Assembly (NCBI RefSeq): GCF_003264855.1
Contig: NZ_NFZS01000001.1
Span: 2,232,001 to 2,296,000 of the forward strand
Direction: 5' to 3'
DNA: 64,000 bases
Source of the DNA: Dyella jiangningensis
GTDB lineage: Bacteria > Pseudomonadota > Gammaproteobacteria > Xanthomonadales > Rhodanobacteraceae
The position numbers and the translations under genes were made by a program. The notes below the pieces were generated by a model that was given only the letters and a program-made list of their open reading frames with translations, was not told where the DNA came from and did no database searches. Below are positions 1-64,000 of the stretch, piece by piece (positions within the stretch are counted from its first letter, which is position 1; each line of letters begins with the position of its first letter).

Positions 1-203
1 AGGTGGTGCTTTACCTGGATCGCGTCCAGCCGCTCGCATACCCAGCCATGGTCATCCGGCCCGGCATTTTCCTGCACTGCCTCGGCCAGTTTGTTGAAGG
101 CTTCCCAGAAGTCGGCCGCATGCGGCTTGCTGCTTTCCAGGCCGGGCACGAAGCTGTCCAGCGCGTCGAGCATCTGATCGAGTTCTGCACGTGACTTGGC
201 CAT
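1..203 (-). CDS. Hypothetical protein, N-terminal 67 residues (runs off left edge)
   Basis: An open frame on the minus strand starts with ATG at 203 and stays open to the window edge, so only the N-terminal part is seen. It begins MAKSRAELDQMLDALDSF and is acidic and helical in character, with no signal peptide and no motif I recognise. Base composition and third-position GC match the real genes nearby, and the opposite-strand frame over the same bases looks like a shadow. The product is unknown. The complete gene lies to the left of this window. Confidence 0.6.
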   Translation of the reverse strand, partial: MAKSRAELDQMLDALDSFVPGLESSKPHAADFWEAFNKLAEAVQENAGPDDHGWVCERLDAIQVKHH

Positions 204-325
204 GCCAGCCACCCTACACCCCGACCCCATGAATGAGGCGCGAAAGCCTTATCCAAAGGGTCACGACCGCTTAACGGCCGCGCAGGCAGCTTAAATGTCC
301 CCTGTGCCGAAGAAGCGGTGCGTGT

Positions 326-556
326 ATGGAACAGGACCGCGAAAATGACCTCCTTTCCCGAGCGTGCGACGAACTGCTCGAGCAAAATGCCTTGCTGCAA
401 CAAGAGGTCGAACTGCTCTGCGCCCAGCTGCGTCGGCATCCCGCCGGGGAAATGCAGATACGGGAAGCCCGGCGGCTGATGGAGGAGCTGACGGATGCCA
501 CGCGGGGCTGCACGCCGTTCCCGTCCATGGGCAGCCTGGAAGCCGGCGCCTACTGA
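326..556 (+). CDS. Small coiled-coil protein, 76 aa
   Basis: This is a short acidic cytoplasmic protein starting MEQDRENDLLSRACDELLEQ. Residues 5-40 carry leucines at roughly heptad spacing among E, Q and R residues, as in a short coiled coil, followed by a C-terminal tail. There is no signal peptide. A weak purine-rich stretch (gaagaag) lies about 11 bases before the ATG. Its end overlaps the end of the convergent quinone oxidoreductase by 7 bases. I do not recognise the family. The regular heptads argue for a real gene rather than a random frame, but its small size keeps confidence moderate. Confidence 0.5.
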   Translation: MEQDRENDLLSRACDELLEQNALLQQEVELLCAQLRRHPAGEMQIREARRLMEELTDATRGCTPFPSMGSLEAGAY

Positions 557-1566
557 GCTACCTCCAGCACGATCTTCCCGATGTGCCGGCCTGATTCCAG
601 ATCACGATGGGCGTCCGCCGCGCGTTCGAGCGGATAGGTCGCGTGGATGATCGGCAGGCAACGGCCTTCGGCCAGCACCGGCCATACATGCCGATGAAGC
701 GCCTGGGCAATGGCGGCCTTCTCCTGCATGGTGCGGGTGCGCAGGGTCGAGCCGGTGACGATGGCCCGCTTCACCGCGATCTTCTGCAGGTCGACGCGCT
801 CGGCGACAGGACCGCCCAGGAAGCCGATCAGGAGGAGTCGTCCGTCGCGCGCGAGCGTCGCGAGGTTGTCGTCGAAATAGCTGGCGCCCATGATGTCGAG
901 GATGATGTCCGCGCCGTGATGCTCCGTCTTCGCCAGCACCACTTCGGCAAAGGCCTCCTGTCGGTAATTGATGGGGTCGCCGCCAAGCTCGCGGACCATC
1001 GCGCACTTCTCCACGCCGCCCGCGGTGGCGAACGTGCGGATGCCGAATTCGCGACAAAGCATCAGCGCGGTCGTGCCGATGCCGCTGGTGCCGCCATGGA
1101 TGAGAGCGATGTCGCCCCGTTGCGCGCGTCCGATCTCGAACAGGTTGACCCATACCGTAAAGAAGGTTTCGGGTACGGCCGCCGCCTGCACCATGGACAA
1201 GCCGCGTGGAATCGGCAGCGCCTGGGTTGCAGGCACGACGCAGTACTGCGCATACCCTCCACCGTTGGTCAGCGCGCACACCGTATCGCCTGTCGCTTTG
1301 CTCGCGACGCCTTCACCCAGTGCGACCACCGTGCCGGCCACTTCGAGTCCCGGTGTCGGGTTGGCGCCGGGTGGTGGCGGATACAGTCCTGCGCGCTGCA
1401 AGGCATCGGGCCGGTTGACGCCCGCCGCGGCAACCCGCAGCAGCAACTCGCCAGGGCCCGGCGTGGGCATCGGTACAACGCGTGGTTGCAGCGCTTCCGG
1501 ACCGCCGTGTTCGGCAATCCCTATCTCGATCATCGTGGCTGGAAGCGATGCGGTGTTCATGACCAT
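550..1566 (-). CDS. NAD(P)H:quinone oxidoreductase, zinc-type alcohol dehydrogenase superfamily (PIG3-like)
   Basis: A cytoplasmic medium-chain dehydrogenase/reductase of about 338 residues. The N-terminal GroES-like half contains AAGVNRPDALQRAGLYPPPP and PGLEVAGTV, typical of the quinone oxidoreductase (PIG3/QorA) branch. The nucleotide-binding half has IHGGTSGIGTTALML. The Cys/His zinc ligands of true alcohol dehydrogenases are absent, as expected for this branch, which reduces quinones or enals with NADPH. The frame is open further upstream to 1707, but homology begins near the ATG pair at 1566/1560; neither has a strong Shine-Dalgarno site, so the exact start is uncertain. It converges on the small coiled-coil gene. 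Confidence 0.9.
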   Translation of the reverse strand: MVMNTASLPATMIEIGIAEHGGPEALQPRVVPMPTPGPGELLLRVAAAGVNRPDALQRAGLYPPPPGANPTPGLEVAGTVVALGEGVASKATGDTVCALTNGGGYAQYCVVPATQALPIPRGLSMVQAAAVPETFFTVWVNLFEIGRAQRGDIALIHGGTSGIGTTALMLCREFGIRTFATAGGVEKCAMVRELGGDPINYRQEAFAEVVLAKTEHHGADIILDIMGASYFDDNLATLARDGRLLLIGFLGGPVAERVDLQKIAVKRAIVTGSTLRTRTMQEKAAIAQALHRHVWPVLAEGRCLPIIHATYPLERAADAHRDLESGRHIGKIVLEVAQ

Positions 1567-1621
1567 GCCGGACGGTGGGGCGTCGCCATGATGAAGCAGG
1601 GGTACGTCGACTCCCCGTGAT

Positions 1622-2038
1622 TCAACGCGACGCGTCGGGCCAGCTCGACAGGGAAGGCACGTCGTGTTCGATATACCGCGCGTCAAGTCGCGTCGCGAGC
1701 CACGCACTCACCGCATCCAGCGGACACGAGGTCGTTCCGTGGCATGGCGGCAAGGCGAGCGTGTGTTGCACGAGCGCGGCGTCGGGGCCGAAATCCGCGT
1801 GACGCAAAGCATTCAGCGTCGGCATGACGCTCGAGACCTTCACGACGGAGCGACCATGCTCGCGCCACAGATCGAATACCAACGCGCCACCCGGCGGATA
1901 GTCATCGGGCTGCCGGCTGTCGTGCCAATCCACGTCGAGCACGCCGGCCAGATTCGCCAGGTTGGTGTCATGGCCTGCCAGGCACATGGCACGTACATCT
2001 TGCTTCATCAAGGGTGCTGCCGCGATGCGCGTCAGTCA
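1622..2038 (-). pseudogene. Histidine acid phosphatase (AppA/Agp-like), C-terminal remnant
   Basis: The frame reads LAGHDTNLANLAGVLDVDW, then PDDYPPGGALVFDLWRE, both hallmarks of the C-terminal half of periplasmic histidine acid phosphatases (phytase AppA, glucose-1-phosphatase Agp); the HD pair supplies the proton donor. The C-terminal tail with paired cysteines also fits. The N-terminal half with the catalytic RHGxRxP motif is missing: the family-like reading LTRIAAAPLMKQDVRA is preceded in frame by TGA at 2036-2038, and no frame further upstream encodes RHG. A complete enzyme is about 400 residues; about 138 remain. An ATG at 2011 could start a fragment, but it could not be catalytic. Confidence 0.7.
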
Positions 2039-2620
2039 GCCCATGGCGGCAACGTCGCGCTGCTTGCTGCATGGGTAAAGGACGAATACGGTGCCGATGT
2101 CCTGCGATACGTTCGTGCCCGGCATGACGCCTAAGAGGCCTCGCGGCCGACATCGAGCAGCGCGCCGCCGCACGGAACATTGAAGTCGCATCGTTGCGCA
2201 TCGAAGCGCGCGGCGAACGTGCTGTCGCGGTCCAACTGCATGTACGTTCCTTGGGGACGCGGCGCAACTCGGCGGAACCGGTCGCGTGGATCACCCGCCG
2301 ATCGGGTGCGGGCTTTATCCATGCAGTGATGCCGACCGCGGTCGGCGGAAACCGTCCGCGGATCGCGCCAACGGACTCTTGTGACGTTTGCGTGAAAAAC
2401 GCTGCGCACGCGTGCCGATGCCGTGAACGTATCGTGAGGACCGATGCGTCGTGCGTAGCGAATCTGAATGCTCGGCACGTGTCGGGTCCGGCGAGGACTT
2501 ACGCGAGCGCTCTTGCCTAGGGCACATTCGCCGGACCGGGCAGACGGTTTGCCGCAAGTTGCCCGGTTCTCGCTTGATTCAACGCGTCTCGGAATTGGGA
2601 TGGCTAAGGAGGGAATACAC
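2039..2620. other. Intergenic stretch, possible decayed 5' part of the phosphatase
   Basis: About 580 bases between the phosphatase remnant and the secreted-protein gene. Several frames are open on both strands but none gives a recognisable protein, and they look like the arginine-rich shadows common in high-GC DNA. The missing N-terminal half of the phosphatase would be expected here on the minus strand, but I cannot find its RHGxRxP motif in any frame, so this part is either deleted or badly scrambled. The last 25 bases hold a strong Shine-Dalgarno site for the next gene. Confidence 0.4.
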
Positions 2621-3088
2621 ATGCAGCATGCACGCAACCGTCGTTTTGCAAGTCTCGCCGCCGCAGGGCTGGCGCTCGTGGCGCTGGCCTCCGCGCCCGC
2701 CATGGCGCAGGTGGGGGCACCGGCCAGCGGGCTGGGGCAATCGTGGCCGAACGCCACCGACGTCAGTAGCAGTCCGCATTGGCACGTCTATCTTTTCGAG
2801 CGCAATGGCATCCGCTACGTGCAGGTCAACGATCTGAGCGGAAGGGTCCGCGCGGCGTTCGCAAGGTCGGGCGGAAGCTTCCTTGCGCTGCCGGTGGGCG
2901 TGGACGCCTCGCGTTTGGGCACGCCGCAGGAGCCGCTGGCCGCTACCACCCAGGCCGCCGGCGAGATCGTCTATCGGGATGCAACCACCACGGTGCTGGT
3001 GTCGCCGCAGCCCGACGGTACGGCGCGCGTCTACGCTGCCGATGGCGATTGCAAGGATCCGATCGAGTGCAGCTCCCGCGCACAATGA
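2621..3088 (+). CDS. Exported hypothetical protein, 155 aa
   Basis: The chosen ATG at 2621 follows taaggaggg with 7 bases of spacing, a near-ideal Shine-Dalgarno site; the frame is open further upstream without support. The protein starts with a clear Sec signal peptide (MQHARNRRF, a hydrophobic run, then cleavage after APAMA near residue 28). The mature part of about 127 residues is soluble, with alternating strands such as HWHVYLFERNGIRYVQVND, and has two cysteines near the C-terminus (DCKDPIEC) that could form a disulfide. It resembles small periplasmic proteins of unknown function seen in Xanthomonadales; I cannot name a family. Confidence 0.8.
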   Translation: MQHARNRRFASLAAAGLALVALASAPAMAQVGAPASGLGQSWPNATDVSSSPHWHVYLFERNGIRYVQVNDLSGRVRAAFARSGGSFLALPVGVDASRLGTPQEPLAATTQAAGEIVYRDATTTVLVSPQPDGTARVYAADGDCKDPIECSSRAQ

Positions 3089-3115
3089 TGCGGGTGTAGT
3101 CGCGCCGGGGCGCCG

Positions 3116-4756
3116 TCAGGCAGAGGCGCCCTGGTGGATCGGCATCGAGCGAAGCGAGTCGTGCAGCAGCAAGGTCACGCTGAGCCCGCGCTGCGTGTCG
3201 CGCACATGGACCACGCCGCCATAGATGTGCGCGCGATCGCGGATGGTGTTCATGCCGAGGCCGCTGGCACCGAGCAGGGTCATCGCCTGCTTCCACGAAT
3301 CGTTCTCGGGCTTCGGTGTCGTGCCGCCTTCCTCGGCCGACGCCAGTTCGCCGACGAGTCGCATGACGACCCATCGCCTCCTGCTGGTGTAACCGCCGCG
3401 AAGCTGCAGGTGCACGTGCTGCATCGGTGCGCGCGAAAGCACGTACACCAGTACCTCGCAGGCGAGCCGATACAGCGTGAGATGAACGTCGGGCGCCAGC
3501 TGGCTCAGGCCGCGCCCCGACAGGTCGCATTGGTAGGTGGCGCCGGTCAGGTGAATGGCCTGGGCAAACGGGCCTTCGCGCAGCGTGGCGGGTACGCCGC
3601 GTTCGCGCCAGCCGCGCGGATGCAGCGCATTGGCCAGCCGATGCATTTCGTGTTGCGCAAGCACCACGTGGCGCGAGTAGATGTGCTCTTCATTGGCGGG
3701 CAGCACGTGGCGCAGCCGATCCAGCAGGCGATTGTGGTTCTCGCGGATGCTCTGGCCGATGTGTTCGAGTGCATCGGCGGCCTGGCGCATGCGCAGCTCT
3801 TCCAGATACAGGCCCTGCTGGGCCAGCTGGAATCCACGCAATGTATCGAGCTGTTCCGTATCGCCGGTATGGGCCTGGTGCGCGATGCGCGAACCGAGCA
3901 GGAGCAACGTGGTGACGGCGAACGCGATCAGCGCCTGCGCCTGGATGACGCCCGGGTCGCGCACCATGGTCGATGTCATGGTCACCGCGAAGCTGGCGAG
4001 CGTGCCGCCGATGGCAGCGCCTTGCCAGCCGTAGCGTGACGTGAGCCACGCCACCGGCAGGAACATGGCGATGCGGAACACCTGCATGCCGTCGCCCTGG
4101 CTGCTGAATACCAGGCCGACCAGCACGAACAGCGGAAGCAGCACGCCGATCAGGCAGTCGCGGGTGAGGTGGCCGTACCAGCGCGAGGCGCTTGGCGTGA
4201 GACGCGTGCCCCGCGAAAAAGCCAGCTGGATCGCCAGAATGGTCGGCACCACGGCAATGGCGCCCAGATAGTTGCCAAGGAAATAGCCGAACAGGATCTG
4301 ACTCGTGATGGTGATCGGCGGACTGTCCGGCGGCAGCTGCGTCGCGGCGAGCGTGAGCGCATTGCCCGCCGCGGTCAGCAGCGCACCGGCAAGAATGACG
4401 CCCAGCAGCATCGCCATGTTGACCTGGCGCGCGCCCAGCATCAGCCGTGCATGGCGTTTCGCCCAGGCGACCGCCAGCGAGATCGGCAGGATCGGCGGCA
4501 CGGCCGCGAGCACCGCCCAGCGCCAGCCGAACTGATCGCGGCAATCCCATGCGTGATACCCGACGGGCAACAGTTCGCCGATGAACAGCGCGGGCCAATA
4601 GCGATAGGGAAGCAAAAGCAGGCAGGCGACACGCAGGCCTGCGGGAAGATTCCAGTGCGATACGGAGATGTCGCGGAGCAGCACGTAACCCAATGCGTAG
4701 CCGACGCAAATCGCCAGATGGCGACTCCACTCACGCAGCACCCTCGCTTCCCCCAT
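3116..4756 (-). CDS. MASE1-domain membrane sensor kinase-like protein, NarX/UhpB-type ATPase end, probably degenerate
   Basis: 546 residues. Residues 1-300 form a MASE1 sensor: about eight hydrophobic segments, including LPAGLRVACLLLLPYRYWPA and FGYFLGNYLGAIAVVPTI. A linker of about 50 residues follows (LQLAQQGLYLEELRMRQAAD). The cytoplasmic end resembles NarX/DegS-like kinases: a His-box-like QHEMHRLANALHPRG and a G-box-like GLGMNTIRDRAHIYGG. The N-box, normally QEALTNALKHA, reads CEVLVYVLSRA and lacks the Mg-binding Asn, so kinase activity is doubtful. No response regulator is adjacent. The start has ggggaggt 6 bases upstream. The signal sensed is unknown. Confidence 0.8.
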   Translation of the reverse strand: MGEARVLREWSRHLAICVGYALGYVLLRDISVSHWNLPAGLRVACLLLLPYRYWPALFIGELLPVGYHAWDCRDQFGWRWAVLAAVPPILPISLAVAWAKRHARLMLGARQVNMAMLLGVILAGALLTAAGNALTLAATQLPPDSPPITITSQILFGYFLGNYLGAIAVVPTILAIQLAFSRGTRLTPSASRWYGHLTRDCLIGVLLPLFVLVGLVFSSQGDGMQVFRIAMFLPVAWLTSRYGWQGAAIGGTLASFAVTMTSTMVRDPGVIQAQALIAFAVTTLLLLGSRIAHQAHTGDTEQLDTLRGFQLAQQGLYLEELRMRQAADALEHIGQSIRENHNRLLDRLRHVLPANEEHIYSRHVVLAQHEMHRLANALHPRGWRERGVPATLREGPFAQAIHLTGATYQCDLSGRGLSQLAPDVHLTLYRLACEVLVYVLSRAPMQHVHLQLRGGYTSRRRWVVMRLVGELASAEEGGTTPKPENDSWKQAMTLLGASGLGMNTIRDRAHIYGGVVHVRDTQRGLSVTLLLHDSLRSMPIHQGASA

Positions 4757-5074
4757 GACTACCTCCCCATGTCTACCGCCATTCGCCGGTTCTCATGGAT
4801 CGCCGGCTTCGCGGCCGGCAAGACGAAAGACGTCGAAGCCGGTCTTGCATTGGAGCGCTGCCCTTCGCACGACCGTGGGCAACCGGTCGCGCATGATGCC
4901 AAAAAGCGGGTTCCGCTACATCTTGCGATCGTCAGGGCGACGCAGGCCATTTTCCATGCCGAACTTTGCCATGGCGACGGGTGACGTTACGGTGAAAGTA
5001 AGCGTGGCGCCATGTGCCAAGGCACCGTGCATGGTTGTGCTTGTGCAGTCGATCACATTGCCAGGGCCCGGGAA
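4757..5074. other. 318-base gap with GC-rich inverted repeats
   Basis: This gap lies between two minus-strand genes, upstream of the MASE1 kinase-like gene, and should hold its promoter. I see no convincing gene in it. It contains a GCCGGC-ttcgcg-GCCGGC hairpin (4802-4819) nested beside a second inverted repeat, GCAAGAC (4818-4824) with GTCTTGC (4842-4848). Together they could fold into a cruciform-like RNA or be a small dispersed palindromic element. No T-tract follows, so it is not a standard terminator. Confidence 0.45.
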
Positions 5075-5491
5075 TCAATTCGTTGCATCGGCGCCGGCTC
5101 GCGCGCTGGTGATGTCGACGCCTTCACGCATGGCTTTGGTGACGGGCGTATTGGCAACGATCTCGAGCAACCGCTGCCATTGTTCATCGGTGAGCGGACC
5201 TGTGGCGTGCAGCGTGCGATGCACGTGCAGCTTGCCGTCGTCGTCCCGCTGCATCTCGAGCTCGGCGCGAAACTCGCCGAGATCCCACCCTTTGCGTTGC
5301 GCATACATGCGCAGCGTGATCGCCGTGCATGCCGCGAGCGACGCCAGGTAATAGTCGAACGGTGCAGGCGCGGCGCCCTGGCCGCCCAGCTTGAGCGGCT
5401 CATCCGTGTCCATCGCGTAATGGCCGGCGTGGATGTGATGGAGATAGTTGCTGTCGGTGGACACGATCGTGGCGGATGAAACGCGTGGCAT
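5075..5491 (-). CDS. OsmC family protein
   Basis: 138-residue cytoplasmic protein of the OsmC/YhfA family, thiol peroxidase-like proteins that act on organic hydroperoxides or related electrophiles. Visible motifs are GGQGAAPAPFDYYLASLAACTAITLRMYA (residues about 37-65, quoted here only as landmarks: GGQGAAPAPF and LAACTAITL), with the first redox cysteine in AACTA. The second active-site Cys of Ohr/OsmC (usually CPV) is replaced: the equivalent segment reads ANTPVTKAM. This one-Cys variant occurs in other OsmC-like branches and makes a classical two-Cys peroxidase cycle unlikely. It is divergently placed from the NodT-type gene. Substrate unknown. Confidence 0.85.
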   Translation of the reverse strand: MPRVSSATIVSTDSNYLHHIHAGHYAMDTDEPLKLGGQGAAPAPFDYYLASLAACTAITLRMYAQRKGWDLGEFRAELEMQRDDDGKLHVHRTLHATGPLTDEQWQRLLEIVANTPVTKAMREGVDITSARAGADATN

Positions 5492-5650
5492 GGCTTGAAG
5501 CTCCCGAAGTGATGGCGATGGCTGGAAGATCGCAAGGTATGGACCCGTGCGCCGAAGCGCGTGCGTCCATCTCGCGCCATTGGACCATGGTAGTAGCGGT
5601 TTTTGCGTGCCCTGGGCTCAGTTTGCGATGCGACGCCGCTGTGGCAGCGA

Positions 5651-5656
5651 TATAAT
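5651..5656 (+). promoter_or_regulatory. Candidate -10 box TATAAT in the divergent gap
   Basis: A perfect TATAAT stands in an otherwise GC-rich 289-base gap between the divergent OsmC and NodT-type genes, about 125 bases before the NodT start. No good -35 lies at 17 bases; the nearest, TTGCGA at 5623-5628, is 22 bases upstream, too far for a standard promoter. It may be a weak or activator-dependent promoter. Confidence 0.35.
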
Positions 5657-5780
5657 TTGCTGCATGTGCATATGGCGCCGCCGGCCTGATCCATGCCGGC
5701 CCGGGTTGCCCGCACACAGCCGTTCCTCGCGCCGTACCAGGCGCCTCGCGGCGCCCACCTGCTTCCGGATGATCCTCGCC

Positions 5781-7262
5781 ATGCGTTTCTTCGCACTTCC
5801 AGCCGCCATCGCGTTCTGTCTCGTCATCACGGGCTGCGCCACCAGCCGCGGCCTGCACACCACGGGCACCATGACCGACCCAGGCTCGCTGGCCTCCGAA
5901 CGCAGCCTGGCCGACGTGCAGCTCAGCCCCACGGCGTGGCCATCGCAGGACTGGTGGGTCGCGTATGGCGATCCGCAGCTCTCTTCGCTGATCGAAGAGG
6001 CGCTCAAGTCCAACCCCAGCCTCGAGCAGGCACAGGCGCGTGCACGGCAGGCGCAGGCCGTCGCGGACAACGTCAATGCCGGGCGCATGCCGCAGGCGAA
6101 GCTCGACGCCTCGATCACCGGTGCCTACCTCTCCAAGAAGAACCCGATCTATCCGCCGTATGTGCTGGGTACCTTCGCGTGGAGCAAGTCCATCATGGGC
6201 GAGTTCTCGTGGGACATCGATCTCTGGGGCGGCAAGCGGGCGGAATGGGAAGGCGCGCTTGGCCATAGCCGTGCCGCGCAGATCGACGCGTATGCCGCCC
6301 GCATCGAGTTGTCGGTGAACGTGGCTCGCGCTTACGTGCGGCTGGGTTATGCGTTCGCGCAGCAGGACGTGGCCGAAGCCGAACTTCAGCGCGCCAGCCA
6401 ATCGCTCGATGTCACGCGCAAGCTGGTCGCCGGCGGACTGGAAACGCCGCAACAGGAACACCTGGCCGATTCGCAGCAGGCCAGCGCCGAGCAGCAGAAG
6501 GTGGCTGCCGAGCGCGCCATCGACGCGGCTCGCAGCAGCCTCTCGGTGCTGCTGGGGCAGGGGCCGGACCGCGGCCTTGCCATCGAGCGTCCGCACATGC
6601 TCGATCGCGGCCCCGCAGTGCTGCCCGACAAGTTGCCGGTGGACCTGATCGGGCGTCGCGCCGACCTGGTGGCCGCGCGCTGGGAGATCGAGGCGGCGAA
6701 CAAGGACATCAAGGCGGCGAAAGCCGAATTCCTGCCCAACATCAGCCTGAGCGCCATGGCGGGATTCATCGCCGTCGGCGGCAGCACCAACGTGCTGCAG
6801 TTGCCGGCGCGCCAGTATGCGTTTGGTCCGGCGCTGAGCCTGCCCATTTTCGATGGGGGTCATCGCCGTGCGCGTCTTGCCGTGGCGGATGCGGCGTACG
6901 ACGCGATGGTGGCGCGCTACAACGGACTGGTCGTAAGTGCGTTGAACGATGTTGCCGATGAGGTTTCCGCGCTTGCTTCCGTGCGCCAGCAGATCGTGCT
7001 GGAAAAGCGCGCGGTGGACGATGCGCAGAAGAGCTGGGACGACGCGATGACTGCGTACAAGGGCGGCCTCAAGGGCCCGCTCACGCCGCTCACGAGCCGC
7101 CAGCAGCTGTTGACGGCGCAGCAGCGCCTGGCCGCGCTGGAAAGCGAGCAGATCGATATTTCCGTTCGTCTCATCGAGGCGCTGGGCGGCGGTTTCGACG
7201 GTACGGCGGAAGTGGCCGACATCGACGCCAGCAAGGCCCCGCAGGCATCCGCCGCGCGGTAA
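5781..7262 (+). CDS. Outer-membrane efflux lipoprotein, NodT/TolC family (stand-alone)
   Basis: About 493 residues. It begins MRFFALPAAIAFCLVITGCA, a lipoprotein signal with the acylated Cys in ITGCA. Two OEP repeats follow, with typical motifs: WWVAYGDPQLSSLIEEALKS after the N-terminus, FSWDIDLWGGKR, and LIGRRADLVAARWEIEAAN in the linker between repeats. Such proteins form trimeric channels joining an inner-membrane pump and adaptor to the outside. No pump or adaptor gene is adjacent, unlike the complete RND set at 23.6-29.4 kb, so its partner must be encoded elsewhere. An in-frame ATG at 5769 is an alternative start. Confidence 0.92.
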   Translation: MRFFALPAAIAFCLVITGCATSRGLHTTGTMTDPGSLASERSLADVQLSPTAWPSQDWWVAYGDPQLSSLIEEALKSNPSLEQAQARARQAQAVADNVNAGRMPQAKLDASITGAYLSKKNPIYPPYVLGTFAWSKSIMGEFSWDIDLWGGKRAEWEGALGHSRAAQIDAYAARIELSVNVARAYVRLGYAFAQQDVAEAELQRASQSLDVTRKLVAGGLETPQQEHLADSQQASAEQQKVAAERAIDAARSSLSVLLGQGPDRGLAIERPHMLDRGPAVLPDKLPVDLIGRRADLVAARWEIEAANKDIKAAKAEFLPNISLSAMAGFIAVGGSTNVLQLPARQYAFGPALSLPIFDGGHRRARLAVADAAYDAMVARYNGLVVSALNDVADEVSALASVRQQIVLEKRAVDDAQKSWDDAMTAYKGGLKGPLTPLTSRQQLLTAQQRLAALESEQIDISVRLIEALGGGFDGTAEVADIDASKAPQASAAR

Positions 7263-7420
7263 GCCATGCGCGGGGCGCTCGCTGAACGCACGCGGGCGCC
7301 GCGCGTGAAAAGCAGGCGCGGCATCCCTATATTGGAGTGGTGCCGCCATGCCGGAATTCTCCGCATGGCTTCGTTGCGCCGTGGCAGGCGCATCGCCACT
7401 GCATGTTGGGAGGCGATCCT

Positions 7421-7687
7421 ATGGCTACAGGCTGGGCCGGCGACGGCGCCGTACAGGACCAGATCGACGCGACCGTGGAAGACGCGGTGAAGCGTGCCCG
7501 CAGTCGCCTGCAGAAAGGCCCCGGGCTCACGCGCTGCGAGGAATGCGATGCGGTGATTCCGGAAGCTCGCCGCGTGGCTGTGCCCGGTGTGCGCCTGTGC
7601 GTGGCCTGCCAGGAAGCGCACGACCGTGACGAGGCCGCTTACAGCGGTTACAACCGTCGTGGCAGCAAGGACAGCCAACTGCGCTGA
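7421..7687 (+). CDS. DksA/TraR-type C4 zinc-finger protein, YbiI-like, 88 aa
   Basis: The ATG at 7421 follows gggaggcg with 7 bases of spacing. The N-terminal half is a short helix (DQIDATVEDAVKRARSRL). The C-terminal half carries a four-cysteine zinc finger: CEEC near residues 42-45 and CVAC near 66-69, followed by a helix (QEAHDRDEAAYSGYN). This is the small YbiI-like branch of the DksA/TraR family. Full-length DksA also has a long coiled coil with two acidic tip residues that enters the RNA polymerase secondary channel; that part is too short here for a confident DksA role. Confidence 0.85.
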   Translation: MATGWAGDGAVQDQIDATVEDAVKRARSRLQKGPGLTRCEECDAVIPEARRVAVPGVRLCVACQEAHDRDEAAYSGYNRRGSKDSQLR

Positions 7688-7813
7688 GCTTGACACTGGC
7701 GCGTGCGGCGTTGGTCAATACAGGACTTACTCGCACTCAAGAGTGTTCGATCACATGACCATGCCGTTCCGCGCCAGGCTCCCCCTTGCTTCGATCATCC
7801 CTGGAGCGCAGCC

Positions 7814-9466
7814 ATGAGCGGGCGCCTGAGCCCGCTGGCCGGCAAGCGGGCCCCGGACACATTGCTGGTGGACGTCGAGCGCCTGCGCGATGCGTATGCC
7901 GATCTTCGCCCCGACCCCGCGGTGCCGTCGCAGCGCGTCGCGTTCGGTACGTCGGGCCATCGCGGCACCTCGTTCGACCGCAGCTTCAACGAATGGCACG
8001 TGTTGGCAATCACCCAGGCGATCTGCGAGTACCGCAAGGAAAAAGGCATCGACGGTCCGTTGTATATCGGCATCGATACGCATGCGCTGTCGCAGCCCGC
8101 GTTCGAGAGTGCGCTCGAAGTGCTCGCGGCCAACGGCGTGCAGACCATGATCGCCGCAGGCGGCGAATACACGCCGACGCCGGCGATCTCGCACGCCATC
8201 CTCACCTACAACCGCGGCCGCACGCATGGGCTGGCCGACGGCATCGTGGTCACGCCTTCGCACAACCCGCCTGACGGTGGCGGCTTCAAGTACAACCCGC
8301 CCAATGGCGGCCCGGCGGATACGGACGTCACCGGCTGGATGCAGAAGCGGGCGAACGCCCTGATCGAAGGCGGCCTGCGCGAAGTGCGCCGCATGCCGTT
8401 CAACCAGGCGATGCATGCATCGACCACGCACCAGCACGACTTCATCGCCGCGTACGTCGCCGACCTCGGCAACGTGATCGACTTCGATGCGATCCGCGGC
8501 AGCGGCGTGCACCTGGGTGTCGATCCGCTCGGCGGTTCGGGCGTGCACTATTGGGGTCCGATTGCCGAACGTTACGGCATCGACCTCACCGTGGTCAGTG
8601 ACGCGGTCGACCTGACGTTCCGCTTCATGAGCGTGGACTGGGACGGCAAGATCCGCATGGATCCTTCGTCCTCGTACGCCATGCAACGCCTGATCGAGCT
8701 GAAGGACAGTTACGACGTGGCGTTCGCCTGCGACACCGACCACGATCGCCACGGCATCGTCACGCGCAGCAGCGGCCTGCTGCTGCCCAATCACTATCTG
8801 TCCGTGCTGATCGACTACCTGTTCCGCCACCGACCGGAATGGCGTGGCGATGCGGCCGTGGGCAAGACCCTGGTGAGCACGGCGCTGATCGATCGCGTGG
8901 CCAAGCGTCTTGGCCGTCGTCTCTACGAGGTGCCGGTTGGCTTCAAGTGGTTCGTCGACGGCTTGTTCGATGGCTCGCTCGGCTTTGGCGGCGAAGAAAG
9001 CGCCGGTGCGTCCTTCCTGCGCCGCGATGGTTCGGTATGGAGCACCGACAAGGACGGCATTGCTGCTGCGCTGATGTCCGCCGAAATCGCGGCGCGCACA
9101 GACCGCGATCCGGGCGAGCTCTACACGCAGATGACCGCGGAGCTGGGGCGGCCACTGTCGCAGCGCGTGGATGCGCCGGCCAATGTCGAGCAGAAGGCGC
9201 GGCTGTCCAGGCTTTCTCCGGATCAGGTAAAGAGCACGAGCCTGGCGGGCGAGAAGATCGAGAGCGTGCTCGATCGCGCACCAGCCAACGGCGCTTCGAT
9301 CGGTGGCATCAAGGTGACCTCGGCCAACGGCTGGTTCGCCGCGCGCCCTTCGGGCACCGAAGACATCTACAAGATCTACGCCGAGAGCTTCAAGGACGAG
9401 GCGCACCTGGAGCAGCTGCTGCAGGAAGCGCAGGCCATGGTGGATGGCGCATTGAACGCCGCCTGA
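7814..9466 (+). CDS. pgm: Phosphoglucomutase, alpha-D-glucose phosphate-specific
   Basis: 550 residues, close to E. coli Pgm (546). It interconverts glucose 1-phosphate and glucose 6-phosphate in the cytoplasm, linking glycolysis to UDP-glucose and polysaccharide synthesis. All four active-site loops are present in order: the phosphoserine loop TPSHNPP (Ser149), the Mg loop DTDHDRHG, the sugar-binding loop GEESAGA and the phosphate-binding loop RPSGTED near the C-terminus. The opening [17 protein letters not shown] is typical of Pgm rather than PMM or GlmM. The frame is open further upstream, but homology starts at [14 protein letters not shown]. It ends before a strong hairpin shared with the convergent reductase gene. 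Confidence 0.96.
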
Positions 9467-9501
9467 TACGGTCGGCGTTTTCCCGTTTGCTGCATGCAGT
9501 T

Positions 9502-9535
9502 CCGCTCGCCTTGTTCCCACGGGAATGGCGAGCGG
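9502..9535. terminator. Hairpin between convergent genes (likely bidirectional terminator)
   Basis: CCGCTCGCC (9502-9510) pairs perfectly with GGCGAGCGG (9527-9535). Inside the loop TTCCC (9514-9518) pairs with GGGAA (9521-9525), giving a stem of up to 14 pairs with a small bulge. It sits in the 84-base gap between the ends of pgm and the aldo/keto reductase gene. Only a short T run (attt) follows on the plus strand. Confidence 0.7.
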
Positions 9536-9550
9536 ATTTCCACGGCAGCT

Positions 9551-10576
<1,026 letters not shown>

Positions 10577-10774
10577 GGGATGACCTCTTGGGAGTGGAGT
10601 CTTGTCGATGGGGACAGGCAGGGACAATCCAAGGACGCGTGGGCGCAGATGAATTTTTCTTCATCTCGTTGCCACGCGTCGGTTCGTGCCAGGCCGTCAT
10701 GCTTTGGAAATAGGCTGCAGGTGCGAGCCGCCCGCCGATTATCGCCAGCGCGCGTCATGTCGGTGTGGATGGCG

Positions 10775-11479
10775 TCAGGCCATCGCCATGTCGGCAATGG
10801 CCTCGGCATGGATGGTGGTGGTGTCGAACAGGGGAAGCGGCGAATCCTCATCGCTCACCAGCAGCATGATCTCGGTGCAGCCCAGGATAATCGCCTCCGC
10901 ACCGCGCTGGGTGAGATCCTGCATGGCGGCACGGAAGACCTGGCGCGATGCGGGTTCGACGCGACCCAGTACGAGTTCCTGGTAGATGATGCGATGGATG
11001 GCGCGGCGGTCTTCGTCGCCGGGCACCAGCACCTCCAGATCGTGCACCTGCTGCAGTCGCCCCTTGTAGAACGCCTGTTCCATGGTGAATGCGGTGCCGA
11101 GCAGGCCGACGCGCCGGTGGCCGGCGGCCTTGATGCGCTGCGCGGTGGGGTCGACGATGTGCAGCAGAGGCAGATCGATGGCCGACTGGATCTCGTCGGC
11201 CATCCGGTGCATCGTGTTGGTGCAGATCGCCATGAAATCGGCCCCGCCGCGTTCGAGCCGGCGGGCAGCCTCGATCATGCGCTCGGTGGCGGCCGCCCAG
11301 TCGCCGGCGTGCTGCAAGGCTTCGATCTGCGCGAAATCGAACGACCACATCAGGCAACGCGCGGAGTGCAGGCCGCCCAGCCGCGCGCGAACCCGTTCGT
11401 TGATGATGCGGTAGTACTCGGCGGAACTTTCCCAGCTCATGCCTCCCAGTAGGCCGATCACTTTCATCGGAATGTCCAT
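10775..11479 (-). CDS. Aspartate/glutamate racemase family protein (YgeA-like)
   Basis: 234 residues, the size of E. coli YgeA (230). The family start MKVIGLLGGMSWESSAEYY is plain. Both catalytic cysteines are present: AICTNTMH (about residue 87) and ILGCTEIML (about residue 199), so a two-base, PLP-free racemisation of an amino acid is expected. YgeA itself is a broad amino-acid racemase; the D-amino acid made here is unknown. Starts at 11515, 11509 and 11467 are also in frame; 11479 (MDIPMK) is a compromise because none has a strong Shine-Dalgarno site. It is divergent from the alpha/beta hydrolase gene. Confidence 0.9.
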   Translation of the reverse strand: MDIPMKVIGLLGGMSWESSAEYYRIINERVRARLGGLHSARCLMWSFDFAQIEALQHAGDWAAATERMIEAARRLERGGADFMAICTNTMHRMADEIQSAIDLPLLHIVDPTAQRIKAAGHRRVGLLGTAFTMEQAFYKGRLQQVHDLEVLVPGDEDRRAIHRIIYQELVLGRVEPASRQVFRAAMQDLTQRGAEAIILGCTEIMLLVSDEDSPLPLFDTTTIHAEAIADMAMA

Positions 11480-11641
11480 TCGCGTCTCTCGTGTCGGCGT
11501 CTTTCGCATAGGCATACCAGCATATCCAGCATTTATGGCTTCCGTCGTATTGAGAGGGAGCACCGACCGGCGTTGAATCGTCCACTGTTGTCGCGCCTGC
11601 GAATGCCGCGCGCGACCAGCCTGGCCACCGGGAGGTGGATC

Positions 11642-13210
11642 ATGACGGATGGAACGAAGGTCAAGGCGCGCTATCCCATCATCTACGTTCGTGGCTATGC
11701 CATGACCGGCAGCGAAAAGGACGAGACGGCTGCCGATCCTTTCTGCGGTTTCAACGTCGGGTCCACCGTCTACCGTGCGGTGTCGGACCGCAACAAGCCC
11801 GCCCAGCGCTTCGTGTTCGAATCCCCCGTCGTGCGGCTGATGAAGGATTTCGGATACAGCAACATCTACGACAACGGGCTGGACCTTCCCGACCCGGGCT
11901 TCCAGGGATTGCTGTCGCCGCAGTCCATCATCATCTATCGCTACTACGACGATACGGCGCCCTTGATGGGCGGGCAGCAGGATGCGTCGATCGAGCGTTT
12001 TGCCAAGGGCCTGTCCGACCTGATCCTGCAGGTCCGCGACCACGTGTGCGGCAACGCCACGAACTGCATGTCGCCCGATGGTTTTCGCTGCTACCTGGTG
12101 GCCCATTCGATGGGCGGCCTGATCTGCCGTGCCTTCCTGCAGAACCCGGCGCTTGGCGATCCCGTCGCGCGGGCTGCGGTGGACAAGTTCTTTACCTACG
12201 CCACGCCGCACAACGGCATCGACATGGCGGGCGTCAATGTGCCGAAGTGGCTGAGCCTTTTCGACATGAGCAACTTCAACCGCGACTATCTCGCGGGCCT
12301 GTTCGGCTACGACGCCAACCTGTGCAGCAAGGGCAGGTCGGATTACCTGCGTGCCGGCAAGGATCTCGACATCCGTCGCTGCTTCTGCATGATCGGCTCC
12401 AATCGCAGCGATTACGAAGTGGCGCAGGGTCTTTCGCGCACCTTTTCCGGCCACGGCAGCGACGGGCTCGTGCGCATCGAGAATGCCGCGTTGTGCAGCA
12501 TCGACAGCACCGGCAACGAGGTGCCGGTCGCCACGGCCTATGCGTATCGCTCCCATTCGGGCTACTTCGGCATCGTCAACAGCGAAGAGGCCTACCAGAA
12601 CCTCACGCGTTTCCTGTTCGGCGATGTCCGCATCGATATTTCCGTCGACGTGGGCAGCGTCACGCTTCCGCCGGCGATCAAGGACAGGAAGGTCGATGCG
12701 CTCTACCAGTTCGAAGTACTGGCGTCGCCGCGCGGCAAGCCCTGGTTCCTGACGCGCCGGACCTCGGAAGAGGACTCCGTGGCTTGCCGCAGCCATGACG
12801 AACTGACCGATCCGGCGACCAGTGCACGGCGAAGGGTCTATCTCTCGAGCGTGTTCCTGGCGGACATATCACGCGTCAATCCGCAGGACCCGTCGCTTTC
12901 CTACAGCCTGACGCTTGGCGTGCGGGTGCCCGACTACAAGGTCGACCAGATCCTGTGGTTCGACCAGCACTACGAAGGCGCCTACCTGTTCCGCGACACC
13001 TTGATCGTGGAAATCCTGCCGCCCGCTGGCGGCGACGGCTGGAAAGTGCGCTACCGCTGGCAGAGCGAGGCGGCCGCGCCGACGCTCAATGGTTACCACC
13101 CCATTCCATTCTCGGGCGACAGCGCGAAGTTGACCGTGGCTTTCGCCAGCGCCAGTGCGCCGGGCATCAGCGGGACCCTGGTCTTCGACATCAGCGCCTG
13201 GAATGCCTGA
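11642..13210 (+). CDS. Alpha/beta hydrolase, lipase/PGAP1-like, without signal peptide
   Basis: 522 residues, started at the ATG after ggaggtggatc. The N-terminus reads YPIIYVRGYAMTGSE, a lipase-like opening (oxyanion region). The nucleophile elbow is VAHSMGGLICRAFL (Ser156), a variant of GxSxG with Ala first; TPHNGIDMAG follows as in esterases acting on lipids. Residues about 1-345 form the hydrolase, and about 345-522 look like a beta-rich accessory domain (VDVGSVTLPP, WFDQHYEGAYLFRDTLIVE). No signal peptide or membrane segment is visible. It is followed after 60 bases by the GH46-like gene on the same strand, so the two may be co-expressed. Probable phospholipase or esterase; substrate unknown. 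Confidence 0.75.
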   Translation: MTDGTKVKARYPIIYVRGYAMTGSEKDETAADPFCGFNVGSTVYRAVSDRNKPAQRFVFESPVVRLMKDFGYSNIYDNGLDLPDPGFQGLLSPQSIIIYRYYDDTAPLMGGQQDASIERFAKGLSDLILQVRDHVCGNATNCMSPDGFRCYLVAHSMGGLICRAFLQNPALGDPVARAAVDKFFTYATPHNGIDMAGVNVPKWLSLFDMSNFNRDYLAGLFGYDANLCSKGRSDYLRAGKDLDIRRCFCMIGSNRSDYEVAQGLSRTFSGHGSDGLVRIENAALCSIDSTGNEVPVATAYAYRSHSGYFGIVNSEEAYQNLTRFLFGDVRIDISVDVGSVTLPPAIKDRKVDALYQFEVLASPRGKPWFLTRRTSEEDSVACRSHDELTDPATSARRRVYLSSVFLADISRVNPQDPSLSYSLTLGVRVPDYKVDQILWFDQHYEGAYLFRDTLIVEILPPAGGDGWKVRYRWQSEAAAPTLNGYHPIPFSGDSAKLTVAFASASAPGISGTLVFDISAWNA

Positions 13211-13270
13211 GTAGCCGCATCGTCCATCCAGCCGGATGGCTTTTCAGGGCGGAACCTGACGGAGGGAAAC

Positions 13271-14203
13271 ATGATCACTGCCACCCAGAAATGCGCCGCC
13301 GAAGCCATCGTCAACCTCTTCGAAACCGGCTCGGTGCGCGGCGACTACAGCAACGTCACTCTTGCTGCGGGGGACACCGGGCATTTGACGTTCGGACGTT
13401 CGCAGACCACGTTGAGTTCGGGCAACCTCGCCACGCTGGTGCAGCGCTATTGCGCCAATGCGGCGGCCCGCTTCTCGGCGGCGTTGAACCCCTATATCCA
13501 GCCGTTGGTGAATTGCGACCTTGGCCTGGACGACGACAAGTACCTGCACAACCTGCTGCGGGCGACGGCGGACGATCCGGTCATGCGCGATACGCAGGAC
13601 CAGTTCTTCGATGATGTGTACTGGGCGCCGGCACAACGTGCCGCCACCAAGCTGGGCATCACCTTGCCGCTAGGCATGGCCGTGGTCTACGACAGCACGG
13701 TGCACGGCTCCTGGCCCAGGCTTCGCGACAGCACGACGCAGCAGGCTGGCGATATCCAGGCGCTGGGAGAGAAGGCCTGGATTTCCGCCTACGTCGACAC
13801 GCGCCGCGCCTGGCTGGCCAACAACGCCAATGCGTCGCTTCGACCCACGGTCTACCGCATGGATGCGTTGAAGCGGCTGATCGAGCTGGGCCAGTGGGGG
13901 CTGGAGCTTCCCCTGGTCGTGCGTGGCTCCGAGATATCCGTGGCCACGATGAATGCCACGCCGACCGGTTGCTTCGACGGGCCCGTGTCGGGAAGCCGCT
14001 CGCTCAGCCTCGCCACGCCCTTGGTGCGGGGCATGGACGTGCGGCTGGTCCAGCTCAATCTGTCGCGCGACCAGCCCGACATCAAGGCGGATGGCATCTT
14101 CGGGCGGGGTACGGCGGATGGCATCAAGGCGTACCAGGCCAGGAACCAGTTGCCCGCGACGGGGGTCGCCGACACGACCCTGATCGCGAAGCTGGTGACC
14201 TGA
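13271..14203 (+). CDS. GH46 chitosanase-like protein with C-terminal peptidoglycan-binding domain
   Basis: 310 residues with ggaggg just before the ATG. Residues 1-235 match GH46 chitosanases: AIVNLFETGS supplies the general acid Glu18, and GDTGHLTFGRSQTT the second acidic residue (Asp near 35), as in Streptomyces N174 chitosanase; VYDSTVHGSW is another family segment. Residues about 250-308 are a PG_binding_1 repeat (VRLVQLNLSRD, ADGIFGRGTADGIKAYQ). GH46 enzymes are normally secreted, yet no signal peptide is seen here. The fold is related to lysozyme, and with the cell-wall-binding domain the substrate could be chitosan or deacetylated peptidoglycan. Confidence 0.8.
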   Translation: MITATQKCAAEAIVNLFETGSVRGDYSNVTLAAGDTGHLTFGRSQTTLSSGNLATLVQRYCANAAARFSAALNPYIQPLVNCDLGLDDDKYLHNLLRATADDPVMRDTQDQFFDDVYWAPAQRAATKLGITLPLGMAVVYDSTVHGSWPRLRDSTTQQAGDIQALGEKAWISAYVDTRRAWLANNANASLRPTVYRMDALKRLIELGQWGLELPLVVRGSEISVATMNATPTGCFDGPVSGSRSLSLATPLVRGMDVRLVQLNLSRDQPDIKADGIFGRGTADGIKAYQARNQLPATGVADTTLIAKLVT

Positions 14204-14260
14204 TCCCGGCGATCGGGGCAGGGCACCGTATCTCAAGCGGTGAGAGCGGCGCCGTGCTAT

Positions 14261-14285
14261 CTTGATTACCGGCCCAGTAATCAAG
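14261..14285. promoter_or_regulatory. Perfect dyad operator upstream of the umuD-like/imuA/imuB/dnaE2 operon
   Basis: CTTGATTAC (14261-14269) and GTAATCAAG (14277-14285) are perfect reverse complements separated by 7 bases. The dyad ends 8 bases before the ATG of the first gene and overlaps a TATCTT-like -10, so a bound repressor would block both transcription and ribosome access. It does not match the usual LexA boxes (CTGT-N8-ACAG, or the TTAG-N6-TACTA form of Xanthomonads). It is most simply the operator of the operon's own regulator or of a divergent LexA. Confidence 0.7.
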
Positions 14286-14293
14286 ACAACCCT

Positions 14294-14863
14294 ATGCCTC
14301 CTGCCGAACATGGTGGACGCCGCCCCGGCGCCGGTCGCCCGGCCGGTGAGCCCAGTCAGCGCATCCGTGTGCCTGAAAGCCAGGTGCCGGCGGTGCTGGC
14401 CTATCTGGATGCCTATCGCGAACCGGCCTCCCTGGATGCGCCGCGACCGGTATCGCTGATGCCCTCGACGGTGGCGCTGACCGCCTTCCTCAGCCGCGTG
14501 CCCGCCGGCGTGCCCTCGCTGGCGGAAGACGACGTCGACGAGGTCGTCGACCTCAACGAACACCTGGTGCTGCCGGGGCATGAACCCAGCACCTTCATCA
14601 TCCGCGTGTCGGGCTGGTCGATGATCGGCGCGGGCATCTTCGATGGCGACGAAGTGCTGGTGGATCGCGCCCTGGCGCCGCGCCAGGGCGACATCGTGGT
14701 GGCTGCGGTCAACAACGAACTGACCATCAAGCGGCTGGGCAAGGTGGATGGTCATGTCGCGCTATTGCCCGAGAACGCGCACTTCAAGCCCATCGTGTTC
14801 CGCGAAGGAGAGACGCTGAGCATCTGGGGCGTGGTCACGCGCTGCCTGCGCACGCTGCGTTGA
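14294..14863 (+). CDS. UmuD/LexA-like self-cleaving protein (S24 peptidase) with extended N-terminus
   Basis: 189 residues. Residues 75-189 are a LexA/UmuD-type S24 domain: the nucleophile Ser109 in VSGWSMIGAG and the general base Lys146 in NELTIKRLG. The self-cleavage site is Ala71-Gly72 in RVPAGVPSLAEDD, matching the CG/AG sites of UmuD and LexA. Residues 1-70 are much longer than the 24-residue arm of E. coli UmuD: GGRRPGAGRP and then QRIRVPESQVPAVLAYLDAY, which resembles a ribbon-helix-helix DNA-binding segment. It heads the imuA-imuB-dnaE2 operon, 7 bases before imuA, and sits next to a perfect dyad. It may be a repressor, a polymerase accessory factor, or both. Confidence 0.85.
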   Translation: MPPAEHGGRRPGAGRPAGEPSQRIRVPESQVPAVLAYLDAYREPASLDAPRPVSLMPSTVALTAFLSRVPAGVPSLAEDDVDEVVDLNEHLVLPGHEPSTFIIRVSGWSMIGAGIFDGDEVLVDRALAPRQGDIVVAAVNNELTIKRLGKVDGHVALLPENAHFKPIVFREGETLSIWGVVTRCLRTLR

Positions 14864-14870
14864 GGCGGCC

Positions 14871-15494
14871 ATGGGCCAGGTCGTCGCGCTCGATTCGCTG
14901 TTCCACAGTCGCCAGGTCTGGCATGGCCGTGCGGCGCCCTTGCCGGGCAGCAGCGAACCGACCGGCTGGCCGATGCTGGATGCAGCCCTGCCTACCGGCG
15001 GCTGGCCCGAGCATGCGATGACCGAAATCCTCTTGCCCGCCGATGGCGTCGGCGAGCTGCAACTGGTGCTGCCCACGCTGGCGCGCATGACGCAGGCACA
15101 GCGACACGTGATGGTGATCGCGCCGCCTTATGTGCCCTGTGTCGCCGGATGGGAGGCGCGCGGCGTGGTGATGGCGCAGGTGGATATCGTGCAGGCGGCC
15201 GATCGCGACGTGCTGTGGGCTGCCGAGCAATGCCTGCGTTCGGGCAGTTGCGCCGCCGTGCTGGCGTGGCCGATGCACGCGGATGATCGCGCGCTGCGCC
15301 GCCTGCAGGTGGCGGCCGACACGGGCAAGGCGCTGGCCTTCGTGTTTCGCGATCGCCGCCATGTGGCGCACGCGTCACCCGCCGCCCTGCGACTGGAGCT
15401 GGAAAGCGATCCATCGCCGCGCGTGCACGTGCGCAAATGCCGTGGCGGCAATCCGCCTGCGCAGGCGATCGCGCTGGCCGCCGGCTGGTCGTGA
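14871..15494 (+). CDS. imuA: Translesion synthesis protein ImuA
   Basis: 207 residues, starting 7 bases after the umuD-like stop. The opening PTGWPMLDAALPTGGWPEHAMTEIL is the ImuA signature, related to RecA and SulA. It lacks a full Walker A motif, as ImuA proteins do. ImuA works with ImuB and DnaE2 in damage-induced mutagenesis in many bacteria without UmuDC/DinB function; in myxobacteria and Pseudomonas, ImuA interacts with RecA. Its position between the self-cleaving protein and imuB is the standard cassette order. Confidence 0.92.
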   Translation: MGQVVALDSLFHSRQVWHGRAAPLPGSSEPTGWPMLDAALPTGGWPEHAMTEILLPADGVGELQLVLPTLARMTQAQRHVMVIAPPYVPCVAGWEARGVVMAQVDIVQAADRDVLWAAEQCLRSGSCAAVLAWPMHADDRALRRLQVAADTGKALAFVFRDRRHVAHASPAALRLELESDPSPRVHVRKCRGGNPPAQAIALAAGWS

Positions 15495-15506
15495 CGAGGC
15501 CTCGTC

Positions 15507-16919
15507 ATGCTATGGGCCTGCATTTTGCTGCCGCAACTGGCGCTGGACGGCGTCCTCCGCCGTCGTCCGCCATCGGACGAGCCATTGGTGCTGGTAAGCG
15601 GCCCGGCGCAGGGTCGCATCGTGCACGCGGCCAATGCCGCCGCGCGTGCGGTGGGCATCTATCGCGGGCAGCGGCTGACCGCGGCGCAGGCGTTGCTGCC
15701 GTCCTTCGCCATGGTGGAATACAGCACCGGCGACGAATCGCATTGGCATCGATTGCTCGCGGCCTGGGCGTATCGCTATAGCGGCGACGTGGGGTTGCTG
15801 CCGCACGCGGTGGTGCTGGAAGTCAGCCGCAGCCTCAACCTGTTCGGTCCGTGGCCACGTTTCGAATCGCTGCTGCGCGAAGACCTGGTCGGCCTGGGTT
15901 TTCGCCATCGTGTCGCGCTGGCGCCGACGCCGCAGGCCGCCTATGTACTCGCCGGCGTGGAAGACGGCATGGCGGTGATGGATGCGCCGAAGCTGCGCGG
16001 CGCCTTGTCGTTCATCGACGTGGCGCGTGCGCGCCTGCCCGAAGGCGTGGCGCCATCGCTTCAATCCATGGGCATCCGCACGCTGGCACAGCTGCTGGCC
16101 TTGCCGCGTGCCAGCCTGCAGCGCCGCTTCGGCGGCGAACTGGTGGCGCAGATCGATCGCCTGCTCGGCGACGAACCCTCGCCGATGGAAAGCTACCGAC
16201 CGCCCGACACGTTCGACCAGCGTATGGAGTGGACGCACGAGATCGAGCACGTCGAGGCGCTGATGTTCCCGCTGCGCCGACTGACGGGTGATCTCTCTGC
16301 CTATCTCGCCGGGCGCGATGGTGGCGTGCAACGTTTCGAGCTGCTGCTGGAACATCGCGATAGGCCGCCGACGCGCGTGAGCGTAGGCATGCTGGCCGCG
16401 GCGCGCGAAGCCTCGCTGCTGTTCGATTGTGCACGCGGCCGGCTGGAGCGCGTGGAGTTGCCGCAACCCGTAGTGGCGATGCAGTTGCTTGCGCCCGACC
16501 TGCCTCCCTTCGTGCCGGCTGGCCGTGATTTGTTCGATGCACGGCCGGCGAACGCGATGCCGCTGGATCAGTTGCGCGAGCGTCTGCGTTCGCGCCTGGG
16601 CGAGCAGGCCATCCAGCATCTCAGGCGCACGGTGGATCCGCGCCCCGAGCTGGCGCAGACCTCGGCGCCTTATGTCAAGGAAGCGCCGCCACGCAAAGGC
16701 CTGCCGCGCCCCGCCTGGCTGCTGGACCAGCCACGTCCGTGGCGCGGCCCTCCGCCGGAACTGCTGGCAGGGCCGGAGCGTATCGAAACCGGTTGGTGGG
16801 ACGGCGGCGAGATCCGGCGCGATTACTACGTGGCACGCACCGCGCAAGGCCAATACGCCTGGATCTATGGCGCACCGGGCGAGCAAGGCAGGTGGATGCT
16901 GCACGGGTGGTTCGCATGA
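15507..16919 (+). CDS. imuB: Y-family polymerase-like protein ImuB
   Basis: 470 residues of the Y-family polymerase fold that has lost catalysis. The first catalytic Asp of Y-family enzymes (normally in a DxDxFFAxVE motif) corresponds here to [14 protein letters not shown], without the proper acidic set, and the palm motif SxDE is replaced by [12 protein letters not shown]. ImuB acts as a hub that binds the beta clamp and recruits DnaE2 and ImuA. A helix-hairpin-helix-like segment ([18 protein letters not shown]) follows around residue 190. The C-terminus ([20 protein letters not shown]) is typical. Its TGA overlaps the dnaE2 ATG (ATGA), indicating translational coupling. Confidence 0.93.
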
Positions 16920-19900
16920 ACGACTACGCCGAGCTGCATTGCCTGTCGAACTTCTCCTTCCAGCGCGGCGCGTCGAGTGCGCAGGAGCTGTTCGAGCGAG
17001 CGAAGGACTGCGGCTATCGCGCACTGGCGATCACCGACGAGTGTTCGCTGGCAGGCATCGTGCGCGCGCTGGAAGCATCGCAGGAAACCGGTGTTGCGCT
17101 GATCGTCGGCGCCGAGTTCCAGATCGAGAACGGCCCCAAGCTGGTGCTGCTGTGCGAAAACCTGGAAGGCTACGAGTCGATGTGCGCACTGATCACGCGC
17201 GGGCGTCGACGCGTGGCCGAGAAGGGTACGTATCGCGTGACGCGCGAGGACTTTGCCGACGGCCTGCCCGGCACGCTGGCCTTGTGGGTGCCCGCGATGG
17301 AGCTGCGGCAGGAAGAGGGCGCATGGGTGCGCTCGTTGTTCGGTGAGCGTGCCTGGATCGTCGTGGAGCTGCATCGTGGTCCTGATGACGCGCGGCGGCT
17401 GCAATCACTGGAAGCGCTGGGCCAGTCGCTCGACATGCCGTTGGTGGCGGCCGGTGACGTACACATGCACGTGCGCCGCCGCCGCACCCTGCAGGACGTG
17501 CTCACGGCCACGCGCCATCGCTGCACGGTGGCCGAAGCGGGTGCGCTGTTGTTTCCCAATGGCGAGCGCCACCTGCGCAGGCGCGAGACGCTGTCGGCGA
17601 TCTATCCATGTTCGCTGATGGAAGAAAGCGTGCGCATTGCCGAGCGCTGCACCTTCCAGCTCACCGAGCTGAAATATCGCTATCCGGCGGAACTGGTGCC
17701 GGAAGGGCAAACGGCCATCAGCTGGTTGCGCCACCTTACGGAAGAAGGCGTGCGCTGGCGATGGCCGCAAGGCGTAACCCCGAAGGCGCGCAAATTGATC
17801 GACGACGAACTGGCGCTGATCGAGAAGCGCGAGTACGAGCCGTTCTTCCTTACCGTGAAGGACATCGTGGATTTCGCGCGCAGCCAGGGCATCCTCTGCC
17901 AAGGGCGAGGTTCGGCGGCGAACTCGGCCGTCTGCTTTGCGCTGGGTGTCACCGAGGTCAACCCGGATACGCACGAGCTGCTGCTGGAGCGTTTCATTTC
18001 CGTCGAACGCGATGAAGCCCCCGACATCGACATTGATTTCGAGCACGAGCGCCGCGAAGAAGTCATCCAGTACATCTACCGCAAGTACGGGCGTGAGCGC
18101 GCTGCGCTGGCCGCGACCGTCATCAGCTATCGCGGCAAGAGCGCCGTGCGCGACGTGGCCCGTGCGCTTGGGCTGCCCATGGATCAGGTCGACCTGCTTG
18201 CCAAGGTGTTCGGGTGGGATCGCGAGAACGTGCTGGAAGACAACCTGCGCGAGCATGGGCTCGACCCGGACAACCCGCTGATTCAGCGTATCTGTCGGCT
18301 TGCTTTCGAGCTGCTGGATTTTCCGCGGCATCTGTCGCAACACGTGGGCGGCTTCGTCATTTTCGACCAGCCCTTGTCGCGCCTGGTGCCGGTGGAGAAC
18401 GCGGCCATGCCGGACCGCACCATCATCCAGTGGGACAAGGATGATCTGGAAAAGATGAACCTGCTCAAGGTCGATTGCCTGGCGCTGGGCATGCTGACCT
18501 GCGTGCGCAAATGCCTGGATCTCCTTCGCTCGCACCATGGGCGCGACCTCAGCATGGCGAAGATCGGCGCAGACCCTACCGACAAAGATACCTACGAGAT
18601 GATCCAGAACGCCGACACCATCGGCGTGTTCCAGATCGAAAGCCGCGCGCAGATGGCCATGCTGCCGCGACATCGGCCGGAGAAGTTCTACGACCTGGTG
18701 ATCCAGGTGGCGATCGTGCGACCGGGGCCCATTCAGGGCGACATGGTGCATCCGTATCTGCGGCGCAAGCGCAAGGAAGAAGAGGTCACCTATCCATCCG
18801 AGGAATTGAGAGGCGTGTTCGAGCGCACGCTTGGCGTGCCACTGTTTCAGGAACAGGTGATGAAGCTGGCCATGGTGGCCGCGGAATACACGGGCGGCGA
18901 AGCGGACGAACTGCGCCGCGCCATGGCCGCATGGAAACGGCACGGCGGCCTGGAAAAGCATCGCGACAAGCTGATCGGACGCATGCTGGAAAAGAACTAC
19001 ACGCGCGAGTTCGCCGAGCGCATCTTCGAGCAGATCAAGGGTTTTGGTTCCTATGGTTTTCCCGAGAGCCATGCCGCCAGCTTCGCGCAGATCGCCTACG
19101 TCAGCAGCTGGCTGAAGTGCCATTACCCCGGCGCCTTCCTGTGCGCCTTGCTCAACGCGCAGCCCATGGGTTTCTACGCGCCGTCGCAGCTGGTGCAGGA
19201 CGCGCAGCGCCATGGCGTGCACGTGCGCCCGGTCGACGTGCGATCCAGCCATTGGGACAACCTGCTGGAGCCCGATGCAACGTCCAACGGCGGCTATGCG
19301 ATACGCCTGGGTTTTCGCCAGGTGCGTGGCTGTCGCGAGGATGTGGCGCTGCGCCTCGCGGAAGTGCGTGATCGCATGCCGTTTGCCGATGTGGCCGATC
19401 TATGCGCGCGTGCCGGACTGGATGCGCGTCACCAGGAAGCCTTGGCCGAGGCAGGCGCCTTGCGCGGCATCGCGGGCCATCGCCATCGTGCCCGCTGGGC
19501 CATCGCCGGCATCGAGGCGCAGCTTCCGCTGTTCGGTCATGCCAGCCCTGAAGAAGAGGATGTCTCGTTGCCGCCGCCGACCCAGGCGGAGAACACGCTG
19601 GCCGACTATGCGCGTACCGGCTTGAGCCTCGGGCCGCATCCGGTTCGCCAGATCCGCGGCCGACTGCAGGCAGTGCGCTGCGTGGATTCGCGCGCGCTGC
19701 GGTATCGGCCGCATGCCAGCCACGTGCGTGCGGCGGGCCTCGTCACTCAGCGCCAGCGCCCGCAGACGGCGAGCGGCGTCACCTTCATCACGCTCGAAGA
19801 CGAATTCGGACCGATCAACGTGGTGGTATGGAGCCATGTGGCCGCGCGACAGCGCCGCATCTATCTCGAGGCTCGCCTGATGGGGGTGGAGGGGCGTTGG

Positions 19901-19999
19901 GAGCAGGTGGATGGTGTCAGCCATCTCATCGCGCATCGCCTGATCGATTTCAGTTCCTTCCTGGGTGATCTGGATAGCCGCTCCAGGGATTTTCATTGA
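16916..19999 (+). CDS. dnaE2: Error-prone DNA polymerase DnaE2 (ImuC)
   Basis: 1027 residues, the size of DnaE2 (about 1000-1080), shorter than replicative DnaE. It is the catalytic subunit of the mutasome. The N-terminal PHP domain starts [17 protein letters not shown]; the palm has [19 protein letters not shown] and the catalytic aspartates in [36 protein letters not shown] is also typical. Near the C-terminus an OB-fold segment ([20 protein letters not shown]) is present. The DnaE2-type PHP lacks several metal ligands of replicative PHP domains. It overlaps imuB by 4 bases and ends the operon. Confidence 0.96.
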
Positions 20000-20275
20000 G
20001 TTGCGTGGGCGGGCCTGGCCAACGACGCTGTCGGGTGTGCCAGCCCTGAAACAGCCTGGCGAAGACGCGGGGTGCATGCATGGTCTTCGCAAATGAACTG
20101 GCATGATCCTGCGCACGGTGAGACATGAGCGTCCGTTCTGCCGGGGCGAGGCGGGACGCTCTGCGACATCGCGATGGTGGCTTTCCGCCTGGCGACGCCC
20201 GAGTGGCGATCGCTGCTTTCCTGCGAGGGGTGGGCGGATTCCCGGGGAATGTCTTGCTGACCTGCGGTGAGCGAC

Positions 20276-20713
20276 ATGTTCAAGCATATCTTGTTGCCTA
20301 CGGATGGCTCCGAGCTCTCCCTGCGAGCCGTGGATATGGGTATCAGCATCGCCGTCAGCCATGGTGCCAGCGTCTTTGCGCTCCACGTGATCAAGCCGCC
20401 GCCGGGCGTGCAGCACCTGTCGGACATGCTCGTCCTGCAGGAAGACGAGCGCGCAATGAAGGTCACGCGCCGGGCGACGGCCTATCTCGATGAAGTGCGC
20501 CAGCGGGCCGAGGCGGCGCACGTGCAATGCCATAGCGGCTACGAGTTCGACCTGCGCCCCTACATGGCCATCATGGCCGCCGCCCGCAAGCAACAGTGCG
20601 ACCTCATCGTGATGGGTTCGCACGGAAGAACCGGCCTTGACAGGCTTCGGTTGGGGAGCCAGGCGAGCAAGCTGTTGGTGAGCACCGACGTTCCCGTGCT
20701 GATCTGCCGCTGA
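20276..20713 (+). CDS. Universal stress protein, UspA family
   Basis: 145 residues, one Usp domain. It starts MFKHILLPTDGSELSLRAVD, and carries the ATP-binding signature GSHGRTGLDRLRLGSQASKL (G-2x-G-9x-G-S/T), so it belongs to the nucleotide-binding branch like MJ0577 rather than E. coli UspA. The ATG has ggtgag just upstream; a GTG 9 bases earlier is in frame but less likely. It lies at the start of the stress and amine region, transcribed in the same direction as potE but separated from it by a 461-base gap. Confidence 0.93.
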   Translation: MFKHILLPTDGSELSLRAVDMGISIAVSHGASVFALHVIKPPPGVQHLSDMLVLQEDERAMKVTRRATAYLDEVRQRAEAAHVQCHSGYEFDLRPYMAIMAAARKQQCDLIVMGSHGRTGLDRLRLGSQASKLLVSTDVPVLICR

Positions 20714-21174
20714 GCAGGCGGCGGCTGAAACTTCTCGCTGTCGTCTCTGCGTCTCGGCGACGCATCGATCGTCGCAAATCGTCAAATGGGCGTCCAAATG
20801 GATTGCCGTCGAAAGCATCGTTTTCGTCAACGGAGTCGATGGCGGCGTAAACCTAGTGCGACGATTACTTAAGTACATTTCACATCGAATGATGTTTGCC
20901 ATTAAAGTGAAAACCCCTTTAAACAAGGGTTTTCGTGCAACTCCAAGTGCTCGTCGTTACACGCGGGAAACACCGAAATTTTTCGGTATTTTCGGCGCAA
21001 ACGATTCACGTCGCCTTGATCCGGGCGCGACCATTCTTTGCCGCGGGTGCAATACCCGTTGAAGTTGGGGGATGCAGGTTTTCTTGATGATGAGTGTCAG
21101 TCGTTTGGTCGGCTGGTTGCGCATGCTCGCGTTGCCATCCGCTCAGGCTCCGGAACCACGCACTGGAGGCACTG
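20714..21174. other. Low-GC leader region upstream of potE with inverted repeats
   Basis: 461 bases, markedly more AT-rich at 20850-21000 than its surroundings. It holds AAAACCC/GGGTTTT (20910-20916 with 20927-20933) and a perfect ACCGAAA-TT-TTTCGGT (20972-20987). A 68-codon frame from GTG 20856 to 21062 begins MRRLLKYISHRMMFAIK; it has no clear Shine-Dalgarno site and uses AT-rich codons (TTA, AAA, ATT) unlike neighbouring genes. The AT-rich block is the natural place for the potE promoter; whether a leader peptide is translated is open (see findings). Confidence 0.5.
20972..20987. repeat. Perfect inverted repeat, ACCGAAA-tt-TTTCGGT
   Basis: A 7+2+7 dyad in the low-GC leader region about 190 bases before the potE start. 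As RNA it would form a small hairpin with a tight loop; as DNA it is a good candidate repressor or activator site. Which of the two applies cannot be told from the sequence. Confidence 0.45.
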
Positions 21175-22503
21175 ATGGACGGCACGAAGAAGATGAGCAT
21201 GATGCAGCTGACCGTGCTGGTGGCGGTCAACATGATGGGGTCCGGCATCATCATGCTTCCGGCCAACATGGCGAAGGTCGGCGCGATATCGCTCCTTTCA
21301 TGGATCGTGACGGCTCTGGGGTCGATGGCTATCGCTTACGGCTTTGCACAGGCCGGCCTGCTCAACCAGCGAACGGGCGGCATGGCGGCCTACGCCGAGG
21401 ATGCGTACGGCAAGGGCGGCTACTTCCTCACGTTCTTCCTCTATTTCCTCTCGCTGGCGATCGGCAACGTCGCCATCGCGATTTCGGCGGTGGGCTACCT
21501 CGCCGCGTTCTTCCCCTGGCTGTCGTCCTCGCCGATGTCCACCTGCATCGGCGTGATCCTGCTCATCTGGATCACCACCGCCGCCAACTTCGGCGGGCCA
21601 CGCATCACCGGCCGCATCGGCGCCATTACCGTGTGGGGCGTGATCGTGCCGGTGGCGGGCTTGTCGCTCATCGGCTGGTTCTGGTTCAAGAGTTCCACCT
21701 TTGCCGAAGCCTGGAATCCGCAGGGCATGAGCCTGATGAAGGGCATGGATTCGAGCATCGCGCTGACCTTGTGGGCCTTCCTCGGCATGGAGTCGGCGGC
21801 GCAGAACTCCGATGCGGTGGAGAACCCCAAGCGCGACGTGCCCATGGCCTGCATGTTGGGCACGCTCGGTGCGGCTGTGATCTACGTGCTGTCCACCACC
21901 GTGATCCAGGGCATCGTGCCGAACAAGGAGCTGGCTGAATCCACCGGTCCGTTCGCGCTGGCGTACTCGCAGATGTTCAGCCCCGCCGTGGGTTCGGTGA
22001 TCCGCGCGCTGGCCATCCTGGCCTGCCTCGGTTCGCTGCTCGGCTGGCAGTTCACCATCGCGCAGACGGCGAAGACGGCGGCGGAAGACCATCTGTTCCC
22101 GCGCTTCTTCGCCAGGGTCAACAAGATGACCGCGCCGGTGATCGGCATGATCGTCATGGGCGTGGTGCAGACCCTGCTGGCGTTTTCCACGGCATCGCCC
22201 AGCCTGGGCGAACAGTTCGCGGTGCTGGTCAACCTTGCGGTGGTGACCAACGTCATCCCGTACATCATCGCACTCTCGTCCCTGATGGTGATGATGCGCA
22301 GGGCAGGCGTTCCAGATCACACGTACAAGCTCAACACGTTCGTCGCGACGGTAGCGATGCTCTACAGCACCTACGCCATCTATGCCTCGGGCATGGAGGC
22401 CGTGCTGGGCGGCACCATCGTCCTGGCGCTCACGATCCTGATCTACGGTTTCCTGGCTCCGCGGTTCCCCTCGCCGGTGGTTACCGAACCGGTGCGCGGT
22501 TAG
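21175..22503 (+). CDS. potE: Putrescine/ornithine antiporter-like APC permease
   Basis: 442 residues, about 12 membrane segments, clearly PotE-like along its length: VNMMGSGIIMLPANMAKVG, GGMAAYAEDAYGKGGY, TLWAFLGMESAAQNSDAVEN and LLGWQFTIAQTAKTAAED all match E. coli PotE closely. PotE exchanges ornithine for putrescine across the inner membrane and is normally paired with ornithine decarboxylase SpeF. No speF is adjacent; the nearest decarboxylases are 13 kb downstream. The ATG has ctggaggc 7 bases upstream. The exact substrate pair is inferred from similarity. It is followed 39 bases later by a solute-binding protein gene. Confidence 0.9.
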   Translation: MDGTKKMSMMQLTVLVAVNMMGSGIIMLPANMAKVGAISLLSWIVTALGSMAIAYGFAQAGLLNQRTGGMAAYAEDAYGKGGYFLTFFLYFLSLAIGNVAIAISAVGYLAAFFPWLSSSPMSTCIGVILLIWITTAANFGGPRITGRIGAITVWGVIVPVAGLSLIGWFWFKSSTFAEAWNPQGMSLMKGMDSSIALTLWAFLGMESAAQNSDAVENPKRDVPMACMLGTLGAAVIYVLSTTVIQGIVPNKELAESTGPFALAYSQMFSPAVGSVIRALAILACLGSLLGWQFTIAQTAKTAAEDHLFPRFFARVNKMTAPVIGMIVMGVVQTLLAFSTASPSLGEQFAVLVNLAVVTNVIPYIIALSSLMVMMRRAGVPDHTYKLNTFVATVAMLYSTYAIYASGMEAVLGGTIVLALTILIYGFLAPRFPSPVVTEPVRG

Positions 22504-22542
22504 TCACGTGGTGGACGAAACCCCGGTCTCAGGAGAGAACAC

Positions 22543-23481
22543 ATGTCACGCATGAAGGGTGTCGCAATGCGAAACCATCTGCTTCACTGGGTGCTTCTGG
22601 CTGCATGCCTTGTTCCGGTGCAGGCAGCGTTGGCCCAAGGCCAGTCGGGCACACTCGATCGCATCCGGGCGAACGGCAAGATCACGATGGGCTATTACAA
22701 CGAAGCCCAGCCGTTCACCTACCAGGGATCGTCAGGATCGCCGGACGGCTATGCCATCGCGCTGTGCCGCGCCGTGGCCACCGCCGTCCAGGAAGAGCTG
22801 AAGCTGCCGAACCTGTCGACGCAATTCGTTGCCGTCGATGCGGCCGAGCGATTCAACGCGGTCAAGGATGGGCGCATCGACCTGCTGTGCGGCCCCGCCG
22901 TGCCGACCTTGAGCAATCGGGTCACCGTCAGCTTTTCCATACCGATCCTCGGCAGCGGCACGGGCGTGATGGTGAGGAAGGATGCACCGGTGGCATTCCG
23001 CGAGCTGCTGGAAACAGGCCAGACCGCGGGGCATCCCATATGGCGCGGTTCGCCCATGCTGAGCGCCTTGCAGCAGCGTACGTTTTCGGTGATCTCCGGT
23101 TCGCTGCAGGAGCAGCTGCTCAAGAACCGCCGCGAAGAACTGAACGTCAACAGCGTGATCTCGCTGGTGCCGGACCTGGCCACAGGCCTCAAGCAGTTGC
23201 AGGACGGCAAGTCGGATGCCTTCGTCGCCGAGCGCAACGTGTTGCTCGATCTCGCCAAGCGCGACACCTCGGGCAAGCTCGTCGTGCTCAACCGGGTCTT
23301 CGACTATGAACCGCTGGCGCTCGCGCTGAGTCGCGACGATGCGGATTTCAGGTTGGCTGTCGACACCGCCCTGAGCGAGCTGTATCGCTCGGGGAAGATC
23401 AGCGGCATCTACGAGCAGTATCTCGGCAAGCCGGACAAAGCGGCGCAGGACTGGTTCCGCAGGACGGCCGTACCGCAATAG
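22543..23481 (+). CDS. Periplasmic amino-acid-type solute-binding protein (SBP_bac_3), orphan
   Basis: 312 residues with aggaga before the ATG. A short leader (MSRMKGVAMRN) precedes a hydrophobic core, VLLAACLVPVQAALA, cleaved near residue 31. The mature part has the family-3 pattern: LDRIRANGKITMGYYNEAQP, SPDGYAIALCRAVA, DGRIDLLCGPAVPTLSNR and, near the end, YRSGKISGIYEQYLG. Such proteins bind polar amino acids or related compounds. No ABC permease or ATPase is near, so it cannot be read as a standard transporter; it follows the PotE-like gene by 39 bases and probably shares its mRNA. Confidence 0.9.
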   Translation: MSRMKGVAMRNHLLHWVLLAACLVPVQAALAQGQSGTLDRIRANGKITMGYYNEAQPFTYQGSSGSPDGYAIALCRAVATAVQEELKLPNLSTQFVAVDAAERFNAVKDGRIDLLCGPAVPTLSNRVTVSFSIPILGSGTGVMVRKDAPVAFRELLETGQTAGHPIWRGSPMLSALQQRTFSVISGSLQEQLLKNRREELNVNSVISLVPDLATGLKQLQDGKSDAFVAERNVLLDLAKRDTSGKLVVLNRVFDYEPLALALSRDDADFRLAVDTALSELYRSGKISGIYEQYLGKPDKAAQDWFRRTAVPQ

Positions 23482-23557
23482 CGGACCACGAGCGCGCTGC
23501 ACAGGTAAAGGGATGGGGCAGGGTCGCACCTGCCTCTTGTGGCGCAAGGGGCGTGAC

Positions 23558-23579
23558 GCCGGGCGTAGCAACGCCTGGC
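23558..23579. terminator. Hairpin between the solute-binding gene and the RND operon
   Basis: GCCGGGCGT (23558-23566), loop AGCA, ACGCCTGGC (23571-23579): nine pairs with one G-T wobble. It is followed by GC-rich sequence without a T-tract, so it may act as a Rho-assisted or mRNA-stabilising end of the potE unit rather than as a strong intrinsic terminator. Confidence 0.4.
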
Positions 23580-23646
23580 CGCGCGGCAAGCAGCGCAAGC
23601 CCCGAGCGTGACTGTCAAACCGACCCGTCATTGGGGGGAGGGCAGC

Positions 23647-24825
23647 GTGAAGACGGGATTTCGGGGTATTGGCGTGGTTTGTATCCTGGCGCTTGTCGCG
23701 CTGGTGGCGTGCAAGGGCGACAAGACGGCGCCCGAGGGTGCCGCGGCACTGCCGGTGGGCATCATCACCGTCAGCAAGGCGGATGTGCCGGTGGTGTTCG
23801 AGTTCGTGGGACAGACGCAGAGCTCGCAGGAGGTCGAGATCCGCGCGCGCGTCAACGGCTTCCTCGATCATCGCGTCTATCACGAGGGCGCGATGGTGCA
23901 TGCCGGAGACGTCTTGTTCCGCATGGATGCCAAGCCCTTCAAGGCGGCGCTGGATGCGGCGCAAGCCGAGTACCGGCAGCAGAAGGCGCGGCTGGATACG
24001 GCGCAGGCGAACTTGAATCGCGTCAAGCCGCTGGCTGCCAAGAATGCGTTGAGCCAGAAAGACCTCGATGACGCCACCGGCCAGCAGCAGGCCGCGGCGG
24101 CCGCAGTGGAACAGGCGCGCGCCGATGTCACCACCGCCGAACTCAATCTCGGCTACACGACCATTACCTCTCCCGTCGACGGGCTCTCCAGTTTCGCCAA
24201 GAAGCAGGATGGCTCGTACATCGACGCGAGCAACAGCCTGCTCACCTACGTGGCGAAGCTGGACCCGATGTGGGTGAACTTCAGCCTGTCTGAAAACGAG
24301 TTCCTGCAGTTTCGTGCGCAGTCGCAATCCGGTCAGCTGAAGATGCCCAAGGAGGGCGGGTTGGAGATCGACATCGTGCTGGCCGATGGCAGCCAGTACG
24401 GCAAGCACGGACGCATCTCGTTCTCCGATGCGGCGCTCAACAACGAAACGGGCACGTATCTGGTGCGTGCGGAATTCGCCAATCCGGACGACGTGTTGCG
24501 CCCGGGCCAGTTCGTGCGCGTCAAGGTGCGCGGCGCAAGCCTGTCCAGCACCTTGGCCGTGCCGCAGGAAGCGGTGCAGCAGGGTGATCGCGGCGCCTTC
24601 GTGTGGACCGTCGACGACCAGGGCAAGGCCAAGCAGCGCGCCGTGGAAACCGGCGGCTGGAACGGTAACGAGTGGGTTATCAATTCGGGATTGCGGCCGG
24701 GCGACCGCGTCATCGTGGAGAACCTGGTCAAGCTGGCGCCCGACATGCCGGTGAACCCGCATCCGTACACGCCTGCCGCGGCGCCCACCACCGCCAAGGC
24801 GGCGCCCACCGGAGGCGCCCAATGA
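23647..24825 (+). CDS. RND efflux periplasmic adaptor, lipoprotein (MexE/AcrA type)
   Basis: 392 residues from a GTG that follows ggggggagggc, a strong Shine-Dalgarno site; an upstream GTG at 23608 has none. The lipoprotein signal ends ALVALVACKGD, with acylation at that Cys. Then come the membrane-fusion domains: lipoyl half FEFVGQTQSSQEVEIRARV, a helical hairpin (AEYRQQKARLDTAQANLNRV), the second lipoyl half YTTITSPVDGLSS, and a beta-barrel (LRPGQFVRVKVRG). It bridges the pump and the outer-membrane channel in the periplasm. It overlaps the pump gene by 4 bases. No regulator gene is adjacent. Confidence 0.95.
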   Translation: MKTGFRGIGVVCILALVALVACKGDKTAPEGAAALPVGIITVSKADVPVVFEFVGQTQSSQEVEIRARVNGFLDHRVYHEGAMVHAGDVLFRMDAKPFKAALDAAQAEYRQQKARLDTAQANLNRVKPLAAKNALSQKDLDDATGQQQAAAAAVEQARADVTTAELNLGYTTITSPVDGLSSFAKKQDGSYIDASNSLLTYVAKLDPMWVNFSLSENEFLQFRAQSQSGQLKMPKEGGLEIDIVLADGSQYGKHGRISFSDAALNNETGTYLVRAEFANPDDVLRPGQFVRVKVRGASLSSTLAVPQEAVQQGDRGAFVWTVDDQGKAKQRAVETGGWNGNEWVINSGLRPGDRVIVENLVKLAPDMPVNPHPYTPAAAPTTAKAAPTGGAQ

Positions 24826-27800
24826 GCATGTCACGGTTCTTCATTGACCGCCCCATCTTCGCCTCGGTCATTTCCATCATCATCACCGTGGCGGGTGGGG
24901 TGGCGATGTTGAACCTGCCCATTGCGCAGTTTCCGGAAATCGCGCCGCCGCAGATCACGGTATCGGCCACCTACCCAGGCGCGAGTTCCGACATCATCGC
25001 GCAGAACGTCGCCGCGCCCATCGAGCAGCAGGTGAACGGCGCCGACAACATGATGTACATGAACTCCACGAGTTCATCGACCGGCAACATGACGCTCACC
25101 GTGTACTTCAAGATCGGCACGGACCCGTCGCTGGCGCAGGTGGACGTGCAGAACCGCGTGAACCTGGCGCTGCCGTTCCTGCCCAGCGAGGTGACCGCGC
25201 AAGGCGTATCGGTGCAGAAGCGGTCGTCGGCGTTCATGATGGTGATAGCCATCTATTCGCCCGACAACTCGCTCGACCCGGCCTATGTTGCCAACTACGC
25301 CAACGTCTACGTGCTCGACGCGATCAAGCGCATTCCCGGCGCCAACCAGGCATCCATCTTCGGTTCGGCCGACTACGCGATGCGCATATGGCTCAAGCCC
25401 GATCGCATGGCCAAGCTCGGCATCACGGTGGGTGATGTCCAGCAGGCGGTTGCCAACCAGAACCAGCAGTTTTCCGCGGGCCGCATCGGCGCGGCACCGA
25501 CGCCCGGCCCGGTGCAGCAGACCTTTCCGATCGCCACGAAAGGCCGGATGACCGAGCCCAGGGAGTTCGAGAACATCATTCTCCGCGGCGGCACCAACGA
25601 TGCGGCCGCGCTCGTGCGCATCAAGGACATCGGCCGCGCCGAGCTGGGTTCCAAGGAATACGCGCTGCGTGGCCGCTACAACGGCAAGACGGCCACTCTC
25701 ATGGCGGTCTACCAGCAGCCCGGCGCCAATGCGCTGGACGTGGCGACCCAGGTGAACAAGACGCTCGCGGAGCTCAAGAAGAGTTTCCCGCCGGGGCTGG
25801 AATACGAAGTGGCGCTGGATACGACCGAGTTCGTGCACGAGTCGATCAACGAGGTGGTGCATACGCTGCTCGAAGCGGTAGTCCTCGTCATCGTGGTGGT
25901 CTACATCTTCCTGCAGAGCATGCGCGCCACCCTGGTGCCGCTGCTGGCCGTGCCGGTGTCCATCATCGGTGCGTTCATCGGCATGAGCGCGTTCGGTTTC
26001 TCCATCAACATGCTCACGCTGTTCGGCATGGTGCTCGCCATCGGCATCGTGGTCGACGATGCGATCGTGGTGATAGAAAACGTCGAACGAAACATGACCG
26101 AATTCCATCTGCCGCCGAAGGAGGCGGCCAAGCGGGCGATGGACGAGGTCAGTGGACCGGTGGTGGCGATCGTGCTGGTGCTGCTTGCGGTATTCATTCC
26201 CGTGGCGTTCCTGTCGGGCATTACCGGGCAGCTGTACAAGCAGTTCGCCGTGACGATCGCCATTTCGGTAGTGCTGTCGGGCGTTGTTGCGTTGACGCTG
26301 TCGCCCGCGCTCGCCGCGATCATCCTCAAGCCGGGTAGCCACAAGAAGAACCGCTTCTTCACCTGGTTCAACACCAAGTTCGACGCCATGACCAACAGTT
26401 ACGGGCGTGGCGTCCAGCTGTCGATCAAGCGCGTTACCGCTTCGCTGCTGCTGATCCTCGGCATGATCGTGATCACGATCGGGTTGTTCCGATCCATCCC
26501 GACATCGTTCCTTCCGGTGGAAGACCAGGGCTACCTGTTTGGCGCCGTGGTGCTGCCAGATTCGGCCAGTCTCGATCGCACCGGTGAGCTGTCCAAGCGT
26601 GCCGAGGAGTGGTTCCTCAAGCAGCCCGGCGTGAAGTCGGTGGCGGCCCCGGTCGGCTACAGCCTGATCGATTCGCAGAACAAGACCAACGCGGGCACCT
26701 TGTTCGTCACCTTGAAGGGCTTTGCCGATCGCGGCGAAGGCCAGACCGCCGCCGACCTGATACGCGAGGGCAGCAAGGCCTTCAGAAGCTATACCGATGG
26801 CGTGGTGGTGCCGATCAATCCGCCTTCCATTCCGGGCCTGGGCACCACCGGCGGCTTCGAGTTCTGGCTGCAGAGCACGGGCAATGCGAGCTACCAGCAA
26901 CTGGAAGGCAAGGTGCGCGAGTTCCTTGCCAAGGCGCGGCAGCGACCCGAGCTGCGCGGCGTCAACACCACCATCAATACCCGTTCGCGCCAACTGCTGG
27001 TGGATGTGGACAGGGAACGCGCCGAATCGCAGGGCGTGGCCGTGCAGGATGTCTACACGGCCATGCAGACCATGTTCGGGTCGCTGTATGTCAGCCAGTT
27101 CCCCCGCAGCAGCCGCCTGTTCCAGGTGATCCTGCAGGCCGAACCGGCCAACCGCATGAAGCCCGACGACCTGATGGACCTGTACGTGCGCAACAAGGCC
27201 GGCGACATGGTGCCCATCAAGTCGATGATCACCACGCGCTATGTGCCCGGCGCCGACATCGTCACGCGCTTCAACAATTTCCCGGCCGCGAAGATCACCG
27301 GTGATGCCGCCGAAGGCTACAGCTCCGGCCAGGCGCTCACTGCGATGGAAGAGACGGCGCAGGAGGTGCTGGGTTCCGGTTACAGCTATGGGTGGAGCGG
27401 CCAGGCGTATGAGGAAAAGAGCGCCGGCTCGACCGCCGCGGCGGTGTTCGGCTTCGCCATCCTCATGGTGTTCCTGATCCTGGCGGCGCAGTACGAGAAG
27501 TGGTCGTTGCCGGTGGGCGTGATCATGGCCGTGCCGTTTGCATTGTTCGGTGCACTGATCGGCATCCTGATACGCGGCATGGAGAACGATGTCTACTTCC
27601 AGATCGGCCTCACCGTGCTGATCGCGCTGGCGGCCAAGAACGCGATCCTGATCTTCGAGTTCGCGGTGGAGATGCGCGAGAAGGAAGGCATGTCACCGTA
27701 TGAGGCGGCCTTGCACGCGGCCAAGCTGCGCCTGCGCCCGATCATCATGACCTCGCTGGCTTTCGTGCTTGGTTGTATTCCGTTGGCCATCGCCAGCGGC

Positions 27801-28007
27801 GCGTCGTCCGCGAGCCGTCGTTCGCTGGGTACCGGTGTGATCTTCGGCATGCTGGGCGCCACGGTGATCGCCGTGTTCTTCATACCGATGTTCTATTGGG
27901 GCCTGGAAGTGATGTCCGGCCGGAAGGCGGCGAAGAAGGAGGGCACGCCGGAGGATTCGCATGCCAAGCCTGCGGACGGGCTGGCATCGCCGGGGCAGGA
28001 GGGTTGA
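24822..28007 (+). CDS. RND multidrug efflux pump, HAE1 family (AcrB/MexF-like)
   Basis: 1061 residues, the size of AcrB. It starts SRFFIDRPIFASVISIIITV. Twelve membrane segments and two large periplasmic loops are present. The proton-relay aspartates are Asp412 and Asp413 in GIVVDDAIVVIENVERNM, and the end of the transport block reads AKNAILIFEFAVEMREKEG. It uses the proton gradient to export hydrophobic or amphipathic compounds; substrates cannot be read from sequence. ATG overlaps the adaptor stop, and the outer-membrane factor starts 2 bases after its stop, so all three genes form one operon. Confidence 0.96.
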   Translation: MSMSRFFIDRPIFASVISIIITVAGGVAMLNLPIAQFPEIAPPQITVSATYPGASSDIIAQNVAAPIEQQVNGADNMMYMNSTSSSTGNMTLTVYFKIGTDPSLAQVDVQNRVNLALPFLPSEVTAQGVSVQKRSSAFMMVIAIYSPDNSLDPAYVANYANVYVLDAIKRIPGANQASIFGSADYAMRIWLKPDRMAKLGITVGDVQQAVANQNQQFSAGRIGAAPTPGPVQQTFPIATKGRMTEPREFENIILRGGTNDAAALVRIKDIGRAELGSKEYALRGRYNGKTATLMAVYQQPGANALDVATQVNKTLAELKKSFPPGLEYEVALDTTEFVHESINEVVHTLLEAVVLVIVVVYIFLQSMRATLVPLLAVPVSIIGAFIGMSAFGFSINMLTLFGMVLAIGIVVDDAIVVIENVERNMTEFHLPPKEAAKRAMDEVSGPVVAIVLVLLAVFIPVAFLSGITGQLYKQFAVTIAISVVLSGVVALTLSPALAAIILKPGSHKKNRFFTWFNTKFDAMTNSYGRGVQLSIKRVTASLLLILGMIVITIGLFRSIPTSFLPVEDQGYLFGAVVLPDSASLDRTGELSKRAEEWFLKQPGVKSVAAPVGYSLIDSQNKTNAGTLFVTLKGFADRGEGQTAADLIREGSKAFRSYTDGVVVPINPPSIPGLGTTGGFEFWLQSTGNASYQQLEGKVREFLAKARQRPELRGVNTTINTRSRQLLVDVDRERAESQGVAVQDVYTAMQTMFGSLYVSQFPRSSRLFQVILQAEPANRMKPDDLMDLYVRNKAGDMVPIKSMITTRYVPGADIVTRFNNFPAAKITGDAAEGYSSGQALTAMEETAQEVLGSGYSYGWSGQAYEEKSAGSTAAAVFGFAILMVFLILAAQYEKWSLPVGVIMAVPFALFGALIGILIRGMENDVYFQIGLTVLIALAAKNAILIFEFAVEMREKEGMSPYEAALHAAKLRLRPIIMTSLAFVLGCIPLAIASGASSASRRSLGTGVIFGMLGATVIAVFFIPMFYWGLEVMSGRKAAKKEGTPEDSHAKPADGLASPGQEG

Positions 28008-28009
28008 TC

Positions 28010-29425
28010 ATGCATCCGCTTCGTCGCTTGCTGCTGCCTTCCTTGCTTGGCTTCGCCCTGGCCGGTTGCCTGATGGGTCCGGACTACCATCGTCCCGACG
28101 TGGATGTTCCGCTGGGTTACCGTTTCGCGGACCAGAACGCGACCAGCAGCTTCAACGCCAGCTGGTGGTCGCAATTCAACGACCCCGTGCTGGACGACCT
28201 GGTCAACAAGGCCATCGCCCAGAACAAGGACCTGGCCATCGCCGTCGCCCGCATCGAGGAATTCCGCGGGCGTGTCACCACCACGAGTTCGGCGCTGTTT
28301 CCGCAGATGGGTGCGAACGCCGGCGCAGGCCGTGAGCGCATCGCGCAGACGCCGCTGACGCCGTCGTACGAAACCTCGCAGGTGCAGGTGAATGCGGCGA
28401 TGTCGTGGGAGATCGACCTGTTCGGCAAGCTGCGCCGGCTGCGCGAGTCGGCCAAGGCCGACCTGCTGGGCACGGAATACGCACGGCAGGCCACGCTGGT
28501 GTCGCTGGAGGCCAGCGTGGCCTCCGGCTATATCACATTGCGCGATCTCGACCAGCGGCTGGTGATAGCCCAGGCCACGGTCGCCACACGCGAAGACGCG
28601 CTGCATCTGTTCCAGGAACGCTTCCAGGGAGGCGTGGTGTCCCAGGTACAGCTTTCGCAGGCCGAGTCGGAGTACGCAGTCGCCAAGACCTCCGAGGCCG
28701 CCATTGCACAGCAGATCGCCCAGCAGGAGGATGCGCTGTCGTTGTTGCTGGGCCAGAATCCGGGGCCGATCCCGCGCGGCAAGCCGATCGACCAGATTGC
28801 GGTGCCATCGATTCCCGCGGGCCTGCCGTCGGACCTGCTCAACCAGCGCCCCGATATCCGCGAAGCCGAGCAGGCACTGGTATCTGCCAATGCATTGATC
28901 GGTGCGGCGAAGGCGCAGTACTTCCCGTCCATCAGTCTCACCGGATTGTTTGGACAAGCCAGCACCGGCCTCGACTCGTTGTGGAAAGGGCCGGCTCGAA
29001 CCTGGTCCTACGCCGCAGCCATCTCGCAGCCGATCTTCACGGGTGGCGCCATCTCCGGTTCGGTGAAGCAGGCCGAGGCACGCCAGCAGCAGGCCTTGCT
29101 GGCTTACCAGTCGGCCATCCAGAGTGCGTTTGCGGACGTCGACAATGCACTGGTCGGCGAGCAGCGCACCAAGGAGCAACTGGCCTTTACCGACAGCCAG
29201 GTGACCTCGTTGCACAAGTACGCGTCGCTGGCGCGCGATCTTTACGAAGGTGGCTACACCAGCTATCTCGAAGTGCTGGACGCCGAGCGTAGCCTGTTCA
29301 ATGCGCAGCTCACCCAGTCGGGCCTGCAGGCGCAACGGCTGATCGAAGTGATCAACGTGTACAAGGCGCTGGGCTACGGTTGGCCTACCGGGCAGGATGC
29401 CGTCGCGGAAGCGCAGAACCATTAG
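28010..29425 (+). CDS. RND outer-membrane factor, NodT/OprM family lipoprotein
   Basis: 471 residues with aggagggttgatc before the ATG. It begins MHPLRRLLLPSLLGFALAGC, lipidated at that Cys. The N-terminal MGPDYHRPDV and ASWWSQFNDPVLDDLVNKAI are OprM-like; LLNQRPDIREAEQALVSAN marks the linker between the two OEP repeats and FTGGAISGSVKQAEARQQQA the end of a barrel section. It completes the tripartite pump with the two genes before it. It differs clearly from the stand-alone NodT-type protein at 5781. Confidence 0.96.
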   Translation: MHPLRRLLLPSLLGFALAGCLMGPDYHRPDVDVPLGYRFADQNATSSFNASWWSQFNDPVLDDLVNKAIAQNKDLAIAVARIEEFRGRVTTTSSALFPQMGANAGAGRERIAQTPLTPSYETSQVQVNAAMSWEIDLFGKLRRLRESAKADLLGTEYARQATLVSLEASVASGYITLRDLDQRLVIAQATVATREDALHLFQERFQGGVVSQVQLSQAESEYAVAKTSEAAIAQQIAQQEDALSLLLGQNPGPIPRGKPIDQIAVPSIPAGLPSDLLNQRPDIREAEQALVSANALIGAAKAQYFPSISLTGLFGQASTGLDSLWKGPARTWSYAAAISQPIFTGGAISGSVKQAEARQQQALLAYQSAIQSAFADVDNALVGEQRTKEQLAFTDSQVTSLHKYASLARDLYEGGYTSYLEVLDAERSLFNAQLTQSGLQAQRLIEVINVYKALGYGWPTGQDAVAEAQNH

Positions 29426-29468
29426 CTCCATTTTGCGTGACGGCTGTTGTTGCGGTTGATGCCAGCCC

Positions 29469-31139
29469 TCAGGGTGACGCGCGCTCCAGCCACGCCGCAT
29501 AGGCATCGGCCACCGTATAGAACATCCGTCGCTTGCCCAGTGTGTCGTAGAGAGGCGATTTGCGCAGCGTGGCCAGCACGCCCGGGCTGACGCCAGTCAG
29601 CCAAAGCTCCGTGCCCGCCAGGCGCTGCTTTTCCTCGGCGTCGATCAGGGCGATCAGGGCGGTGTATTCGACATCGAAGACGGCGCTCATATCGAGCACG
29701 AGGACGCGTGGCCGCTGCTCCGCCAGCATGGGCTGGATGCGCTGCCCGAAGTGATCGGCATTGCCGAAGAACAGCCGGCCCTCGGGCCGCAGGATGAGCA
29801 GCCCGGTCGTGTCTTCATCGTCCGGATGGCGATCGGAGACGGGGCGGAACACCCGCGTGCCGGGTTTGCGCCGCAGCACGTACAGCGGCGGATTGAGCGA
29901 CTGGTACGACAGCGACATCAGCGACACCACGATCGCCACGAGGATGCCCTTGAGCGTGCCGAGCAAGACCACGCCCAGCAGCGCCGCCACTGCCCACCAG
30001 AATTCGGTGCGGCGAATCGAACGGATCGCCACGAAGTCCGCCGGCTTGAACAGGCCGATCGAGTAGACGATGACGATGGCCGCGAGAATCGTGTTGGGCA
30101 TCATGCCGATGAAGGGCGCCAGAAGCAGCATGGTCGCCAGCGCCACCAGCGACGTCACCAGGCCTGCGAGTTGGGTTTTTGCGCCGGCGAGGCGGTTGAC
30201 GGCGGTCTGGCTGGTGCCGCCGCCCGACGGCATGCATCCGAAGGGGGCGCTTGCCACGTTGCCCAATCCGGTCGCCCACAGTTCGCCGTTGGGTTGCGGA
30301 TAGGACTCGCCGGGTGCAACGAAGGCGCGCCCAGCGGCGATCGACTCGGTGAAGCTCATCAGTGCGATGCCGGCGGCGGCCGGCCACAGTGCGCCGGCCA
30401 GCGACAGGTCCGGCAGCGTGAGCGAAGCAAAGCCCGTCGGCACATGTCCCACCACGGTGACGCCGTGCACGCCCAGATGCAGCAGTGGCATCGCGACAAT
30501 GCCCAGCGCCACGGCCACGAGTGGTGCGGGCGCCTTGGGCGCCATGTGCTCCATGGCGACCAGCAGCAGGATGGCGAGCAAGCCCACGGCTGCGGTGGCC
30601 ACCGAGAGATGCGGCAACGCCGCCGCGAGTGCGCCAAGGTCGCGGATGAAGCCGCTTTTGGCGATGTGCAGGCCGAGCAGCTTGGGCAGCTGGTCAACGA
30701 CGATCACCACCGCCACGCCTGCCTTGAATCCGGTCAGCACCGGCGCCGAGATGAAATTGGCGACAAAACCCAGGCGCAGGACCGCCGCGGCGATCAGCAT
30801 GCTGCCCGTCAACAGGCACAGCGTGGCCGTGGCCTTCGCGAGCGCAACCGGATCACCATCCGGAACCGCTTGCGCCAACGCCGTGCCGGTGAGAATCGCC
30901 AGCGTGGTCGTCGTACTCACGCTGAGCGGCCGCGACGTGCCCAGCAGCGCGTAAACCAGCATCGGCACGAAACAGGTGTACAGGCCCACCTGTATCGGCA
31001 GGCCGGCCACCGTGGCATACGCCAGCGCCTTGGGCAGCACGATCGCAGCAGCCGTGATGCCGGCCAGCAGGTCGCTTCGCACCCATGCGCGCTCGCATCC
31101 GCGCAACCATGACATGAGCGACACATGCGGGCCGGTCAT
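29469..31139 (-). CDS. SulP family anion transporter with C-terminal STAS domain
   Basis: 556 residues. About 10-12 membrane segments include AGITAAAIVLPKALAYATVA and the SLC26 signature-like GLYTCFVPMLVYALLG. The inner motif FGCMPSGGGTSQTAVNRLAG is typical of SulP proteins. The C-terminal cytoplasmic STAS domain runs from about residue 430 (RPEGRLFFGNADHFGQRI, then VLVLDMSAVFDVEYTALIAL). Members carry sulfate, bicarbonate, dicarboxylates or chloride; no carbonic anhydrase or sulfate-assimilation gene is nearby to choose between them. It converges with the RND outer-membrane factor. An ATG at 31115 is an alternative start. Confidence 0.93.
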   Translation of the reverse strand: MTGPHVSLMSWLRGCERAWVRSDLLAGITAAAIVLPKALAYATVAGLPIQVGLYTCFVPMLVYALLGTSRPLSVSTTTTLAILTGTALAQAVPDGDPVALAKATATLCLLTGSMLIAAAVLRLGFVANFISAPVLTGFKAGVAVVIVVDQLPKLLGLHIAKSGFIRDLGALAAALPHLSVATAAVGLLAILLLVAMEHMAPKAPAPLVAVALGIVAMPLLHLGVHGVTVVGHVPTGFASLTLPDLSLAGALWPAAAGIALMSFTESIAAGRAFVAPGESYPQPNGELWATGLGNVASAPFGCMPSGGGTSQTAVNRLAGAKTQLAGLVTSLVALATMLLLAPFIGMMPNTILAAIVIVYSIGLFKPADFVAIRSIRRTEFWWAVAALLGVVLLGTLKGILVAIVVSLMSLSYQSLNPPLYVLRRKPGTRVFRPVSDRHPDDEDTTGLLILRPEGRLFFGNADHFGQRIQPMLAEQRPRVLVLDMSAVFDVEYTALIALIDAEEKQRLAGTELWLTGVSPGVLATLRKSPLYDTLGKRRMFYTVADAYAAWLERASP

Positions 31140-31193
31140 GGCGTCGGCTGCGCCATGGCGGGTCGAGTCGTCATATCGTTGGCCATGCGGCGA

Positions 31194-32036
31194 CTAGAAG
31201 CGATATTTCAGCAGTACCTGTCCGCCGCTGAACCTGAAAGTGGCATTGCCATGGAAGCGGTCCTTGTCCACGTCCGCGTCGATCTTGTTGTAGGAGTACT
31301 GCGTGATGACGGCCCAGTTCTCCCAGGGGTAGAACTCCACGCCCAGGCGGAAGTTGTACAGAGTGGCATCCACGCTGCCGATGTTCGCCTTGAAGGCCCC
31401 GGCGTCGGTGACCAGGCGCGCCCACGGCTCGAACTGGTAACGGTACGACACGCCGATCGAAGGGTCGGGCAGGTTGGTCGACGCCTTGGCATGCCCCTCG
31501 CGCGATACCGATCCGCTCGCGCCCGAGCCGTTCGCCGACACGGTCCCGGTGAGCTTGAGATCGAAGCTGTAGGCCTGCAGGCCACCGGCGACGGCAAATG
31601 CCCCCTGGTCGCCTATCCAGGCCCAGTAGCGGTAGGTAAGCCCGTAGGCGTCCAACGTGAAATCCGACTTGAGCGTCGTGCCGACGAGCAAGGTCTGGTC
31701 GTTGAATTCCAGCGAGCGGTTGAGCGTGCGGGAATGGTTGGAAGAGTCGTGGTAGTAGTCGAACTCGAACTCGTGGCGGTCCCAGGGGCGCCAGGACACG
31801 TTCAAGAACGGCAGGTAGCGCGTGCCGCCCTCGCCAAGGTCACGCGAAAAGCTGAGCGTCGTCCCTGAATTCTTCAGACTCCCGTCCGCGCGCAGGCTGC
31901 CGGAAAAGCTGTTGGCGAACACGCCGCCGCTCACCGAGAAATAATCGAGCATGGGGTGGTCGTCGGCGAGCGCGGGCGTCGAAGCCAGAACCAGGCAGGT
32001 AACGCATGCCGGCAATGCAAAGCGCGATGAAGACAT
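31194..32036 (-). CDS. Outer-membrane beta-barrel protein, 280 aa
   Basis: A Sec signal peptide (SSSRFALPACVTCLVLAS, cleaved after PALA) is followed by about 255 residues rich in alternating strands, for example FDYYHDSSNHSRTLNRSLEF, GLTYRYWAWIGDQGAFAVAG and the C-terminal strand GGQVLLKYRF, which ends in Phe as outer-membrane barrels do. This is likely an 8-12 strand barrel of the OmpA/OmpW-like size class; I cannot name the family. The longer frame to 32270 adds an implausible N-terminus. The gene starts 54 bases after the SulP start region and could share regulation, being on the same strand; it lies opposite to the DcaP-like porin gene. Confidence 0.82.
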   Translation of the reverse strand: MSSSRFALPACVTCLVLASTPALADDHPMLDYFSVSGGVFANSFSGSLRADGSLKNSGTTLSFSRDLGEGGTRYLPFLNVSWRPWDRHEFEFDYYHDSSNHSRTLNRSLEFNDQTLLVGTTLKSDFTLDAYGLTYRYWAWIGDQGAFAVAGGLQAYSFDLKLTGTVSANGSGASGSVSREGHAKASTNLPDPSIGVSYRYQFEPWARLVTDAGAFKANIGSVDATLYNFRLGVEFYPWENWAVITQYSYNKIDADVDKDRFHGNATFRFSGGQVLLKYRF

Positions 32037-32530
32037 AAGGCCCCCTAAGCGTTGATGGTCGTCCCCGTGCTTGTGTCCATGGCGGTCGCGCCGTGATGGA
32101 TGGTTCGGCGCTTCCTTCTCGGTCGATGGCGGGCCAACGGCAACGTCGGAACCATCGTGTTTCCTGCAGGTCATTGTCTGCTCCGCCATGGGCCTTTTCC
32201 ATGGAAGCGTCGTGAAAAACCGCGCGTGAGACGCGAACGTCGACACGAATTTTCCATCCACGAAAAACACTCCGTAGTTCTACGTAGGTAGTTCGTCAGG
32301 GCAGTGGCGATGCTGCTACGTAGTTCGTCGGATGCCTGCAAAAAAGCGCTGTTTTCAACGCGTCTACACATCCTCTGGTGTATCTACGCAACGGCATTTC
32401 TTCTTGCACGACCTTGAGGGAAGGTCGTCGACTCCACGGCTATCACGCAGTCATTCCGGCAAGGTGAATCCGGAAGTGATCGAAGCTGATCGCATGTCAT
32501 TTCCTGTCAATCGATCTGAGGGGTGTCGTC
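32037..32530. other. 494-base divergent promoter region with CTACGTAG repeats
   Basis: No convincing gene lies here. It separates the minus-strand barrel gene from the plus-strand porin/decarboxylase operon. Two copies of the palindrome CTACGTAG (32280-32287 and 32316-32323), each followed within 1-5 bases by tagttcgtc or ttcgtc, are 36 bases apart. A more AT-rich block with homopolymer A/T runs (cgaaaaacac, gcaaaaaagcgc) surrounds them. It is a good place for promoters of both divergent genes. Confidence 0.5.
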
Positions 32531-34009
32531 ATGTACGGGAAGCATTCCGGTTCCTCGTCGAGAGGTGCGCGCACGCTGGCGCCCCTCCTGCTTTGCGGTG
32601 TCGTTGCGGCAAGCCCCGGCGTGCATGCGCAATCGTCCGAGACCGCCGAACTCAAGGCGCAGCTCGAACAGGTGAGGGCGCAGATGCAGGCGCAACAACA
32701 GGTGATGCAGAAAATGCAATCGCGCCTGGACGAACTGGAGGCGAAGGAGCGCGAGCAGGCTGCGGCAAAGCCGGCCGCGGCGCCGGCGGCTCCACTGGTG
32801 AGTGCGGCGTCGGCACGGGCGCCATCGGGCCCGCCTGCGTATCGGCCGCCTTCGGCGATGGCCGGTGCGTCCGAGCCCTTGCCGGAGGGTTACATCCGCC
32901 TCGGCGATACCGGCAACCTGCTGAAGGTCGATCTCGTCGCGCAGCTCGATGCGATGGCCGACAGCACCTACATGGGAGCGCCCGATCTGTTCGTGCCCTC
33001 GTCGATTCCGGTGCGCGGACAGCCGTTCTACGACAGTGGAAGGCGCTCGGAAATGAGCGCCAAGCAGAGCATCTTCCGCATGGACTACCGGCGTGACACC
33101 GACTACGGCACGCTCAAGATCGTCTACAAGAACAACTTCTTCGGCAGCGGCAGCGGCGACATGCCGTACAACCTGCAGGCGTTCTACGGCGAGTTGGACA
33201 ACGAGCATTACACGCTGTTGGCCGGCTACAACATTTCCGCCTTCACCGACATCGACGTGTTCCCCAACACGCTGGACTATGAAGGCCCGAACTCCTTCAC
33301 CTTCAAGTACGGGCCGCAGATCCGCTTCGCGCCCATCCTCTACAGGAGCGGCGAAAGCGTGCTGACCCTGCCCATGTCGCTGGAAAAACCGAACGCGGAT
33401 ATCACCGTGCCCGGCGTTCCCGTGCTTGCCGAATACCAGACCTATTCGCGTCGTCCGGACATCACGCTCGGTCTGCGTTGGCAGGCGCCCGACTGGCACA
33501 TCCAATGGGCGAACCTGTTCCGAGACCTGCGCGTCGAGAACGCCGATGCGCGCACGCGGAGCACGACCGGCTATGCCACGCAGCTCACCGGCACGACGAA
33601 GCTGTTCGAGCACGACAGCATCCAAGGGTGGTTCAGCTACGGCAAGGGGTTCGCCAACTTCCTGCAGGACATTTCCGGGCTGGGGCTGGATGCGGCGTTC
33701 AATCCGCAGGGCGATCTTCGCGCGATCCGCGCGCGCGGCTATGGCGCGGGCTACACGCACGCATGGCTCGATAACCTCACGTCCAGCATGTCCTACGGCT
33801 ACTTGCGCATCAGCCCGCAGTCGAACCTGCTGATCGACTCGACCATGCCCAAGAGCACCAAGTTCGCCTCGCTCAACCTGGCCTGGCAGTTCAGCGAGCG
33901 CGCGATGTTCGGTGTGGAATACCTGTGGGGACAGAACATCGACTTGACGGATGCGCGGGGGCAGGGCCAGCGCATTCAGACCACCTTGCGATACGACCTC
34001 AACCCCTGA
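32531..34009 (+). CDS. DcaP-like outer-membrane porin with N-terminal coiled coil
   Basis: 492 residues. The signal peptide ends near residue 33 (PGVHAQ). A coiled coil follows (ETAELKAQLEQVRAQMQ to LDELEAKEREQA, residues 37-80), then an Ala/Pro-rich linker and a barrel of about 380 residues ending LRYDLNP. DcaP-like porins are trimeric channels for anionic or dicarboxylate-like solutes, with the coiled coil in the periplasm. Strand segments include GTLKIVYKNNFFGS and LAGYNISAFTDIDVFPN. The gene starts the decarboxylase unit, with 60 bases containing a strong hairpin before the first decarboxylase; it may admit the amino acid substrate, an inference from position only. Confidence 0.85.
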   Translation: MYGKHSGSSSRGARTLAPLLLCGVVAASPGVHAQSSETAELKAQLEQVRAQMQAQQQVMQKMQSRLDELEAKEREQAAAKPAAAPAAPLVSAASARAPSGPPAYRPPSAMAGASEPLPEGYIRLGDTGNLLKVDLVAQLDAMADSTYMGAPDLFVPSSIPVRGQPFYDSGRRSEMSAKQSIFRMDYRRDTDYGTLKIVYKNNFFGSGSGDMPYNLQAFYGELDNEHYTLLAGYNISAFTDIDVFPNTLDYEGPNSFTFKYGPQIRFAPILYRSGESVLTLPMSLEKPNADITVPGVPVLAEYQTYSRRPDITLGLRWQAPDWHIQWANLFRDLRVENADARTRSTTGYATQLTGTTKLFEHDSIQGWFSYGKGFANFLQDISGLGLDAAFNPQGDLRAIRARGYGAGYTHAWLDNLTSSMSYGYLRISPQSNLLIDSTMPKSTKFASLNLAWQFSERAMFGVEYLWGQNIDLTDARGQGQRIQTTLRYDLNP

Positions 34010-34025
34010 TGCCGATGCGCCCTCC

Positions 34026-34048
34026 ACGCCGGCCCGACAGGCCGGCGT
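34026..34048. promoter_or_regulatory. Strong intercistronic hairpin between porin and first decarboxylase
   Basis: ACGCCGGCC (34026-34034), loop CGACA, GGCCGGCGT (34040-34048): nine perfect pairs, nearly all G-C. It lies 16 bases after the porin stop and 21 bases before the decarboxylase ATG. No T-tract follows. It is likely to act as a partial terminator or a stability/processing element setting the porin-to-enzyme ratio. Confidence 0.65.
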
Positions 34049-34069
34049 CCTTCACGAGAGGATTTGCTC

Positions 34070-36406
34070 ATGTCGATGAACCGCCCGTGGATTCTGTACG
34101 TCACCAGCGACTTGCCGGACGAGGGGTCGGTGCTTCGATTGGCGCTGACGCGACTCGGCGACGCCATTCGGCAACGAGGCATCGAGGTGGTCCAGGCGTT
34201 GAGCTGCGAAGATGGCCTCGCGGTGGCGCGCGGCAAGCCTTCGTTTTCCGCGGTGGCGATCGACTGGAACCTGGGCGAAACCGCCGACATGTCCGAGGGG
34301 CCGGTGATGTCGATCGTGCGGGCGGTGCGCGAGAAATCCCTGCGGGTGCCGATCTTCCTGATCACGCGCAGCGTGGAAGCGCCCGATGTTCCGTTGAGCC
34401 TGATCCGCGAAGTGCGGGAATACGTCAACATCGGCAGCGAGACGCCCGAGTTCTTTGCCCGGCGCCTGCACTTCGCCATCGACGATTACCACAGCGGCCT
34501 GCTTCCGCCGTATTTCAAGGCGCTGAAGAAACTCACGGAAGAGGGTGCCTACCAGTGGGATGCGCCAGGCCACATGGGCGGCGCGGCCTACCTCAAGCAT
34601 CCGGCAGGCGCGGAGTTCCACGAGTTCTTCGGCGAAAACATCATGCGCGCCGATATCGGCATCTCCAATGCCGAGCTGGGCTCGTGGCTGGATATCGAAG
34701 GGCCGCCGGCGGAATCGCAGCGCATGGCGGCGCGCGTGTTCGGCGCCGACTGGACCTTCTACGTGCTGGCCGGTTCGTCGGCGTCCAACCGCATCGTGGT
34801 GCAGGCGGCCGTCGGGCGCGACGAGATGGTCATCGCCGATCGCAACTGCCACAAGTCGCTCAACCATGCGATGACGCTGGCCGGTTCGCGGCCGGTGTAC
34901 TTCCAGCCGAGCCGCAACGGCTACGGCATGATCGGGCTGATCCCGCCCAAGCGCTTCTCGCGCGCGCATATCCAGGGCCTGATCGAGGAGTCGCCGCTCA
35001 CTGCGGGCGCGAAGTCCAGGGAGCCGGTGTACGCGGTGGTCACCAACCCCACGTATGACGGCCTGCTCTACAACGTCGACAAGGTCACCGAGCTGCTGTC
35101 GGCCAGCGTGCCGCGCGTGCATTTCGACGAGGCCTGGTACGCGTACGGCAAGTTCCATCCCATCTACCAGCATCGTTACGCGATGGGCGTGCCACGGGAC
35201 ATGAAGAACCGGCCCACCGTGGTGGCGGTGCAGTCGACGCACAAGATGCTGCCGGCGTTCTCGATGGCGTCCTACATCCATGTGAGCAACAGCGAGCGCG
35301 GCAAGATCGCGTGGTCGCCGATCAAGGAAGCCTTCATGATGCACGGCACGACCTCGCCGTATTACCCGCTGATCGCGTCGCTGGACATCGCCACGGCGAT
35401 GATGGACGAGCCGTCGGGCCCGGCCCTGCTGCGCGAAACGGTGAGTCTTGCGGTGGCGTTCCGGCGTGCGGTCGCCATCGCGAATCAGCGGTTCAAGGAC
35501 GAGGGCGAATGGTTTTTCACCTTGTTCCAGCCGCCGAAGGTCACCATCAAGGGCAAGCAGGTCGCCTTCCACGAAGCGCCGCTCGAGGTGCTGGCGTCCT
35601 CGCCGGAATGCTGGACGCTGAGGGCTGGCGAGGCCTGGCACGGCCTTCCCGACGATGTCGTGAAAGACGACTTCTGCATGCTCGACCCGACCAAGGTGAC
35701 CATCCTTTGCCCGGGCACGGATGCGAAGGGCAAGCTGTCGAAGCACGGCGTTCCCGGCGCGATCCTCGCCAAGTTCCTCGATGCGCGCCGGCAGGCGATC
35801 GCGCGCACCGGTGACTACACCGTGCTCGTGCTGTTCTCCGTCGGCACCACGCAGGGCAAGTGGGGCACGCTGCTTGAGACGTTGATGTCGTTCAAGCGCC
35901 TGTTCGACCGGAAAGCCATGCTGGAGGAGGCGCTGCCCGATCTCGTGCAGGCCTATCCCGAGCGCTACCGCGAGATGACGCTTCCGCAGCTGTGCGACGA
36001 AATGCACGCCGTCATGAGCGAACTGGATCTGCAGGCCATGGCGAACCAGGCCGGCGAGGTGCTGTCGGAACAGGCCATGACGCCCGCGGAGGCGTACCAG
36101 CACCTGATCCACGGCGATACCGAGGAAGTGCGCATCACCGAGCTGGCCGGTCGCGTGGCAGCGCTGATGATCGTGCCGTATCCGCCTGGCATTCCCGTGC
36201 TGATGCCGGGCGAGCGCGTCGATCCCAAGGGCGGCACCATCGTCAATTTCCTCAAGGCCGTCGAAGCCTATGGAAAGAGGTTCCCGGGCTTCGGCCGCGA
36301 AGTGCAGAACGTGCACGCGGACGGCAACGGCGACATGTGGGTGCGCGTCATTGCAGAGAAGGGCGCGCCCGCCAAGAAGGCCAAGGACCCCAAGAAGAAG
36401 CATTGA
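34070..36406 (+). CDS. Orn/Lys/Arg-family PLP decarboxylase, first tandem copy (AdiA-like)
   Basis: 778 residues, slightly longer than E. coli AdiA (about 755). Residues 1-125 are the CheY-like wing domain (WILYVTSDLPDEGS, FSAVAIDWNLGE). The PLP domain has APGHMGGAAYLKHPAG, DRNCHKSLNHAM, VHFDEAWYAYGKF and the Schiff-base Lys392 in QSTHKMLPAFSM. The C-terminal domain has AGEAWHGL, LDPTKVTILCPG and MIVPYPPGIPVLMPGE. Enzymes of this fold form decamers in the cytoplasm, releasing CO2 and consuming a proton. Substrate is uncertain among arginine, lysine and ornithine. Start at ATG 34070 after gagagga; a TTG 6 bases earlier is possible. It shares an operon with a second, diverged copy. Confidence 0.9.
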   Translation: MSMNRPWILYVTSDLPDEGSVLRLALTRLGDAIRQRGIEVVQALSCEDGLAVARGKPSFSAVAIDWNLGETADMSEGPVMSIVRAVREKSLRVPIFLITRSVEAPDVPLSLIREVREYVNIGSETPEFFARRLHFAIDDYHSGLLPPYFKALKKLTEEGAYQWDAPGHMGGAAYLKHPAGAEFHEFFGENIMRADIGISNAELGSWLDIEGPPAESQRMAARVFGADWTFYVLAGSSASNRIVVQAAVGRDEMVIADRNCHKSLNHAMTLAGSRPVYFQPSRNGYGMIGLIPPKRFSRAHIQGLIEESPLTAGAKSREPVYAVVTNPTYDGLLYNVDKVTELLSASVPRVHFDEAWYAYGKFHPIYQHRYAMGVPRDMKNRPTVVAVQSTHKMLPAFSMASYIHVSNSERGKIAWSPIKEAFMMHGTTSPYYPLIASLDIATAMMDEPSGPALLRETVSLAVAFRRAVAIANQRFKDEGEWFFTLFQPPKVTIKGKQVAFHEAPLEVLASSPECWTLRAGEAWHGLPDDVVKDDFCMLDPTKVTILCPGTDAKGKLSKHGVPGAILAKFLDARRQAIARTGDYTVLVLFSVGTTQGKWGTLLETLMSFKRLFDRKAMLEEALPDLVQAYPERYREMTLPQLCDEMHAVMSELDLQAMANQAGEVLSEQAMTPAEAYQHLIHGDTEEVRITELAGRVAALMIVPYPPGIPVLMPGERVDPKGGTIVNFLKAVEAYGKRFPGFGREVQNVHADGNGDMWVRVIAEKGAPAKKAKDPKKKH

Positions 36407-36546
36407 GCCAGCCCCGGGGATGCCTGGTCGCGTGGTCCGCGTCCCGGCGCATCCCTTCATGACGAGGCGCCGCTGAACGCCTGACGTAGACGCATCCACG
36501 CCCAACCATCGATCGCCTTTCAGGCTTGCCAACCAGGAGAATCGTC

Positions 36547-38853
36547 ATGCTCGAACGTCGAAACCTGCGCCAGAAATTCCGCGTGCTGCTGGTCCATTCC
36601 CATGTCGGCACGGAAAGCGCAGGCGGGCGGGCCTGCCGTACGCTCGCCAATGAATTCGCGGACCGGAACATCGAAACGGTGGTGGCAGCCAACGTGGACG
36701 ACGGCCGTTCGATGATCATGGCCGATACGGCGCTGCACGCGATGCTGATCGACTGGTCGCTGCCAGGCTCGGATGGCCGCGACAGCGACAACGGCGCCGC
36801 CATCGACCTCATCCATACGGTGCGCTCGCGCAACGAGAACGTGCCGATCTTCCTGATGACGGAGCCCGGCAAGGCGCGCACGCTGAACGTGGAAATCGTG
36901 CAGGCGATCAACGAGCTGGTATGGATCTCGCAGGATTCGGCCACGTTCGTGGCCGGTCGCGTGCAGGCAGCCATGAAGATTTATCTTGCCGCGCTGCTCG
37001 GCCCGCTCACCACGGCGCTGGCCAACTTCAACCAGGTCCACGAATATTCGTGGCATACGCCGGGGCACACGGGTGGTACGGCGTTCCTCAAGCATCCGAC
37101 CGGACGCGCGTTCTACGATTTCTACGGCGAGCATGTGTTCCGCACCGATCTCTCGATCAGCGTCGGCGAGATCGGATCATTGCTGGACCACACGGGGCCC
37201 ATCGGCGAGAGCGAGAAGTACATCTCGCGCATCTTCGGCTCGCATCGTAGCTACACCGTGACCAACGGGTCGTCGACATCCAATCGCATCATCTTCATGG
37301 CATGCGTCGGTCGCGACCAGGTGGTGCTGTGCGACCGCAATTGCCACAAGTCGATCGAGCACGGACTGACCATGACGGGCGGCGTGCCGCATTACCTCGT
37401 GCCGTCGCGCAACCGCTACGGACTGATCGGCCCGATCTATCCGGACAAGTTCGTCGAGGCCAGCGTGCGGGATGCGGTCGCCCGCAACAGCCTGTCCAGG
37501 GATCTGTCCGACCAGCAGCCGGTATTCGTGGTGGTCACCAACTCCACTTATGACGGGCTTTGCTACAACACCAGGCGCGTGCTGGAGGAAGTGGGTGGCT
37601 GGGTCGATCGCGTGCACTTCGACGAGGCCTGGTACGGCTACGCGCGCTTCAACCCGCTGTACTCCGGAAGACTGGCCATGCACGGCCCCTCGTCCGAGCA
37701 CGACCCCAATGGCCCGACGGTGTTCACCACGCATTCCACGCACAAGCTGCTCGCTGCGTTCTCGCAGGCGTCGTATATCCATGTGCGCGACGGGCGAAGC
37801 GCGATTCCGCATGCGCGCTTCAACGAATCGTTCATGATGCACGGCTCCACGTCGCCGTTCTATCCGATCATCGCCTCCAACGAGGTGGCTGCCTCGATGA
37901 TGGATGGCGTGGGCGGCCTTTCGCTGACCCGCGAAAGCATCGACGAGGCCATCAATTTCCGCCAGATCGTGGGGCGCCTGCATCGCGACTTCGCGAAGAA
38001 GGGCGAATGGTTCTTCCGCACCTGGAACCCGGAGGAGGTGACCGACGAATCCGGCAAGCGGGTCGCGTTTGCGGATGCGTCGCCGGAATGGCTCGCAACC
38101 GACGCCAACGCTTGGGTGCTGCATCCGGGTGAGAACTGGCACGGCTTCGGCCATCTGGAAGACGGCTATTGCATGCTCGACCCGATCAAGGTCTCGGTGC
38201 TGACGCCGGGCGTTCAGGACGACGAGTCGTTCGCCGACCAGGGGTTCCCGGCCACGCTGCTGACGGCGTACCTGGATGCACGCGGCATCGAGGTGGAAAA
38301 GACCAGCGACTTCGCCGTGCTGTTCCTGTTCTCCATCGGCATCACCAAGGCCAAGTGGAGCACGCTGGTCACCGCCATGCTCGACTTCAAGCGCGATTAC
38401 GACGAAAACAGGGCGCTGGAGCGGGTGATGCCCAATCTGGTCGCGAGCCATCCGGAACGCTATGCCGGCCTCGGCCTGCGCGACCTGGGCGACCAGATGT
38501 TCGCCGAACTGAAGAAGACCGGGCAGACGCGCCATCTGCAGAGCGCGTATTCGAACCTGCCCGAGATCCGCTTGTCGCCGGCGGATGCATACCAGGAGCT
38601 CATCCGTGGCAAGGTCGAGCGCGTCGCGCTCGGCAACCTGGCGAATCGCACCCTCGCCACGAGCGTGGTGCCGTATCCACCCGGCATCCCGATGCTGATG
38701 CCGGGCGAGGCGGCCGGCCCTGCGGACGGCCCTTATATCGGTTACCTCAAGGCACTGCAGAGCTGGGACCACGCTTTCCCCGGGTTCGGGCACGACACGC
38801 ACGGCGTGGAGGCGGAGGGCGGGGAGTATTACGTGCAGTGCCTGAAGTCCTGA
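36547..38853 (+). CDS. adiA: Arginine decarboxylase-like PLP enzyme, second tandem copy
   Basis: 768 residues. It follows E. coli AdiA more closely than the first copy: TPGHTGGTAFLKHPTGRAFY, LSISVGEIGSLLDHTGP, HSTHKLLAAFSQASYIHV (PLP Lys400), DPIKVSVLTPG and VVPYPPGIPMLMPGE. The N-terminal wing domain is present (FRVLLVHSHVGTESAGG). The reaction is arginine to agmatine plus CO2 if the AdiA assignment holds; it works with an AdiC-like exchanger encoded 12 bases downstream. The ATG has aggaga 6 bases upstream. The gap to the first copy is 140 bases. Whether the two copies form mixed decamers or differ in substrate cannot be told from sequence. Confidence 0.9.
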   Translation: MLERRNLRQKFRVLLVHSHVGTESAGGRACRTLANEFADRNIETVVAANVDDGRSMIMADTALHAMLIDWSLPGSDGRDSDNGAAIDLIHTVRSRNENVPIFLMTEPGKARTLNVEIVQAINELVWISQDSATFVAGRVQAAMKIYLAALLGPLTTALANFNQVHEYSWHTPGHTGGTAFLKHPTGRAFYDFYGEHVFRTDLSISVGEIGSLLDHTGPIGESEKYISRIFGSHRSYTVTNGSSTSNRIIFMACVGRDQVVLCDRNCHKSIEHGLTMTGGVPHYLVPSRNRYGLIGPIYPDKFVEASVRDAVARNSLSRDLSDQQPVFVVVTNSTYDGLCYNTRRVLEEVGGWVDRVHFDEAWYGYARFNPLYSGRLAMHGPSSEHDPNGPTVFTTHSTHKLLAAFSQASYIHVRDGRSAIPHARFNESFMMHGSTSPFYPIIASNEVAASMMDGVGGLSLTRESIDEAINFRQIVGRLHRDFAKKGEWFFRTWNPEEVTDESGKRVAFADASPEWLATDANAWVLHPGENWHGFGHLEDGYCMLDPIKVSVLTPGVQDDESFADQGFPATLLTAYLDARGIEVEKTSDFAVLFLFSIGITKAKWSTLVTAMLDFKRDYDENRALERVMPNLVASHPERYAGLGLRDLGDQMFAELKKTGQTRHLQSAYSNLPEIRLSPADAYQELIRGKVERVALGNLANRTLATSVVPYPPGIPMLMPGEAAGPADGPYIGYLKALQSWDHAFPGFGHDTHGVEAEGGEYYVQCLKS

Positions 38854-38865
38854 GGAGCCCTTGCC

Positions 38866-40161
38866 ATGGTGACAGGGGGCGGCAAGAAGATGGGCCTGGT
38901 TGGCGCCTCCTCCCTGGTGGTCGCCAACATGGTCGGAACCGGCCTGTTCCTGCTGCCCTCCAGCCTGGCCAGTGTCGGTAGCGTCTCGATCCTGGGCTGG
39001 GTGGTCGCGGCGGTCGGCGCTAGTGCGCTGGGCCTGGTGTTCGCGCACCTGGCGATGGTCGAGCCGAAGGCGGGAGGTCCGTACGCCTACGCGCGCGATC
39101 ACGTCGGGCGGTTCCCGGCGTTCCAGACCAATCTGCTGTACTGGTTTGCGAACGTGATCGGCAATGTGGCCATCGCGGTTTCCGTGACGGGATATCTCGC
39201 CATTTTCTTCCCGTCACTGAAACACCCGTGGATCGCCAACGGCTGTACGGCCGCCATCATCTGGCTGTTCGTGTGGGTCAATACCCGTGACGCGAAACTG
39301 GTGGGCGGGTTCACCACCGTCAGCACCATCGCCGGCATCGTGCCGATTGCGTTCGTGGGCCTGTTCGGGTGGTTCTGGTTCCAGCCGCAGGTGTTCATGG
39401 AGAGCTGGAATCCGGGCGATGCGCCACTGCATTCGGCGATCGAGCGCAGCGCTTCGATCGCCCTGTGGGCGTTCCTGGGCGTGGAGAGCGCGGCCGTATC
39501 GGCCGGCGTGATCGAGAACCCGAAGCGCAATGTTCCGCTCGCCACGATCATCGGCCTGCTGGTCTCCACGGTGATCTACATTTCATGCTGCACCGTGCTG
39601 ATGGGGGTCATTCCCGGCAAGGAGCTGCGCATTTCCGGTGCGCCGTTCGCCGAGGCCGCCCGCATGATGCTGGGGCCATGGGCCGCCATCGGCATCTCGC
39701 TGGCCGCCATCCTGAAGGCGGCCGGCTCGCTGGTCGGCTGGATCCTCATCGTCGCGCAGTCGGCGCAGGCGGCCGCCAACGACGGCATGTTTCCCGAACG
39801 CTTTGCACTGACCAACCGCCATGGCATGCCGGTGCAGAACCTGGTGGTCACCGGGCTGATGATGATGGTGACGCTGCTGGTGTCGACATCGCCGGACGTC
39901 GCCACGCAGTTCGCCCATATCACCGACGCTACCGTGATCCTGATGTCGGTGCCCTATATCTACTCCGTGGTGGCGATGTGGCGACTCAACCGCACGTTGC
40001 ACATGGCCACGGGCAAGATGCAGCTCTTCATCGTGGTGGGCCTGGTGGCGTGCCTGTATTGCCTGAGCGTGGTGCTGGGGCAGTCGGCCGAGCTCGATCG
40101 CAAGGCGCTGCTGGTGTTGCTGATTTCAACGCCGCTGTACGCATTGATCAAACGTCGCTAG
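38866..40161 (+). CDS. adiC: AdiC-like arginine/agmatine-type antiporter (APC family)
   Basis: 431 residues, about 12 membrane segments, matching E. coli AdiC: VVANMVGTGLFLLPSSLASV, GGPYAYARDHVGRFPAFQTN, WAFLGVESAAVSAGVIENPK and GWILIVAQSAQAAANDGMFP. The segment LYWFANVIGNVAIAVSVTGY replaces AdiC's equivalent closely. AdiC exchanges external arginine for internal agmatine, removing protons together with the decarboxylase. Its start follows ctgaggagcc and lies 12 bases after the second decarboxylase stop, strongly indicating one operon. Distinct from the PotE-like antiporter 17 kb upstream. A lysine/cadaverine type is less likely but possible. Confidence 0.9.
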   Translation: MVTGGGKKMGLVGASSLVVANMVGTGLFLLPSSLASVGSVSILGWVVAAVGASALGLVFAHLAMVEPKAGGPYAYARDHVGRFPAFQTNLLYWFANVIGNVAIAVSVTGYLAIFFPSLKHPWIANGCTAAIIWLFVWVNTRDAKLVGGFTTVSTIAGIVPIAFVGLFGWFWFQPQVFMESWNPGDAPLHSAIERSASIALWAFLGVESAAVSAGVIENPKRNVPLATIIGLLVSTVIYISCCTVLMGVIPGKELRISGAPFAEAARMMLGPWAAIGISLAAILKAAGSLVGWILIVAQSAQAAANDGMFPERFALTNRHGMPVQNLVVTGLMMMVTLLVSTSPDVATQFAHITDATVILMSVPYIYSVVAMWRLNRTLHMATGKMQLFIVVGLVACLYCLSVVLGQSAELDRKALLVLLISTPLYALIKRR

Positions 40162-40242
40162 CCCGCGCACCTGCCTGCATTGACGGTTCCTTAAAGCGCC
40201 GGATGCGACGCTCAAGGCCTTGTCGATGCTTAGGCGCACCTC

Positions 40243-41628
40243 ATGAACCAGCACTTCGATGCCGTGGTCGTCGGAACCGGGCAGGCCGGGCCGTCCTTGG
40301 CCGAGCGCCTGGGCAAGTCGGGCCGCAAGGTGGCAGTGATCGAACGCAAGCTGGTAGGCGGCACCTGCGTCAACACCGGCTGCATCCCTACCAAGACCAT
40401 GGTGGCGAGCGCGTACGCCGCGCAACTGGCGCGGCGCGGCGAGGAATACGGCGTGCATCACGGCGGGAGCGTCCGCGTGGACATGGCGCAGGTGTGGAAA
40501 CGCACCCGGGGCATTTCCGACCGTTCCCGCGGCAACGTCGAATCCTGGCTGGGCGGCATGCCGAATGTCACGCTGCTGCGTGGCCACGCGACGTTCGAAT
40601 CGCCACGCCGCCTGCGGGTGGGCGATGACGTGATCGAGGCGAACGAGATCTTCCTGAATGTCGGCGGCCGCGCGGTCAAGCCGGATTTTCCCGGCGTCGA
40701 CAGCGTGCCGTACCTCACCAACGTCGGCATCATGGATCTGCGCGAACTGCCGCGTCATCTCATCATCGTGGGCGGCAGCTACATCGGGCTGGAATTCGGG
40801 CAGATGTTCCGGCGATTCGGTTCCGACGTGACCATCGTCGAACGCAGCGAGCGACTGCTGCCGCGCGAAGACCCCGAGGTATCCGCTGCCATCGTGGACA
40901 TCCTGCAGCGCGAAGGCATCGCGCTGCACCTGGGCGCCGAATGCATCGAGCTTCAGGGCTGCGCCGGCGACGTGGCCATCGTGGCCCGATGCGCGGACCC
41001 GCGCATGGAAGTGCGCGGCACGCATCTGCTGCTGGCCGTCGGGCGGCGCCCCAACACCGACACGCTGGGCCTGGACAAGGCGGGCGTGGCGACCGACGAG
41101 CACGGCTACATCGTGGTGGATGATGCCTGCCGCACCAATGTCCCGGGTATCTGGGCGATGGGTGATTGCAATGGCAAGGGCGCGTTCACCCACACCTCGT
41201 ACAACGACTACGAAATCGTCGCCGCGAACGTGCTCGACAACGAGCCGCGACGCATATCCGATCGCATCGCGACCTACGCACTGTTCATCGATCCGCCGCT
41301 CGCGCGGGCGGGGCTCACCGAACAGGAAGCCTTGCGCAGGGGTCACGACGTGCGCGTCGGCGTGCGACCGATGGCGCGCGTGGGCAGGGCCATCGAGCGG
41401 GGCGAAACGCTGGGCTTCATGAAGGTGATCGTGGACGGCCGCAGCAACCAGCTGCTTGGCGCGGCGATTCTCGGCGTCAACGGCGACGAAGCCATCCACT
41501 GCCTGCTGGACACCATGTATGCCAAGGCTCCTTACCAGACGGTAACGCACGCCGTGCACATCCACCCGACGGTCGCGGAGCTGCTGCCGACGACGCTGCA
41601 GGACCTGAGGCCGGCCGGCGCGTCCTGA
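40243..41628 (+). CDS. FAD-dependent pyridine nucleotide-disulfide oxidoreductase (Lpd/MerA-like)
   Basis: 461 residues. The FAD site is VVVGTGQAGPSLAERLGKSG; the redox disulfide is in GGTCVNTGCIPTKTMVAS; the NAD(P) site is HLIIVGGSYIGLEFGQMFRR; FAD is also contacted by VPGIWAMGDCNGKGAFTHTS. The C-terminal interface ends HAVHIHPTVAELLPT, supplying the His-Glu/Pro active-site pair seen in lipoamide dehydrogenase and mercuric reductase. The extra Cys pair of MerA's C-terminus is missing, and no lipoyl-dependent complex is nearby. The natural disulfide or quinone substrate is unknown. It lies 81 bases after the AdiC-like gene and may be co-transcribed. Confidence 0.88.
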   Translation: MNQHFDAVVVGTGQAGPSLAERLGKSGRKVAVIERKLVGGTCVNTGCIPTKTMVASAYAAQLARRGEEYGVHHGGSVRVDMAQVWKRTRGISDRSRGNVESWLGGMPNVTLLRGHATFESPRRLRVGDDVIEANEIFLNVGGRAVKPDFPGVDSVPYLTNVGIMDLRELPRHLIIVGGSYIGLEFGQMFRRFGSDVTIVERSERLLPREDPEVSAAIVDILQREGIALHLGAECIELQGCAGDVAIVARCADPRMEVRGTHLLLAVGRRPNTDTLGLDKAGVATDEHGYIVVDDACRTNVPGIWAMGDCNGKGAFTHTSYNDYEIVAANVLDNEPRRISDRIATYALFIDPPLARAGLTEQEALRRGHDVRVGVRPMARVGRAIERGETLGFMKVIVDGRSNQLLGAAILGVNGDEAIHCLLDTMYAKAPYQTVTHAVHIHPTVAELLPTTLQDLRPAGAS

Positions 41629-41763
41629 GGATGCCTGCGGGTCGGTCGCGTTGTCGGCCGACGGTGATATGCGAAGATGGCCCGGCGGTTCCGGGCCTTC
41701 CTCGCGTATCGATCACCGATCACGCATGCCGGTCGCGTACCTCACTCCTGCGAGCTTCCCGTC

Positions 41764-42345
41764 ATGGCAACCGTCCGTTCCGGAAACCGAACCGCGCTCC
41801 TCGTCGTCGATGTACAGGTCGGCATCATGGCGTCGGCATGGAACAGGGAGAAGGTGATCGCCCAGCTTGCCCATGTGGTTTCGCGCGCACGCCAGGTGGG
41901 CGTGCCGGTCATCTGGGTGCAGCACCATGATGACGAGCTGCCACGGGATTCGGCCGCCTGGCAGTGGGTCGACGAGCTGCGGCCGCCCAGCGACGAGCCG
42001 CTGATCCACAAGCATTTCAATTCCGCTTTCGAGCAGACCGATCTCGAAGGCGAGCTCGACCGGCTGGGCGTCACGCGCATCGTGCTTGCCGGCGCCATGA
42101 GCAACTGGTGCATCCGGTCCACCGCGCATGCCGCCCTCGATCGCGGCTATGACCTGACCTTGCTTCAGGATGCGCATACGACGCAGGACCTTCGCCTCTC
42201 CGAGGATCGTGTGATCGCGGCGCGCGATATCGTGACCGAACTGAATGCAGCCATGCGCTGGCTTGCCTATCCCGGACGCGTCAACACGGTGGCCCGGGCC
42301 GCCGAGGTTGAGCTTGTCGCGCCGGGCCGGACAGAAGCTCCATGA
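41764..42345 (+). CDS. Isochorismatase-like cysteine hydrolase
   Basis: 193 residues of the isochorismatase/nicotinamidase fold. The catalytic triad is visible: Asp in ALLVVDVQVGIM, Lys in LIHKHFNSAFEQT, and Cys in AGAMSNWCIRSTAHAAL. The Cys-based members hydrolyse amides, such as nicotinamide, N-carbamoylsarcosine and ureidoacrylate; those without Cys act on isochorismate, so an amide substrate is more likely. It is cytoplasmic and lies 135 bases after the oxidoreductase. Upstream in-frame ATG codons exist (to 41677) but homology begins near MATVRSGNRTALLV. An amidase role in agmatine or carbamoyl chemistry would suit the neighbourhood but is speculation. Confidence 0.88.
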   Translation: MATVRSGNRTALLVVDVQVGIMASAWNREKVIAQLAHVVSRARQVGVPVIWVQHHDDELPRDSAAWQWVDELRPPSDEPLIHKHFNSAFEQTDLEGELDRLGVTRIVLAGAMSNWCIRSTAHAALDRGYDLTLLQDAHTTQDLRLSEDRVIAARDIVTELNAAMRWLAYPGRVNTVARAAEVELVAPGRTEAP

Positions 42346-42616
42346 TGCTGTCGGCCTAGTGGGCACGGGCCTGCCCAGGCGAAGCAGGTCGTGCCGTACA
42401 GCCCGGAAAGGGTTGAGAACGCCCAAGCCTCGGATGCTGGCGGAGGTGCATGGTTATTTATTCAAGCAAATGATTTAGTATTGCCCGGCAAGCTGATCGG
42501 TCGACTCTTCCTGGCGAGGCGGCATCGCGTGAACACGGGTCTGGAACTCCTTGTTGGCCGTCACGGACGGTTTCCATCATCGGCCGCGGGCCGCCATCGC
42601 ATGATGGGGCGCTGAC
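42346..42616. promoter_or_regulatory. Gap upstream of the Atu-type operon with AT-rich block
   Basis: 271 bases without a gene. An AT-rich stretch (ttatttattcaagc then aaatgatttagtat, about 42450-42482) stands out from GC-rich flanks and is the likely promoter of the four-gene operon that follows. I see no clean palindrome to assign to the TetR protein encoded at the other end. Confidence 0.4.
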
Positions 42617-44467
42617 ATGCCGAAGGAATCCATCGTCATCGGTGGCGCAAGCGGTTTCTGGGGCGACAGCGTCGTCGGTCCCATGCAACTGGTCGCCTCG
42701 GGCCGCCTCGACTTCCTGGTGTTCGACTATCTCGCCGAGTTGACCATGTCGCTGCTGGCATCGGCGCGCCAGAAGGACGCTTCGCAGGGTTACGCCACCG
42801 ACTTCGTCAGCGTGGCAATGCGTGCGGTGCTGAAGGATGCGCTGGCGCAGAACATCCGCATCATCAGCAATGCCGGTGGCGTCAACCCGCAGGCTTGCGC
42901 GACAGCCTTGCAGGCGCTGGCCAGCGAGCTCGGCGTCGATGTGCGTATAGCGGTGGTGGAGGGCGACGATGTGATGCCGCTGCTGCCCGCGTTGCGTGAC
43001 GAAGCGGTGCGCGAGATGCAGACCGGAGAGGCACTGCCGGAAAAGATCCTCAGCGCCAACGCGTATCTCGGCGCCTTGCCGATCAAGGCCGCGCTCGACG
43101 CCGGTGCCCAGGTGGTGATCACCGGGCGTTGCGTCGACAGCGCCGTCACGCTCGGCGCGCTGATGCACGGCTTCGATTGGGCCGTGGACGACTATGACCG
43201 CCTCGCGGCCGGCAGCCTTGCCGGGCACATCATCGAGTGCGGCTGCCAGGGTGCGGGCGGGTTGCACACCGATTGGGAAGCCGTGCCCGATTGGGCGCAC
43301 AGCGGCTATCCCATGGTCGAATGCCACGCCGATGGCCGCTTCATCGTGACCAAGCCCGAGGGCACGGGTGGCCTGGTTACGCCTGCCACGGTAGGCGAGC
43401 AGATGCTGTATGAAATCGGCGACCCGGCGAGCTACCTGCTGCCGGACGTCGTCTGCGATTTCACCGGCGTGACGATGACGCAGGCCGGCGAGCATCGCGT
43501 GGAGGTACGGGGCGCCCGCGGTCGCGCGCCGACGCCCGATTACAAGGTCAGTGCCACCTATGCCGATGGCTATCGCGCCACCGGCCAGCTCACCGTGGTG
43601 GGTTTCGATGCCGACAGGAAGGCGCGACGCACGGCCGAGGCGATCCTGGAGCGCACGCGCGAACTGTTTCGCAGGCTGGGCTTGCCCGACTACAGCGCGA
43701 CGCATATCGAGACGCTGGGTTCGGCGCATGCGTTTGGTCCGCATCAGCCGCGCGCGCCGCGTTTCGAATCGGTGATGTGGCTTGCCGTGGCGCATGCGCA
43801 CAAGGCGGCGCTTGAGATCTTCGCCCGCGAGATTGCGCCGGCCGCCACGTCGTGGGCGCCCGGCACGACCGGTGCGAGCGGGCGCCCCGGCGTGGTGCCT
43901 GCAATCAAGCAGTTCGCCTTCCTGCTCGACAAGTCACGCATGCAACCGGGCGTGACGTTGCCGGCAGGCGAGCGCATCACGGTGGGCGTCCCTGCGGGAG
44001 CGCCTCGCGACGTGCCGCCTGCGCCACGCGGGCGCGAGGCGACCGTATCCGTGCCCGAGCCTGCGTGCGAGGTACCGCTCATCACGCTTGCATATGCGCG
44101 CAGCGGCGACAAGGGAGACCTCTCCAATATCGGCGTGATCGCGCGTCGGCCGGAGGATTTTCCCTGGCTGAAGGCGCAATTGACCGAGGGCCTCGTCGCC
44201 GCCTATCTCGCGCATCTGGTCAAGGGCCGCGTGACACGCTACGAGCTGCCAGGCATCCATGCGCTCAACTTCACCTGCGAGCAGGCGCTGGGTGGTGGCG
44301 GCATGGCGTCCTTGCGCAACGATCCGCTGGGCAAGGGCATGGCCCAGGTACTGCTTTCGATGCCTGTGCGAGTTCCGGCAGATCATCCCGCGGCAACGTC
44401 TGGAGACAACGCGATGATGATCGAACGTCCGGACGACCTGCGCGCCGGGCTCGTGTCGCCACTTTGA
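42617..44467 (+). CDS. atuA: AtuA family protein (acyclic terpene utilisation, DUF1446)
   Basis: 616 residues, cytoplasmic. The N-terminal DUF1446 domain (residues 1-450) has IVIGGASGFWGDS, DFLVFDYLAELTMSLLA, IISNAGGVNPQAC and VVITGRCVDSAVTLGALMHG. The C-terminal AtuA-like domain (about 495-600) has ITLAYARSGDKGDLSNIGVI and a Gly-rich FTCEQALGGGGMASLRNDP. AtuA of Pseudomonas is needed for growth on citronellol and geraniol, but its exact reaction is not established. It leads an operon with carboxylase and dehydrogenase genes, 14 bases before the beta subunit gene. Similar genes also occur with other branched-acid pathways. Confidence 0.88.
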   Translation: MPKESIVIGGASGFWGDSVVGPMQLVASGRLDFLVFDYLAELTMSLLASARQKDASQGYATDFVSVAMRAVLKDALAQNIRIISNAGGVNPQACATALQALASELGVDVRIAVVEGDDVMPLLPALRDEAVREMQTGEALPEKILSANAYLGALPIKAALDAGAQVVITGRCVDSAVTLGALMHGFDWAVDDYDRLAAGSLAGHIIECGCQGAGGLHTDWEAVPDWAHSGYPMVECHADGRFIVTKPEGTGGLVTPATVGEQMLYEIGDPASYLLPDVVCDFTGVTMTQAGEHRVEVRGARGRAPTPDYKVSATYADGYRATGQLTVVGFDADRKARRTAEAILERTRELFRRLGLPDYSATHIETLGSAHAFGPHQPRAPRFESVMWLAVAHAHKAALEIFAREIAPAATSWAPGTTGASGRPGVVPAIKQFAFLLDKSRMQPGVTLPAGERITVGVPAGAPRDVPPAPRGREATVSVPEPACEVPLITLAYARSGDKGDLSNIGVIARRPEDFPWLKAQLTEGLVAAYLAHLVKGRVTRYELPGIHALNFTCEQALGGGGMASLRNDPLGKGMAQVLLSMPVRVPADHPAATSGDNAMMIERPDDLRAGLVSPL

Positions 44468-44481
44468 TCAGGGGGTTGCCG

Positions 44482-46101
44482 ATGCCGGCGCTTGAATCGC
44501 GCATCGTTCCGGAGAGCGAAGCCTATCGGCAGAACCATGCCGCGGTGAGCGACCTGGTCGATCGCCTGCGTGCACTGGAAGCGCGCACGCGAGACAAATC
44601 CGAAGCCTCTCGCGAGCGCTTCGAGCGACGCGGACAATTGCTGCCGGCCGACCGGCTGGGTCGGCTGCTCGACGCGGGCGCGCCGTTCCTGGAGCTCTCC
44701 ACGCTGGCCGGCTTCTGCCTCGACCACCCTGATCCGGAGCGCTCCGTGCCGGGCGCTGGCTTCATGGCCGGCATTGGCTGGGTGAGCGGCGTGCGCGCCA
44801 TGATCGTGGTGGACGACTCAGGCATCGATGCGGGCGCGGTGCAGCCGATGGGCATCGAGAAATTCCAGCGTGCGCAGGCCATCGCGCTCGCGCAGAAACT
44901 GCCGTTCATCCATCTGGTCGAATCAGCGGGCGCCAACCTGCTGGCCTATCGCGTGGAGACCTTCGTCAACGGTGGCAGCATCTTCTACTGGCTTTCGCGG
45001 CTCTCGGCAGCCGGCATTCCGGTGATCAGCGTGGTGCATGGTTCCAGCACGGCGGGTGGCGCCTACATGCCCGGGTTGTCGGATTACGTGGTGATGGTGC
45101 GCGAGCGGGCCCGCGCCTTCCTGGCGGGGCCGCCCCTGCTCAAGGCCGCCACCGGCGAAGTCGCCACGGAAGAAGAACTCGGCGGCGCCGAGATGCACGC
45201 CACCGTATCGGGCCAGGCCGAATACCTGGCCGAAGACGATGCGGACGCGTTGCGCATCACGCGCGAACTGCTTGCGGCGCTGGACTGGAACCGCGACCTG
45301 CCATCGCCGACGCGCTCCTATGCGCCACCGCGCTTCAGCGCGGACGAAATGCTCGGCATCGCGCCCGCCGACCACCGCAAGCCGCTCGACATGCGTGAAG
45401 TGATCGCACGCATCGCAGATGGCTCGGTGTTCCTCGAATTCAAGCCCGATTATGGGCCGGCCACGGTCACCGGGCATGCGGCCATCTGCGGCATGCGCGT
45501 GGGCATCATCACCAACAACGGGCCGCTGGATCCGGCGGGTGCCGCCAAGGCGACGCACTTCATCCAGGCGTGCTGCCAATCCGATCTGCCGCTGGTGTAC
45601 CTGCAGAACACCACGGGCTTCATCGTGGGCAAGGCCTCGGAGCAGGGCGGCATGATCAAGCACGGATCGAAGATGATCCAGGCGATGTCCAACGCCACGG
45701 TGCCGCGCATCACCGTGCATTGCGGCGCCTCGTTCGGCGCGGGCAATTACGGCATGTCGGGGCGCGGCTTCTTCCCGGATTTCTGCTTCAGCTGGCCCAA
45801 CGCCAGGACGGCCGTGATGGGCGCCGAGCAGGCGGCGGACACCATGGCCACGGTCATGGCGGCCGGCATGCAGCGCAAGGAACAGGCCGTGGACCATGCA
45901 GCCATCGAGGCGATGCGAGCCAGGGTGATCGAAACCTTCGAGCGGCAATCCGACGCCTTCACGCTCTCGGGCCGCCTGCTGGATGACGGCGTGATCGATC
46001 CGCGCGACACGCGCAAGGTACTGGCCTGTGCGCTGGCCGTCTGCGATGAAGCGCGTCGCCGCGTGGTACGCCCCATCCAGTTCGCCGTCGCTCGACCGTA
46101 A
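44482..46101 (+). CDS. atuC: Acyl-CoA carboxylase beta subunit (geranyl-CoA/methylcrotonyl-CoA type)
   Basis: 539 residues, a two-domain carboxyltransferase. The start at 44482 has caggggg before it. Key segments are LPADRLGRLLDAGAPFLELS, HGSSTAGGAYMPGLSDYVVM, LQNTTGFIVGKASEQGGMIK and HCGASFGAGNYGMSGRGFFP. It transfers carboxyl from carboxybiotin on the alpha subunit to a 3-methyl-2-enoyl-CoA. In the Atu pathway that is cis-geranyl-CoA, in the Liu pathway methylcrotonyl-CoA; the presence of AtuA favours Atu but does not prove it. The gene order AtuA-beta-dehydrogenase-alpha is compact. Confidence 0.92.
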   Translation: MPALESRIVPESEAYRQNHAAVSDLVDRLRALEARTRDKSEASRERFERRGQLLPADRLGRLLDAGAPFLELSTLAGFCLDHPDPERSVPGAGFMAGIGWVSGVRAMIVVDDSGIDAGAVQPMGIEKFQRAQAIALAQKLPFIHLVESAGANLLAYRVETFVNGGSIFYWLSRLSAAGIPVISVVHGSSTAGGAYMPGLSDYVVMVRERARAFLAGPPLLKAATGEVATEEELGGAEMHATVSGQAEYLAEDDADALRITRELLAALDWNRDLPSPTRSYAPPRFSADEMLGIAPADHRKPLDMREVIARIADGSVFLEFKPDYGPATVTGHAAICGMRVGIITNNGPLDPAGAAKATHFIQACCQSDLPLVYLQNTTGFIVGKASEQGGMIKHGSKMIQAMSNATVPRITVHCGASFGAGNYGMSGRGFFPDFCFSWPNARTAVMGAEQAADTMATVMAAGMQRKEQAVDHAAIEAMRARVIETFERQSDAFTLSGRLLDDGVIDPRDTRKVLACALAVCDEARRRVVRPIQFAVARP

Positions 46102-46142
46102 GTCCCTTATCCATTGGCCCAGGCTCATCGGAGCGAGACACC

Positions 46143-47300
46143 ATGCAGTTCACCCACGAGCACCAGGAGCTGCAGCGCAGCCTCAAGCGCTTCATCGACA
46201 GCGAGATCAATCCGCACGTCGATGCATGGGAGGCGGCCGAGATGTTTCCCGCCAAGGAATTGTTCAAGAAGATGGGGGCGCTGGGTTTTCTCGGCATCGC
46301 CAAGCCGACCTCGTTTGGTGGCCTCGGGCTCGATTATTCGTATGCCGTCGCGATGGCTGAAACACTCGGCCACATCCACTGCGCCGGCGTGCCCATGGCG
46401 ATCGGCGTGCAGACCGACATGGCGACGCCGGCGCTGGCGCGCTTCGGCTCGGACGAGCTGCGCAAGCAGTTCCTCGCGCCCGCGATCAGCGGCGACGCCG
46501 TCGCATGCATCGGCGTGTCGGAGCAGGGCGCGGGATCCGACGTCGCGGCGATCAAGACCCACGCGCGCAAGGATGGCGGCGACTACATCATCAACGGCAG
46601 CAAGATGTGGATCACCAACAGCCTGCAGGCCGACTGGATGTGCCTGCTGGCCAATACGTCGGATGACGCCGCGCACCGCAACAAGTCGCTGATCATCGTG
46701 CCGATGGACACCAGGGGCGTGTCGGTTGGCAAGAAGATCCGCAAGATCGGCATGAACGCGTCGGATACCGGCCTGATCTACTTCGACGACGTGCGTGTGC
46801 CGCAGCGTTACCGCATCGGCGACGAGGGTAGGGGCTTCACCTACCAGATGCTGCAGTTCCAGGAAGAGCGCATGTGGGCGGCGGCGAGCAACCTGCAGAT
46901 GCTGACGGCATGCATCGATACCACCATCGAATATGCGCGTGAACGCAAGCTGTTCGGCGCCAGCGTGCTGGACAACCAATGGGTGCATTTCAAGCTGGCG
47001 GAACTCAAGACCGAAGTGGAGGCGCTGCGTGCGCTGACCTATCGCGCCTGCGAACTCTACGTCAGCGGCCAGGACGTGACGGAGCTGGCTTCCATGGCCA
47101 AGCTCAAGGCGGGCCGGCTCGCCCGCATCGTGCCCGATACCTGCCTGCAGTTCTGGGGCGGCATGGGTTACACCTGGGACAACCCGGTCTCGCGTTTTTA
47201 TCGTGACGGCCGCCTCGCGTCCATCGGCGGCGGCGCGGACGAGGTGATGCTCGGCATCATCTGCAAGTACATGAACACGCTGCCGGGCAGGAAGGACTGA
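46143..47300 (+). CDS. atuD: Acyl-CoA dehydrogenase (AtuD-like)
   Basis: 385 residues, the normal length. The FAD-linked family motifs are visible: CIGVSEQGAGSDVAAIKTHA, KMWITNSLQADWMCLLAN, RKIGMNASDTGLIYFDDVRVP and the C-terminal GGMGYTWDNPVSRFYRDGR, IGGGADEVMLGII. It oxidises a saturated acyl-CoA to the 2-enoyl-CoA with electron-transfer flavoprotein as acceptor; in the Atu pathway this would be citronellyl-CoA to geranyl-CoA, the step just before the carboxylase. It lies 41 bases after the beta subunit and 3 bases before the alpha subunit gene. Confidence 0.92.
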   Translation: MQFTHEHQELQRSLKRFIDSEINPHVDAWEAAEMFPAKELFKKMGALGFLGIAKPTSFGGLGLDYSYAVAMAETLGHIHCAGVPMAIGVQTDMATPALARFGSDELRKQFLAPAISGDAVACIGVSEQGAGSDVAAIKTHARKDGGDYIINGSKMWITNSLQADWMCLLANTSDDAAHRNKSLIIVPMDTRGVSVGKKIRKIGMNASDTGLIYFDDVRVPQRYRIGDEGRGFTYQMLQFQEERMWAAASNLQMLTACIDTTIEYARERKLFGASVLDNQWVHFKLAELKTEVEALRALTYRACELYVSGQDVTELASMAKLKAGRLARIVPDTCLQFWGGMGYTWDNPVSRFYRDGRLASIGGGADEVMLGIICKYMNTLPGRKD

Positions 47301-47303
47301 GCG

Positions 47304-49295
<1,992 letters not shown>

Positions 49296-49301
49296 GCAGG
49301 C

Positions 49302-49958
49302 TCAGGATGGCGTGCGAAGGATGAACCGCACGGCCTGGTCGGCCAGTGCGTCGATGCTGATGCCCGCACCTTCCTGGTACCACTGGGCCGTCCAGTTGAG
49401 CGCGCCGAACATCAGCAGTCGGTCCACCCGCGTGGGCTGTGCCCACTCGCCCGAGGCGTGGAGGCGTTCGATCACGCGCGCCCAGATGGCTTCGTAGCGA
49501 TCCTTGAGCGCGATGATGTGCGCCTGCGCCGAGGTGTCCAGCGAGCGCCACTCGTACAGCATGACCGGGATGAAGTCCTGGTTCGGCGCGAGCAGAGTAT
49601 AGAGATGCGCCCGCACGAGCTGCCGCAGTGCTTCACGCGGTGGCAGGCTGTCGGCAGCGATCGCCTCGATATCGGCGAGCGCCACGGTCAGGCCGTGCTC
49701 GATCACCGCCTGCAGGATGTCCTGCTTGGTCTTGAAGTAGTAGAACCAGCTGCCCGCATGCACGCCGGCCGCGGCGGCGATGTCACGCACGGTGGTGTTG
49801 CCGTAACCCTTCTCGCGAAACAGTCGCGCCGACTGCTCGATCAGCTCCCTGCGCAAACCTTCGTTGGCGTCCTGCGCCGGACGGCCACGCTTGCGCCGCG
49901 TCGTCGCTTCCGTGGCGACTGCCGGCTTGGTCGGTTTGGAGTGGCGCGACTTTGGCAT
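49302..49958 (-). CDS. TetR/AcrR family transcriptional regulator
   Basis: 218 residues. A basic, disordered N-terminus (about 30 residues, KPTKPAVATEATTRRKRGRP) precedes the helix-turn-helix: ELIEQSARLFREKGYGNTTV and DIAAAAGVHAGSWFYYFKTK. The rest is a helical ligand-binding domain. It is convergent with the Atu-type operon, ending 6 bases from it, which makes control of that operon plausible, in the way AtuR represses atu genes in Pseudomonas, though AtuR sits upstream there. Ligand unknown. Confidence 0.9.
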   Translation of the reverse strand: MPKSRHSKPTKPAVATEATTRRKRGRPAQDANEGLRRELIEQSARLFREKGYGNTTVRDIAAAAGVHAGSWFYYFKTKQDILQAVIEHGLTVALADIEAIAADSLPPREALRQLVRAHLYTLLAPNQDFIPVMLYEWRSLDTSAQAHIIALKDRYEAIWARVIERLHASGEWAQPTRVDRLLMFGALNWTAQWYQEGAGISIDALADQAVRFILRTPS

Positions 49959-50144
49959 GCCTGTACCCGTCGAATGCTCCGCTGCATCTTAGCGGTGCTT
50001 CGGCATCGCAGGCATCTCGGCAGGCATGGAAAGGAATGAGCGAGGCAGACCTGGCACGGGGAGGGGTGGATCAATGCCAGGCTGCCTCGCTCATGATCGA
50101 ACCTTGGCCCTCTCCCTCGCGGAAAAGGGCGTCATGCGCGTGGA

Positions 50145-52505
50145 CTAGGGTTTGCTCGCCGACATCGAGTGCGGCGCGTCGTGCGGGTCGGCGCCCCAGC
50201 GCTTGTTCGGCTCGGGGCCCATGGTGAGCACCAAGGTGGCGCCGTCCGCGATATCGGCATGACTGAACCAGGGCTTGGTCCACGGCTTGCCGTTGAGCGT
50301 GGCCGACTGGATGTACATGTTCTTCGCCGAGTTGTTGCGCGCGACGATCTCGAAGACCTTGCCGTTGCCCAGATGCAGGCGAACGCGATCGAAGATCGGG
50401 CTGCCGAGGATGTAGTCGGGAGTCGACGGATCCACCGGATAGAAACCCATCGCACTCAGCACATACCAAGACGACGTCGAACCCTGGTCGTCCATGCCGG
50501 GGTAGCCGTAGCCGCTGGCGTCACTGCCGTACATCTCGTCGAGGATGCGGCGTGTCAGCGCCTGCGTCTTCCAGGGCTGGCCGCCCCATGCGTACAGGTA
50601 CGCCGCCTGCTGGTCGGGCTGGTTGCCCTGCACGTACTGGCCGATCAGGCCCGTGCAATCGCGACAGATACCCTTGGCCGTATACGGCGTGGAGAAGAAC
50701 GCATCGAGCTTGGCGTTGAACGCGTCACGCCCGCCCAGCAGATCCATCAAGCCCTGCACGTCGTGCGGCACCAGCCACAGCGTGGACCAGCCCGAGGCTT
50801 CCTTCATCATGAAGTTGTAGTAGGGCTCGCCCGGGTCGAATGGCGAAATCCACTTGCCGTCCTCGGTGCGCCCACGCACGAAGCCGACCGACGGATCAAA
50901 CACGTTGCGGTAGTTGCCGGCGCGGCGCAGGAACATCTGCGCGTCTTCCGCCTTGCCAAGCCGTTGGGCGACATCGGCCAGCGCATGGTCATCCCAGGCG
51001 TATTCGAGCGTGGTGGCGGCGCCGGCCTTGCCGCCTGCATAGGGCGGACTGGGATTGCCCGGAGGCACGATGTCGGAGATCCAGCAGTTCTTCATGTATT
51101 CGGCCAGATAGCCCCGCGGACCCTTGGGGTCGGTGGCGTTCTTGCGCAGGTATTCGTACGCGGCCGCATAGTCGAATGGAATGCCGCGCTGCCAGGCGCC
51201 GTCGTAGAGGAACACGGCATGGTCGCCATGGAACGAGGTGTCCATGTAGCCGCGTTCGCGGGCGCGGTCCAGTTCCGAATGCATGATGTTCTGCACGACA
51301 TCCGGCTCGAGCAGCATCAGCAGCGTGATCTGGTTGCGGCCGGTATCCCAGAAGGGCACGGGGCCATAGCGGTCGTAACTGGCCACCTGCGCCTTGCCGT
51401 CGGTGCCGGTGAAGTGCTCGCCCTTGCGCGCGAGCAGGCGCGGGCTGGCAAACGAGTGGTACAGCGTCGAGTAGAACAGCATGCGCTGCTTCGACGTGCC
51501 GCCGGTGACTTCGACGCGGTCGAACAGTTTCTGCCATGCCGCCCGCGCCTGTGCATGCACGCGCTCGAAGTTCCCATCGGGATCCTCGTTGCGCAGCCGC
51601 TGCTCGGCTTCCTCGGCGCTATGGCCATGGGCGACCTTCACCAGCACCTGCTCGCCGGCCTTCGTATCGAAGGTGACGTAGGCGCCCGCATAGCTGCCGG
51701 ACACCGTGCGGCGTGCGGGCTGCACGTCGGCATCGCCGATGCCATAGCCTTCATGGTCGTGGTCAGCACGGAAGGTGCCGAAGGCGGCGAACGGCCGCGA
51801 GAATTCGGCCACGAACCAATCGCCGTCCGAATCGCGCTCCGGGCGCCCCATCTTGGAGACGCCGCGAATGGTGCGATCGCCAACGACTTCCACGTCACCG
51901 CCGGAGCGGCGCAGGTTGATCACGACGTTCGAGCGGTGGCTCTCGGGAAAGGTGAAGCGCATCAGGCTGGTGCGCTGCGTCGCGGTGAGTTCCACCTTGG
52001 TGCGGAAAGTGGCGAGATCCACCGCGTAATAGCCCGGCGAAGCCTTCTCGCTGGCCTTGTCGTAGGTCGATTGCGCGTAGTCGGGTGGCACGGTCCAGTC
52101 GCCCACCACCGGCATGATCATCGGCGAAGCGCGGCCGCCGTAGGTCGAGCCGCCACCGGTGAAGCCGATCATCGTCGGCCTCGGGTAGTAGTACGACATG
52201 CCGACGCCTGCGGGATAGCTGAGGTCGACGTTGAGGTTGACCGGTGTCGCTTCGGTGGAGCTTTGCGGCAGCGTCGCGCCTGGGGACGTCATGCCCGAAT
52301 AGAGCGGCTCGCCGGGAGGTGGCGAATTGCCGATGAATTCCTGCCGGTCCAGCGGTGCAGTGCCGACCAACGGATTGGCGAGATCGATGCTCGACGTCGC
52401 GGAAGGCGCATCGCCCTTCGTGGCATACGCCGCGCCGATGCTGCCGAGCGCGACGATCGTCAGTGCCAATGTGCGACGACGAAGTCGGTATAACGATGGT
52501 TTCAT
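50145..52505 (-). CDS. GH92 family alpha-mannosidase, exported
   Basis: 786 residues. A Sec signal (RRRTLALTIVALGSIGAAYA) is cleaved near residue 29. GH92 motifs: MMKEASGWSTLWLVPHDVQG, in which Glu four residues before the first Trp aligns with the general acid of characterised GH92 enzymes (EGNAWQY), GNQPDQQAAYLYAWGGQPWK, and PGMDDQGSTSSWYVLSAMGF with the paired Asp bases. The enzymes are Ca-dependent, inverting exo-alpha-mannosidases, mostly alpha-1,2 or alpha-1,3 linkages of N-glycans or mannans. The motif EGNAW is changed to EASGW, so specificity may differ. It lies 69 bases after the TonB receptor on the same strand, probably the same operon. Confidence 0.9.
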   Translation of the reverse strand: MKPSLYRLRRRTLALTIVALGSIGAAYATKGDAPSATSSIDLANPLVGTAPLDRQEFIGNSPPPGEPLYSGMTSPGATLPQSSTEATPVNLNVDLSYPAGVGMSYYYPRPTMIGFTGGGSTYGGRASPMIMPVVGDWTVPPDYAQSTYDKASEKASPGYYAVDLATFRTKVELTATQRTSLMRFTFPESHRSNVVINLRRSGGDVEVVGDRTIRGVSKMGRPERDSDGDWFVAEFSRPFAAFGTFRADHDHEGYGIGDADVQPARRTVSGSYAGAYVTFDTKAGEQVLVKVAHGHSAEEAEQRLRNEDPDGNFERVHAQARAAWQKLFDRVEVTGGTSKQRMLFYSTLYHSFASPRLLARKGEHFTGTDGKAQVASYDRYGPVPFWDTGRNQITLLMLLEPDVVQNIMHSELDRARERGYMDTSFHGDHAVFLYDGAWQRGIPFDYAAAYEYLRKNATDPKGPRGYLAEYMKNCWISDIVPPGNPSPPYAGGKAGAATTLEYAWDDHALADVAQRLGKAEDAQMFLRRAGNYRNVFDPSVGFVRGRTEDGKWISPFDPGEPYYNFMMKEASGWSTLWLVPHDVQGLMDLLGGRDAFNAKLDAFFSTPYTAKGICRDCTGLIGQYVQGNQPDQQAAYLYAWGGQPWKTQALTRRILDEMYGSDASGYGYPGMDDQGSTSSWYVLSAMGFYPVDPSTPDYILGSPIFDRVRLHLGNGKVFEIVARNNSAKNMYIQSATLNGKPWTKPWFSHADIADGATLVLTMGPEPNKRWGADPHDAPHSMSASKP

Positions 52506-52574
52506 GGGCTCTTCCAGAAGACGGATCGATCGTGGGGCCGGGCAGGAAACCCGGCCCCACGCACGCTTTCTTGC

Positions 52575-55500
52575 TTAACCGCCATCACCGAACTTGTACG
52601 TCAGGCCCACGTAGTACTGGCGCCCGGCGTATTCGAGCTGGTACAGGCGCGCCGTCGTGTCGCCACCCAGGTACTGGCGAGGCAACGACTTGGTGACGTT
52701 GATGATCGACGCGGTCACCATCAGGTGCTTGTTGAACTCGTAGTCGCCGTTCAGGTCGATCTGGTTGTACGGCTCCGTGTAGATCGGCAGGCCGGCAGCG
52801 AGGCCCTGCATGGTGCGACCCGTCCAGTTGCTGGTTGCGCGCAGCAGCAGCCCGTTCTTTTCATAGAACAGCGACACGTTCGCCGCGTACTTGGCGCTGC
52901 CGATCAGCTCCGACTTGCCCACCATGGTGTCGCCGAGCGAGACCGGCGTTTCGTTGGTCTTGTTGAGCGTGTAGTTGGCGATGTAGCCGAAGCCCGAGTT
53001 GAAGGTGTGCTGCGTGTAGAGCTCCACGCCCTTGGACGTGCCGGAACGGCCGTTGGCGTTGGTGCTGTACTGCATGAAGTTCTCCTGGGTGCCGCCGACG
53101 TTCACCGTGATGTTGTTGACGGTGACCGGGACGACGAAGTTCTTCACCTTCTTTTCGAACAGGTCGAGGCCGACCACCGACTCGGGCGCGTAGTACCACT
53201 CGCCCGCCAGGTCGAACTGCGTCGCCGTGAACGGCTTCAGGTCAGCGTTGGCACCGCTGCCGTACCAGCCGGGCAGGGGAGCGCCGAACTGCTTGCGGTC
53301 GTTGTAGTAGGCCTGGGTGTTGTTGGTGAGGTTGCCCAGCTGGGCGAGGTCGGTGTAGTTGGCGCGGGCCATCGCCTGCGAGCCGGCGGCGCGCAGCACG
53401 AAGTCGTCGGCAAACGTCCACGCGATGTTGAAGCTCGGCAGGAGCTTGTTGTAGCGCTTGGACGTCGACGCGTTGGAGTACGTCTGGATCACCGACTGCT
53501 CGCGCGGCAGATACTGGAAGTCGCCCGGTGCGCACGCGCCGCCGCCGGCGTTCACGCCGCTGGCAGGGCAGATGAGGATGTTGCCGTTCGCGTCGTGGTA
53601 GTACACCGCGTTGTTGGTGGTGATCTGGTCGGCGACGGTGAGGTCCTGCTGCGTGCTGACGAAGCGCAGGCCCACGTTGCCGCGCAGCGATTCCGTGGCG
53701 AAGTTCGCCTGCACGTAGGCGGCCGAGATCTTTTCCTGGATCGTCGACTTGTCTTCCGGATGGTTGTAGACCACCCGGTCATACGTGGAGTTGAGGTGGT
53801 TGTAGTACGCCGGGAAGTTGATCGCCGGGAAGACGCTGTCGTTGTACGCCTCGTTGCTGCCATCGAGCATGCTCGGCAGCAGGAAGCCCGCCGGCAGCTG
53901 GCCGGCATTGGGATCGCAGGTCTGGAACTGCGAGGTGGTGCCCTTGCAGTACCAGCGCAGCTCGTTCTGCTGCTGTTCGGCGTGGTTGTCGCGGTACTTC
54001 GCGCCGAACTGCAGCGACTGCAGCCAGCTGTTGTCGAAGGCCCAGGTGAAGTCCAGCTGCGCGAAGTTCTGCGAGTTGGAGGTGTTGACCATGTTGGAAC
54101 CGGTCGAGCCCAGGTCCACCTGTCCCGCGCCGGCGAGCATGTTCTGCAACACTTGCGGCGAAGCGGTGAGGGTCGGCTTGCCATTGAGCGTCCACGCGGC
54201 GCCGTTGCTGCCGTCCACCCACTGGCCATTGACGAAGTTGCGCGGCTTGGCGGCCATGCCCAGTTCGATCGACGGACCACCGGTCGCCCAGGTGCGGCCG
54301 ACGTTGAACGAACCGCTGAGGTTGCCGCCGTTGTCCCACTCGCCTTCGAGGTTGATCGTCTGCGAGGTGGCCTTTTCGACGGAGTAGTTGCCGTTGAGCC
54401 AGGGGATTTCCGTGGAGCACACATCGACCGGCTGACGTGTCGCGCCGGTCACCGGGTTGGTGATCGAATTGCATCCGGTGCCCGCCGGCGGAAGCACATA
54501 GTTCGCGCCGGTAACGACCGTGTGCGACGGGTCGAACGTCAGGCCGTTGGAAGCGAGCAGTCGGCCCTGCTGGTCGGCATAGCTGCCGGTGGGCAGGCCC
54601 CACTCGGGAACTTCGAGCGTGTTGGTGATCTGTGTCTGCTGCCGCTGGAAGCGGAAGTAGTTGCCCGTCAGCAGGAAGTGGTCGCTGGGCTTGAACTGCA
54701 TGGTCGCCTGCGCGCCCTTGGTCTTCAAATCCAGCTGGTTGCGGCTGGTGGCGAACTGCTGCGGCATCCAGTAGCCCGAATGGCTGTTGCCACCCTGGTC
54801 GACCACGCCGCCGCCGGACCAGAGGTCGATGTTCGGCGCTACGTCCGCGCTATACGGCCTGCCGTGCACATCCGTCGGCGGGGCGGTACACGTCGCGTGG
54901 TCGGTGCAGTCGTTGGACCACCAGTGCCAGCTCGACGCATTGGCGGTGTAGTCGACATCGCGGCGCTTCTGGTACGAACCGGCGACGAGGACGCCGAAGG
55001 TCTCGTCCTTGTTCTTCCACGACCACAGCGCGGAGCCCTGCGGCGTGATCTTGCTGCTGTTGTCCGAGCCTGCGGCATTGATGGATACGAAGCCGTCGTT
55101 CGCCTTCATTTCCAGCGGACGGCGCGTGCGCAGGTCGACGTTGCCGCCGATGCCGCCTTCGTCCAGGCGTGCTTCGAGGCTCTTGTAGAGCTTGATGTCC
55201 GAGAACATGTTGGCGGGCATCAGCGTGTAGTTGAACGAGCGCGTCAGGCTGGCCGAGGTATCGGCCGAGGCGACGTAGTTGCCGTTCAACTCGGTGAGCG
55301 TCAGTTCGGGCGCGAGGCCGCGGATGCTGACCGTCTTGCCTTCGCCCGATTCGCGGGTAATGACCACGCCAGGCACGTGCGCGAGCGCATCAGCGATGTT
55401 CTTCGCCGGGAACTGCGCGATGTTCTGCGCGTTGATCACCTCGACGATGGAATTGGAATCGCGCTTGTCCTGCATGTTCTGGTCGACCGACTGGCGGAAG

Positions 55501-55739
55501 CTCGTGACGACCACGGTGCCCAGGGTCTTGGCTTCATCGGCCTTGTCCTTGGCGCTCTTCTGGTCCGCCGGCTTGGTCGACTTGGTGGTGTCGGATGCCT
55601 GGCCCGACGTCGCCGTCGGAGCTGCAGCAGGCGTCTGCTGGGCGAAGGCGACCGCCGGCATTCCAAGGCAACCGCCGAGGATGGCCATGGTGAGGGCGGC
55701 ATACAACGGCTTGCGCGATACGTGTGGCAGGTAAGTCAT
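52575..55739 (-). CDS. TonB-dependent receptor, Xanthomonas/Caulobacter sugar type
   Basis: 1054 residues. A signal peptide ends at AVAFAQ. An Ala/Lys-rich linker precedes the TonB box and plug: TLGTVVVTSFRQSVDQNMQD, VINAQNIAQFPAKNIADALA, PGVVITRESGEGKTVSIRGL. The plug ends with ARLDEGGIGGNVDLRTRRPL. The 22-strand barrel closes with YYVGLTYKFGDGG, and the extracellular loops carry several Cys pairs (CTDHATC, CKG...CDP). Such receptors import oligosaccharides, energised by TonB. It is transcribed with the GH92 gene downstream, so mannose-rich glycans are a natural guess. Its start region has a LacI-like operator 108-122 bases upstream. Confidence 0.93.
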   Translation of the reverse strand: MTYLPHVSRKPLYAALTMAILGGCLGMPAVAFAQQTPAAAPTATSGQASDTTKSTKPADQKSAKDKADEAKTLGTVVVTSFRQSVDQNMQDKRDSNSIVEVINAQNIAQFPAKNIADALAHVPGVVITRESGEGKTVSIRGLAPELTLTELNGNYVASADTSASLTRSFNYTLMPANMFSDIKLYKSLEARLDEGGIGGNVDLRTRRPLEMKANDGFVSINAAGSDNSSKITPQGSALWSWKNKDETFGVLVAGSYQKRRDVDYTANASSWHWWSNDCTDHATCTAPPTDVHGRPYSADVAPNIDLWSGGGVVDQGGNSHSGYWMPQQFATSRNQLDLKTKGAQATMQFKPSDHFLLTGNYFRFQRQQTQITNTLEVPEWGLPTGSYADQQGRLLASNGLTFDPSHTVVTGANYVLPPAGTGCNSITNPVTGATRQPVDVCSTEIPWLNGNYSVEKATSQTINLEGEWDNGGNLSGSFNVGRTWATGGPSIELGMAAKPRNFVNGQWVDGSNGAAWTLNGKPTLTASPQVLQNMLAGAGQVDLGSTGSNMVNTSNSQNFAQLDFTWAFDNSWLQSLQFGAKYRDNHAEQQQNELRWYCKGTTSQFQTCDPNAGQLPAGFLLPSMLDGSNEAYNDSVFPAINFPAYYNHLNSTYDRVVYNHPEDKSTIQEKISAAYVQANFATESLRGNVGLRFVSTQQDLTVADQITTNNAVYYHDANGNILICPASGVNAGGGACAPGDFQYLPREQSVIQTYSNASTSKRYNKLLPSFNIAWTFADDFVLRAAGSQAMARANYTDLAQLGNLTNNTQAYYNDRKQFGAPLPGWYGSGANADLKPFTATQFDLAGEWYYAPESVVGLDLFEKKVKNFVVPVTVNNITVNVGGTQENFMQYSTNANGRSGTSKGVELYTQHTFNSGFGYIANYTLNKTNETPVSLGDTMVGKSELIGSAKYAANVSLFYEKNGLLLRATSNWTGRTMQGLAAGLPIYTEPYNQIDLNGDYEFNKHLMVTASIINVTKSLPRQYLGGDTTARLYQLEYAGRQYYVGLTYKFGDGG

Positions 55740-55846
55740 TTGGTTCTCCCCATACTTTTGATGTGCGCCCTTCTACGGTCGGCGCGGTGATCCCCCGTTT
55801 GATCACTGCTTCGTATTCATGCCGAAGGCGTCCTCCTGTCCCTAAC

Positions 55847-55861
55847 TTGGATCGATCTAAA
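55847..55861. promoter_or_regulatory. Candidate LacI-family operator, site 1 (TonB receptor side)
   Basis: TTGGATCGATCTAAA, centred on GATCGATC. The 10-base arms AACTTGGATC and GATCTAAATT match as a dyad at 8 of 10 positions. The site lies 108-122 bases before the receptor ATG. The identical 15-mer occurs at 56365-56379, near the divergent GH2 gene. A LacI-type regulator is encoded at 60299-61306, and LacI operators are typically 16-20 base palindromes with a central CG. Confidence 0.65.
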
Positions 55862-56360
55862 TTCGTGGTGAACGAAAGGCCTTGCGCGCTCGTTGGTGAA
55901 CGCTCAATGGCCCGGAGGTGCTGTCGCGAAGAGATGGGATGCGCGCCGTCCGTGAGTGGCGGCGTGATAGGTATTGCGCTTCGACGGGACGCTGTTGCAC
56001 CTGGCGGGCGCGTGGGCCGAATGTCGAGGCGAGCGGTGCGATCGATGTTGCGATGGCCGGGCGCGCGACAAGCCCGGTTTCCATTTGCTTTCGCTCGCTG
56101 CAGGGCTGGCCGTACTGCCGGGGCGGCAAGACCCCGCGCGGCAGCGCACGCCAGTCCCCACAGACGTGGCTGCGCGTGCCGCGCGAGGATGCACGATGAA
56201 TGGAACGCGGGCGAGTTTTGGTTTCATGCGGCGGCTTCCCAACTCCACATCAACCTGTCCGGCACGAAGCGGCGAGACCGGTGCAGCGCTTGCGCGTGCT
56301 CCGTGCTCTGCCTCGTACGATCCTTTAGATCCCTCCCGCCCGGGTGCTTGTTTTCACCCT

Positions 56361-56382
56361 GGGTTTGGATCGATCTAAACCC
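56361..56382. promoter_or_regulatory. Candidate LacI-family operator, site 2 (GH2 side)
   Basis: A 22-base palindrome with arms GGGTTTGGATC and GATCTAAACCC, which pair at 10 of 11 positions. It contains the same 15-mer TTGGATCGATCTAAA found at site 1, 518 bases away. It is 413-434 bases before the GH2 start codon and follows an AT-poor stretch; cgcaaattaagacgcc downstream may contain a -10. It is the better of the two sites by symmetry. Confidence 0.7.
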
Positions 56383-56718
56383 CTTCGGCGCAAATTAAGA
56401 CGCCGAACGCGCAAGCTGTCACGCTGCGCCGCAATAACGCGGCTTCTATCGCATGGGCTTCGCATCGGTGGCGCTCCCAAAATGCACGCCGTGATCGCCG
56501 GCTTCTTTAGCGGCGGTTGGCTGTAGGGGAGGTAAGCGGGCTCGTCCTTCCCGTCCAGAAGTGCGTAGCCGCGCCTCGTTCGTCGGCCGGAACCACTTCA
56601 CGTGTGCGGTGGACCAGGGCGTTTTCATGGAGGTCGCCCGGACAGGACGAGCCGCATTCGTCCACTTCATCGATGGCCCGCGTACGCGTCACGGAATCGC
56701 TTCGATGGGCTTGCATAT

Positions 56719-56729
56719 TTGTCTGACAA
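56719..56729. promoter_or_regulatory. Candidate GntR-type half-dyad, TTGTC-T-GACAA
   Basis: TTGTCTGACAA is a perfect 5+1+5 palindrome. GntR-family (FadR-subfamily) regulators often bind short dyads of this spacing. A GGACAA half-site follows at 56731-56736. It lies 66-76 bases before the GH2 start. No GntR gene is in the window, so the binding protein would be encoded elsewhere. At 11 bases it could also be chance. Confidence 0.35.
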
Positions 56730-56794
56730 TCGGACAACCTAAAAGAACGGCGGTGAACAAACCGCCACTCGCGAGGCCGATGAGGGAAGGGCGG

Positions 56795-58660
56795 ATGACG
56801 GGGATCAAGGTTCGGAATGCGGGCGTTTGGATGGCCATGGCTGGCGCCATGGGCTTCGCCGCGATGGCGATGGCGGCGCCGGATCAGGCGGCCGTCTGGA
56901 ATGGCAAGGCGGCGCCATTGGCGACGCCATGGACAGCCGACGTGTCGCCCGAGCACGCGTTGCCCGATTACCCACGGCCACAACTGGCGCGACCGTCGTT
57001 GGAGCATCCGCAGTGGATGAGCCTCAACGGCTTGTGGCAATTCGCCTCCAGCGACAGCCTCGGCATGCCACCGTTCGGCCAGGCGCTGAAGGGCCAGGTG
57101 CTGGTGCCGTATCCGGTCGAGTCGGTGCTCTCGGGCGTGCAGAAGCATTCGGACTTCATGCTCTATCGTCGACTGGTGGACGTGCCCGCTGCGTTCGTCT
57201 CGCACGGCCAGCATGTGCGCCTGAACTTCGGTGCGGTGGCGCAGGACGCGACGGTCTACGTCAATGGCACGCAGGTGGCGCATCATTCAGGCGGCTATAC
57301 GTCCTTCGGTGCGGACATTACCTCGGCGCTGCGACCGCAGGGACCGCAGGAGATCGTGGTCGCGGTGCACGCGCCGGTGGATGGCGCCAACGTGATGGTC
57401 GGCAAGCAGCGGTTGAAGCCTGAAGGCATCTTCTACACCGCCGCTTCCGGCATCTGGCAGTCCGTGTGGCTGGAACCGGTGGCGGCCACGAGCATCGCGC
57501 AGCTGGATTTCACGGCAGCGCGCAGCCTGGATGCGTTCACGGTCACGTCGAAGATAGACGGCCATCGCGATGGCGCCACGCTGCATGTCACGGCCTACGC
57601 CGATGGCAAGGCGGTGGGCGAGGCAAGCGGGCCGGCAGGTCAGCCGCTGCACCTGGCCATTGCGCATCCGCATACGTGGAGCCCCGAGGATCCTTTCCTG
57701 TACACGTTCAAGGCCACGCTTACGCACGGCGATCAACGCGATGAGGTGACCAGCTATGCGGGCCTTCGCACCATCGCCATCGCCAAGGTGGGCGGGCGCA
57801 ACCGCATCGTACTGAACGGCAAGCCGACCTTCCTGCTCGCCACGCTCGACCAGGGCTATTGGCCGGACGGCATCTACACCGCGCCTACCGATGCCGCGCT
57901 CAAGTTCGACATCCAGAAGACCAAGGACCTGGGTTTCAACACCATCCGCAAGCACATCAAGGTGGAACCGGCGCGCTGGTATTACTGGGCCGATCGCATC
58001 GGCCTGATGGTGTGGCAGGACATGCCTGCGCTGCCGAACGGCCACAACGAAAAGCTCAGCGACGCCGACAAGGCCGGCTTCCGCTCGGATGTGTCGGCGA
58101 TCGTCGAGCAGCTCAAGGGTGAAACGTCGATCATCGGCTGGATTCCGTTCAACGAGGGCTGGGGCCAGTGGAGCATTCCGGCCGCGGCCGAGCTGGCAGC
58201 ACAGATCAAGCAGCTCGATCCTTCGCGCCTGGTGGACGCCCGCAGCGGCGCGAACTGCTGCGACACCAAGGGCGACCCACATGCCGGCGACGTCATCGAC
58301 GTGCACGACTACCAGGGCCCCGGCTTGCCGAGTCCAGACGCGACGCGCGCGGCCATCGACGGCGAGCACGGCGGCCTGACGTTGGGCGTCGAGGGCCACG
58401 TATGGCCCAATACGCCGATCAACCCCTATGGTGCGGTGAAGGACCGCGACGCCTTGAATGCCGGTTACGTCGCCAATACCGCCGTACTGCGCGACAAGGG
58501 CGTACCCAAGGGCATGTCGGGCAGCGTGTACACGCAGATCACCGATGTCGAAGGCGAGCACAACGGCCTCTACACTTACGACCGCAAGGTAGAGAAAGTG
58601 GATGAAGCCCAGGTGCGCGCGATCAATGAGGCGACGATACGGGCGGGTGCGCAGCCCTGA
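56795..58660 (+). CDS. GH2 family glycoside hydrolase (beta-galactosidase/beta-mannosidase type), exported
   Basis: 621 residues from an ATG after gagggaagggcgg. A signal peptide (VWMAMAGAMGFAAMAMAAP) suggests export to the periplasm. Domains: jelly roll (LNGLWQFASSDS, VPYPVES, YVNGTQVAHHSGGYTSFGAD), immunoglobulin-like, then a TIM barrel. The acid/base Glu454 is in IPFNEGWGQW and the likely nucleophile Glu524 in DGEHGGLTLG. It is shorter than LacZ (about 1020) and lacks the C-terminal galactosidase domains. Substrate is unclear: beta-galactoside, beta-mannoside and beta-glucuronide are possible. It is divergent from the TonB receptor and lies under a candidate LacI operator. Confidence 0.85.
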   Translation: MTGIKVRNAGVWMAMAGAMGFAAMAMAAPDQAAVWNGKAAPLATPWTADVSPEHALPDYPRPQLARPSLEHPQWMSLNGLWQFASSDSLGMPPFGQALKGQVLVPYPVESVLSGVQKHSDFMLYRRLVDVPAAFVSHGQHVRLNFGAVAQDATVYVNGTQVAHHSGGYTSFGADITSALRPQGPQEIVVAVHAPVDGANVMVGKQRLKPEGIFYTAASGIWQSVWLEPVAATSIAQLDFTAARSLDAFTVTSKIDGHRDGATLHVTAYADGKAVGEASGPAGQPLHLAIAHPHTWSPEDPFLYTFKATLTHGDQRDEVTSYAGLRTIAIAKVGGRNRIVLNGKPTFLLATLDQGYWPDGIYTAPTDAALKFDIQKTKDLGFNTIRKHIKVEPARWYYWADRIGLMVWQDMPALPNGHNEKLSDADKAGFRSDVSAIVEQLKGETSIIGWIPFNEGWGQWSIPAAAELAAQIKQLDPSRLVDARSGANCCDTKGDPHAGDVIDVHDYQGPGLPSPDATRAAIDGEHGGLTLGVEGHVWPNTPINPYGAVKDRDALNAGYVANTAVLRDKGVPKGMSGSVYTQITDVEGEHNGLYTYDRKVEKVDEAQVRAINEATIRAGAQP

Positions 58661-58705
58661 GTGGTCGACGGTAGCTGCGCGGGGAATCGACAGGAAGAAG
58701 CCGCG

Positions 58706-59326
58706 ATGCCGTGCCATGCCCATCGACGAATCTCCTGGCCGGGCACGCCGGTGGCGAGGTCGTTCTTCGAGCGGCCTTCCATCGCGGTTGCGCCTCAATT
58801 GCTCAACAAGATCCTGGCCCGGGCGGACGGCCGGGCGGGAAGGATCGTGGAGGTCGAGGCGTATGCCGGCTCCATTGATCCCGCGGCGCATACCTTTCGC
58901 GGCAAGACCACGAGAAACGCCGTGATGTTTGGCCCTCCCGGGCATTTGTACGTCTATTTCACCTACGGCATGCATTGGTGCTGCAACTGCGTATGCAGTC
59001 CGGCAGGTGAGGGCGTGCTTATCCGTGCGCTCGAGCCCATGCATGGCCTGGAACTGATGCAGGAAGCGCGACCCGGGGGCACGGCGCATCGCGATCTATG
59101 CCGCGGGCCAGGACGCCTGACCCAGGCGCTGGGCATTACCGGCGCGCAGAACGGCATCGACCTGATACGCGCGCTCGATGGTTTTGCGATCCTGGACGAT
59201 GGCGTCGCGCCGCCGGCGGGCGTGAGTGGCACGCCCCGCATCGGGATCCGGGTGGGCGTCGATCTGCCGTGGCGTTGGCGGGTGCCGAACAGTCGCTACG
59301 TCTCCGGCCCGGTAGCCAAAGGTTGA
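58706..59326 (+). CDS. DNA-3-methyladenine glycosylase, AAG/MPG family
   Basis: 206 residues, the normal size. It starts at the ATG at 58706 after ggaagaag; the frame is open from a GTG at 58661 directly after the GH2 stop. Motifs: RIVEVEAYAGSIDPAAHTFR with the catalytic Glu in EVEAYAG, and TRNAVMFGPPGHLYVYFTYG, with the Tyr that intercalates in DNA in this segment. It removes alkylated bases such as 3-methyladenine and hypoxanthine from DNA. Its place inside a glycan locus has no evident link to the neighbours; it is probably co-transcribed by proximity. Confidence 0.92.
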   Translation: MPCHAHRRISWPGTPVARSFFERPSIAVAPQLLNKILARADGRAGRIVEVEAYAGSIDPAAHTFRGKTTRNAVMFGPPGHLYVYFTYGMHWCCNCVCSPAGEGVLIRALEPMHGLELMQEARPGGTAHRDLCRGPGRLTQALGITGAQNGIDLIRALDGFAILDDGVAPPAGVSGTPRIGIRVGVDLPWRWRVPNSRYVSGPVAKG

Positions 59327-59413
59327 TGCCGGCAAGCCGTCGAACGAAAGCAGGCGCCTGTCACGCGGGGACAAGGAAAGGCCACGCATGCAGCCTCTCA
59401 TCTCGTCCTGTCG

Positions 59414-60250
59414 TTACACGATGCGAACCTGGTTGACGTTGTTCTTGGGATCCATCCAGAACGCTTCGTTCGCAAAGCGCCCGAAGATCTCGCGCGGCAG
59501 GATCGGTTGGCGGTCGACGGCCTCCACCTTCGGTCGCACCGAATGCAGGCCGGGCATGCCTACGCGCGCATCGAATTCATCCGCGTGGTATTCGATGTGG
59601 TCGAAATCGTGTTCGAACCATGGCTCGCCGAGGAACTGATAGACCGCGCGCACAGCCTTCGCCGGATCGCTCACCAGGCTTTCGTAGGTCAGCATCAGCA
59701 GGTGGTCTTGCGCGTACGGACCATAGAAGGCTTCCTTGGTGGCCTGGTAGGCGAACCCCACCATGCCGCGTGGATCGGTCATGGCCTCGACGCGCGAATA
59801 CACCGTCGTATTGGTGTCGAAACGAAACACCTTGCTGACGCTCACCGGCTGCCGGCGCACGAGTCGTTCCATGCTGTCCAGCACCCAGGCCAGGTGGCGC
59901 ACGCAGGCAATGACCTTCACGCCCGGGAACAGCGTGTCGAGCAATTGCATCCGGCTGCACCACAGCCGGCTGGTGTCGAATACCACGTCGGCAGCGGCTC
60001 CGACGGAATAGAAGTTCTCCACCAGGCCGCGCAGCAGGGCAATGCGTTGCTCGTCGGACACGTCGAAGGAAAAATCGTTCTTGCTGCTCGCCTCGGCGAT
60101 CACCACGCCCATGATGTCCGCGAGCGGACTGGTCATGCCGGCGCGAAAACGCGGGTTCTGGTTGAGGATGGCGGCCAGCAGCGTGGTGCCGGAGCGCGGC
60201 AGCCCGGAAATGAAATGGAATTTCCTCAGCGGCGTGCTGGCGTCTGGCAT
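59414..60250 (-). CDS. Sulfotransferase family protein
   Basis: 278 residues. The 5'-phosphosulfate-binding loop of PAPS-dependent sulfotransferases is at the N-terminus: HFISGLPRSGTTLLAAIL. A 3'-phosphate-binding segment follows (CVRHLAWVLDSMERLVRR). The C-terminal part reads HLLMLTYESLVSDPAKAVRA, then a Trp/Phe-rich WFEHDFDHIEYHADEFD. The enzyme has no signal peptide and no membrane span, so it acts in the cytoplasm; acceptor unknown. No PAPS synthesis gene is near. It lies 48 bases after the LacI gene on the same strand. Confidence 0.88.
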   Translation of the reverse strand: MPDASTPLRKFHFISGLPRSGTTLLAAILNQNPRFRAGMTSPLADIMGVVIAEASSKNDFSFDVSDEQRIALLRGLVENFYSVGAAADVVFDTSRLWCSRMQLLDTLFPGVKVIACVRHLAWVLDSMERLVRRQPVSVSKVFRFDTNTTVYSRVEAMTDPRGMVGFAYQATKEAFYGPYAQDHLLMLTYESLVSDPAKAVRAVYQFLGEPWFEHDFDHIEYHADEFDARVGMPGLHSVRPKVEAVDRQPILPREIFGRFANEAFWMDPKNNVNQVRIV

Positions 60251-60298
60251 GGGGCAGCTCCTCTCGTTCGGTGACGTGGATGGCGGTAGGCGCGAAGC

Positions 60299-61306
60299 TC
60301 AGGGCGCAGGTGCCGTGGACGCCCGCATGCGCATTTCATAACCCACTTCGACCATGCGCGCCTCGCCCTTGCCGAGTATGCGCACCAGCAGCTCGTCGGT
60401 GGCGCGCCGGCCCATGTCGCGGACGGGCTGGTGCACGGTGGTCAGTGGCGGCCACACCTGCGTCGCGATGGTGGTGTCGTCGAAGCCGCAAATGGATATC
60501 TCGGCCGGAACGGATACACCCGCTTCCGCGGCGGCCCAGATGGCGCCGACGGCCATGTCGTCGTCGGCCGCGAAGATGGCGGTCGGCCGGCGTTTCAGCG
60601 CGAGCAGCCGGCGAGCCGCGGCCACCCCCGATTCGAAGGAAAACTGGCCCTGCACCATGTAGGCGGGGTCTTCCTTGAGCCCCGCACGCTTGAGGCCGTC
60701 GCGATAGCCGGCGAGGCGCCAGATGCCTGCGCCGTGCTTGGGGTCGCCGATGATGTGGGCGATGCGGCGATGACCCAGCGCGGCGAGGTGGTCCACCATC
60801 GCCGCGGCCGCTTCGCGTTCCCGCAGCATCACGCCGATGCAGCCCTTGGGTTGGCGCGGTGCGATGGAGGCGAAGGGAAGATCGTTCTTGCGCAGGTGCT
60901 CGAGCAGTTTCGCGTGGTCGGTGATGGGGGGCGTGAGAATCAAACCGTCGGGTCGGTGCCGTGACAGGATGCCCTCGACGCGTTCCACGAAATCCGGCGC
61001 CGTCGAGACCAGCGGCTGCACCATCATGCTGTACTGGTTCGCTTCGCACGCCTCCAGTACGCCAGCCTGGACTTCCATGATGTAGCTTGGCGAAAGATTG
61101 TCGTAGAGCAGGCCGATCGAAAAGGAACGATTCGTCGCCAGGCTGCGCGCCGAGGTCAGTGGCCGGTAGTTGAGCTCCGCCACCGCCGCAAGCACGCGGT
61201 CGCGCACCTCATCGCGCACGTTCGGCTCGTTGTTGAGCACCCGCGACACGGTCTTCTTCGAGGTGCTCGACGCGCGGGCGACGTCGTTGATGGTCACGCG
61301 AGACAT
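60299..61306 (-). CDS. LacI family transcriptional regulator
   Basis: 335 residues. The helix-turn-helix and hinge are at the N-terminus: VTINDVARASSTSKKTVSRV, then LNYRPLTSARSLATNRSFSI. The core is a periplasmic-binding-protein-like sugar sensor (GLLYDNLSPSYIMEVQAGVL, DLPFASIAPRQPKGCIGVML, AIFAADDDMAVGAIWAA, ISICGFDDTTIATQVWPPLT). It is a repressor that releases DNA on binding a sugar. The start MSRVTIN at 61306 fits the family; the frame runs to 61384 without support. It follows the GH2 gene by 16 bases and precedes the sulfotransferase. The two TTGGATCGATCTAAA sites in the 55.7-56.8 kb gap are its best candidate operators. Confidence 0.93.
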   Translation of the reverse strand: MSRVTINDVARASSTSKKTVSRVLNNEPNVRDEVRDRVLAAVAELNYRPLTSARSLATNRSFSIGLLYDNLSPSYIMEVQAGVLEACEANQYSMMVQPLVSTAPDFVERVEGILSRHRPDGLILTPPITDHAKLLEHLRKNDLPFASIAPRQPKGCIGVMLREREAAAAMVDHLAALGHRRIAHIIGDPKHGAGIWRLAGYRDGLKRAGLKEDPAYMVQGQFSFESGVAAARRLLALKRRPTAIFAADDDMAVGAIWAAAEAGVSVPAEISICGFDDTTIATQVWPPLTTVHQPVRDMGRRATDELLVRILGKGEARMVEVGYEMRMRASTAPAP

Positions 61307-61322
61307 GGAAGCCTTTGCATCT

Positions 61323-64000
61323 TCAATGGACGGTGTCCTGCGTGACGGCTGCCGGGACGGTTCGGGCGGGAACGTTCCATCCACTCACTTCGACCACGGG
61401 TTCGGCGGTTCCCTGCATGGCGTAACGCGCCGTGAGCGTGATCGACTCCCCGGGCCAGAGCGTCACGTCATTGTCGGTCCAGCGTATCGGCAGCGCAAGA
61501 TCGCCGTGGGCGCCGCGATGGATCGAGACATGCTGGAACAGGGCGACGGCTTTCGACGCTGCCGGTACCGACAGCGTGACCGTCGTGACTTCGTCATGTC
61601 CTTCATGCCGCGTCGTGGCGTGGATGTCGCTCGTCGCGACTGGCAGCGAGCGCAGCGCCGTAAGGTCGGCGTACTGCGTCAACGGCGTGAGGTACCAGTT
61701 CGAGTTCGCCCAATCGAGCACGTCCGGTCGCGTGGAGAGCCAGTAGACATTGCGGCTGACCGGCGTGCCATCGGCGCCAGTGAGATCCAGTTCGACGAAA
61801 TACGCCGTGGACAAGCCGGCGATGACGGGCAGTCTCGCCACCGTTCGTGTGCGGTTGCCTCCCAGATCGATGTCCTGCAGTTGCTTGTCGAAGCGCACGT
61901 CGCCGTCCAGGTTGCGCACGCGGACATGGGCCTTGAGCCCGCGGACGTCCTCCAGCGTGTGGTTCACCAGCACGATGTCGCGCGTGTCGTACGAGTACTG
62001 GATATGCACCGGCTCGTTGGCCTTCTTCGCGCCGAAATAGGCACCCGCCGGGTTCATGTAGTAGTCGTACAGATGCCAGTGCAGGGATGGCCACGCGTTG
62101 TTGAGCATCCAGTAGATGACGCCGGTCGCCGGCTTGGCGGCATCCATGCGTGCGTTGAAGGCTTCGAACTGCGCGCGGACGTTGTCGTAGTTGTCGAGCT
62201 GGGCCTTGGCGACGTAGTCGGCGAGGCTGGTGGGTGCACCGTAGCGATGCGCCAGCGCGTCGTCGAATGGGGTCAGCACGGCGAACGTGGACCAGTCGGC
62301 GGACGCGTGAAACTGCCGCGCCTGCGGATACTTCCAGAGCGCTTCCTGCTCCTGCGGTGACAGCATGCGCGTCAGGTCTTCCATGCGCGGAATATCCGCG
62401 CCCGCGCTGACCTCGGAGTCGAAGCCGAAGGCTCCGCCCAGCTTGTCTGCATACCAATAGGATGGCGGTATCCAGTCGTACGGCCCGGCCATCTTCATGC
62501 CCGAAGGGCCAGCCTCGGCCGTCGCCTGGGGCACGGCGGCGGAGATGACGGGCAGCTGCCAATCCTCTTCGCGCAGCGTATCGGCGTACATCCTGGCAAT
62601 GGCTGGCGGCGGCGCGTTGTCGCTACCGATGAAGAAGCCGATGACCGAAGGATGGTTGCGGAGCAGGCGCGCTTCGCTGGCCATGGAGTCTTTCGCCACC
62701 TTCATGTCGGCATCGGTCCAGGGCGCGCCACCGGTCTTGGCGGCCGACTCCCATTTGTCGCAACACTCCCAGCCGGCCAGAATCAGGATGCCATGACGGT
62801 CGGCCAGATCGTAGAAGCGCTGGTTCTCCAGCTTGCCTTCGCTGCGAATGGTATTGAGGCCAAGGTTGGCGATATAGCTGAATTCGGCTTCCATGCGGGC
62901 AGGGTCGTCGCGCAGGAACATGTCCGGAGCCCAGCCACCGCCGCGGATCAAGAGCGGTCTGCCGTTGATGAAGAACTGGCGATACCCTTGCTTGGTCAGC
63001 TTCGAGCTGGCACTGCGTATGCCAAACGTCGCCTCCGTCTTGTCGGAGGTGGCGCCATCCACGGCTGCGGTCAGTTCAAGCGGATACAAGGGGTGATCGC
63101 CCATGCCGATGGGCCACCAGATGTTCGGATGATCGAGGGCGAGCCCCGGCGTCGTGCTGGGCGAGAACGACACTACCTGGGTTTGCCCGGGCGCCAGATG
63201 CACGGTCTGTTGCACGGCGACGCCGGCCACGGTACCGCTGATGGTCGCATCATGGGCGGCCGTATCGAGATTCTTTGCCGTCACTTTCACCGTCAACGCC
63301 GCACGCGAGAGATCCGGCAGCGACAACGTCGACAGCACGTGCGGAAAGCTCAGCTGGACCGGTCCGGTCTGCACGATGTCCACGCCGCGCCACGGACCCA
63401 TGTTGTTGTCCGGCGGGGTGGGGTTCCAGTCCACCCAGCCCATCGACAGGCTCATCCGCGGATCGCCGGGGTACACGCGCATGGCGAGCACGTTGGTGTC
63501 CGCGTGCAGCCAGCGCGTCACGTCGAACTCATGCACGGGATAGGCGCCGGCCAGGTCGGCATGGTCGGCGACCTGATGGCCGTTCACCCACACATCCGCG
63601 CTGGCGATCATGCCGTTGGTGCGCAACAGCGTGTGTCGTCCCGCCGGTGCCTTGGGCAGCGTGAACTCGGTGCGGTACCACCATGGGGTCACGAAAAGAT
63701 TCCCGCTCGCTTCCGGCACCTGTACCGCGCGCAGGTTGTCGCTGTAGAACACGTCATGCTTGAATGCATCGTTTTCGAGCAGCCCGGCCATCACCGTCGC
63801 GTGACCGCTCACCGGATACCACTCCTTGGTGGAATAGCCGGGCAACGAGATGTCCGCGCCGCCTTGCTGTGCCTTCGCGCTGTCCTGTATCTGCCAACGA
63901 TCGACGGGCGTGACCACGCCGGCGTCGGCAGCGAGCCGGATGGGCTCCCGGCTCGCCTGGGCGTGGGCGGCGGGTGCGATCGCGCACGCCAGCGCGCCCA
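61323..64000 (-). CDS. GH2 exo-beta-D-glucosaminidase-like enzyme, 5' end beyond right edge
   Basis: More than 890 residues are seen. The frame stays open to the window edge and reads GALACAIAPAAHAQASREP there, a signal peptide cleaved at AHA-Q, so the true start lies just outside. The internal GTG at 63917 is not the start. It resembles CsxA-type exo-beta-D-glucosaminidases: in place of the usual GH2 Asn-Glu it has Ser-Asp (FFIGSDNAPPP, general acid Asp), and the nucleophile sits in FGFDSEVSAGADIPRM. Plant-type endo-beta-mannosidases are related and remain an alternative. The LacI gene starts 16 bases after its stop. Confidence 0.85.
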   Translation of the reverse strand, partial: GALACAIAPAAHAQASREPIRLAADAGVVTPVDRWQIQDSAKAQQGGADISLPGYSTKEWYPVSGHATVMAGLLENDAFKHDVFYSDNLRAVQVPEASGNLFVTPWWYRTEFTLPKAPAGRHTLLRTNGMIASADVWVNGHQVADHADLAGAYPVHEFDVTRWLHADTNVLAMRVYPGDPRMSLSMGWVDWNPTPPDNNMGPWRGVDIVQTGPVQLSFPHVLSTLSLPDLSRAALTVKVTAKNLDTAAHDATISGTVAGVAVQQTVHLAPGQTQVVSFSPSTTPGLALDHPNIWWPIGMGDHPLYPLELTAAVDGATSDKTEATFGIRSASSKLTKQGYRQFFINGRPLLIRGGGWAPDMFLRDDPARMEAEFSYIANLGLNTIRSEGKLENQRFYDLADRHGILILAGWECCDKWESAAKTGGAPWTDADMKVAKDSMASEARLLRNHPSVIGFFIGSDNAPPPAIARMYADTLREEDWQLPVISAAVPQATAEAGPSGMKMAGPYDWIPPSYWYADKLGGAFGFDSEVSAGADIPRMEDLTRMLSPQEQEALWKYPQARQFHASADWSTFAVLTPFDDALAHRYGAPTSLADYVAKAQLDNYDNVRAQFEAFNARMDAAKPATGVIYWMLNNAWPSLHWHLYDYYMNPAGAYFGAKKANEPVHIQYSYDTRDIVLVNHTLEDVRGLKAHVRVRNLDGDVRFDKQLQDIDLGGNRTRTVARLPVIAGLSTAYFVELDLTGADGTPVSRNVYWLSTRPDVLDWANSNWYLTPLTQYADLTALRSLPVATSDIHATTRHEGHDEVTTVTLSVPAASKAVALFQHVSIHRGAHGDLALPIRWTDNDVTLWPGESITLTARYAMQGTAEPVVEVSGWNVPARTVPAAVTQDTVH

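Follow-up and report, generated by a model that had tools for sequence, protein, structure and literature searches.

The window considered here, a stretch of 64,000 nucleotides from Dyella jiangningensis, contains a mutagenesis operon whose first gene encodes a protein of 189 amino acids with an S24 peptidase domain (14294..14863, + strand). Directly downstream and on the same strand are imuA (14871..15494; 213 bits against NF033429, cut-off 150), imuB (15507..16919) and dnaE2, also known as imuC, the gene for an error-prone polymerase (16916..19999; 1483 bits against NF004225). The assignment of imuB is based on a 33-bit match to the IMS domain (PF00817) and on its position in the cassette, as no NCBIfam model is matched by its product above the model's cut-off. 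Together, these matches confirm that the S24 gene heads an imuA-imuB-dnaE2 cassette, as an earlier, sequence-only reading of this DNA had proposed. Upstream of the operator described below is a gene for a glycosyl hydrolase of family 46 with a peptidoglycan-binding domain, which was identified by Pfam search (13271-14203).

The S24 protein matches PF00717 (Peptidase_S24) with 100.5 bits over residues 66-181, and the NCBIfam model for the autoproteolytic subunit of Pol V with 126.5 bits (cut-off 110), the latter over residues 71-185 only. Within an alignment of 90 rows, no variation is seen at Ser109 (the nucleophile; codon 14618..14620, +), Lys146 (the general base; codon 14729..14731, +) or Gly72, and the conservation of Ala71 is 90 % or higher; this, with the PF00717 match, upholds the active site and the Ala71-Gly72 site named in the earlier reading. 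Self-cleavage between these two residues (14504..14509, +) is predicted from the alignment and from homology to UmuD, LexA and UmuDAb (PMC4807011). The C-terminal domain is of the UmuD type, agreeing at 72 % with that of a related locus (L019) and at 39-41 % with the three best LexA matches, and the best Foldseek match of the S24 part in the PDB is UmuD'. The LexA DNA-binding domain, PF01726, was not found in the protein. Since cleavage is placed at residues 71-72, the protein has about 70 residues before the site, as previously noted, and not the short arm of about 24 residues known from UmuD. The first 43 of these (14294..14422, +) make up an N-terminal head that consists of an HGGRRPGAGR arm, the linker PAGEPS, the segment QRIRVP and a helix at residues 28-42, the motif of such heads being HGGxRPGAGR...RVPESQV over about 45 residues.

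Before the gene is a perfect dyad, CTTGATTAC-CGGCCCA-GTAATCAAG, i.e. CTTGATTAC-N7-GTAATCAAG, at 14261..14285 (no strand assigned), with arms of 10 bp if the flanking T/A is included. As the dyad ends at 14285 and the ATG is at 14294, the two are separated by 8 bp, the spacing originally reported. The box, for which there are no binding data, has the layout TTGA-N5-GGCCC-N5-TCAA (core 14271-14275, span 23), and is regarded as an operator of the UmuDAb type based on its conservation before orthologues, several of which show matched changes on both arms. It is the sole match in the window with up to three mismatches, and no match arose in 100 dinucleotide shuffles. The dyad overlaps an extended -10-like element, TGcTATcTT (14255..14263, +), which is inferred from the sequence and from conservation among relatives, and for which a sigma-70 scan found no promoter-like site. 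A second palindrome, TCTCA-N5-TGAGA (14231..14245, no strand assigned), is located 12 nt before TATCTT; it is present before most head-bearing genes of the family Rhodanobacteraceae and at none of 29 lexA loci. It does not fit as a -35 hexamer, and it was rejected as a regulon motif because the genome has only two exact sites, that of the window and one approximately 12 bp after a gene that by eye looks LysR-type.

Across the whole genome, the pattern TTGATTN11AATCAA occurs once exactly, once with one mismatch and 22 times with two (24 places), which answers the genome scan that had been proposed; a reversed control pattern has five places in all at up to two mismatches. The control contains TTAG/CTAA, which is probably rare in coding DNA, and the excess of 24 over five is not fully explained. 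Of the 14 inexact places that were inspected (out of 23), 13 fall inside open frames of at least 150 codons and one (L310) does not. The longer pattern TTGATTACN7GTAATCAA has, at up to three mismatches, three further places, each with three. A wider regulon was rejected, although a few weak members are not excluded. With one exact operator in the genome, the protein is therefore better viewed as a repressor of one operon than as a full substitute for LexA.

Absence of the dyad upstream of orthologous cassettes had been set as the outcome that would refute the proposal, and the opposite is seen. Among 30 homologous loci compared, of which L033 is truncated at a contig end and L029 lacks a full head, TTGA-N15-TCAA stands shortly before the start in all 14 cassette heads of the UmuD type (L005-L018). 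Some of these show concerted changes in the two arms, e.g. TTGAAT...ATTCAA in L015 in place of TTGATT...AATCAA. The box is likewise found at three cassette heads of another genus, g9 (L034, L317 and L318, the last with one arm mismatch), such that none of the 17 head-bearing genes that begin a cassette is without the dyad. As a control, 29 lexA upstream regions (of 30 loci; two starts are doubtful) contain no such box, differing from it by at least three mismatches of 12, and many of them carry other dyads.

The association is general. For 107 distinct head-bearing proteins of at least 150 residues with at least 100 bp of upstream sequence, an arm score of 16 or more is reached by 89 of the genes versus 82 of 1070 shuffles (8 %), and a score of 17 or more by 59 versus 19; 18 genes score below 16. 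The threshold was set at 16 rather than 14 because 58 % of shuffles reach 14, and the core was left out of the score. The head pattern misses at least one head-bearing gene (L020), whose box was seen by eye. G and C occupy the ends of the core in 11 of 12 distinct boxes of span 21, 20 of 22 of span 22, and at least 33 of 39 of span 23; the commonest centre is GTCCC at span 23 and GTTAC/GTAAC at span 21. The boxes lie about -23 to -77 relative to the start, and their sources include gamma- and betaproteobacterial records, one alphaproteobacterial record (L089) and some viral contigs. Downstream of the 107 genes is imuA in 17 cases, a umuC-like gene in 61 and, at that sensitivity, neither in 29. 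A class-wide search, in which at most eight candidates per genome were scored, gave an S24 match in at least 263 of 369 genomes; it served to fetch loci only. Related S24 genes, annotated as Pol V subunits or as UmuD, are numerous in plasmid and phage records, and among the matches listed none covers the head from its start.

LexA is not found in the genome of the window, in that PF01726 has no match at an E-value of 0.01, and only one S24 gene, that of the window, exceeds its cut-off (the second match has 15.9 bits against 23.3). The seven sampled genomes of the window's genus have PF01726 matches of at most 19.7 bits (cut-off 23.7), and the six of genus g19 have matches of up to 23.7 bits. 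Two of the latter, G019 and G081, come just over the cut-off, G081 only together with its frame neighbours; both matches are partial, covering positions 25-62 in a frame of 175 codons and 26-62 in one of 176. Every one of these sampled genomes has a single gene like that for the window protein. The wider family sample comprised 97 genomes, in which searches for the S24/head gene, PF01726 and imuA were tallied together, and genomes were counted as lexA-bearing at 45 bits or more for PF01726. The imuA gene exceeds its NCBIfam cut-off in 74 of the 97. All 56 imuA genomes that bear lexA have it within 1.1 kb of imuA, and in 17 of the other 18, a head-bearing S24 gene is in lexA's place and lexA was not found; in G071, imuA is about 100 bases from a contig end and the gene upstream of it is cut off. 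As for the 23 genomes lacking imuA, 21 are without PF01726 at 45 bits, while G001 and G002 show matches of more than 50 bits, the frames being 92 and 1340 codons long. LexA-bearing genomes of the family can likewise carry head-bearing S24 genes, at other places (e.g. G009, G032, G034 and G058), and the head is therefore not tied to the loss of LexA as such. A second head-bearing gene is present in the LexA-less G028. These co-occurrence data cover the 97 family genomes only and nothing outside the family.

UmuC was not found in the window's own genome, whose four Y-family genes comprise two above the Pol IV cut-off, one that is Pol IV-like, and imuB. DUF4113, the C-terminal domain of UmuC, is absent from the three Y-family proteins other than ImuB and present in a UmuC control. 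The Pol IV-like protein has 457 residues (G000:C1:553228-553680, L357), and Pol IV-like matches of 112-115 bits are seen in five of 20 genomes of the genus. This bacterium shows no trace of LexA, the usual DNA-damage switch, and a UmuD-like protein very probably takes over the role of LexA in the control of the mutagenesis operon.

The head and the operator both have a described relative, UmuDAb of Acinetobacter, which the sequence-only reading had missed. Relatives were drawn from a genome scan and from a scan of 41 Acinetobacter genomes, where UmuDAb was recognized by its length of 203 amino acids, AG at 83-84, Glu24 and a published probe sequence. Twelve of 28 loci examined encode proteins of the published UmuDAb length, 203 residues, with AG at 83-84 as expected. 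Three (L146, L148 and L149) have the N-terminus MPKKKE that is found in the cloning primer from the literature, and also contain the published probe TTGAAAATGTAACTTTTTCAA. When heads were aligned by hhalign with Acinetobacter rows left out of one side, the probability was 98.7 % and the E-value 4.7e-16, with 51 % identity to the UmuDAb head over 39 columns. Glu24 of UmuDAb corresponds to Glu19 of the window protein, a position at least 90 % conserved in the 90 rows. Additionally, a phage-protein profile of unknown function, phrog_21736, matches the heads of the window protein, UmuDAb and L034. In A. baylyi, UmuDAb represses, needs its head to do so and is uninducible if uncleavable; removal of the head, the changes K40P/R41P and E24K, and blocking of cleavage at A83 each alter regulation as expected for a repressor (PMC4807011). 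The published operator is TTGA(N4)GTWAC(N4)TCAA, to which UmuDAb binds in gel shifts, and in A. baumannii the core outweighs either arm (PMC11332147). The same kind of box is located 64-67 nt upstream in the UmuDAb loci, and Acinetobacter is, according to the UmuDAb papers, a genus without LexA.

How the head might read DNA is less clear. AlphaFold2 was run twice, on alignments of 43 and 90 rows (monomer models only, no DNA), and gives one helix in the head, at 28-42. Confidence is fair for residues 20-42, which form an extended segment plus this helix, and low for the arm. The ribbon-helix-helix-like segment that had been suspected is not supported, as a second helix would be needed and Pfam gives no ribbon-helix-helix match. 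Pfam searches on 16 heads matched no DNA-binding family, with one irrelevant weak match in one member, and a PDB sequence search with the head gave weak matches only (best E-value 0.1). Published AlphaFold and I-TASSER models of UmuDAb are described as having a LexA-like arrangement of helices (PMC11332147); a LexA-like helix-turn-helix was not seen in the models of the window protein, UmuDAb itself not having been modelled. It may be conjectured, and this is a guess, that paired strands (RIRVP) sit on the core while the basic RPGAGR arms contact the A/T-rich flanks, a picture that would be in line with the importance given to the operator core in published work.

Two natural experiments bear on the head and its box. 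In genus g9, three genomes (G061, G008 and G075) have a UmuDAb-type head on a LexA-type body, and LexA-type bodies on which such a head replaces the helix-turn-helix are encoded at L034, L317, L318 and L093. Compared with the LexA of G032, which belongs to g9 as well, the L034 body has 84 % identity; its three best matches of the UmuD type reach 34-44 %. The TTGATT box is absent upstream of the G032 lexA and present at the head-swapped g9 genes; judging by these comparisons, the operator in g9 is changed to match the head on a LexA body. The second case concerns the linker, defined as the stretch between RPGAGR and RVP, in the 89 of 107 genes with a score of 16 or more. Short linkers go with span 23 in 31 of 32 tips and eight-residue linkers with span 21 in 20 of 22, whereas long linkers (35 tips) are split among span 22 (21 tips), span 23 (12) and others (two). 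On a tree built from S24 parts only, 12 pairs contrast a short with a longer linker; the longer box is on the short linker in nine, three are ties and none is reversed, although the pairs are not wholly independent, because one tip serves in two of them. Operator length thus appears to follow the head linker in part; linker length as a strict code was rejected, as the long linkers split across spans.

We therefore conclude, with a good deal of confidence, that the product of the first gene is a repressor of the UmuDAb type that acts on imuA-imuB-dnaE2, in a LexA-less lineage. Sequence comparison establishes the parts of the protein, the conserved operator, the failure to find LexA and UmuC, the occupation of lexA's place next to imuA and the homology of the head; DNA binding, repression and RecA-driven cleavage are inferred by analogy with UmuDAb, LexA and UmuD. 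The earlier suggestion of a dedicated, self-cleaving repressor with an operator of its own, rather than a polymerase subunit, is supported to that extent, the head on a LexA body adding to the evidence. In an undamaged cell, the protein, dimerized through its S24 domain, would bind the TTGATT...AATCAA operator by its N-terminal heads, cover the -10-like element and the start region, and silence its own gene along with the mutagenesis genes. Upon DNA damage, RecA filaments would provoke self-cleavage at Ala71-Gly72, parting the head from the dimerizer and opening the operon. Against the repressor reading are the lack of a recognized DNA-binding fold, the core GGCCC, the 18 of 107 genes that score below 16, the single exact operator in the genome, the presence of head-bearing S24 genes in LexA-bearing genomes and the absence of transcript or binding data.

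A dual role, which does not exclude repression, is possible but not what we would expect: the intact protein would repress, and the cleaved C-terminal part would aid lesion bypass by ImuB/DnaE2. The retention of a UmuD-type rather than LexA-type C-terminal domain in three genera (g1, g3 and g19) and the umuC-like gene that follows 61 of the 107 head-bearing genes would be in keeping with it; however, g9 runs its cassette with a LexA-type C-terminal domain under the same head, and hence the UmuD-type domain is not needed there. That the protein is solely a UmuD-like polymerase accessory, acting with ImuB/DnaE2 after cleavage, with the dyad belonging to another regulator, is improbable. UmuD binds Y-family polymerases, which favours such an accessory, as do the UmuD-type C-terminal domain and acceptance of the protein by the Pol V subunit model. 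Yet UmuC was not found in the genome, the head would be left without a role, head and dyad stay together in different genomes and on different bodies, and UmuDAb did not supply the function of UmuD (PMC4807011). Most likely, the protein is not a polymerase subunit alone. Least credible of all, the dyad might be an RNA hairpin or attenuator in a short leader, as its closeness to the start codon (about 30 nt or less) would allow, but the position of the box varies among relatives, those of UmuDAb loci lie 64-67 nt upstream and are bound in gel shifts (PMC11332147), the window's box overlaps the -10-like element, and a scan found no terminator-like site (leader folding was not computed).

The repressor proposed here shares with UmuDAb of A. 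baylyi ADP1 and A. baumannii ATCC 17978 a homologous head, an S24 C-terminal domain with an Ala-Gly site, a TTGA-core-TCAA operator in the promoter region and a genus without LexA (for Acinetobacter, by the papers). The two differ in that UmuDAb stands opposite ddrR and represses umuDC genes, whereas the window gene heads imuA-imuB-dnaE2 and has one exact operator in its genome; UmuDAb has a head linker of eight residues, a box of span 21 and the core GTWAC, compared with six residues, span 23 and GGCCC. As the two cores agree only in their terminal G and C, the operator is called a variant and no claim of identity is made. The lexA-imuA-imuB-dnaE2 cassettes are those of the lexA2 type. The LexA proteins that head them have the same gene position (56 of 56 adjoin imuA), but the window protein lacks their PF01726 helix-turn-helix and has a UmuD-type C-terminal domain, and, unlike the window gene, 29 lexA upstream regions have no TTGATT box. 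UmuD, the Pol V subunit, has the C-terminal fold and catalytic residues in common with the window protein, but not the approximately 70 residues before the cleavage site or an operator of its own. Streptococcal HdiR and the non-canonical LexA known from Bacteroidetes are further damage-responsive repressors outside classical LexA, with which no sequence comparison was made; HdiR is said to share its origin with phage repressors, and the non-canonical group to be exclusive to Bacteroidetes (PMC8565304). No account of a UmuDAb-type family outside Acinetobacter was found in the literature, mostly without subscription journals and partly in incomplete texts (including PMC10100956, PMC3978071, PMC7273328, PMC8565304 and PMC518961), and the word UmuDAb is absent from the main text of PMC12926913 and PMC6511836. 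What is known is thus the UmuDAb head and its kind of operator, so far described in Acinetobacter, and what is new is the place at the imu cassette and a spread wider than we found described.

The data suggest that this repressor family is widespread, follows a single operator grammar and is able to replace LexA at a mutagenesis cassette. They offer a sequence rule for spotting self-repressing 'UmuD' genes, and call the standard annotation as Pol V subunits into question; moreover, the natural experiments of one head on two bodies, and of a span that partly follows the linker, may help to explain how a head of unrecognized fold reads DNA. We incline, though without firm assurance, to a broader proposal, namely that the head, made of an RPGAGR arm, a strand and a single helix, is a DNA-reading module of minimal size that can be moved between proteins, belongs to neither the helix-turn-helix nor the ribbon-helix-helix type, and defines a second class of proteobacterial damage repressor beside LexA; most of its S24 carriers, Pol V subunits by the standard model, would then be self-repressing switches, and head and operator would have been exchanged together onto LexA bodies. 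Positions 68-104 of phrog_8312, a phage family of unknown function, match the head with an E-value of 3e-4, a hint that the module may occur in other proteins as well. Lastly, a UmuD-like protein encoded beside umuC in Acinetobacter (L122, 1336-2040) has a different N-terminal segment, ribbon-helix-helix-like by eye, which suggests that UmuD bodies carry more than one kind of head.
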